From: Oscillospiraceae bacterium
GTDB taxonomy: Bacteria; Bacillota; Clostridia; Oscillospirales; Oscillospiraceae
Assembly: GCA_017479425.1 (NCBI GenBank)
Contig: JAFVCD010000035.1
Span: 1 to 32,337, forward strand
Direction: 5' to 3'
DNA length: 32,337 bases
The notes under the pieces were generated by a model. The model was not told the DNA's origin. It saw only the letters and a list, made by a program, of their open reading frames with translations, and did no database searches. Both the position numbers and the translations under genes were made by a program. This document shows, piece by piece, positions 1 to 32,337 of the stretch; position 1 is the first letter of the stretch; every line of letters begins with the position of its first letter.

Positions 1-1
1 C

Positions 2-1129
2 GTCAATCTGAAGGACGAAAAGGGCAACCTGCTCCCCATCGAGCAGCGCGGGATAGGAACGGTCTATACAATGCTCTCGACGATGAGCATAAACCAGATA
101 AACCAAACGCTTCTGTCTTTGCCGAAGGGACACCCGGCGAAGGGGCCGCACGGTCTGTTCCTCAAGGCGCGTGAGAACCTCTGGGGCAATATTATAATCG
201 GTCTCGGAAACCGCCTTGCCGTGTACCAGAACCAGCTTGTGGATAAGATAACCCGCAACCACGACGTTGACCTCGTCCTTCCGGGAAAACGCCCGTGCGC
301 CTACTTCGTAATAATCTCCGCACAGGACAGCACCTATCGCTTTCTCAGCTCGCTGTTTTTCTCACTTGCGATACCTCAGCTCTCGGACTACGCCCGCCTC
401 CACTGTGAGGGTGGTCGGCTTCCGATCCTTGTGAATTTCTGCCTCGATGAGTATCTGAACATCGGCTATATGGAGGGCATGGCAGATGCGCTGAACTCCA
501 TTCGCGGCTTTAATATGAGCTGTCAGCTCGGTGTGCAGAGCCTTGCACAATGGCAGGAGAAGTACCCCGGCCACGAGTGGGAAAACCAGCTTGCGACGTT
601 CAATCAGACCATCTATATGGGCTGCAACGACCTTACCTCGGCTAAGTACATATCCGAGAAATGCGGCAAGATAACGATTGCGGTCACGAACAATCAGATG
701 CCGTTGGCGCCGCTTTTCTCTCCGGTTTACTCCACGACGAGACCGTACTCCCAGACAAAGAGCAATGTGCAGCGCGATCTGATGCAGACAGACGAAATAC
801 TGCGGTTGGAATATGAAAAATGTATAATTCTGTTCCAAGGTCACAAGCCCGCGCTGCTCTACAAGCTCACTCCGGAGGAGCTGCCGGACTACGAGAAGCT
901 GAAGCCCTGCCATATCATCGACTACACGCCGGCTTGGAGAAAAGCTGAGGAGTCTGAAGCCGAGCCGGAGCCCGTTGAATATGTGGAACAGGCAGAAAAA
1001 ACCGCCGAGCCAGAAGACGAGCCCGACGGAGATTATACAATTGACTATAGCACAATGACGCCGGATAACGGCATCGATGAAGCCCTTGGTTTTAACGAGG
1101 ATGATAACTACGATTTACCGGAAAGATGA
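2..1129 (+). CDS. VirD4/TraG-family type IV coupling protein, C-terminal part (5' truncated by window edge)
   Basis: This is the coupling ATPase that brings relaxase-bound DNA to a type IV secretion channel during conjugation, at the inner membrane. The reading frame is open to the left edge of the window (about 375 codons seen), so the first in-frame ATG at 71 is not the real start; the Walker A region is outside the window. Seen here are the Walker B-like segment with LDEYLNIG (bases ~435-460), the RGF..S.QLGVQSLAQW region that follows it in TraG/VirD4 proteins, and the GCNDLTSAKYISEKCG segment typical of the family C-terminal half. The last ~60 residues are a Glu/Asp-rich acidic tail, which in relatives contacts relaxosome or channel partners. 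The stop overlaps the xis region, suggesting coupled genes. Base composition is richer in GC than the following xis and int. Confidence 0.88.
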   Translation, partial: VNLKDEKGNLLPIEQRGIGTVYTMLSTMSINQINQTLLSLPKGHPAKGPHGLFLKARENLWGNIIIGLGNRLAVYQNQLVDKITRNHDVDLVLPGKRPCAYFVIISAQDSTYRFLSSLFFSLAIPQLSDYARLHCEGGRLPILVNFCLDEYLNIGYMEGMADALNSIRGFNMSCQLGVQSLAQWQEKYPGHEWENQLATFNQTIYMGCNDLTSAKYISEKCGKITIAVTNNQMPLAPLFSPVYSTTRPYSQTKSNVQRDLMQTDEILRLEYEKCIILFQGHKPALLYKLTPEELPDYEKLKPCHIIDYTPAWRKAEESEAEPEPVEYVEQAEKTAEPEDEPDGDYTIDYSTMTPDNGIDEALGFNEDDNYDLPER

Positions 1130-1146
1130 TTTTTATGGAGGAAAAA

Positions 1147-1365
1147 ATGAACTCAGAAAATAATAACAGAATTGATGTCAGATTGTCTGAAAAATACTTA
1201 CTTACAGTAAAAGAAGCGGCTTCGTATTTTGGCATAGGCGAACACCGGATAAGAGATATAGTTGATGATAATCCCGAAAAAATGATTGGAATATTCTGCG
1301 GCAATAAAAAGCTTATAAATAGAAAAAGAATGGAGGAGTATATTGATAATCTGCATGTTGTATAG
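1147..1365 (+). CDS. xis: Excisionase-like DNA-binding protein (Tn916 Xis type)
   Basis: A 72-residue protein that should bend DNA at the element ends and steer the neighbouring integrase towards excision. It has the short winged-helix/MerR-like excisionase pattern: a YLLTVKEAASYFGIG helix-turn-helix (residues ~18-34), then a basic stretch and a KKLINRKRMEEYI closing helix. Start choice: ATG 1147 has GGAGG at 1137-1141 with a 5-nt gap; in-frame ATGs at 1126 and 1135 lie before or on that ribosome site and are less likely. It is preceded by the coupling-protein gene and followed after 71 nt by int, the standard xis-int order. Function is assigned by family pattern and position. Confidence 0.85.
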   Translation: MNSENNNRIDVRLSEKYLLTVKEAASYFGIGEHRIRDIVDDNPEKMIGIFCGNKKLINRKRMEEYIDNLHVV

Positions 1366-1367
1366 TC

Positions 1368-1396
1368 TTGAATGCTTTTCAAGAAAATGGTATAAT
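1368..1396 (+). promoter_or_regulatory. Sigma-A-type promoter for int, extended -10
   Basis: TTGAAT (1368-1373), 17-bp spacer, TATAAT (1391-1396), with TGG just before the -10 box giving an extended -10. It starts 3 bp after the xis stop. The resulting leader of about 35 nt carries a GAGAGGAGA ribosome site before int. This would let int be expressed without xis. Confidence 0.75.
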
Positions 1397-1436
1397 ATAA
1401 GGGCTTACCGAGTCCTTTTCTGAGAGGAGACTTATT

Positions 1437-2678
1437 ATGTCAGAAAAGAGACGAGACAAAAGAGGACGCATCCTGAAAGACGGAGAATATCAGCGTCCAG
1501 ATGGGAGATACGAGTATAAATTCGTTGATATTTTTGGGAATAGACAAGCTGTTTATAGCTGGAAGCTTGTAGAAACCGACAAAGTTCCGCGAGGGAAAAG
1601 AGACTGCAAATCGCTCAGACAACTGGAAGACGATGTTCAGGAGCAGATAAAGAACAGAATAGACATCGCAAGCGGCAAAACTATTAGCTTTGAGGAGTAT
1701 TATAACAAATACATAAGTACAAAAAAGATCAAGCGATCCACGATGATTTCCTACAACTACATATACAACCATCGCATTAAGGATTTTATAGGTGGATATA
1801 AGCTCTCTGATATTTCGGAAAAGCTTATCGAAAAATGGGTTGAATACTGTATTAACGACGGCATTAAGCCATCAAGCGTCAGATCATATTTCTTAATTGT
1901 GTACTCAGTTCTCGATATGGCTGAGAGCCGAAAGGTAATTTCATTTAATCCTGCGAAAATCCCGTATGAGGAATTTAAGGATAAATACGATTCGAGGTCT
2001 GATAAACGAAAGGCATTGACACCTCAGCAGCAGAAGAAATTTATGGATTTCGTTTCGAGAAACAAAACTTATTCAAAGTATTATCCGCTATATACGTTTA
2101 TGCTTAATACAGGAATGCGTATTGGTGAGTGCTTTGGATTAACATGGGATGATGTCGATTTCGAGCAGAAGTTTATATCTGTTAAACGCACATTTATTTA
2201 TAAGAATACTTCTTGCTATTTCTTCCAGTCGCCAAAGTCTTACTGCGGAGTGAGAGATATTCCGATAACAGATGAAGTGTGCGAATTGCTTAGGAAGATC
2301 AAGAACGCTCAGCCTGTTAGTGTCAGGGAAAAAGAGGTTGAAGGACTCAGCGGTTTTGTTTTTCTCTTTAATTCGTATGGAACGATGTTCAACTGTGCTA
2401 ATTTCGACAAGCTACTTATCAATGCAGTTGCCGCTTATAATAAAGCTGCGAGAGCGATGGATATTGAAGAAATGCCGCAGATCAGCAGTCATATTTTTAG
2501 ACATACCTTTTGTGCGAGACTTTGCGAGAACTGCGATAACCTTAGATTTATACAAGAGGTCATGGGTCACGCCGACATCAACACTACAATGCAGTATTAT
2601 GCAGAGTTCTCAAAAGAGGGGAAGTCAAAACAGCTTAAAGCCTTGCAGGACAAGGGGTTTGGAGCATTTTTGTCGTAA
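1437..2678 (+). CDS. int: Tyrosine site-specific integrase, Tn916 family
   Basis: A 413-residue recombinase that cuts and rejoins DNA at the element ends for integration and, with Xis, excision. Residues 1-75 match the Tn916 Int arm-binding domain (RRDKRGRILKDGEYQRPDGR, SWKLVETD, PRGKRDC). Residues ~84-180 are the SAM-like core-binding domain. The catalytic domain follows with the full set of active residues: R228 (GMRIGE), K267 (SPKS), H352 and R355 (HIFRHTF), H378 (GHAD) and the nucleophile Y387 (MQYY; the adjacent Y388 is the alternative). Length equals the family norm (~405), so it is probably active. An inverted copy of a 9-bp repeat overlaps its stop codon, and three direct copies follow, as expected for arm sites. 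Confidence 0.96.
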   Translation: MSEKRRDKRGRILKDGEYQRPDGRYEYKFVDIFGNRQAVYSWKLVETDKVPRGKRDCKSLRQLEDDVQEQIKNRIDIASGKTISFEEYYNKYISTKKIKRSTMISYNYIYNHRIKDFIGGYKLSDISEKLIEKWVEYCINDGIKPSSVRSYFLIVYSVLDMAESRKVISFNPAKIPYEEFKDKYDSRSDKRKALTPQQQKKFMDFVSRNKTYSKYYPLYTFMLNTGMRIGECFGLTWDDVDFEQKFISVKRTFIYKNTSCYFFQSPKSYCGVRDIPITDEVCELLRKIKNAQPVSVREKEVEGLSGFVFLFNSYGTMFNCANFDKLLINAVAAYNKAARAMDIEEMPQISSHIFRHTFCARLCENCDNLRFIQEVMGHADINTTMQYYAEFSKEGKSKQLKALQDKGFGAFLS

Positions 2679-2749
2679 ATTTTTTACTACTTCCATTTTC
2701 TGGAAGAAACTTGCATTTTACGACAGAATTTACGACAGAATTTACGACA
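2671..2749 (+). repeat. TTTACGACA repeats: one inverted and three direct copies, likely integrase arm sites
   Basis: Direct copies of TTTACGACA are at 2717-2725, 2729-2737 and 2741-2749 (12-bp period, GAATTTACGACA unit), and the reverse complement TGTCGTAAA is at 2671-2679 over the int stop codon. A degenerate copy (ATACGACAA) is near 2774-2782. Tn916 Int is known to bind short repeats near the element ends with its N-terminal domain; the position here fits that role, which is inference. Confidence 0.7.
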
Positions 2750-2797
2750 AATGACCCGTAATGATTTGAAAAGATACGACAACTTTTGTAAACTGTT

Positions 2798-2853
2798 TTT
2801 GACTATTCTGTTGAAAACAGGTCAAATGCGTAATGTTTTGACAAGATTTGACA
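2798..2853 (+). repeat. TTTGAC(A) repeat cluster with an inverted repeat
   Basis: TTTGAC 2798-2803 and GTCAAA 2821-2826 flank a perfect CTGTT-gaa-AACAG stem (2808-2820). Two more copies, TTTGACA at 2837-2843 and 2847-2853, are spaced exactly 10 bp, one helical turn. This may be the core or Xis-binding part of the element end. It has no T-run, so it does not look like a terminator. Confidence 0.5.
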
Positions 2854-2881
2854 GCTTATGGAAGACAATTCATTTTAGGGC

Positions 2882-2910
2882 TTGAAAAATGAATAAATAT
2901 TATGTATAAT
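2882..2910 (+). promoter_or_regulatory. Sigma-A-type promoter of the OLE RNA operon
   Basis: TTGAAA (2882-2887), 17-bp spacer, TATAAT (2905-2910). Predicted transcription start near 2917, only a few bases before the closing stem of the OLE RNA at 2919. It is either the native operon promoter left intact by integration or one supplied by the element end; the sequence alone does not decide. Confidence 0.8.
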
Positions 2911-2916
2911 AAAAAA

Positions 2917-3583
2917 ATTACGGCGGTGCAGTATCCTAGTCGGAGCCCTGTCTCCCAGGAAGGGCCTAAAAATCCTTTGAAGGGCACATCTATGAAGCCT
3001 CTTGTGTTTGCTTGGAATGCCAGTTCCGGGTGGATGCTGGAGGGAGGTCTATGCGAACTTTGATCGTCTTAGCCTGCATCGGACGGGCGTCCCCGAATGG
3101 CATCGGGAATTCGACCCGGCCGGTGTGGAGACCCGACTCTGTGGTGAGGCGTACTCCCATTTGCGGTATGCGATCTCATTACGGACCGGGGTTGAACCTG
3201 TATTGCGGTGCGTTTTTACGGAATTCTTTTTTCTCAGTGCTGTGTGCAGAGTAGCCTGCCTTGAGTGGGAAAGAGCGGATTGGAGAGCTTAAGCGGCAAG
3301 CGGTCCCCGGCCGGGATCGCAGGGTCGATATCTCTATGAAATATTTTCTGCAAAAGAGGCTAAAGAGACGGTTCGCTCCGTTATGGAAAACATCTAGGCT
3401 GTCGATAATAGGTATTGCGGGGGATTGCAGTACGGACTCAGTGGCAATCGGGTAACGCGCAGGGCAACGGCGCGTGCGGCGCCCCAAGGGGAAACCTCCT
3501 CCACCGGCAACGGGAGGCGGCGCCGCGGGAAATCCAACCCGACCTATGCCGTAAGGTTTACTCCGCGATATGCCGCCGTACAT
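2917..3583 (+). ncRNA. ole: OLE RNA (Ornate Large Extremophilic RNA)
   Basis: A ~665-nt segment without a credible protein gene, rich in nested helices. An 8-bp stem closes the whole molecule (TACGGCGG 2919-2926 with CCGCCGTA 3573-3580). Inside it, TCGGGT 3448-3453 pairs with ACCCGA 3537-3542; within that GCGGCGCC 3476-3483 pairs with GGCGCCGC 3519-3526 and CCTCC 3495-3499 with GGAGG 3513-3517. CCCGA 3092-3096 pairs locally with TCGGG 3103-3107. OLE RNAs are about 600 nt, are known to bind the membrane protein OapA encoded directly downstream, and sit in operons with dxs, tlyA, argR and recN; all of these follow here in that order. The RNA-OapA complex is membrane-bound and linked to resistance to alcohol, cold and magnesium stress in Halalkalibacterium (Bacillus) halodurans. 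Identity rests on size, structure and gene context, not on an alignment. Confidence 0.9.
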
Positions 3584-3604
3584 ATAATAAAAAGGTAGCT
3601 TAAA

Positions 3605-4144
3605 ATGCGTAAAACAAACTGGCGCTGGGTAATTTCGATAACCCTCATCGCTGTAGTAACAAGTATGGTGTTCTCGCTCGTTTCAAGCGAGATACTTGAC
3701 GGCGCGGGCTATATTGTCGCCTCGCTGCTGCTTCTGAGCTTCATTGCCATCGGTATCGTGTTCGATATGCTCGGCGTCGCGGTGACAGCGGCGCGCGAGG
3801 CTCCGTTTCACTCCATGGCGAGCCATAAGGAGTACGGCGCGAGCGAGGCGATTAAGCTTGTGCGCGCCTCAGAGAGAGTAAGCTCAATATGCAACGACGT
3901 TGTCGGAGATATCTCAGGCATCGTCTCGGGTGCGACCGCAGCAGTGCTCGCCGCGAATTTCACACGGGACTTTTCGCTCTCAGCCGTAATTACACAGATT
4001 ATAGTGACCGGCATCGTCGCCGGACTTACCATCGGCGGCAAGGCGCTCGGAAAGAGCCTCGCCATAAACCGCAATACGGAGATAGTTCTCCTTGCGGGAA
4101 AGGTCTCCGCCTTTTTCACCGGCGGAGGTAAAAAGAAAAAATAA
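3605..4144 (+). CDS. oapA: OLE RNA-associated membrane protein OapA
   Basis: A 179-residue membrane protein that in H. halodurans binds OLE RNA and holds it at the cytoplasmic membrane. Four hydrophobic segments are visible at residues ~7-28, 35-60, 103-118 and 125-146. Between the second and third is a conserved-looking cytoplasmic stretch, TAAREAPFHSMASHKEYGAS, followed by SSICNDVVGDISGIVSG. The style resembles the DUF21/CNNM Mg-transport domain. The C-terminus is very basic (GGGKKKK), suited to RNA or lipid head groups. The ATG at 3605 lies 21 nt past the end of the OLE closing stem, with a modest AAAGGT ribosome site at 3591-3596, so RNA and mRNA are one transcript or processed from it. 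dxs follows after 12 nt. Assignment is by topology, size and context. Confidence 0.88.
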   Translation: MRKTNWRWVISITLIAVVTSMVFSLVSSEILDGAGYIVASLLLLSFIAIGIVFDMLGVAVTAAREAPFHSMASHKEYGASEAIKLVRASERVSSICNDVVGDISGIVSGATAAVLAANFTRDFSLSAVITQIIVTGIVAGLTIGGKALGKSLAINRNTEIVLLAGKVSAFFTGGGKKKK

Positions 4145-4156
4145 GGATGAATTTAT

Positions 4157-6055
4157 TTGTCGATATTAGATTCAATTCAAAGCCCGAGAGATGTTAAGTA
4201 TCTCACAGAGGATGAACTTAGAACTCTTGTTGACGAGGTGAGAGCTTTTACTGTCGACGCCGTCAGCAAAACAGGCGGGCATCTTTCAAGCTCCCTCGGC
4301 GTGGCGGAGATAACAGTCGCCATACACAGAGTTTTCGATACGAGCCGCGACAGGCTCGTTTTCGACGTCGGTCACCAGAGCTATATCCACAAAGCGCTCA
4401 CCGGCAGGCGCGATAAATTCGACACACTTCGCTCCTTCGGCGGAATCGCAGGCTTTCCGAAGCCCTCGGAGTCGGAGCATGACGCCTTCATCGGCGGTCA
4501 CGCCTCGGCGGCGGTTTCGGAGGCGCTCGGTATGGCGCGGGCGCGCACGATAGCGGGGGAGGACTATTCCGTTATCGCCCTGCTCGGCGACGGTGCGCTC
4601 ACCGGCGGCATGGCTTATGAGGCGCTGTGCGACGCGGGTGCGAGCCGCGAGCCGCTCATCGTAATCCTCAACGACAACGGCATGAGCATAGCGAAAAACG
4701 TCGGAGGAATGGCAAAGTACCTGACGCGTCTTCGCCTGAGGCGAGGCTATCGCACCTTCAAAACCATCTACCGCAAGGCGACAAGCGCCGTTCCGGGCGG
4801 CAAATGGATATACAGATTTACGCATAAGCTCAAGGAGAACATAAAGCGCGGTGTTTTCAACTGCGGAATGTTCGAGGACTGGGGCTTTTCATATCTCGGC
4901 CCGGTGGACGGACATGACCTGGGTGAGGTCATCCGCGCACTCGAGGTCGCCCGAGATCTCAGGGGGCCGGTCATAATCCACGCGATAACGACGAAGGGCA
5001 AGGGCTACGCGCCCGCGGAGAAAAATCCCGAGGCATTTCACGGCGTCGGCGCGTTCGACAGGGAAACAGGGCTTACTCCGCCTCCTGCGGAGTCCTTTGC
5101 CACACGCTTCGGCGAGTATCTGACCTCCCTTGCCGAGGATGATAAGGATATCTGCGCGATTACTGCTGCTATGGCACCCGGAACGGGACTGTCCGGCTTC
5201 GGCAGAACGTACCCAAACCGCTTTTTTGACGTGGGAATTGCAGAGGAGCACGCCGCGGGTATGGCGGCGGGTCTTGCCGCCGGCGGTATGAAGCCGGTGC
5301 TCGCGGTGTATTCGACCTTCCTCCAGCGCTCATACGATCAGCTTATTCACGACATCGGCATACTCTCTGAGCACGTCGTGCTCGCGGTTGACAAGGCGGG
5401 GCTTGTGGGCGAGGACGGCGAAACGCACCACGGCGTTTTCGACGTGAATTATCTGCGTTCCGTTCCGAAAATGACGGTGCTCTGCCCTGCGTCCTACGCG
5501 GAGCTGAGGGATATGCTCTCGTTTGCGCTCTATGATATCACCGGCCCCGTCGCGGTGCGCTATCCGAAGGGCGGCGAGGGCGAGTACAAGGAGCGCGGAG
5601 TTGATAAATCAAAGCTTCTTCGCACAGGCGAGGATTTCACTATAATTACCTACGGAATAAACATAAACGACGCGGTAAAGGCGGCGGATATACTTGCAGA
5701 GAGAGGAATCTACTGCGACGTTTTGAAGCTCGGAAGCATAAAGCCGCTTGACGAGGATGCGATAATCGCATCGGTATCGAAAACCGGACGGCTATACGTC
5801 CTTGAGGAGTGCGTCTCCGGCGGCTGCGTCGGCGAGGAGATCGCCTCGATGCTTGTAAAGGCGGGGCAGAGCCCGAGAAGACTCGTTCTCCGCAACCTCG
5901 GTGACAGCTTCGTGCAGCACGGAAAGGTACAGCGCCTGCGCGAAGAATACGGGCTCGACGCGGAGAGCGTAGCGCGGGAGATAGAGGAGAATATCCCTGA
6001 CAGAATCAAGGAACGGAAGAAAAAAGAGGTCGAAAATGCCAAAGAAACGACTTGA
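4157..6055 (+). CDS. dxs: 1-deoxy-D-xylulose-5-phosphate synthase
   Basis: First enzyme of the MEP isoprenoid pathway: joins pyruvate and glyceraldehyde 3-phosphate using thiamine diphosphate, in the cytoplasm. The product also feeds thiamine and pyridoxal synthesis. 632 residues, the usual length. Visible motifs: VGHQSYIHK with H73, GGHASAAVSEALGMA (113-127), the cofactor motif GDGA (144-147) continuing to LNDNGMS (171-177), and the Pyr-domain segment DVGIAEEHAAGMAAGLA. The start is TTG at 4157 behind AAGGATGA; no ATG fits the conserved N-terminus. It overlaps tlyA by 20 nt. Presence in the OLE operon agrees with the known order, where isoprenoid genes flank the RNA. Confidence 0.97.
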   Translation: MSILDSIQSPRDVKYLTEDELRTLVDEVRAFTVDAVSKTGGHLSSSLGVAEITVAIHRVFDTSRDRLVFDVGHQSYIHKALTGRRDKFDTLRSFGGIAGFPKPSESEHDAFIGGHASAAVSEALGMARARTIAGEDYSVIALLGDGALTGGMAYEALCDAGASREPLIVILNDNGMSIAKNVGGMAKYLTRLRLRRGYRTFKTIYRKATSAVPGGKWIYRFTHKLKENIKRGVFNCGMFEDWGFSYLGPVDGHDLGEVIRALEVARDLRGPVIIHAITTKGKGYAPAEKNPEAFHGVGAFDRETGLTPPPAESFATRFGEYLTSLAEDDKDICAITAAMAPGTGLSGFGRTYPNRFFDVGIAEEHAAGMAAGLAAGGMKPVLAVYSTFLQRSYDQLIHDIGILSEHVVLAVDKAGLVGEDGETHHGVFDVNYLRSVPKMTVLCPASYAELRDMLSFALYDITGPVAVRYPKGGEGEYKERGVDKSKLLRTGEDFTIITYGININDAVKAADILAERGIYCDVLKLGSIKPLDEDAIIASVSKTGRLYVLEECVSGGCVGEEIASMLVKAGQSPRRLVLRNLGDSFVQHGKVQRLREEYGLDAESVAREIEENIPDRIKERKKKEVENAKETT

Positions 6056-6830
6056 CCAGATGCTTGTGGACGGCGGCTACTTCACCTCCCGCGAGAGGGC
6101 GAAGGCAGTAATCATGGCGGGTGAGGTTTATATAAACGGGCAGAAGGCGGATAAGCCCGGTGTGAGCTATGACGAGAATGCCTCGATAGAGGTGCGCGGA
6201 GGCGAGCTGAAATACGTTTCCCGCGGCGGACTGAAGCTCGAGCGCGCGCTTGAATATTTCGCCGGCGACGTTCGAGGCAAGGTATGCATCGACTGCGGCG
6301 CCTCCACGGGAGGCTTTACGGACGTGATGCTCCAGAACGGTGCAAGGCACGTTTACTCTGTCGACGTAGGCTACGGTCAGCTTGCGTGGAGCCTGAGGCA
6401 GGACGAGCGCGTGACGGTTATGGAGCGCACGAACGTCCGCTACATAACGCCGGATATGTTCCCGGACAGGCCGGAGGTCGGCACGATAGACGTGAGCTTT
6501 ATATCTACCGCGCTGATTTTTCCTGCGCTTTCTACTGTCCTCACGCCCGGCGGCACTGTCTATTCCCTCATAAAGCCGCAGTTTGAGGCTGGAAAAGACA
6601 AGGTCGGCAAGAAGGGCGTCGTGCGAGAGAAAGAGACCCACGCCGAGGTAATTGAGAAATTCATCGAAAACGCCGAAAAGAGCGGATTTTCCGTCAAGGG
6701 CGTAACCTGGTCGCCGATAAAAGGCCCCGAGGGAAATATTGAATTTTTAGCAAAGCTCGTGCTCGACGGCATGAAGAGCGAGGAGATCGACGTCATGGCG
6801 GTCGTGGACGAAGCGCACGGGAGGCTGTAA
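6036..6830 (+). CDS. tlyA: TlyA-family rRNA (cytidine-2'-O)-methyltransferase
   Basis: A 264-residue S-adenosylmethionine-dependent methyltransferase; studied TlyA proteins 2'-O-methylate cytidines in 16S and/or 23S rRNA and affect capreomycin sensitivity. The old label 'hemolysin A' is probably misleading. Residues 1-60 form an S4 RNA-binding domain (KKRLDQMLVDGG, SRERAKAVIMAGEVYING). SRGGLKLE (62-69) links to the Rossmann domain with the SAM loop CIDCGASTGGFTDVML (84-99); LIKPQFE is the late family motif. The ATG at 6036 lies 20 nt inside dxs, behind AGAGGT. nadK starts 3 nt after its stop. A standard member of the dxs-tlyA-nadK-argR-recN unit of Firmicutes. Confidence 0.95.
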   Translation: MPKKRLDQMLVDGGYFTSRERAKAVIMAGEVYINGQKADKPGVSYDENASIEVRGGELKYVSRGGLKLERALEYFAGDVRGKVCIDCGASTGGFTDVMLQNGARHVYSVDVGYGQLAWSLRQDERVTVMERTNVRYITPDMFPDRPEVGTIDVSFISTALIFPALSTVLTPGGTVYSLIKPQFEAGKDKVGKKGVVREKETHAEVIEKFIENAEKSGFSVKGVTWSPIKGPEGNIEFLAKLVLDGMKSEEIDVMAVVDEAHGRL

Positions 6831-6833
6831 AAC

Positions 6834-7652
6834 TTGAGTAAAATACTGCTCTGCCCGAATCCGAAGCGCGACAGAGGCTGCCGCGTGACAAATTCAGTAC
6901 GCGATATGCTCATAAATGCCGGCGGAGAGGTCGAGGTCTGCACCATTGACGATATGACCGAGGAAAGGCTCCACTGGGCAGACTTTGCGATAACCTTCGG
7001 CGGCGACGGTACGATACTCCACGCCGCGCGCAACGCCTGTGCCTACGGCGTGCCGGTGCTCGGCGTAAACCTCGGACACAAGGGCTTTATCGCGGAGCTT
7101 GAGATGCGCGATATCGATATGCTGAGAAGGCTCATTTCCGGCTCTGTGCGCACAGAAAAACGCATGATGATAGACGTTGAGCTTATAAGAAAGGGAAGCG
7201 TAATATATAAGGATTTTGCCCTCAATGACGTGGTCGTCGGAAGCATGGGCAGAACGCTGCCTATAAGCGCCTACGGCGACGAGAGAAAGATAACCTCCTT
7301 CTCCGGCGACGGAATAATCGTATCAACGCCGACGGGCTCGACTGCCTACAATCTATCGGCCGGCGGCCCGATACTTGAGCCGGACACAGAGAATATTATT
7401 CTGACTCCGATCTGTCCGCACACGCTCTTTGCAAAGGGTTTCGTGCTCAGTCCGAACCGCACCGTGACAGTCGAGGTGGAGGACTTCGGGCGCAAGAGCG
7501 CTTACGTTTCGACGGACGGCGCAAAGCCGGTTTCGCTCGAGCCGCGCGACAGGATCGTTGTAACGCGCTCTGAAAAGGTCGCGGAGTTTATAAAGCTCAC
7601 TGAGAGAAGCTTTTACGAGAGAGTGAGCGAAAAGCTGGGAGACAAGCTATGA
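6834..7652 (+). CDS. nadK: NAD kinase
   Basis: Phosphorylates NAD to NADP in the cytoplasm and so sets the NADPH pool. 272 residues, normal length. It shows the kinase signature TFGGDGTILHAAR (GGDG at 56-59), LGHKGF (80-85 region), and the substrate-binding TPTGSTAYNLSAGGPI. The start is TTG at 6834 with GGGAGG about 8 nt upstream; the next codons SKILLCPNP give the expected first beta strand. Its stop overlaps the argR start by 4 nt (ATGA), pointing to translational coupling. Confidence 0.97.
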   Translation: MSKILLCPNPKRDRGCRVTNSVRDMLINAGGEVEVCTIDDMTEERLHWADFAITFGGDGTILHAARNACAYGVPVLGVNLGHKGFIAELEMRDIDMLRRLISGSVRTEKRMMIDVELIRKGSVIYKDFALNDVVVGSMGRTLPISAYGDERKITSFSGDGIIVSTPTGSTAYNLSAGGPILEPDTENIILTPICPHTLFAKGFVLSPNRTVTVEVEDFGRKSAYVSTDGAKPVSLEPRDRIVVTRSEKVAEFIKLTERSFYERVSEKLGDKL

Positions 7653-8095
7653 AAAACCTCAGACAGAAGAAAATCCTTGAAATAATCGCAGAAAAAGAGG
7701 TTGAAACGCAGAATCAGCTCATCGAAGAGCTGAATTCCGTCGGCGTTCACGCAACGCAGGCGACGGTTTCGCGCGATATTAAGGAGCTCAGACTCGTGAA
7801 GGAGCTCACGACCCACGGTACATACCGCTATATGCCGCCCTCCGAGGACGTGGAAAACCACTCTGAGCGCCTCAGAAAGATATTCCACGAGTGCGTTACA
7901 AGCTACACCTGCGCGCAGAATATCGTGGTCATCAAGACCCTGCCCGGGCTTGCGTCCGCGGCTTGCAGCGCAATAGACAGAATGGATATCGAAAAGCTTG
8001 CGGGCTCGCTCGCGGGCGACGATACGGCGTTCATTGCGATGATGGACGTAAAGAGCGCCGAGGAGCTGTGCGATCTGATAGGAAAATATATGTAA
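7649..8095 (+). CDS. argR: Arginine repressor ArgR/AhrC
   Basis: A 148-residue hexameric regulator that senses L-arginine and binds ARG-box operators in arginine synthesis and breakdown genes. N-terminal winged helix: residues 5-50, with the recognition helix TQATVSRDIKEL (36-47). C-terminal oligomerisation and arginine-binding domain: LPGLASAACSAIDRM and GSLAGDDTAFIAM, where the two aspartates of GDDT bind arginine. ATG 7649 overlaps the nadK stop. ArgR sits beside recN in many Firmicutes, and no arginine gene is in this window, so it acts in trans. No ARG box was identified in the operon. Confidence 0.96.
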   Translation: MKNLRQKKILEIIAEKEVETQNQLIEELNSVGVHATQATVSRDIKELRLVKELTTHGTYRYMPPSEDVENHSERLRKIFHECVTSYTCAQNIVVIKTLPGLASAACSAIDRMDIEKLAGSLAGDDTAFIAMMDVKSAEELCDLIGKYM

Positions 8096-8107
8096 GGAGC
8101 ATAGAGA

Positions 8108-9796
8108 ATGCTTCGTTCACTGACAATAGAAAATATCGCCGTAATCGAGCAGGCTGAGATAGAGTTCGGCGCCGGCTTCAACGTGCTGACGGGTGAGACG
8201 GGAGCCGGAAAGAGCATAGTCATAGACTCCCTCGAGGCGGCTCTCGGCTGGAGGACAAGCGCGCAGATAGTGCGCTCCGGCGCGAAGAGCGCGAAGGTCA
8301 CTGCGGTCTTTACCGCCGACGGGTGCGGGGACTGGTGCCGCGAAAACGACATCGAGCCCGAGGACGGCGAGCTCATCCTCACAAGGAAAATCACCGAGGA
8401 CGGGCGCTCGACCTGTCGCGTTAACGGAGAGCCGGTCGCTGCGGCGCAGGTGCGCGCGCTCGGACTGCGCCTCATCGACATCCACGGTCAGGGCGACGGC
8501 CAGCGCCTCACGGATGAGCGCAGCCACCGCGACTATCTCGATTCCTTCGGCGGCTACGATAAGACGCTCGAAGCTTACAAAAACGCATGGAATGACTACG
8601 TCTCAGTCAAAAAAGAGCTGGATTCGCTCACTCTTGACGAGGCGGAAAAGGCACGCAAGGTCGATATGCTGGGCTATCAGATAGCGGAGCTTGAGCGCGC
8701 GGACATAAAGATTGGGGAGTTCGATGAGAAAAACGCGAGAAGAACGCTTCTCAAAAACGCGGGCAAGCTTTCAAACGCTCTCTCCGACGCTAAATCCGCC
8801 CTCCTCGGTTCCGAGAGAAGCGACGGCGCGCTGAGCCTCATTGAGGCGGCGCTCGACTCCATCGAGCGGGCTGCGAAGCTCTCGGAGAGCTTCGCGGACG
8901 TGGCGTCAAGGGTGCGCGACCTGCGATTTATGTGCGAGGACGTAGCGCTCGAGGTGCGCGAGAGCGCAGAGGAGCTGGAGTTTGAGCCGGAGGAGCTCGA
9001 TGAGCTCGACGAGCGGCTCGATACGTTAAAGCGCGTGCTGAGAAAATACGGCGGCGACGAGGAGAGCGCGATCGCGTTCCTTGAAAGCGCCCGCGAGGAA
9101 CTGAGGGGTATCGAATATGCCGATGAGCGGCGCGAGGAGCTTACGGAGAAGCTCAAAAAGCTCGAAAAATCGGCGAAAACCGCCGCGAACGAGTTAACAA
9201 AGGCGCGAAAGAGCGCAGGCGAGAGGCTTTCCGCGAGAATTGAGGCGGAGCTGTCTGCTCTCAGCATGAAGGGCGCGAGGTTTGCAGTTTCGCTCGGCGA
9301 GGGCGGCGAGCTGACGAGCCACGGGCAGGACGACGTGCGCTTTTTAATGAGCGCAAACGCGGGCGAGAACTTCGGAAGGATCGCGAAGGTCGCCTCCGGC
9401 GGCGAACTCAGCCGCGTTATGCTCGCGATGAAGAGCGTGCTCAGTGAGCGCGACCCGACCGACAGCATGGTATTCGACGAGATAGACACCGGTGTTTCCG
9501 GCATCGCGGCGCAGAGAGTGGCGGAGAAGCTTGCCTCAGTCGGCGCGCGCCATCAGGTTATATGCGTTACCCATCTTCCGCAGCTTGCGGCGATGGCGGA
9601 TACGCATTTCTCAATTAAAAAAGAAATCGCCGAGGGCCGCACCTACACAAAGGTCGAGCGCCTTGACGAGAGCGGCAGAGCCGCGGAGCTCGCGCGTCTG
9701 ACCGGCGGAGACAATATAACTGAAACCACGCTCATGGCGGCAAAGGAGCAGCTTTCGGCCGCAGAGAAGTTCAAAAATACACAGTTTGACAAATAA
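8108..9796 (+). CDS. recN: DNA repair protein RecN
   Basis: An SMC-like ATPase that gathers at DNA double-strand breaks and tethers ends for RecA-dependent repair. 562 residues, normal length. Walker A GETGAGKS is at 29-36, followed by a charged, Ala/Glu/Lys-rich coiled coil (about 150-350). The C-terminal head has the signature SGGELSRVMLAMK (around 430-442) and Walker B MVFDEIDTGVSG (about 454-465), then CVTHLPQLAAMAD with the switch histidine. It is the last gene of the OLE operon: no terminator is seen after it, and its final codons (FDK stop) contain the -35 box of the tyrS promoter. Confidence 0.97.
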   Translation: MLRSLTIENIAVIEQAEIEFGAGFNVLTGETGAGKSIVIDSLEAALGWRTSAQIVRSGAKSAKVTAVFTADGCGDWCRENDIEPEDGELILTRKITEDGRSTCRVNGEPVAAAQVRALGLRLIDIHGQGDGQRLTDERSHRDYLDSFGGYDKTLEAYKNAWNDYVSVKKELDSLTLDEAEKARKVDMLGYQIAELERADIKIGEFDEKNARRTLLKNAGKLSNALSDAKSALLGSERSDGALSLIEAALDSIERAAKLSESFADVASRVRDLRFMCEDVALEVRESAEELEFEPEELDELDERLDTLKRVLRKYGGDEESAIAFLESAREELRGIEYADERREELTEKLKKLEKSAKTAANELTKARKSAGERLSARIEAELSALSMKGARFAVSLGEGGELTSHGQDDVRFLMSANAGENFGRIAKVASGGELSRVMLAMKSVLSERDPTDSMVFDEIDTGVSGIAAQRVAEKLASVGARHQVICVTHLPQLAAMADTHFSIKKEIAEGRTYTKVERLDESGRAAELARLTGGDNITETTLMAAKEQLSAAEKFKNTQFDK

Positions 9797-9814
9797 TTTT
9801 ATCTTTGCTATAAT
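9786..9814 (+). promoter_or_regulatory. Strong sigma-A-type promoter for tyrS
   Basis: TTGACA (9786-9791), 17-bp spacer, TATAAT (9809-9814), with TGC before the -10 box (extended -10). The -35 box lies within the last codons of recN. The leader to the tyrS start is only ~27 nt, so there is no room for a tyrosine T-box. Confidence 0.85.
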
Positions 9815-9847
9815 CCCATAAGCTTATAAAAATCCGAAAGGAAGAGA

Positions 9848-11059
9848 TTGATGGAAATTTACGAGGAACTCGTAAGAAGAGGACTTATCGCTCAGGTAAC
9901 TAACGAAGAAGAAATAAAAAAGATGATAAACGCCGGCAAGGCGAGATTCTATATCGGCTTTGACTGCACCGCGGACTCTCTTACCGCCGGTCACTTTATG
10001 GCGCTCACGCTTATGAAGCGCCTTCAGATGGCGGGAAATCAGCCTATCGCCCTCATCGGCGGCGGCACGACGCTCATCGGCGACCCCTCCGGCCGTACCG
10101 ATATGCGCAAGATGCTCACGAGAGCCGACATTGACCACAACGCCGAGTGCTTCCGCAGACAGATGGAGAAGTTTATCGAGTTCGGCCCCGACAAGGCTAT
10201 TATGGTCAACAACGCAGACTGGCTTCTCGATTTGAACTACATCGAGCTTCTGCGTGAGGTCGGCGCCTGCTTCTCCGTTAACAATATGCTCCGCGCAGAG
10301 TGCTATAAGCAGAGAATGGAGAAGGGCCTGACCTTCTTTGAGTTCAACTACATGATCATGCAGTCCTACGATTTCTACTATCTCTTCCAGCACTACGACT
10401 GCAACATGGAGTTCGGCGGCGACGATCAGTGGTCGAATATGCTGGGCGGCACGGAGCTTATCCGCAAAAAGCTCGGCAAGGACGCTCACGCGATGACCAT
10501 TACGCTCCTCACCGACTCCCAGGGCAAGAAGATGGGCAAGACCGCAGGCAACGCCGTCTGGCTCGATCCGAACAAGACCTCGCCCTACGATTTCTATCAG
10601 TACTGGCGCAACGTCGACGACGCCGACGTTATTAAGTGCCTTATGATGCTCACCTTCCTTCCCGTAGAGGAGATCGAGACGATGAAGACGTGGGAGGGCA
10701 GCGAGCTCAACCGCGCAAAGGAGATCCTCGCCTTCGAGCTTACGAAGATGGTGCACGGCGAGGAGGAGGCAACGAAAGCACAGGAATCTGCCCGCGCTCT
10801 CTTCGGAGCGGGTTCCGCCGACTCCGCACCGACCGTTGAGGTCACGGCTGAGGACGGCTCGGACGTCATCTCGCTTCTTGTCAAGACCGGACTCTGCTCC
10901 TCCCGCGGCGACGCAAGGCGCAATATCCAGCAGGGCGGCGTGACAGCAAACGACGCGAAGGTCACAGACCCGGACAAGACCTTCTCCGAGGACGAACTGC
11001 GCGCAGGAGTGCTCTTAAAGCGCGGCAAAAAGAACTTCTTTAAGGTTATTCTTAAATAA
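9848..11059 (+). CDS. tyrS: Tyrosyl-tRNA synthetase
   Basis: Charges tRNA-Tyr with tyrosine for translation. A 403-residue class I synthetase. Residues 34-50 (YIGFDCTADSLTAGHF) carry the HIGH-type motif as TAGH; LIGGGTTLIGDPSGRTDMR (68-86) builds the active site; GGDDQWSNMLGG binds tyrosine; GKKMGKT near 227 is the KMSKS-type loop. The last ~65 residues form an S4 RNA-binding domain that grips the tRNA. The GDPSGR and KMGKT pattern resembles the bacterial TyrRS group with a shortened KMSKS-type loop. It is a single-gene unit: own promoter at 9786, AAAGGAAG ribosome site, terminator at 11065. Confidence 0.97.
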   Translation: MMEIYEELVRRGLIAQVTNEEEIKKMINAGKARFYIGFDCTADSLTAGHFMALTLMKRLQMAGNQPIALIGGGTTLIGDPSGRTDMRKMLTRADIDHNAECFRRQMEKFIEFGPDKAIMVNNADWLLDLNYIELLREVGACFSVNNMLRAECYKQRMEKGLTFFEFNYMIMQSYDFYYLFQHYDCNMEFGGDDQWSNMLGGTELIRKKLGKDAHAMTITLLTDSQGKKMGKTAGNAVWLDPNKTSPYDFYQYWRNVDDADVIKCLMMLTFLPVEEIETMKTWEGSELNRAKEILAFELTKMVHGEEEATKAQESARALFGAGSADSAPTVEVTAEDGSDVISLLVKTGLCSSRGDARRNIQQGGVTANDAKVTDPDKTFSEDELRAGVLLKRGKKNFFKVILK

Positions 11060-11064
11060 TCACC

Positions 11065-11093
11065 AAACCTCCCCTTTTATCGGGGAGGTTTTT
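11065..11093 (+). terminator. Intrinsic terminator after tyrS
   Basis: AAACCTCCCC (11065-11074) pairs with GGGGAGGTTT (11082-11091), loop of 7, tail TTTTT at the end of the stem. It begins 5 nt after the tyrS stop. Confidence 0.9.
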
Positions 11094-11107
11094 AGTTAGG
11101 AAAAAGC

Positions 11108-11136
11108 TTGAATAATGCAATACTTTGTAGTAAAAT
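11108..11136 (+). promoter_or_regulatory. Promoter of the smc-ftsY-...-leuS run
   Basis: TTGAAT (11108-11113), 17-bp spacer, TAAAAT (11131-11136). It lies between the tyrS terminator and smc and is the only clear promoter seen before a 10-kb set of closely packed genes. Match to consensus is moderate. Confidence 0.6.
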
Positions 11137-11175
11137 ATACAAGTTAAACTATGTGTATTTTTGGAGTGAAGACCA

Positions 11176-14100
11176 TTGTACCTTAAAGCGCTTGAGCTTG
11201 CAGGCTTCAAATCCTTTCCGGAGAGAACGCGGCTCACCTTTGAAAAACCGATAACGGCAATCGTCGGGCCGAACGGCTCAGGAAAATCGAACATAGCCGA
11301 CGCGCTTCAGTGGGTCATGGGCGAGATGAGCTCCAAGGCCCTGCGCGGCGGCAAGATGGAGGACGTCATCTTCGGCGGCACAGTGCGCCGAAGTCAGCTC
11401 GGCTACGCCGAGGTCACGCTGACGCTCGACAACTCCGACGGCGGGCTCGACGTTGAGTCCGACGAGGTGGAGGTCACCCGCCGCTACTACCGCTCCGGCG
11501 AGAGCGAGTACTACATAAACCGCAAGGCAGTCCGTCTGCGCGACGTGAACGAGCTTTTTATGGACACCGGCCTCGGGCGCGACGGTTATTCGATAATCGG
11601 GCAGGGCAAGATAGATTCGATCCTCTCCGCGAAGAGCACAGACCGTCGTGAGATCTTTGAGGAGGCGGCGGGGATCAGCCGCTTCCGCCACAGAAAAGAG
11701 GAGTCGGAGCGCAAGCTTCAGCGCGCGGAGGAGGATCTCACCCGAGTAAACGATAAGATCAGCGAGCTTGAAATGCAGGTCGAGCCGCTCAGAAAGCAGA
11801 GCGAGGTCGCAAAGAAATACCTTGTCCTGCGCGACGAGCTGAGAGGACTTGAAATAAGCCTATGGATGCACGAGCTCGACGAGCTCGCGGACAAGCACAG
11901 AAAGCTTGAGCAGGAGGCGCTTCAGGCAAACGGCGTTCTCGAAAAGGCGAAATCGGAGCTTGAGGCTCTCTACGCCGCGGGCGACGAATATGCCGCGAAG
12001 ATGCACGATAAAGACATCGAGGCGGAGAGTATGCGCGCCCGCATCAGTGCCGCCGAGAGTTCGGTCAACGAGTCCGAGAGCCGCGAGGCAGTTCTCAAAA
12101 CCGACCTCAGCCACACAAACGAGAATATTAAGCGCATCGACGAGGAGCTCAAGGCACAGGCGGGTCAGGCTTCCGGTATCGACGCGCAGATCGCGGAGAG
12201 GGAGGAAAGACTCTCCGCCATCGGGAAAGAGAAGGCAGCGCTCGGCGAAAGGGCGGCGGAGAACAGACGCAGGAGCGAAAAGCTCACTGAAAACGAGTCG
12301 GAAAACCAGCGCGCCATAGCCGAACTGACGGAGAAGGTCGATATCGCCGCAGCAGAGCTCAGCGAGAAGCGCACGCGCCTCGGCTCGGTCGCCGCGAGTA
12401 TGCAGGAGGTCGAGGACAGAGAGAGCGGACTTCTCACCGAGATTAACAGCGAAACTGAGCGCCTTGAGAAGGCGAAGGGCGACTTTGCCGCGCACAGAAA
12501 GGCGCTTTCGGACGCGGAGGAGAAGGCAAACGGCATAAGAAACATCGTAAACGGTTATAAGCTCCGCATGAAGGGCAAGCAGGAAAAGCTCGAAAAGACC
12601 CGCGACAGCTACACCACCCTCACGATGGACCACAACGCCCTCACAAGCCGCATTCAGCTCCTCAGCGATATGGAAAAGGACTACGAGGGCTACTCCCGCG
12701 CCGTCAAAACCGTAATGCGCGAGAAGGGAAGAGGCACGCTGCGCGGGATACACGGCCCCGCGGGCGAGCTTATAAAGACCGAGAGCCGCTATTCCATCGC
12801 AATAGAAACCGCGATGGGCGGCGCTATGCAGAATATAATCGTCGGCACAGAAAACGACGGCAAGGCGGCGATAAACCTCTTAAAGCGCCTCGACGCCGGA
12901 AGAGTCACGCTCCTCCCGATGAGCGTTATTCGCGGCTCGAGTATAAACGAGCGCGGGCTTGAGAGCGAGGAGGGCTTCGAGGGCGTCGCCTACGACCTTG
13001 TGAGCTTTGACAGACAGTACAGCGATATCTACCTCAGCATTCTCGGCAGAACGGCCATAGTCGAGGACATGGATTCGGCGGTGCGGATAGCCGGAAAGTA
13101 CGGTCATCGCTTCCGCATAGTAACGCTCGACGGGCAGGTGCTGAACGCCGGAGGAAGCATGACCGGCGGCAGCATATCGAAGAATACGGGCATACTCTCG
13201 AGAGCGAACGAGCTGAAGTCCCTCTCCGAAAAGGAGACGGGCATGAGAGAAAAGCTCGAGGCGCTGAGAGTCGAACTTGAAACCCTGAAGCGCGAGGTAA
13301 GCGCCGGAGAATACGAGCTTTCGGTGTCAAACGACGAGCTGCGCGAGGCGGAGGATATCCTCACGCGTCTTAACGGCGAGACCGGGCACTATCGGCTGCT
13401 CATCGAGAGCATCGAGGAGCACATAGAAGCGTTGAAATCTGAGCGCAACGGCTCAAAGACGAGGTCGACCGATCTCAGAGCGAGTGCGGACGCGCTTAAG
13501 GCAGAGATTGCCGGCCTTGAAAAGCTCTCCGAGAAAGCGAGAGCCGAGCTCGAATCGAGCACCGCGGGCAGGGAGGAGCTATCCGACGCGCGCCGCGCCC
13601 TTATGGACGAGGATGCGGAAATCAGAGCCGCGCTTGCCTCCCTCGAGGCGGAGGCGATCACGCAGACTGAGGCGGCTGCCCAGCTCAGAGAGCTCAGAAG
13701 CGGTATGCAGGAGGGCAGCGAGAAGCAGCGCGAAACCCGCGATAGCCTTGTGGAGCGCTCAAAGGAGCTTGAAAAGGCGATAGAGCAGTGCGAGACTGAG
13801 ATAGCAGCGCGCAGAGCGTCGGTGCAGAACCTTAAGGAAAAGCTTGACGGAATAAACAATGAGCGCATGAACGTCGAAGCTGAGAGAGTTCGCGGCGATA
13901 AGCTCGCGCAGGAGAAAAACCGCAGGCTCCTCGACCTCGAGCGCGAGGCGAGCAGGGTCGAGCAGCGCCGTCAGGCGGCTGAGATGGAGGAAAAGACGCT
14001 CGTCGACAAGCTCTGGGACAGCTACGAGCTCACGCGCACAACAGCGCAGAGCGAGCGAAAGGAGCTCGAGAGCTATCAGACCGCGAAGCGACGCACCGGC

Positions 14101-14745
14101 GAAATCCGCCGCAGTATGTCCTCGCTCGGAACTCCGAACCTCGGCGCTATTGAGGAATTCGAGCGCGTGAACACGCGCTACACCTACCTCACCGAGCAGC
14201 GCGACGATATCGAGAAATCGAGAACTGAGCTTCTCGGCATAATCAGCGATATCACCGGCGAGATGGAAAACATATTCCGCGTGGAATTTGATAAAATAAA
14301 CGAGAGCTTTCAAAAAACCTTCCTCGACCTCTTCGGCGGCGGCAAGGCGGCGCTGGAGCTTGAGGATCCGAACAGCATTCTCGACTGCGGCATTGAGATA
14401 AAGGTTCAGCCGCCGGGCAAAACGCTCAAAACTATCACGCTCCTCTCCGGCGGAGAAAAGGCGTTCGTCGCCATCGCGCTCTACTACGCGATTCTGAAGG
14501 TTCGCCCGACGCCGTTCGTTATAATGGACGAGATCGAGGCGGCGCTCGATGAGGCGCGCGTGGTCGCGACTGCGGACTATATGCGAACGCTCACAGGAAA
14601 GACGCAGTTCCTTGTAATAACCCACCGCCGCGGCACCATGGAGGAGGCGGACGTTCTCTTCGGCGTTACAATGCAGGAGCAGGGCGTTTCAAAGGTGCTC
14701 AAGATGGACGTTGAGGAAGCGGAAAAGACTTTGACAAAGGATTAA
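11176..14745 (+). CDS. smc: Chromosome segregation protein SMC
   Basis: The structural ATPase of the SMC-ScpAB condensin, which extrudes DNA loops and helps separate daughter chromosomes. 1189 residues, as in B. subtilis. Walker A GPNGSGKSN is at 31-39; long coiled coils run from ~165 to 510 and ~670 to 1040; the hinge lies between (~520-660, including GPAGELI, ETAMGGAMQNIIV and GGSMTGGS). The C-terminal head has the signature LLSGGEKAFVAIAL (~1088-1101) and Walker B PFVIMDEIEAALDEA (~1113-1127). The start is TTG at 11176 with GGAGTGAA upstream; the YLKALELAGFKSF N-terminus confirms it. ftsY follows after 4 nt, the usual smc-ftsY pair of Firmicutes. Confidence 0.98.
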   Translation: MYLKALELAGFKSFPERTRLTFEKPITAIVGPNGSGKSNIADALQWVMGEMSSKALRGGKMEDVIFGGTVRRSQLGYAEVTLTLDNSDGGLDVESDEVEVTRRYYRSGESEYYINRKAVRLRDVNELFMDTGLGRDGYSIIGQGKIDSILSAKSTDRREIFEEAAGISRFRHRKEESERKLQRAEEDLTRVNDKISELEMQVEPLRKQSEVAKKYLVLRDELRGLEISLWMHELDELADKHRKLEQEALQANGVLEKAKSELEALYAAGDEYAAKMHDKDIEAESMRARISAAESSVNESESREAVLKTDLSHTNENIKRIDEELKAQAGQASGIDAQIAEREERLSAIGKEKAALGERAAENRRRSEKLTENESENQRAIAELTEKVDIAAAELSEKRTRLGSVAASMQEVEDRESGLLTEINSETERLEKAKGDFAAHRKALSDAEEKANGIRNIVNGYKLRMKGKQEKLEKTRDSYTTLTMDHNALTSRIQLLSDMEKDYEGYSRAVKTVMREKGRGTLRGIHGPAGELIKTESRYSIAIETAMGGAMQNIIVGTENDGKAAINLLKRLDAGRVTLLPMSVIRGSSINERGLESEEGFEGVAYDLVSFDRQYSDIYLSILGRTAIVEDMDSAVRIAGKYGHRFRIVTLDGQVLNAGGSMTGGSISKNTGILSRANELKSLSEKETGMREKLEALRVELETLKREVSAGEYELSVSNDELREAEDILTRLNGETGHYRLLIESIEEHIEALKSERNGSKTRSTDLRASADALKAEIAGLEKLSEKARAELESSTAGREELSDARRALMDEDAEIRAALASLEAEAITQTEAAAQLRELRSGMQEGSEKQRETRDSLVERSKELEKAIEQCETEIAARRASVQNLKEKLDGINNERMNVEAERVRGDKLAQEKNRRLLDLEREASRVEQRRQAAEMEEKTLVDKLWDSYELTRTTAQSERKELESYQTAKRRTGEIRRSMSSLGTPNLGAIEEFERVNTRYTYLTEQRDDIEKSRTELLGIISDITGEMENIFRVEFDKINESFQKTFLDLFGGGKAALELEDPNSILDCGIEIKVQPPGKTLKTITLLSGGEKAFVAIALYYAILKVRPTPFVIMDEIEAALDEARVVATADYMRTLTGKTQFLVITHRRGTMEEADVLFGVTMQEQGVSKVLKMDVEEAEKTLTKD

Positions 14746-14749
14746 GATT

Positions 14750-15655
14750 ATGGGATTTTTTGATAAAATTAAGCAGGGACTTCAAAAGACGAAGGAGTCC
14801 ATGTCCGCGGTGTTCAATTCGACTATCGCGGGCTTCACCGGCGAAAACGAGGAGTTCTTTGACGATATCGAAGAGGCTCTCATTATGGCGGACGTCGGTG
14901 CGGAGAGCGCTATGCGCGCCGTCGACGACCTCAGGGACGCGGTTGACCGCAACGGCGCGAGAGGCGAAGAGGGCGTCAGAAAGAGCATGGTCGAGGTCAT
15001 GAGCAAAATGCTCCCCTCCGGCGCGGAGCTCGACCTCTCCACAAATCCGGCGGTTATCCTCGTCGTCGGCGTAAACGGCGTCGGCAAGACGACGACCATC
15101 GGCAAAATCGCGACAAACCTCGTCCGTGAGGGGCATAAGGTCATGCTCGCCGCCGGCGATACCTTCCGCGCGGCCGCGGCGGAGCAGCTTACCATCTGGG
15201 CTCAGCGCGCCGGCGCTGACATCGTGCGCCACGAGGAGGGCTCAGACCCCGCCGCCGTTGTTTTCGACGCAATCAGCGCGGCGAAGGCGCGCGGCTGCGA
15301 CGTTATAATCGTCGACACCGCCGGAAGGCTACACAATAAGTCGAACCTTATGAACGAGCTATCCAAAATCTCCCGCGTTATCGACCGCGAGCTGCCGGAC
15401 GCCGCGCGCGAGACGCTTCTTGTGCTCGACGCGACAACGGGTCAGAACGGACTTAACCAGGCGGAGGAGTTCCAGAAGAGCGTTCCGATGACCGGAATCG
15501 TCCTCACAAAGCTCGACGGTACCGCAAAGGGCGGCATCGTCTTTGCGATAAACGACAAGCTCGGCGTTCCAGTCAAGTTTGTCGGCGTGGGCGAGGGGCA
15601 GGACGACCTCATTCCGTTCAACTCCAAGGACTTTGTGGAGGCGCTGCTGGGATGA
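14750..15655 (+). CDS. ftsY: Signal recognition particle receptor FtsY
   Basis: The membrane-docking GTPase for the signal recognition particle; it delivers ribosomes making membrane and secreted proteins to SecYEG. 301 residues: a short basic N-terminus (GFFDKIKQGLQKTK) fit for membrane contact, a helical N domain (to ~95), and the G domain with GVNGVGKTTT (107-116), DTAGR, and TKLDGTAKGG. It lacks the long acidic A domain of E. coli FtsY, as is normal in Firmicutes. Its stop overlaps the rdgB start (ATGA). Confidence 0.98.
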   Translation: MGFFDKIKQGLQKTKESMSAVFNSTIAGFTGENEEFFDDIEEALIMADVGAESAMRAVDDLRDAVDRNGARGEEGVRKSMVEVMSKMLPSGAELDLSTNPAVILVVGVNGVGKTTTIGKIATNLVREGHKVMLAAGDTFRAAAAEQLTIWAQRAGADIVRHEEGSDPAAVVFDAISAAKARGCDVIIVDTAGRLHNKSNLMNELSKISRVIDRELPDAARETLLVLDATTGQNGLNQAEEFQKSVPMTGIVLTKLDGTAKGGIVFAINDKLGVPVKFVGVGEGQDDLIPFNSKDFVEALLG

Positions 15656-16239
15656 AAATCGTGCTTGCCTCCAATAACGCGCACAAGCTCAAGGAAATGC
15701 GCGAGATACTCGCCGGCACCGGCATCGAGCTCATAAGCCAGCGCGAGGCGGGAGCGGACTTCGAGGCAGAGGAAAACGGCCTCACCTTCGAGGAAAACGC
15801 CCGCATAAAGGCGACCGCCTGCATGAGGGCTACGGGGCTGCCGTCGCTCTCCGATGACAGCGGGATCTGCATCGACGCGCTCGCAGGATTGCCGGGAATC
15901 TACTCCTCGCGCTTTCTCGGGGAACTTTCCTATCCTGAAAAGTGTCAGAGGATCATAAAGCTTCTGGAAGATTATCCCGTCAGAACGGCGAGATACGCGT
16001 GCTCAGTCGTGCTTGTTTTCCCGGACGGGCGCGAGTACACAGCCTTCGGCACCACCGAGGGGACGATTGCGCATGATCAGGCGGGAGAGGGCGGCTTCGG
16101 CTACGACCCTATGTTCCTCGTCGAGGGCGACGGGCGACACATGGCGGAGCTTTCAGAGGATGAGAAGAACGCAATAAGCCACAGAGGAAGAGCCGTGAGA
16201 GCGCTTCTTAAAACGTTAAAGGAGAATGAAATTTGCTGA
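15652..16239 (+). CDS. rdgB: XTP/dITP diphosphatase (RdgB/HAM1 family)
   Basis: Hydrolyses non-canonical purine triphosphates (XTP, dITP, ITP) to monophosphates, keeping deaminated bases out of DNA and RNA. 195 residues. Family motifs: LASNNAHKLKEM at the N-terminus (phosphate-binding SNN-HK), LSDDSGICIDAL with the metal-binding acidic residues, GIYSSRF, and FGYDPMF near residue 147. ATG 15652 overlaps the ftsY stop by 4 nt, and its own end overlaps the yhbY start by 7 nt, so translation is probably coupled. Confidence 0.96.
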   Translation: MKIVLASNNAHKLKEMREILAGTGIELISQREAGADFEAEENGLTFEENARIKATACMRATGLPSLSDDSGICIDALAGLPGIYSSRFLGELSYPEKCQRIIKLLEDYPVRTARYACSVVLVFPDGREYTAFGTTEGTIAHDQAGEGGFGYDPMFLVEGDGRHMAELSEDEKNAISHRGRAVRALLKTLKENEIC

Positions 16240-16541
16240 CAAGCGCACAGAGAGCGCAGCTTAAGGGCCTTGCCTCTAAGCTCGACGCCGTAATATTTGT
16301 AGGAAAAAACGGAATAACAGACAACGTGGTGCAGGAGACTGAAAATTCCCTGCGCGCTCATGAGCTCATAAAGGGCAAGGTACTCGAAAACAGCGAGTAC
16401 ACACCGCGCGAGGCGGTGGCGGAGCTCAGCGAGAGATGCAAGGCGGAGCCGGTGCAGACCATCGGCTCGAAATTCGTCCTCTACCGCGAGAACAAGGATA
16501 TCCCTGAGGAGAAGCGCATCGCGCTTGTGAAGAAAAGATGA
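16233..16541 (+). CDS. yhbY: YhbY-type CRM-domain RNA-binding protein
   Basis: A 102-residue single CRM domain; members associate with pre-50S ribosomal particles and act in ribosome assembly. Seen: LTSAQRAQLKGLASKLDAVIFVGKNGITDNVVQE, holding the GKNG (GxxG-type) RNA-binding loop at about residues 25-28, then HELIKGKVL and the closing beta strand IGSKFVLYREN. The start is TTG at 16233 with AAGGAG about 9 nt upstream; no ATG fits. In most Firmicutes nadD comes next, but here the yqeK start overlaps the yhbY stop directly. Confidence 0.93.
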   Translation: MLTSAQRAQLKGLASKLDAVIFVGKNGITDNVVQETENSLRAHELIKGKVLENSEYTPREAVAELSERCKAEPVQTIGSKFVLYRENKDIPEEKRIALVKKR

Positions 16542-17122
16542 ACGCGGAGGAGAAGGAGTATCTTGACTTTTTGCGCGTAAAGGCGCACTCTCTTCTGAAG
16601 GAGAAGAGAGTTAAGCACGTCGAGGGCGTCGAGGCGCTCAGCGCGGCGATGGCAAGAGTCTACGGCGAGGACGAGTATTCGGCGCGCCTTGCCGCGATGT
16701 TCCACGACTGCGCGAAGAAAATGAGCCTTTCTGAGCAGCTCGAGGTCTGCGAGAAGTACGGCTACACACCGGACGAGTACGAGCGAGAGAGCGAATCGCT
16801 CCTCCACTCCAAGGCTGGAGCGCTTATCGCAAGGTATGAGTACATCGTACCCGCCGAGGTCAGCGAGGCAATAAAATGGCACACGACCGGCAAGGAGAAT
16901 ATGACGAAGCTCGAAAAAATCATCTATCTTGCCGATATGATAGAGCCGACGCGCGATTTTCCGGGCGTCGACGAGATACGCAGGGAGGCGGCGCGCGATC
17001 TTGACAGTGCCGTCATAATGGCGCTGGAGCGGACAATCGACCACTGCCGTGAGAGGGGACAGTCTGTCCACCCGAACTCTGTCAAGGCGCTTGAATTTCT
17101 TAAAAAGGGTAGAAAACAATGA
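16538..17122 (+). CDS. yqeK: YqeK-type HD-domain Ap4A hydrolase
   Basis: A 194-residue HD-domain protein. YqeK enzymes split diadenosine tetraphosphate symmetrically to two ADP, removing a stress-linked dinucleotide. Visible metal ligands: H27 (KHVEGV), H56-D57 (MFHDCAKKM), H91 in LLHSKAG, and D132 in LADMIEPTRDFPGVDEIR. ATG 16538 overlaps the yhbY stop by 4 nt; the following LCP gene starts in its stop codon. nadD, normally just upstream and sometimes fused to it, is absent. Confidence 0.93.
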   Translation: MNAEEKEYLDFLRVKAHSLLKEKRVKHVEGVEALSAAMARVYGEDEYSARLAAMFHDCAKKMSLSEQLEVCEKYGYTPDEYERESESLLHSKAGALIARYEYIVPAEVSEAIKWHTTGKENMTKLEKIIYLADMIEPTRDFPGVDEIRREAARDLDSAVIMALERTIDHCRERGQSVHPNSVKALEFLKKGRKQ

Positions 17123-18657
17123 AGCTATTCGGTTCCAATTCACATTCCAAACATACCGGCCATCAGTCCGGCGGCACGCATGCAAAGAAGAAAAAGGGTA
17201 ATGCGTTCGTCAGAGCGCTCGTAATCGTTCTCGTTGTCGCCGCAGCGCTCGCAATAGCGGGCTACGCCTACTGGACGCTGCGCGTAAAGCCGCCGGAGGT
17301 CGTGCGACCTGCGAAGAACAATACTCCGGTAACGGATACAACGCCCGTCATAGCGCCGACAGACGACCCGACCAAAACTCCGCAGGAGACCGATACTCCC
17401 ACGCAGCCGTCCGAGACTCCGGATACTCCGCCCGAGGAAGAGGTTACGAAATACACCTTCGCCCTCGTCGCCTCCGATGACGGAAACGGCAACACCGACG
17501 TCATCATGACCGGCACCTTTGACGTTGAAAACTACACTCTTAACGTAGTGTCGATCCCACGCGATACGCTCGTGAACGTGCCATGGAATCTGAAAAAGGC
17601 GAACACAATATATTCCTTCGGCCCCGATAAGGAGAATAAGCTCAACAACGTAAAGAACGGATTGAAAGACCTGACCGGCTATGAGATCGACTTTGCCGCC
17701 TGCGTCGATATGAAGGCGTTTATCAAGCTCATCAACGGCATCGGCGGAGTTGATTTCAACTGCCCGAGAAATATGAACTACGACGACCCGTATCAGGATC
17801 TGCACATCCATATCTCGAAAGGCATGCAGCATTTTGACGGCAAGAAGGCGCTTGAGCTCCTTCGCTTCCGATCCGGCTACGCCGACGCCGATATCGGCCG
17901 CATAGCCATGCAGCAGGAGTTCCTTAAAACTATGGTAAAGCAGATACTTTCTAACGTCGACAAGATCCCGCTTACTACCATCGTGGACATCTTCCTCAAC
18001 GACGTTGAGACCGATCTAAACGAGGGCAATCTCATATGGTTTGCCAAGGAGTTCTTCAAGATGGACTCCGAGAACGTTCACTTTATGACGATACCTGTTA
18101 AGGGTGACGATTACGTCTATGTAAATGGCGTAGCTGTCAGCTATCCTACAATCTATGTTGACGAATGGCTCACGATGATAAACGAGAGCATGAATCCTTA
18201 CGACGAGGATATAAAGGAATCCGACCTTGACATTCTGACGAAGGTCAACGGCAAGCTCTATGTAACAAGCGGCGTCAAGAAGGGCGACCAGAGCTGGGGT
18301 ACCGGCGGTAAAAAGACGACCTCGAGCTCTTCAAGCTCATCAAGCTCCACAACAAAGACGGAGACTCCGTCAACAATTAATACCCCGACCGAGACTCCGA
18401 CAGAAACACCAACAGAGAATCCAACCGAAACACCAACCGAGACCCCAACCGAGACCCCGACTGAAACGCAAACCGAGGCCTCGACGGAAACCCCGACCGA
18501 AGCACCAACTGAAACACCGGCTGAGACACCATCGGAGACCCCGACAGAAGCACCTGCCGAGACTCCGTCAGAGCCGGAGACCCAAAGTGAACCGCAGCCC
18601 GTTGAAAATACTACACCCGAGCCCGCAGAGGCCGGGGGAGAAGGAGCGAATGAATAA
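17119..18657 (+). CDS. LytR-CpsA-Psr (LCP) cell-wall glycopolymer ligase with long Thr/Pro/Glu tail
   Basis: LCP proteins transfer lipid-linked wall teichoic acid or capsule chains to peptidoglycan on the outer face of the membrane. 512 residues: basic cytoplasmic N-terminus (1-30), one membrane helix (~31-51), a Thr/Pro-rich linker (~60-108), then the LCP domain (~111-290) with SIPRDT (R148) and the hallmark LRFRSGYADADIGRIAMQQEFL region (R249, R251, D259, R261) that binds polyprenyl pyrophosphate. After ~395 comes a Ser run (402-410) and about 65 residues of TETP-type repeats ending in an acidic tail. The tail is unusual and should be extended in the cell wall. It overlaps yqeK by 4 nt and rsfS by 1 nt, the known yqeK-LCP-rsfS order. 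Confidence 0.93.
   Translation: MKLFGSNSHSKHTGHQSGGTHAKKKKGNAFVRALVIVLVVAAALAIAGYAYWTLRVKPPEVVRPAKNNTPVTDTTPVIAPTDDPTKTPQETDTPTQPSETPDTPPEEEVTKYTFALVASDDGNGNTDVIMTGTFDVENYTLNVVSIPRDTLVNVPWNLKKANTIYSFGPDKENKLNNVKNGLKDLTGYEIDFAACVDMKAFIKLINGIGGVDFNCPRNMNYDDPYQDLHIHISKGMQHFDGKKALELLRFRSGYADADIGRIAMQQEFLKTMVKQILSNVDKIPLTTIVDIFLNDVETDLNEGNLIWFAKEFFKMDSENVHFMTIPVKGDDYVYVNGVAVSYPTIYVDEWLTMINESMNPYDEDIKESDLDILTKVNGKLYVTSGVKKGDQSWGTGGKKTTSSSSSSSSSTTKTETPSTINTPTETPTETPTENPTETPTETPTETPTETQTEASTETPTEAPTETPAETPSETPTEAPAETPSEPETQSEPQPVENTTPEPAEAGGEGANE
18379..18573 (+). repeat. In-frame repeats coding for a TPTE/TETP-rich tail in the LCP protein
   Basis: A 12-base degenerate unit (ACC-GAG/GAA-AC(N)-CCN) is repeated about 16 times, coding residues ~421-485. 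Copies vary at third bases and include N, Q, A and S substitutions, so the array is old enough to have drifted but could still change length by slippage. Confidence 0.85.
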
Positions 18658-19016
18658 TGCTTACACCTAAAGAAGTAATGGAAAAGATCGTCGCCGTCCT
18701 TGATGAGAAGAAGGCGGGCGATATCAAGGTGCTGATGACCCGCGACGTAACGGTGCTTGCCGACTACTTCGTTATCTGCACAGCCACCGGAACAACCCAC
18801 GCAAAATCTCTCTCCGACGAGGTGGAGTTCCAGCTCAAGCAGGAGGGCGAGCCTGCTCTCCGCACCGAGGGTTACAGCGGCGGAACGTGGATCCTAGTGG
18901 ACTTTGGCTGCGTTGTAGTCCACATCTTCACCGAAGAGGGAAGAAAGTTCTATAACCTCGAGCATCTCTGGCAGGACGCTGCCGTTACTGATATATCCGC
19001 ACTCATAAAGGAGTAA
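18657..19016 (+). CDS. rsfS: Ribosomal silencing factor RsfS
   Basis: A 119-residue protein that binds L14 on the 50S subunit and blocks joining with 30S when nutrients are scarce. Clear family features: ADYFVICTATGTTHAKSLSDEVE, the EGYSGGTWILVDFGCVVVHIFTEEGRKFYNLEHLW block, and a short C-terminus. The ATG shares one base with the LCP stop (TAATG). leuS starts 6 nt later, behind AAGGAG inside the end of rsfS. Confidence 0.97.
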   Translation: MLTPKEVMEKIVAVLDEKKAGDIKVLMTRDVTVLADYFVICTATGTTHAKSLSDEVEFQLKQEGEPALRTEGYSGGTWILVDFGCVVVHIFTEEGRKFYNLEHLWQDAAVTDISALIKE

Positions 19017-19022
19017 TACCGC

Positions 19023-21518
19023 ATGAAATACGATTTTGAACGCATTGAGAAAAAATGGCAGAAAAAATGGGCTGAGGAAAAGACCTTCAAGGCCGAGACA
19101 GGCGGCGACAAGCCGAAATACTATGTGCTCATCGAGTTCCCGTACCCCTCCGGCGCCGGACTTCACGTCGGACACCCGCGCCCCTACACCGCTATGGATG
19201 TGGTCGCGCGCAAAAAGAGAATGCAGGGCTATAACGTCCTCTTCCCGATGGGCTACGACGCGTTCGGCCTGCCCACTGAGAACTTCGCCATCAAGAACCA
19301 CGTACATCCCGCAGTCGTAACGAAGAAGAATATCGAAAACTTCACCCGCCAGCTCCACATGCTCGGTTACAGCTTCGACTGGGACAGAGTTATCGACACC
19401 ACCGACCCCGAATACTACAAGTGGACTCAGTGGATATTCCTCCAGATGTTCAAGCGCGGCCTTGCTTATAAGACATATATGCCCGTCAACTGGTGCACAT
19501 CCTGCAAGTGCGTGCTTGCAAACGAGGAGGTCGTTGACGGCGTGTGCGAGCGCTGCGGCAGCCCGGTAGTCCGCAAGGAAAAGAGCCAGTGGATGCTTAA
19601 GATCACCGCCTACGCGCAGAGCCTCATCGACGGACTCGACGACGTCGATTTTATCGACAGAGTAAAGGCTCAGCAGATCAACTGGATCGGCCGCTCCACC
19701 GGCGCTGAGGTCGATTTTGAGACCACCGCGGGCGACTCGCTTCGCATATTCACCACAAGACCGGACACTCTCTTCGGCGCGACCTATATGGTCATTTCGC
19801 CGGAGCACGAGATACTCAAAAAGTGGGCGTCAAAGCTCACAAACCTTGAGGACGTTAAGGCGTATCAGGAGGCCGCCGCAAGAAAGTCCGACTTTGAGCG
19901 CACCGAGCTCAATAAGGATAAGACCGGCGTTGAGCTCAAGGGCGTTCGAGCCATCAATCCCGTAAACGGCAGAGAGATACCTATTTTCATCTCAGATTAC
20001 GTTCTTGCGACCTACGGCACCGGCGCAATCATGGCTGTCCCGGGACACGATGACCGCGACTGGGCCTTTGCCAAGAAGTTCGGTCTGCCGATTATCGAGG
20101 TAGTCAAGGGCGGCAACGTCGAAGAGGCGGCGTTCACCGACTGCGAGACCGGCGTTATGGTCAACTCCGGCTTCCTCGACGGACTCAGCGTTGAAGAGGC
20201 GAAGAAGGAAATAGTCAAGTTCCTCGCTGATAAGGGCATCGGCAAGGAGAAGATAAACTACAAGCTCCGCGACTGGGTATTCGCTCGCCAGCGCTATTGG
20301 GGAGAGCCCATCCCGATCGTAAACTGCCCGAAGTGCGGACTTGTTCCGATGGACGAGAGCGAGCTTCCGCTCAGACTGCCCGAGGTCGAGAGCTATGAGC
20401 CTACCGACGACGGCGAGAGTCCCATCTCTAAGATTACGGATTGGGTCAACTGCAAGTGCCCGAAGTGCGGCGGCGACGCCAAGCGCGAGACCGATACCAT
20501 GCCTCAGTGGGCGGGATCGAGCTGGTACTTCCTCAGATATATGGATCCCAAAAACCGCGAGGCGCTCGCTTCCAAGGAGGCGCTCGACTACTGGGGACAG
20601 GTCGACTGGTACAACGGCGGCATGGAGCACACTACACTCCACCTTCTTTACAGCCGCTTCTGGAATCAGTTCCTCTATGATATCGGCGTTGTGCCGAACC
20701 GCGAGCCGTACAAGAAGCGCACGAGCCACGGCATGATCCTCGGCAGAAACCCGCACTACGTCGGTTACGCGGAGACCGAGGAGGAGAAGCAGGCGCTTAT
20801 CGACAAGTACGGCTCTGAGGCGCTCAGACCCTCTGTCAAGATGAGTAAATCCCTCGGCAACGTAGTCAACCCGGACGACGTTGTAAAGGCATACGGCGCC
20901 GATACGATGCGCCTCTATATAATGTTCATCGGCGACTTTGAAAAGACCGCGACGTGGTCTGACGAGGCGGTAAAGGGCTGCAAGCGCTTCCTCGACAAGG
21001 TCTGGAACATCTGCGAAAACCGCATTGACGGGCCGGAGACCTACTCCAAGGAGTTCGAGGCGCTCGTCAACCGCACAATCAAGAAGGTCACCGAGGACAT
21101 CGACGAGATGAAGTTCAACACCGCCATCGCCGCGATGATGGCTATGGTGAACGATTTTGCCGGCAAGAAGCTCTCTCGCGGCGACGTCAAGGCGCTTATA
21201 ACGCTCCTCAGCCCCTTTGCGCCGCATATTGCCGAGGAGCTTTGGGAGATGCAGGGCTTCGAGGGAGAGGTCAGCAAGCAGCCGTGGCCGCAGTACGATG
21301 AGAAGAAGCTCGTCGACGCCGAGAAGGAGATAGCGATCCAGGTCAACGGCAAGCTGCGCGCGACCTGCGTTATCCCGGTCGACGCCGAGGACGACGTGGT
21401 GCTCGGAATCGTAAAGAGCGTCGATAAAATTCAGAAGGCGCTCGAGACGAGCGATATCGTCAAGACCATCGTGGTCAAGAACAAGCTCGTCAATCTTATT
21501 TTGAAGCCTAAAGCGTAA
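19023..21518 (+). CDS. leuS: Leucyl-tRNA synthetase
   Basis: Charges tRNA-Leu. 831 residues, class I. The HIGH motif is HVGH in [17 protein letters not shown] (~40-58). A Cys cluster (CTSCKC...CERCG, ~160-182) marks a zinc module. The editing (CP1) domain spans ~225-415, with the [12 protein letters not shown] segment that removes mischarged tRNA. A second Cys set ([13 protein letters not shown]) precedes the [16 protein letters not shown] block. KMSKS is at 606-610. The anticodon-binding and C-terminal domains complete it. It ends the smc run. A tRNA-Leu(UAA) gene is also in this window. No T-box is visible upstream. Confidence 0.98.
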
Positions 21519-21526
21519 GTTTTTTG

Positions 21527-21555
21527 TTGACATTTCGACAAGGAGAAGGTATAAT
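21527..21555 (+). promoter_or_regulatory. Strong sigma-A-type promoter for rpsU
   Basis: TTGACA (21527-21532), 17-bp spacer, TATAAT (21550-21555), starting 9 bp after the leuS stop. The leader is about 50 nt and has a CGGAGGGAGGG ribosome site. Confidence 0.88.
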
Positions 21556-21611
21556 AATCTTTGTTCGAGATTAAAGAACGAGGTTCACAGTCGGAGGGAG
21601 GGAATTAGAGA

Positions 21612-21797
21612 ATGAGCGAAGTAATCGTTAAGGAGAACGAGTCTCTTGACAGTGCTCTTAAGCGTTTTAAGAGAAACTGCGCAAAGGCTGGCGTCCTTGC
21701 TGACCTCCGCAAGAAGGAATTTTACCAGAGCCCCAGCGTAAAGCGCCGCAAGAAGTCTGAGGCTGCTCGCAAGAACAAGAACAAGCGCTATTATTAA
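21612..21797 (+). CDS. rpsU: 30S ribosomal protein S21
   Basis: A 61-residue, very basic protein of the 30S platform that helps 16S rRNA pair with the mRNA Shine-Dalgarno region. Matches the family throughout: [49 protein letters not shown], ending RYY. It has its own consensus promoter and a downstream hairpin, so it is probably a single-gene transcript, giving separate control of S21. Confidence 0.97.
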
Positions 21798-21806
21798 GAT
21801 ACCGCT

Positions 21807-21848
21807 ATGACCGAAACGCCTCATTAGGGGCTTTTCGGTCATATCTTT
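21807..21848 (+). terminator. Terminator-like hairpin after rpsU
   Basis: ATGACCGAAA (21807-21816) pairs with TTTCGGTCAT (21833-21842), with CGCC/GGGG-type pairing in the loop; the tail ATCTTTAT is only partly T-rich. Confidence 0.7.
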
Positions 21849-21893
21849 ATGATGCTTTGGCAAAAAAATAACGAAAATGAAGGTGAATGAACA

Positions 21894-22739
21894 ATGCCAA
21901 AAAAGTACGAGATCGTCAAAAAAGAGGACCTGACTCCTGACGTTGTCCGCGTCACGGTTTACGCGCCTTTTGTAGCAAAAAAGGCGAAGCCCGGTCAGTT
22001 CATTATCCTCCGCACCGATGAGAGAGGCGAGAGAATCCCGCTTACCATCTCCAAGGCGGAGGGAGATAACGTCAGCGTCGTAGTCCAGAAGGTCGGTGAC
22101 GGAACCCTCACCCTCGGCGATATGAACGAGGGCGACTGCCTTCAGGACTTTGTCGGCCCCCTCGGTGTTCCCACCGAGATAGAGGGCAAGAAGGTTGCCG
22201 TTATCGGCGGCGGCCTCGGCTGCGCCATCGCGCTGCCGGTTGCAAAGAGCCTTCACGACAAGGGCGTGGACGTCGACCTCATCGGCGGCTTTCGCTCCAA
22301 GAACATCGTCATTCTTGAGGACGATATGAGGGCCGCCTCCAACAACCTCTATATCTGCACTGACGACGGTTCCTACGGCTTCAACGGTATGGTCACCGCT
22401 CAGCTCAAGGAGCTTATCGACTCCGGCGTTCAGTATGACTGCGTATTCGCAGTCGGCCCGCTTATCATGATGAAGTTCGTTGCGAAGCTTACGAAGGAAT
22501 ACGGCATCAAGACCGTAGTTTCCATGAACCCCATTATGATCGACGGCACCGGAATGTGCGGCTGCTGCCGCGTTACCGTCGGCGGCGAGACAAAGTTTGC
22601 CTGCGTTGACGGCCCGGATTTCGACGGTCACCTCGTAGACTTCGACGAGACCATGGCGCGCGCCCGCACCTATGCTGAGTTTGAGCAGCAGCGCCGCCGC
22701 GACCATAATTGCAGACTGGAGGGAATGCAGAATGCCTAA
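21894..22739 (+). CDS. nfnA: NfnA-type FAD/NAD and [2Fe-2S] subunit of NADH-dependent ferredoxin:NADP oxidoreductase
   Basis: 281 residues in the ferredoxin-NADP reductase/PyrK superfamily. The N-terminal half binds FAD (GQFIILRTDERGERIPLTIS with R and S contacts), then a Rossmann part (VAVIGGGLGCAIALPVA) for NAD(H). The C-terminal [2Fe-2S] site has C222, C225 and C237 with D217 just upstream (DGTGMCGCCR); in studied NfnA an Asp plus three Cys bind this cluster. With NfnB it bifurcates electrons: NADH and reduced ferredoxin jointly reduce NADP. It has also been annotated as a sulfide dehydrogenase or dihydroorotate dehydrogenase subunit; the next gene makes NfnAB the best call. The stop codon lies inside the nfnB start region. 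Confidence 0.88.
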   Translation: MPKKYEIVKKEDLTPDVVRVTVYAPFVAKKAKPGQFIILRTDERGERIPLTISKAEGDNVSVVVQKVGDGTLTLGDMNEGDCLQDFVGPLGVPTEIEGKKVAVIGGGLGCAIALPVAKSLHDKGVDVDLIGGFRSKNIVILEDDMRAASNNLYICTDDGSYGFNGMVTAQLKELIDSGVQYDCVFAVGPLIMMKFVAKLTKEYGIKTVVSMNPIMIDGTGMCGCCRVTVGGETKFACVDGPDFDGHLVDFDETMARARTYAEFEQQRRRDHNCRLEGMQNA

Positions 22740-24120
22740 TATGTCACTTACAAAGACTCCCATCAGAGAGCAGGAGCCGAATGTCCGCAACGCAAACTTC
22801 CTTGAGGTCAACCTCGGCTACACCGATGAGGAGGCACGCGAGGAGGCTACCCGGTGCCTCAACTGCAAGAAGCCCTTCTGCATGGAGGGCTGCCCCGTTT
22901 CCGTTCCTATCCCCGCCTTCATTCAGAAGGTGCAGGAGGGCGATATAGAGGGCGCTTACCGTACAATTTCCACCGCCAACGCACTTCCTGCCGTCTGCGG
23001 CCGCGTATGCCCGCAGGAGAGCCAGTGCGAGGGCCGCTGCATCCGCGGCAAAAAGGGCGAGCCTGTCGGCATCGGCCGTCTTGAGCGCTATGTAGCCGAC
23101 TGGGCTATTGCACACGACGTTGCAAACACCGATGTTGCCGCTCCCAACGGTCATAAGGTCGCCGTTATCGGTTCAGGCCCCTCCGGTCTTACCTGCGCCG
23201 GCGAGCTTGCGAAGAAGGGCTATGACGTCACCATTTTCGAGGCGTTCCACGTTGCCGGCGGCGTTCTGAGCTACGGCATCCCCGAGTTCCGTCTTCCGAA
23301 GAGCATCGTAAAGAAGGAAGTCGCCAATCTCGAGAAGATGGGCGTTAAAATCGAGCTCAATATGGTCATCGGCAAGACCATCACCATCGACGAGCTTCTC
23401 GAGGAAGAGGGCTTCGAGGCTGTATTCATCGGCTCCGGCGCCGGACTTCCGATGTTCATGCACATCCCCGGCGAGAGCCTTGTCGGCGTATTCTCCGCTA
23501 ACGAGTACCTCACCAGAATCAACCTCATGAAGGCATATCTTCCGAATAACCCGACCCCGATCTTCCACTCCGAGAAGGCTGTCATTGTCGGCGGCGGCAA
23601 CGTCGCTATGGACGCCGCAAGAAGCGCGAAGCGTATGGGCGCTGAAACTCATATTGTATATCGCCGCAGCGAGGAGGAGCTTCCCGCCCGTAAGGAGGAG
23701 GTCCACCACGCCAAGGAGGAGGGCATCATCTTTGACCTGCTCACCAACCCCGTCCGCATCAACGGCGACGAGAAGGGCAAGGTAAAGAGCGTTACCTGCA
23801 TCCGCATGGAGCTCGGCGAGCCGGATGAGAGAGGCCGCCGCCGTCCTGTTGCCATCCCCGGCAGCGAGTTTGACATCGAGGCTGACTCCGTCATCATCTC
23901 CATCGGAACGAGCCCCAACCCCCTCATCCGCTCCACTACCGACGGACTTGAAACGAACAGCCACGGCTGCATCTCCACCAAGGAGGACGCCTCCACATCC
24001 CGCGAGGGCATCTTCTGCGGAGGCGACGCCGCTACCGGCGCCGCTACCGTTATTCTCGCAATGGGCGCCGGCAAGACCGCCGCAAAGAGCATTGACGAGT
24101 ATATAAAGAGCAAGAAATGA
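22732..24120 (+). CDS. nfnB: NfnB / glutamate synthase small-subunit-like flavoprotein
   Basis: 462 residues in the GltD family. The N-terminal domain carries two [4Fe-4S] Cys sets (ATRCLNCKKPFCMEGCPV and VCGRVCPQESQCEGRC). An FAD-binding Rossmann fold follows (VAVIGSGPSGLTCAGELAKKG), then an NADPH-binding fold (AVIVGGGNVAMDAARSAKRMG), and the closing FAD segment GIFCGGDAATGAATVILAMGAGKTAA. Start: ATG 22732 with GGAGGG at 22718-22723; it overlaps nfnA by 8 nt. A longer frame start at 22672 has no ribosome site and is rejected. No GltA/GltB large subunit is nearby, so a transhydrogenase role with NfnA fits better than glutamate synthase. Confidence 0.9.
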   Translation: MPNMSLTKTPIREQEPNVRNANFLEVNLGYTDEEAREEATRCLNCKKPFCMEGCPVSVPIPAFIQKVQEGDIEGAYRTISTANALPAVCGRVCPQESQCEGRCIRGKKGEPVGIGRLERYVADWAIAHDVANTDVAAPNGHKVAVIGSGPSGLTCAGELAKKGYDVTIFEAFHVAGGVLSYGIPEFRLPKSIVKKEVANLEKMGVKIELNMVIGKTITIDELLEEEGFEAVFIGSGAGLPMFMHIPGESLVGVFSANEYLTRINLMKAYLPNNPTPIFHSEKAVIVGGGNVAMDAARSAKRMGAETHIVYRRSEEELPARKEEVHHAKEEGIIFDLLTNPVRINGDEKGKVKSVTCIRMELGEPDERGRRRPVAIPGSEFDIEADSVIISIGTSPNPLIRSTTDGLETNSHGCISTKEDASTSREGIFCGGDAATGAATVILAMGAGKTAAKSIDEYIKSKK

Positions 24121-24127
24121 AATAATC

Positions 24128-24152
24128 GGGGAGGGAGATAAATTCCCTCCCC
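24128..24152 (+). terminator. Hairpin after nfnB, possible 3' end
   Basis: GGGGAGGGA (24128-24136) pairs with TCCCTCCCC (24144-24152), 7-nt loop. It is followed by seven A, not T, so on this strand it is not a standard intrinsic terminator; it may still protect or end the nfnAB mRNA. Confidence 0.45.
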
Positions 24153-24171
24153 AAAAAAATGAAAATAAGTA

Positions 24172-24201
24172 TTGACAAAATGGGGGTCAATACTGTATAA
24201 T
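24172..24201 (+). promoter_or_regulatory. Promoter of the tRNA cluster
   Basis: TTGACA (24172-24177), 18-bp spacer, TATAAT (24196-24201), 31 bp before the first tRNA. Confidence 0.85.
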
Positions 24202-24232
24202 CCTATTCGTCGCCGCGATAGAGCGACAGTTC

Positions 24233-24309
24233 GGGAGCTTAGCTCAGCTGGTTAGAGCGCCTGCCTTACAAGCAGGAGGTCACAGGTTCGAGCCCTGTAG
24301 CTCCCACCA
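24233..24309 (+). tRNA. tRNA-Val (anticodon UAC)
   Basis: Full cloverleaf: acceptor GGGAGCT with AGCTCCC, D arm GCTCAGCTGGTTAGAGC, anticodon stem CCTGC/GCAGG with TAC in loop CTTACAA, TTCGAGC T loop, and an encoded CCA. First of a cluster of five. Confidence 0.98.
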
Positions 24310-24320
24310 TTCTCGTTATA

Positions 24321-24423
24321 TCAAATCAAATGCTTGTTATTTGATTTGAAGAGGAGCAGGGAAGGAACGGATGCGCAGCGTTGGCGAAAGCCGAAGCGGA
24401 GTGCAGTGAGTTTCCTGCGACGA
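24321..24423 (+). repeat. Inter-tRNA structured spacer repeat, copy A
   Basis: Begins with a perfect 11-bp hairpin (TCAAATCAAAT 24321-24331 with ATTTGATTTGA 24339-24349), then AGAGGAG, a GGC-GAAA-GCC tetraloop hairpin, the block GCGGAGTGCAGTGAG, and CGACGA touching the next tRNA. GCAGGGAA (24356-24363) can pair with TTTCCTGC (24411-24418). A related copy precedes tRNA-Cys. Function unknown. Confidence 0.7.
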
Positions 24424-24500
24424 GGCCGAGTAGTTCAGTTGGTTAGAACGCCAGCCTGTCACGCTGGAGGTCGAGGGTTCGAGCCCCTTCTCGGTCGCCA
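24424..24500 (+). tRNA. tRNA-Asp (anticodon GUC)
   Basis: Acceptor GGCCGAG with CTCGGTC (one G-U pair), anticodon stem CCAGC/GCTGG with loop CTGTCAC (GTC), T loop TTCGAGC, discriminator G as required for aspartate, encoded CCA. Confidence 0.98.
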
Positions 24501-24503
24501 TTT

Positions 24504-24579
<76 letters not shown>

Positions 24580-24582
24580 TCT

Positions 24583-24658
24583 GCGGCTTTAGCTCATCTG
24601 GTAGAGCGCCACCTTGCCAAGGTGGAGGTAGCGAGTTCGAGCCTCGTAAGCCGCTCCA
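24583..24658 (+). tRNA. tRNA-Gly (anticodon GCC)
   Basis: Acceptor GCGGCTT with AAGCCGC, anticodon stem CCACC/GGTGG with loop TTGCCAA (GCC), encoded CCA; 3 nt after tRNA-Phe. A strong hairpin follows at once. Confidence 0.98.
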
Positions 24659-24701
24659 TTTGCCGCCGATAACAAAATATCGGCGGCAAAATATTTAATT
24701 T
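24659..24701 (+). terminator. Terminator-like hairpin after tRNA-Gly
   Basis: A perfect 13-bp stem, TTTGCCGCCGATA (24659-24671) with TATCGGCGGCAAA (24678-24690), loop ACAAAA, then the AT-rich tail ATATTTAATTT. The tail is weak, so read-through to tRNA-Cys is possible. Confidence 0.7.
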
Positions 24702-24711
24702 ACCTTGTTCG

Positions 24712-24824
24712 ATAAAATCAGATGCGTGCATTTGATTTTAAGAGGAGAAGTGGAGCCGCAAAGTTCAGTTTTGGCGAAAGCTCTTTCAGAACCGAAACGG
24801 AGTGCAGCGAGCTTCAAACGACGA
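24712..24824 (+). repeat. Inter-tRNA structured spacer repeat, copy B
   Basis: Same layout as copy A: a hairpin (AAAATCAGATG from 24714 with CATTTGATTTT ending 24738, one G-U pair), AAGAGGAG, GGCGAAAGC, the block CGAAACGGAGTGCAGCGAG, and CGACGA directly before tRNA-Cys. Length and the conserved blocks match copy A, but the middle has diverged. Confidence 0.7.
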
Positions 24825-24899
24825 GGTGGCATAGCCAAGTGGTAAGGCAAGGGTCTGCAAAACCCTGATTCCCCGGTTCAAATCCGGGTGCCACCTCCA
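24825..24899 (+). tRNA. tRNA-Cys (anticodon GCA)
   Basis: Acceptor GGTGGCA with TGCCACC, anticodon stem AGGGT/ACCCT with loop CTGCAAA (GCA), T loop TTCAAAT, encoded CCA. Discriminator T (U73) is the expected identity base for cysteine. Confidence 0.98.
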
Positions 24900-24906
24900 A
24901 AATATC

Positions 24907-24938
24907 TGCTGCAAGCATTCGCTTGCAGCATTATTTTT
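24907..24938 (+). terminator. Intrinsic terminator after tRNA-Cys
   Basis: TGCTGCAAGC (24907-24916), loop ATTC, GCTTGCAGCA (24921-24930), tail TTATTTTT. It ends just before the ribosome site of the next gene. Confidence 0.88.
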
Positions 24939-24949
24939 AGGTGATGATT

Positions 24950-25546
24950 ATGGAAAGATCTCTCGATGTCTTTACTTTTGAGCTCGCTTCCAAAACTCCG
25001 ACTCCGGGTGGAGGAGGCGCGGCTGCTCTCTGTGCCGCGCTTGCGGCGGCTCTCGGCTCGATGACTGCGAATTTCACCCTCGGTAAGAAGAAATATGCAG
25101 AGTTTGACGATGAAATGCGCGCAATAATCAGCGAATGCGCCGTTTTGCGCTCGAGAATGCTTTTGCTTATCGAAGCCGACGCCGCTGCGTTCGAGCCGCT
25201 CAGCCGCGCCTATGCGATACCGAAGGACGATCCGGGGCGCGATGAGACGCTCGAGAAGTGCCTTCTTGACGCCGCCGCTGTTCCGATGGAGATCGCTCGC
25301 CTATCGCGCAGGATCATGGAGCTTGCCGATTTACTTGAGCAGCACGGCAGTGCACTTATGGTCTCCGATGCAGGCTGCTGCGCCTCGATCGCCTCGGCAG
25401 CGCTTGATTCGGCGGCTCTCAACGTGCTTGTGAACACGCGCCTTATGAAAAACCGCGACAAAGCCGAAGAGCTGAACACGAAATTGCGGAAGCTAATGGA
25501 AAATAAGCCGGAAACTTACTCAAGAGTTTTCAAAAGGCTCTCTTGA
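24950..25546 (+). CDS. fchA: Cyclodeaminase/cyclohydrolase family protein (FchA-like)
   Basis: A 198-residue, mainly helical protein of the formiminotetrahydrofolate cyclodeaminase family; members convert formimino-THF to methenyl-THF or hydrolyse methenyl-THF in one-carbon metabolism. Family marks: TPTPGGGGAAALCAALAAALGSM (16-38) lining the folate site, a helix with EADAAAFEPLSRAYAIPKD (family F-x-x-v--A pattern), and the closing SAALNVLVNTRLMKNRDKAEEL. Start: ATG 24950 with AGGTGA at 24939-24944; the upstream GTG 24941 and ATG 24944 overlap that site. Bifunctional FTCD has a transferase half that is missing here. No other folate or histidine gene is adjacent, so the exact reaction is open. 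Confidence 0.87.
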   Translation: MERSLDVFTFELASKTPTPGGGGAAALCAALAAALGSMTANFTLGKKKYAEFDDEMRAIISECAVLRSRMLLLIEADAAAFEPLSRAYAIPKDDPGRDETLEKCLLDAAAVPMEIARLSRRIMELADLLEQHGSALMVSDAGCCASIASAALDSAALNVLVNTRLMKNRDKAEELNTKLRKLMENKPETYSRVFKRLS

Positions 25547-25571
25547 ATTTTTGTAACCGTTGTGTTACTAT
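25542..25571 (+). promoter_or_regulatory. Candidate promoter for the SLH-protein gene
   Basis: TTGAAT (25542-25547, over the fchA stop), 18-bp spacer, TACTAT (25566-25571). It would leave a leader of only ~14 nt, just covering the AGGAGGG ribosome site, so the call is tentative. Confidence 0.4.
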
Positions 25572-25591
25572 TTAAGAGAGGAGGGATCGGA

Positions 25592-26848
25592 ATGAGAAAA
25601 ATGACGGCACTTTTGCTTGGTTTTGCGCTCTTGTGCGCGCTCATTACGCCGTTCGCGTTTGCTGACGACGAGTTTCAGCAGCTTTATTTCGGCAACGAGA
25701 AGGTTATGAACGTTCAGCCGAAAACCAACGATCTACTCATTCTGCATCCTGAGAACGGGCCGAATATTGATCTCAACTATTCCGTCAGCTGCGATCCTGC
25801 GATCGGAGTTATCGACAAACTTGAGGACGGTGTTGTAGATCAGTATATGCTCCGTATCTCTGACAGAAAGCCGGGAATATCAGGCAAAATATACGCGGAG
25901 AAGGACGGAGTTAAATATGCGATTGATGTAAATCTTGTCTATCCCAAGGAGGGCTTTTACAGCACCCCGGACAAGACCTCGGAGAGCTACGTTGTGCGCG
26001 ACAATGACGGTCGCTACACCTTTGAGTACGACGCCTCGTCGAGAAGCATCTATTTTATCACAAGCGGAGCTAAACTTGACAGCGTGGTGTCCAATTCCAA
26101 GGACGTTATGACAACGCTCTCTGCGGATAAGACGGTCGCCGTTATCGCTGCTAAAAGCTCGATGAAGGGCGACAAATCTGTTATCATCAGCTATAATCTT
26201 ATCGAGGACGGCAAACCGAGCCACAGCATACAGACTATCTATTTCAAGGAACACGTCGATGAGCCGGAGAAGCCTGAGGAGAGTAATGACGACGCAAAGG
26301 AGCCCGAGGAGGAGCTTCTTCCTGCGGCGAAATATACCGATGTTCCGGAGGATTCCTGGATGGCGGAGGCGGTGGACTACGTCTCACGACGCGGTCTTTT
26401 CAACGGCTACCCGGACGGTTCGTTCGGAGTCGATGACAGCATGACCCGCGCGATGATGGCGGTGGTTCTGCACAGAATTGCCGGAAAGCCGGCTCTCAGC
26501 GGCAAAAGCGACTTCGCGGACGTATTGGATTACGCTTGGTATGCAAAAGAGGTTGCGTGGGCGGCTGACAAGGGATATATCAAGGGCGTCGGCGATAATC
26601 TTTTCGAGCCGGACCGCAATATAACCTACGAACAGCTCTGCGCGCTTCTGCACAGACTCTCCGGTTCTGCGGAGGTGACCGGCGACGATATTGCCGGAGT
26701 TTCACCTTGGGCGCAGAGCGCAATGAAATGGGCGACGGAGAATAAGCTGATCAATATCAGCGATGGCGGCGTCAATCCACAGGATGATGCGATGAGGGCA
26801 CACGTCGCGGATATAATAATGAAATATAAAAAGCTTGACAACAAGTGA
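25592..26848 (+). CDS. Secreted protein with three S-layer homology (SLH) domains
   Basis: 418 residues, exported. A signal peptide (RKMTALLLGFALLCALITPFAFA, cut likely after residue 24) is followed by a beta-rich region of unknown function (25-220), a Glu/Pro/Asp-rich linker (~221-246), and three SLH motifs (~248-295 YTDVPEDSWMAEAVDY...GYPDGSFG; ~308-355 FADVLDYAWYAKEVAWA; ~366-410 VSPWAQSAMKWATENKLI). SLH domains bind pyruvylated or other secondary wall polymers, so this is a cell-surface protein. The third repeat is the least regular. Start: ATG 25592 with AGGAGGG 7 nt upstream; the in-frame GTG 25562 would put charged residues ahead of the signal peptide. I do not recognise the N-terminal domain. 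Regions 25-220 may be the functional part. Confidence 0.88.
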   Translation: MRKMTALLLGFALLCALITPFAFADDEFQQLYFGNEKVMNVQPKTNDLLILHPENGPNIDLNYSVSCDPAIGVIDKLEDGVVDQYMLRISDRKPGISGKIYAEKDGVKYAIDVNLVYPKEGFYSTPDKTSESYVVRDNDGRYTFEYDASSRSIYFITSGAKLDSVVSNSKDVMTTLSADKTVAVIAAKSSMKGDKSVIISYNLIEDGKPSHSIQTIYFKEHVDEPEKPEESNDDAKEPEEELLPAAKYTDVPEDSWMAEAVDYVSRRGLFNGYPDGSFGVDDSMTRAMMAVVLHRIAGKPALSGKSDFADVLDYAWYAKEVAWAADKGYIKGVGDNLFEPDRNITYEQLCALLHRLSGSAEVTGDDIAGVSPWAQSAMKWATENKLINISDGGVNPQDDAMRAHVADIIMKYKKLDNK

Positions 26849-26882
26849 CTAAATCATTAAAATACTTTCACGGGGGTGCGGT

Positions 26883-27083
26883 ATGGAGCAGAAGAGAATA
26901 GACAGAATTTCAGAGCTTACGCGCATATCCCGTGAAAGACCTCTAACCGAGGAGGAGCTCGCTGAGCGCGCCGAGCTTCGCTGCGAGTACATCGAGGCGG
27001 TCAAGGCGAGCCTGACAGGCCAGCTCGACAACACCTACGTCGTTGACGAGAAGGGCAATAAGCGTCCTCTCGGCAAAAAATAA
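26883..27083 (+). CDS. ynzC: DUF896 (YnzC family) small protein
   Basis: 66 residues, a helical hairpin: KRIDRISELTRISRERPLTEEELAERAELRCEYIEAVKASL, then a flexible tail with NTYVVDEKGNKRPL typical of DUF896. B. subtilis YnzC is linked to the SOS-region yneA-yneB-ynzC operon; its role is not established. GGGGGTG precedes the ATG. Its TAA stop ends exactly one base before tRNA-Leu, which must be cut from the same transcript or be made from its own start within the coding region. Confidence 0.93.
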   Translation: MEQKRIDRISELTRISRERPLTEEELAERAELRCEYIEAVKASLTGQLDNTYVVDEKGNKRPLGKK

Positions 27084-27168
27084 GCGGGTATGGTGAAATA
27101 GGTAGACACAAGAGACTTAAAATCTCTCGGGGCGACCCGTGCCGGTTCGAGTCCGGCTACCCGCACCA
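27084..27168 (+). tRNA. tRNA-Leu (anticodon UAA)
   Basis: 85 nt with a long variable arm (class II): acceptor GCGGGTA with TACCCGC, anticodon stem AGAGA/TCTCT with loop CTTAAAA (TAA), variable arm CGGGGCGACCCG, T loop TTCGAGT, discriminator A, encoded CCA. No gap to the upstream ynzC stop. Confidence 0.98.
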
Positions 27169-27170
27169 CC

Positions 27171-27200
27171 GCCGGAACAGCGCTTGAGCGCTGTTCCGGC
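27171..27200 (+). other. Perfect 13-bp hairpin after tRNA-Leu
   Basis: GCCGGAACAGCGC (27171-27183), loop TTGA, GCGCTGTTCCGGC (27188-27200). It is very stable but has no T-run, so it may be a processing or stability element rather than an intrinsic terminator. Confidence 0.7.
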
Positions 27201-27220
27201 ATGAAAACCATCAGAGGACG

Positions 27221-27254
27221 AAACGCGACCCATGCGTTGGGCTCGCGTTTTAAT
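27221..27254 (+). terminator. Terminator-like hairpin before the DUF308-like gene
   Basis: AAACGCGA (27221-27228) pairs with TCGCGTTT (27243-27250), with CCC/GGG inside, followed by TTAATATT. Likely ends the ynzC-tRNA-Leu transcript. Confidence 0.55.
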
Positions 27255-27277
27255 ATTATCCGAGGGAGATAGAGAAT

Positions 27278-27856
27278 ATGGAAAAGAAAAAACGTGTTTC
27301 GGGACTCGGGATTCAGGTAGCTCTCAGCATTGTGTGCATCATTCTCGGGGCTCTGCTGCTTCTATCCAGCGAAATAAACGTAACGACGCTCAGCGTTGTG
27401 TTCTGCGTTGCGCTGCTTTTTGCGGGAACTGCGGCGCTCTTTATATTCTTCTTCACCGGCGCTTATCGAAGAATGACAGATTACAGCTTCGCCGTCGGCG
27501 TGCTGATGCTCCTGCTCGGAGTGTGCGGGCTTGTGAGAATAGACCTCGTCGCGGGGTCATTTTACGCGTATACAGGCATAGTCGCGCTCGTCCTGGGTGT
27601 TATGATGCTCCAGAGCGCAGTATCGCTGACTGTGCTGGGAAGTCCCTTGAATATCATGCAGTTCATCTTTGCGGGGATAGTTCTCTGCTGCTCTGTCGTG
27701 ATAATCGACAATGTGGAGTTCGTTCTCACGCCGATCCCGGCGTTTCCGGAGATTACGCTGCTCGTTTCCGGTGCGCTCAGCCTCGTAGGACTGTGCGTAA
27801 ACTGGTTTACTACGCGCAAGGAGAAAACTGAAGAGGAGATAAGCGAGGAAGAATGA
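27278..27856 (+). CDS. Small integral membrane protein, DUF308/HdeD-like
   Basis: 192 residues with six hydrophobic segments (approximately 11-28, 36-57, 70-87, 93-112, 122-142, 153-172), arranged as three helical pairs as in DUF308/HdeD-type proteins, and a basic-then-acidic C-terminal tail (TRKEKTEEEISEEE). No catalytic motif is visible and function is unknown. CGAGGGAG precedes the ATG. Its stop overlaps the proB start (ATGA), so it is co-translated with the proline genes; a link to proline or osmotic stress is possible but unproven. Confidence 0.75.
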   Translation: MEKKKRVSGLGIQVALSIVCIILGALLLLSSEINVTTLSVVFCVALLFAGTAALFIFFFTGAYRRMTDYSFAVGVLMLLLGVCGLVRIDLVAGSFYAYTGIVALVLGVMMLQSAVSLTVLGSPLNIMQFIFAGIVLCCSVVIIDNVEFVLTPIPAFPEITLLVSGALSLVGLCVNWFTTRKEKTEEEISEEE

Positions 27857-28632
27857 GAATAGTAATAAAGGTCGGCACGAGCACACTGACCCACGCCTCC
27901 GGCTCGCTCGATTTAATGAGCATGGACAAGCTACTGCGCGCGATAAGCGACCTTATGGGTATGGGTAACGAGGTGATTTTAGTTTCCTCCGGCGCTATCG
28001 CGGTTGGCACGAGCGCCCTCGGACTTGCCGAGAGGCCGAAGGATCTGAGAATGAAGCAGGCTGCGGCAGCCGTCGGGCAGTGCCGCATCATGCACATATA
28101 TGATAAGCTTTTTTCGGAGTACAACGGCACGGTAGCGCAGATACTTCTGACCGGCGACGATATAGACGAGGGAGAGCGCGAGGAGCATCTGCGCGCCACG
28201 TTCTCAGCTCTCCTTGAAATGGGCGTTCTGCCCGTTGTCAATGAGAACGATTCGGTATCCTCTGCAGAGATCGAGACCGGGACGCATAAGACTTTAGGCG
28301 ACAACGATACGCTGTCCGCACTTGTCGCGGCGCTTATCGGGGCAGATCTGCTCGTTCTGCTCAGCGATATCGACGGGCTTTACAGCGCAGACCCGAGGAC
28401 GGACGAGAATGCGGTGCTTCTCCACAGAGTAACTGCTCTTACGCCGGAGATCATGGCGATGGCGGGCGGCGCCGGAACGTGGCGCGGAACGGGTGGTATG
28501 GCAACGAAGCTGAACGCTGCAAAAATCTGCATGGATTCAGGCTGTGAGATGGTGATAACAAACGGAAAGCGGCCTGAAGATCTGTATGGTATCGTCGCAG
28601 GAGAGAATATCGGAACAAGATTCGGAGGCTGA
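27853..28632 (+). CDS. proB: Glutamate 5-kinase
   Basis: First step of proline synthesis: ATP-dependent phosphorylation of glutamate. 259 residues, an amino-acid-kinase fold only; the C-terminal PUA domain present in E. coli ProB (367 aa) is missing, as in many shorter bacterial forms. Motifs: IKVGTSTLT at the N-terminus, VSSGAIAVG, PVVNENDSVS (glutamate and proline-feedback site), LGDNDTLSALVA, LLSDIDGLYSADPR, and GTGGMATKLNAAKI. It overlaps the upstream membrane-protein gene by 4 nt; proA follows after 4 nt. Confidence 0.97.
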   Translation: MRIVIKVGTSTLTHASGSLDLMSMDKLLRAISDLMGMGNEVILVSSGAIAVGTSALGLAERPKDLRMKQAAAAVGQCRIMHIYDKLFSEYNGTVAQILLTGDDIDEGEREEHLRATFSALLEMGVLPVVNENDSVSSAEIETGTHKTLGDNDTLSALVAALIGADLLVLLSDIDGLYSADPRTDENAVLLHRVTALTPEIMAMAGGAGTWRGTGGMATKLNAAKICMDSGCEMVITNGKRPEDLYGIVAGENIGTRFGG

Positions 28633-28636
28633 GAAT

Positions 28637-29884
28637 ATGACAGAGCTTATTGAAACAGGAAAAGCCGCGAAACGCGCTTCCCGCGCGGTCGCGCTGCTCA
28701 CAACTGAGGAGAAGAACCGCGCGCTCTGCTCCATAGCCGATGCGCTCACGCGCAACGCTGACAGATGGCTTGCCGCAAACGCCGAGGATTTAGCTGATGC
28801 AGAAAAGAGCGGCATGAGCGAGTCACTTTTAGACAGACTTCGCCTCACAAGAGAGCGGATAGACAAAATAGCCGACGGAGTTCGCGCTGCGGCGGCGCTC
28901 ACAGACCCTGTTGGAGAAACTATCAAGGAGTGGTCGCGCCCGAACGGACTCCATATCACAAAGCGCCGCGTACCGCTCGGCGTTTTCGCAATAATTTACG
29001 AGGCGCGTCCGAACGTCACCGTCGACGCGGCGGCGCTGTGCCTCAAATCAGGTAACGCCTGCATACTGCGCGGAGGCAGGGAGGCGATACGCTCGAACAT
29101 ATGTGCAGTAAAAATCATGCGCGAGACGCTCGCGTCCGTTGGAGTTGATGAGAACGCTGTTTCACTTGTCGAGGACACCTCCCGCGAATCGGCGCGGGCG
29201 CTCATGCACCTTAACGACTATGTTGACGTGCTGATTCCTCGCGGAGGCAGGGGCCTTATAAGAAGCGTGGTCAATGAAGCGTCGGTTCCGGTAATACGCA
29301 CCGGAGAGGGCGTGTGCCACGTTTACGTCGAGAGCGAGGCGGACATCAGAATGGCGTCGGATATACTCCGCAACGCCAAGTGCTCGCGCCCGTCGGTCTG
29401 CAACGCCGCCGAGTGCGTAGTGCTCGACAAGGCGATAGCTGAGGCATTTCTGAACGAGGCGATGGGCTGGATGGACGAGGCTCATCTCGAGCTTCGCGGC
29501 GACGGGAAAATATGCAACATCCTCGGCACGCGCGTGAAAGAGGCGACCGAGGAGGACTGGGATACTGAGTACGGCGATCTCATCCTCGCCGTCAAGACGG
29601 TGCGCGGCATCGACGAGGCGATAGAATTCATCTCCGAGCACACAACCGGACACTCTGAGGTGATAATCACCGAAAATGCCGAAAAGGCGGCGCGCTTTAT
29701 GAACGAGATCGACGCCGCGGCGGTGTATCACAACGCTTCGACCCGCTTCACGGATGGCGGAGAGTTCGGCTTCGGTGCGGAAATAGGAATATCGACGCAG
29801 AAGCTTCACGCCCGCGGCCCGATGGGTCTTGAGGAGCTTACAAGCTGGAAATATCTCGTCGAGGGAAAGGGACAGGTGCGGTAA
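28637..29884 (+). CDS. proA: Gamma-glutamyl phosphate reductase
   Basis: Second step of proline synthesis: NADPH-dependent reduction of glutamyl phosphate to glutamate semialdehyde. 415 residues, ALDH superfamily. PLGVFAIIYEARPNVTVDAAALCLKSGN (113-140) and RGGREA (145-150) bind cofactor; the catalytic cysteine is C255 in SRPSVCNAAE; HTTGHSEVI and the STRFTDGGEFGFGAEIGISTQKLHARGPMGL C-terminal block complete the family pattern. Start: ATG 28637 with GGAGG at 28624-28628; a longer frame from 28586 runs inside proB without a ribosome site. Its stop shares a base with the proC start. Confidence 0.98.
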   Translation: MTELIETGKAAKRASRAVALLTTEEKNRALCSIADALTRNADRWLAANAEDLADAEKSGMSESLLDRLRLTRERIDKIADGVRAAAALTDPVGETIKEWSRPNGLHITKRRVPLGVFAIIYEARPNVTVDAAALCLKSGNACILRGGREAIRSNICAVKIMRETLASVGVDENAVSLVEDTSRESARALMHLNDYVDVLIPRGGRGLIRSVVNEASVPVIRTGEGVCHVYVESEADIRMASDILRNAKCSRPSVCNAAECVVLDKAIAEAFLNEAMGWMDEAHLELRGDGKICNILGTRVKEATEEDWDTEYGDLILAVKTVRGIDEAIEFISEHTTGHSEVIITENAEKAARFMNEIDAAAVYHNASTRFTDGGEFGFGAEIGISTQKLHARGPMGLEELTSWKYLVEGKGQVR

Positions 29885-30681
29885 TGGCAATTTACGGCTT
29901 CATCGGCGCGGGGAATATGGGCTCCGCGCTCTCGACTGCGGCGGCAAGGATTGTCGGCGGCAAGAATATTCTTATCTCGAATAGAACGCCGGAGAAGGCG
30001 AGAGCGCTTGCCGACAGAATAGGCGCAAAGGTTTCCTCGAACATAGAGATTGCTGAGCGAGCGGATTATATAATTCTCGGCGTCAAGCCTCAGATGATGG
30101 CGGGGGTGCTGGGAGAAATCGCACCGATTCTGAGTGCGAGGACTGCGCCCTTTACTCTCGTCAGCATGGCGGCGGGACTGACTATCGAAACGCTCCGCTC
30201 TCTTCTCGGTGCAGACTACCCCTTTATCCGCGTAATGCCGAATACACCCTGCGCCATCGGCGAGGGCGTTATGCTATGGACGGCGGACGGAGTGAGTGAT
30301 ACCGCGCAGAGCGAGTTTCTCGGCGCGTTCAAGGGCACAGGAAATCTTGTAGAGCTTCCGGAGCGCCTTTTCGACGCGGGCAGCGCGCTTTCGGGATGCG
30401 GTCCCGCGTACTGCTTTATGTTTGTGGAGGCGCTTGCTGACGGAGCAGTTGCCTGCGGAATACCCCGCAAGACTGCTTACGAGCTTGCGGCTGCAACGCT
30501 CAGGGGCTCGGCGGCGCTTATGCTGTCGTCGGGAAAGCACCCCGGCGAATTGAAGGACGCCGTCTGCTCACCCGGCGGCTCGACCATTGAGGCTGTGCGA
30601 ACGCTCGAGGAGGGCGCGTTTCGCGCGAGCGTGATGAACGCTGTAATCGCTGCGAGGGATAAGAACAGAGAATTGGGATAA
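29884..30681 (+). CDS. proC: Pyrroline-5-carboxylate reductase
   Basis: Last step of proline synthesis: reduces pyrroline-5-carboxylate to proline with NAD(P)H. 265 residues. N-terminal Rossmann motif GFIGAGNMGSAL (5-16) followed by SNRTPEKA, VKPQMM, and RVMPNTPCAIGEG. The C-terminal dimerisation domain has LSGCGPAYCFMFVEALADGAVACGIPR and the SPGGSTIEAVRTLEEGAFR substrate segment. It completes a proB-proA-proC operon and is followed by an intrinsic terminator. Confidence 0.98.
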   Translation: MAIYGFIGAGNMGSALSTAAARIVGGKNILISNRTPEKARALADRIGAKVSSNIEIAERADYIILGVKPQMMAGVLGEIAPILSARTAPFTLVSMAAGLTIETLRSLLGADYPFIRVMPNTPCAIGEGVMLWTADGVSDTAQSEFLGAFKGTGNLVELPERLFDAGSALSGCGPAYCFMFVEALADGAVACGIPRKTAYELAAATLRGSAALMLSSGKHPGELKDAVCSPGGSTIEAVRTLEEGAFRASVMNAVIAARDKNRELG

Positions 30682-30684
30682 ATC

Positions 30685-30715
30685 TAAGGGCTGTGGCTGC
30701 ACAGCCCTTATTTTT
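30685..30715 (+). terminator. Intrinsic terminator after proC
   Basis: TAAGGGCTGT (30685-30694), loop GGCTGC, ACAGCCCTTA (30701-30710), then TTTTT. It starts 4 nt after the proC stop. Confidence 0.92.
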
Positions 30716-30727
30716 CTGCATAGTATA
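30701..30727 (+). promoter_or_regulatory. Candidate sigma-K promoter for dpaAB
   Basis: AC (30701-30702), 16-bp gap, CATAGTATA (30719-30727), which fits the mother-cell sigma-K pattern AC...CATAnnnTA. It lies over the 3' arm of the proC terminator and just before the dpaA ribosome site (GGAGG 30744-30748). B. subtilis spoVF (dpaAB) is known to be sigma-K controlled. The pattern is short, so the call is moderate. Confidence 0.5.
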
Positions 30728-30755
30728 TCTCGCAGCTGATTTTGGAGGCGATGAG

Positions 30756-31382
30756 ATGAAATACTATGTAATGGGTACCGACGAGCGTTTTGAAATACTG
30801 AAAACGATGCTCACCTGCGCGCCTGAAGATGAGGCGGATATGATAGTACCGACACCAACGGCAAAGCTGCACGGAGCGAATATCGTGAACTACGCATCTG
30901 ACGAGGAGTATCTGACTCGCAACGCGGATATAACTGCCGAGGGTGCGGTATGGCTTCTGATGCGCGAGCTCGACAGAACAATCTCCGGCAGAAATGTGAC
31001 AGTCGTCGGCTCGGGTCGGATCGCAAAGCTTCTGGCTGAAAAGCTAAATGCGCTTGGCGCGTCTGTTACTGTCGCGTGCAGAAGCGAGCGCGAGAGAGCG
31101 ATGTTTGCAATTCTCGGAATGAATGCAGCGCCGTTAGAGAACATCGGCGGCACAATTATAATAAATACAGTGCCGGAGAGGGTTGTCGACCTCGATAATC
31201 TCAGAAAGGGCGCACTGCTCATCGAGCTTGCCTCGAAGCCGGGAGGCTTCGATCAGGAGGAAGCTGAAAAGCGCGGTATGCGCGTGGTGGCAGCTCCCGG
31301 ACTTCCGGCAAAATACGCTCCCAGATCCGCTGCGGAGGCGATAGCCGCCTTCATCAGAAAAGGGGAGAGGGCGAAACCTTGA
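30756..31382 (+). CDS. dpaA: Dipicolinate synthase subunit A (short form)
   Basis: With DpaB, converts the lysine-pathway intermediate hydroxytetrahydrodipicolinate to dipicolinic acid, the calcium chelator of the spore core; acts in the mother cell. The C-terminal Rossmann domain is clear: NVTVVGSGRIAKLLAEKLNALGASVTVACRS, INTVPERVV, LLIELASKPGG, AAPGLPAKYAPRSAAE. At 208 residues it is much shorter than B. subtilis DpaA (297): the N-terminal domain is reduced to ~70 residues, though its start is well supported (GGAGG 7 nt before ATG 30756). The TADITAEGAVWLLM helix matches the TVEGTIMLAI helix of the family. dpaB overlaps by 4 nt. Confidence 0.88.
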   Translation: MKYYVMGTDERFEILKTMLTCAPEDEADMIVPTPTAKLHGANIVNYASDEEYLTRNADITAEGAVWLLMRELDRTISGRNVTVVGSGRIAKLLAEKLNALGASVTVACRSERERAMFAILGMNAAPLENIGGTIIINTVPERVVDLDNLRKGALLIELASKPGGFDQEEAEKRGMRVVAAPGLPAKYAPRSAAEAIAAFIRKGERAKP

Positions 31383-31948
31383 GTAAAAAGAAGCTGGGCT
31401 TTGCGCTTACCGGCTCGTTCTGCACAATCAGCAAGACACTGAAGCTAATGGAGGAGCTATCGGGCATTTACGATATTGTTCCTATAATGAGCGAGACAGC
31501 GGCAGCGACCGATACGCGCTTCGGAACTGCGGAGCATTTTACGCAGGAGATCGTAAGAATAACAGGTAAAGAGCCGATAACGTCGATAGCCGGAGCAGAG
31601 CCTATCGGCCCGAAGAAAATGACGGATGTTATGCTGGTCGCGCCGTGCACAGGAAATACTCTCGCAAAGCTTGCAAACGGCGTAAACGATACTGCGGTGA
31701 CAATGGCGGTAAAGAGTCATCTGCGAAACGGAAAGCCGGTAGTAATTGCTGTAAGCACCAATGACGCTCTCGGAGCAAGCGCAGAGAATATAGGAAAACT
31801 AATGGTGCGGCGGAATATATACTTCGTGCCGATGCGACAGGACGATACGATCAATAAACCTATGAGCGTTGTAGCGGATCTTACACAAGCAGAAAAAGCG
31901 ATAGAAATGGCTCTCAAAGGAGAGCAGATGCAGCCTGTATTGAAGTGA
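31379..31948 (+). CDS. dpaB: Dipicolinate synthase subunit B
   Basis: A 189-residue flavoprotein-fold (DFP/UbiX-like) subunit that works with DpaA. Seen: LGFALTGSFCTISK at the N-terminus, SETAAATDTRFG, LVAPCTGNTLAKLANGVNDTAVTMAVKSHLRN, VVIAVSTNDALG, and FVPMRQDDTINKPMSVVADL, all in the order of SpoVFB. The start is TTG at 31379, overlapping the dpaA stop. Presence of both subunits supports a spore-forming host. A terminator follows. Confidence 0.95.
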   Translation: MSKKKLGFALTGSFCTISKTLKLMEELSGIYDIVPIMSETAAATDTRFGTAEHFTQEIVRITGKEPITSIAGAEPIGPKKMTDVMLVAPCTGNTLAKLANGVNDTAVTMAVKSHLRNGKPVVIAVSTNDALGASAENIGKLMVRRNIYFVPMRQDDTINKPMSVVADLTQAEKAIEMALKGEQMQPVLK

Positions 31949-31955
31949 AAACTGC

Positions 31956-31981
31956 TCGCCCCGGTGAGGGGCGAACTTTTT
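31956..31981 (+). terminator. Intrinsic terminator after dpaB
   Basis: TCGCCCC (31956-31962), loop GGTGA, GGGGCGA (31968-31974), tail ACTTTTT. It separates dpaAB from the following promoter region. Confidence 0.9.
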
Positions 31982-32013
31982 AGAAAAAACTTGAAAATTT
32001 TTAAAAAAACCTC

Positions 32014-32042
32014 TTGACATTTAGATATTGCGGTGGTAATAT
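32014..32042 (+). promoter_or_regulatory. Tandem promoter P1 of a likely rRNA operon
   Basis: TTGACA (32014-32019), 17-bp spacer, TAATAT (32037-32042). An A/T-rich UP-like stretch (AAAATTTTTAAAAAAA) lies just upstream. Confidence 0.75.
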
Positions 32043-32117
32043 AGCCAAGCGCTTCGAGAGAGGCGCTCCTCGAAAAGAGCGGCTCGAAAAAAAGTTTGAA
32101 AGAAACGAAAAAAGTTC

Positions 32118-32146
32118 TTGACAAACGGATTTGAAAGTGCTAAGAT
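32118..32146 (+). promoter_or_regulatory. Tandem promoter P2 of a likely rRNA operon
   Basis: TTGACA (32118-32123), 17-bp spacer, TAAGAT (32141-32146), 104 bp after P1 with the same -35 and spacing. A-rich upstream sequence again. Confidence 0.75.
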
Positions 32147-32337
32147 AGAGGAACCCGCACGAAAGCGATTGAATGCGGAATGCACCTTGCGAATTAAACA
32201 ATGTAGACAAAGAAAAGCACCAGAAAAATTTGGGCGACTCTTTGAACGAAGAGTCAAAAATTAATTCTTTTGAGAGCTAAGTATTTAACTTAGTAGATTA
32301 GATTTTAAGGCCGAAAGGCTTTAAGATACAATTTACA
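32147..32337 (+). promoter_or_regulatory. Probable rRNA operon leader (16S lies beyond the window)
   Basis: No protein gene is seen in this ~190-bp tail. It holds a boxA-like CTCTTTGAAC (32238-32247) inside a GACTCTT/AAGAGTC hairpin (32236-32255), a CTAAGT/ACTTAG hairpin (32277-32293), and a GAAA-loop hairpin (AAGGCC-GAAA-GGCTT region). Tandem strong promoters, a boxA-like site and processing-type hairpins are the usual 16S leader layout in Firmicutes. The 16S start itself is not in the window. Confidence 0.6.

Follow-up and report, generated by a model that had tools for sequence, protein, structure and literature searches.

Genes and features of the locus

The window, a stretch of 32,337 nucleotides from an Oscillospiraceae genome (G000; 84% complete, 1.77 Mb, 44 contigs), carries a gene for the OLE RNA with oapA and the dxs, tlyA, nadK, argR and recN genes behind it:

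2882..2910, plus strand: predicted ole promoter, TTGAAA (2882-2887), 17 nt, TATAAT (2905-2910); 11/12 consensus; expected start ~2917
2887..2906, plus strand: AAATGAATAAATATTATGTA, weak ARG-box-like match within the promoter spacer; 7.9 bits with a matrix from relatives' argG upstream regions
2907..3592, plus strand: OLE RNA (RF01071), 392.4 bits, full model; RNA body ~2917-3582
2919..2926, plus strand: P1 closing stem, 5' arm TACGGCGG; exact complement of 3573-3580, covariation
2941..2954, plus strand: 5' arms of P3 (2941-2946) and P3.1 (2948-2954); partners 3375-3380 and 3365-3371, 13 bp
3309..3312, plus strand: GGCC palindrome of the P9 loop; corresponds to the kissing-loop contact between the RNAs of the dimer in the published cryo-EM structure
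3573..3580, plus strand: P1 closing stem, 3' arm CCGCCGTA; exact complement of 2919-2926, covariation
3605..4144, plus strand: oapA, membrane protein of 179 aa with a DxxxD motif; from position, motif and homologues
4157..6055, plus strand: dxs (TIGR00204, 689 bits)
6036..6830, plus strand: tlyA (TIGR00478, 286.5 bits)
6834..7652, plus strand: nadK, NAD kinase (PF20143, PF01513)
7649..8095, plus strand: argR (PF01316, PF02863)
8108..9796, plus strand: recN (TIGR00634, 533.5 bits)

Identity and fold of the OLE RNA

The first-pass annotation, made from the letters alone, had proposed an OLE RNA here and suggested a covariance-model search of the region, which returned a significant match to Rfam family RF01071 at 2907-3592 (E 4.4e-112), above the 50-bit cut-off and spanning positions 1-616 of the 616 in the model. 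This match, rather than single-sequence folding, is the strong evidence for OLE; the sequence folded singly gives a modest z of -2.5, and 1 of 20 shuffles folds equally well. The RNA is a known one that had been correctly found, and it adds no new kind. Relative to the model it carries extra insertions of about 15-30 nt in three places. The 8-bp closing stem noticed at the same time is absent as a pair from the Rfam structure line and was therefore tested separately. Its arms hold up as a covarying pair: across related loci, own-species arms pair better than arms swapped across species (mean score 7.05 versus 5.49; scores of at least 6 in 83% versus 35%), as judged on 87 of 97 unique loci, the remaining 10 being unparsed.

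The P3/P3.1 helix, for which a membrane-spanning role has been proposed (PMC12265935), measures 12-16 bp in 91 of the 93 parsed loci (97 in total, 4 unparsed) and 11 and 19 bp in the other two, counts that come from an energy-based duplex fold of the extracted arms and may be too high. Its sequences vary among loci, and the length of its 5' strand is near constant. The palindrome of the P9 loop is described as serving dimerisation (PMC12286853). Among the 62 loci parsed for it (35 of the 97 were unparsed), 59 have GGCC, one has GTAC and two lack a palindrome. The P13 loop GGCAAC is visible in the covariance-model alignment of the window. The P4a palindrome has the form CATCTATG in G000 and its relatives G026 and G027 where CATCGATG is common; the site is so variable among relatives that no inference is drawn from it.

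The full-model match, P1, P3/P3.1 and the P9 loop are shared with the OLE RNAs of Halalkalibacterium halodurans and Clostridium acetobutylicum, as are the oapA neighbour and the order of the genes that follow. The window differs from these in its separate promoter, in that no L7Ae/OapC was found in its genome, and in the conjugative element that ends in the promoter.

OapA and the downstream operon

The assignment of the membrane protein gene to oapA, also made in the first pass, is supported by motif, synteny and homologues. The DxxxD motif, named for OapA in PMC11332333, corresponds to D98 and D102 and is invariant in alignments of 23 and of 31 sequences. Four helices had been proposed for the protein, and hydropathy is compatible with that number, with hydrophobic stretches at about residues 5-33, 28-65, 99-117 and 122-149. 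No Pfam or NCBIfam profile matched above its cut-off, CNNM reaching E 0.18, and no relative of solved structure was found at E <= 1. Profiles of OapA and MpfA are collinear over the membrane domain at E 9e-4, yet with a probability of just 23%. OapA of the window shares with known OapA its place after ole, the motif, a hydrophobicity compatible with four helices and a possible distant CNNM resemblance, with no notable difference, and differs from MpfA/CorC-type CNNM transporters in being without their CBS and CorC domains. The gene order dxs-tlyA-nadK-argR-recN, as first read from the sequence, is confirmed by Pfam and NCBIfam profile matches; further downstream lie six ordinary tRNA genes (Val, Asp, Phe, Gly, Cys and Leu; window 24233-27168).

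The oapA start codon lies 12 nt after ole in the same direction, and no terminator-like site was seen in the window either between ole and oapA or between the integrase gene upstream and ole. As nothing terminator-like separates them, ole is probably read on into oapA. Some other members of the genus (for example G020, G005 and G006) have a hairpin with a T run just 3' of OLE (by eye), which is not present in the window; because only some genus members have it, co-transcription of ole and oapA may differ between species.

The L7Ae family (PF01248), that of OapC, was matched in 46 of 60 genomes and was not found in G000 (84% complete), G026 (95%) or G027 (98%), where a diverged copy could escape. 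The OLE complex of these genomes may therefore be simpler than the H. halodurans type with OapC.

A predicted promoter of its own

Scored against the consensus promoter hexamers, 71 of 97 ole loci reach at least 9 of 12, as against 3 of 95 stretches taken 330-400 nt upstream and 322 of 1,940 shuffled sequences, 17% of which are already at score 9. The set goes back to 116 loci, 10 of them without a recognisable 5' core and the rest collapsed to 97 unique sequences. The genes upstream of ole vary by lineage, which fits an independent promoter, and we predict from these sequences that in Oscillospirales a sigma-A-like promoter belongs to ole itself. For H. halodurans, a single polycistronic transcript is reported to cover the cluster (PMC12265935).

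The end of a conjugative element at the ole promoter

An element inserted into the ole promoter region, absent from the first-pass annotation and newly seen here, occupies the start of the window:

1..2867, plus strand: right end of an integrative conjugative element; the contig starts inside the element
71..1129, plus strand: VirD4-like coupling protein, CD1115 family, incomplete (NF045973 193 bits; PF02534 E 1e-30)
1437..2678, plus strand: Tn916-type tyrosine integrase (PF02920 E 3e-29, PF00589 E 5e-28)
2717..2752, plus strand: direct repeats, TTTACGACA three times; probably arm sites of the integrase
2868..2894, plus strand: putative attR, inverted repeat ATTCATTTT / AAAATGAAT around AGGGCTTGA; exact 9-bp repeat
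2878..2898, plus strand: 21-bp core GGGCTTGAAAAATGAATAAAT, common to both junctions and the empty site of G026

The alignment to G026, which is 98% identical, starts at 2868. What lies upstream of that point in G026 is ispA together with a hairpin bearing a T tract (by eye), and the window has the VirD4-like fragment, which covers profile positions 185-441 of 442 and stays below the NF045973 cut-off of 250 bits, together with the integrase. The ispA gene of G000 is found on contig C3, where it is joined to foreign DNA that carries a RepA_N gene. Because the two ends lie on different contigs, we infer rather than observe that they belong to one element.

The repeat TTTACGACA occurs four times in the window, once on the minus strand (2671-2679), against 0.18 expected, and twice at the other end of the element (L075) against 0.05 expected. 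The putative attR has a 9-nt centre within its inverted repeat, a layout as expected of a tyrosine-recombinase core. No exact copy of the 21-bp core was found in any other of 158 related loci. The core spans the -35 of the ole promoter and is carried by both junctions, so the insertion leaves both hexamers of the promoter whole. At the left junction lies an extra stretch, of which 25 bp are identical to the ole upstream region of the sister species G027 and may be a trace of previous insertions at this site.

Like integrative conjugative elements of the Tn916 family, the element has an integrase, genes for conjugation and two ends, and its target is known in the empty state. It shares with that family the combination of PF02920 and PF00589 in its integrase, the VirD4-like coupling protein and the RepA_N gene at the other end. 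It differs from them in the position of its core over the ole -35 and in an integrase that is nearly without relatives in the searched genomes. Among the matches listed for 394 genomes of the order and 391 of the class, where at most 4 candidates were scored per genome, its own copy stood alone at E <= 1e-90; in 34 genomes of the genus, one 34%-identical protein appeared besides it at E <= 1e-60. IMG/VR gave one integrase relative, at 36%, and no copy of the 21-bp core.

Host range and linkage of ole and oapA

The named relatives recovered through OapA are mostly Oscillospiraceae MAGs, some labelled as coming from rumen or from goat, sheep or deer gut, and the cultured ones include Papillibacter, Sporobacter and Oscillibacter. 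A gut-type Clostridia host had been put forward in the first pass as worth noting. It is not new: Fernando and Breaker (PMC11332333) report 2,822 OLE matches in Bacillota genomes, uncultured gut lineages included, so that host and operon are as expected. The OLE class has also been termed extremophilic/anaerobic (PMC9723947).

Of 80 named OapA loci, 78 have OLE before the gene, and in 6 of these it is cut at a contig end. The two exceptions are L115 and L153. In L115 no OLE is found in the 567 nt before oapA (positions 1-567), which begin with a transposase-like end (by eye); ole may have been displaced or lost there, and oapA-dxs-tlyA-nadK-argR-recN remain. L153 belongs, with L221, to an uncultured Bacilli genome (G822) that has OLE and oapA on separate contigs; the 1.5 kb or more that follow its OLE lack oapA. 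G037 (L062, L200) has 5.8 kb after OLE without oapA, and its oapA lies by dxs on another contig. Thus, ole and oapA appear unlinked in G822 and G037. In L144 the two genes are about 2.5 kb apart (5473-8001), and a large reading frame, lipoprotein-like, lies between them. L121 shows OLE and OapA twice in a 9-kb perfect inverted repeat within its contig, probably an assembly artefact. The contigs of five genus members (G003, G001, G032, G018 and G030; L189 and L193-L196) break inside OLE, and an OLE broken in this way can escape the model search, as it did in G001 and G003.

OLE and MpfA are nearly exclusive among the sampled relatives

The covariance model alone called OLE in 41 of 60 genomes, the window's own included. 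The absence so recorded for G001 and G003 was wrong, as truncated copies with oapA stand at contig ends in both, and with these added the count is 43; G001 is positive solely through a terminal OLE fragment of 139 nt, followed by oapA, which the model missed. The MpfA domain PF03471 was over its cut-off in 15 of the 17 genomes without OLE and in one of the 43 with it, G007, which holds both (Fisher p 4e-11, a value that overstates independence because the 60 genomes are related). MpfA-type proteins thus occur mainly where OLE is absent. A renewed search for OLE in the 17 gave no match at E <= 0.01; G028 (74% complete) and G040 (55% complete) have neither OLE nor MpfA, and a CorC match below the cut-off in G038 was scored as absent. 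All seven CorC-domain proteins checked, from six OLE-less genomes and G007, have the CNNM+CBS+CorC architecture.

The same division runs through the genus of the window, with PF03471 in 1 of 29 genomes that have OLE and 4 of 5 that do not. In three of these four OLE-less genomes with PF03471, namely G009, G014 and G016, dxs comes after ispA and ole-oapA is missing from between them; in the fourth, G024, dxs was not matched. A quick dxs tree places G014 and G016 inside the OLE-bearing genus and G009 near its base, the latter on half the columns, and it supports few separate losses. By these placements, OLE has been lost within the genus, with the metal-transport protein MpfA present, at least once and perhaps twice. 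An exclusion trend across Bacillota is already published (PMC11332333), and the fine-scale cases within one genus are the addition made here.

ARG-box-like sites at ole promoters

A match to argG above the cut-off was found in 21 of 35 genomes searched, and the argG upstream regions of 20 loci show ARG-box-like sites, often over the -35 (by eye). We built a matrix from 19 argG regions, with the sites chosen by the ARG-box consensus TGNATWWWWATNCA; all 19 score at least 12 bits and 84% at least 14, as training sets would. The site in the window is below argG-site strength. At 6 bits or more the matrix finds a site in 24.7% of 97 ole promoters; the shares are 5.4% for shuffles and, for 298 promoter-like controls, 3.4% (p 3e-11 against controls, uncorrected for kinship; 22-24% versus 3-4% after clustering). 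Counts made with the consensus are weakly above shuffles, at 33% versus 18% for score 10, a poorer separation than that of the matrix or of a motif at the -35. This motif, TTGHATATT, looks like the ARG boxes before argG of related genomes. It stands at the -35 in 33 of the 97 ole promoters and in 2 of the 298 control promoters of the same loci, a count that is no blind test since the motif was picked after the promoters had been viewed.

ArgR of H. halodurans is reported to bind OLE RNA in a pull-down, with an in vitro confirmation cited as unpublished (PMC10898510). A plain reading of the ARG-box-like sites would be autoregulation of an operon that bears argR, and ArgR control of the ole promoter is a candidate, offered as a testable guess. 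In G000 and G027 (98% complete), argR is kept in the ole operon and no argG match was seen. No paper on an ARG box or a mobile element at ole was found in the open-access literature searched.

Discussion

OLE, one of the largest structured RNAs of bacteria, has no settled biochemical role, and the points of interest of this copy are the element junction in its promoter, the ArgR lead and the swap within a genus. These surroundings open two questions to testing. One is whether the work of OLE-OapA is also that of MpfA, since one genus mostly carries one or the other, with operons otherwise matching in the three known cases; the second is whether ArgR, reported as a binder of the RNA, also controls ole transcription.

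With a probability of roughly three in four, we read the locus as a full-length OLE gene with its own promoter, whose RNA forms a dimer held by OapA in a metal and stress device that MpfA can replace. The RNA of 2907-3592 would be transcribed from the sigma-A-like promoter, probably on into oapA, and most likely takes up the fold and dimer known from published structures, with the P3/P3.1 stem and the P9 kissing loop. OapA, as a CNNM-like membrane protein, most likely holds it at the membrane. The pair would most likely act at the membrane as a device for homeostasis of divalent metals and under stress, whose place MpfA-type transporters could take. What we observe directly are the identities of RNA and protein, the promoter pattern, the operon, the fact that OLE and MpfA nearly exclude each other among the relatives sampled, and an element that leaves -35 and -10 intact; we infer expression, dimerisation, membrane location and metal function.

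Were OLE merely a long cis-acting leader of the oapA-dxs operon, its position directly before oapA, in the same direction and with no terminator-like site between, would be expected, and so would the similar promoter that OLE-less G014 and G016 retain before dxs (by eye); this is nonetheless improbable given the two genomes in which ole and oapA appear unlinked and the membrane ribonucleoprotein described in PMC12265935. That the insertion silenced ole and left a decaying copy is more improbable still. The element has taken the place of ispA, of the terminator-like hairpin (by eye) and of everything else upstream of about 2868, but the -35, spacer and -10 are the same as at the empty site of G026, the RNA scores 392.4 bits against 390.6 there, and the two OapA proteins are 99% identical. 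A weightier doubt, though one we consider unlikely to prevail, is that the exclusion of OLE and MpfA reflects lineage coincidence and no functional replacement. The genomes compared are related, and the MpfA proteins of G014, G016 and G024 are so similar (86% and 96% identical to that of G014) that they speak for few events in the genus. However, the MpfA proteins of G009, and of G035 and G036 from two further genera of the family, are distinct, 29-42% identical to that of G014, CorC matches recur in further families where OLE is missing, and the trend reported in PMC11332333 is Bacillota-wide.

No second insertion was found in the searches above, so the preference of the element for this site rests on a single insertion, and a chance choice of an AT-rich target by a Tn916-like element could also account for it. 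A wider scheme for Oscillospirales, in which ArgR binds the ole promoter within an arginine-ArgR-OLE loop and the Tn916-type element uses the -35 as attachment site and rebuilds the promoter, strikes us as doubtful. For the TTGHATATT and ARG-box signal, we give about even odds to a lineage-specific -35 preference that involves no ArgR operator. The ole sites are weak beside the argG training sites, scores under 6 bits are found for about 75% of ole promoters, the ARG box is poorly kept in its second half, and TTGHATATT is not in the window's own promoter. Against such a preference stand the rarity of TTGHATATT in control promoters of the same loci and an enrichment by the matrix that survives clustering.
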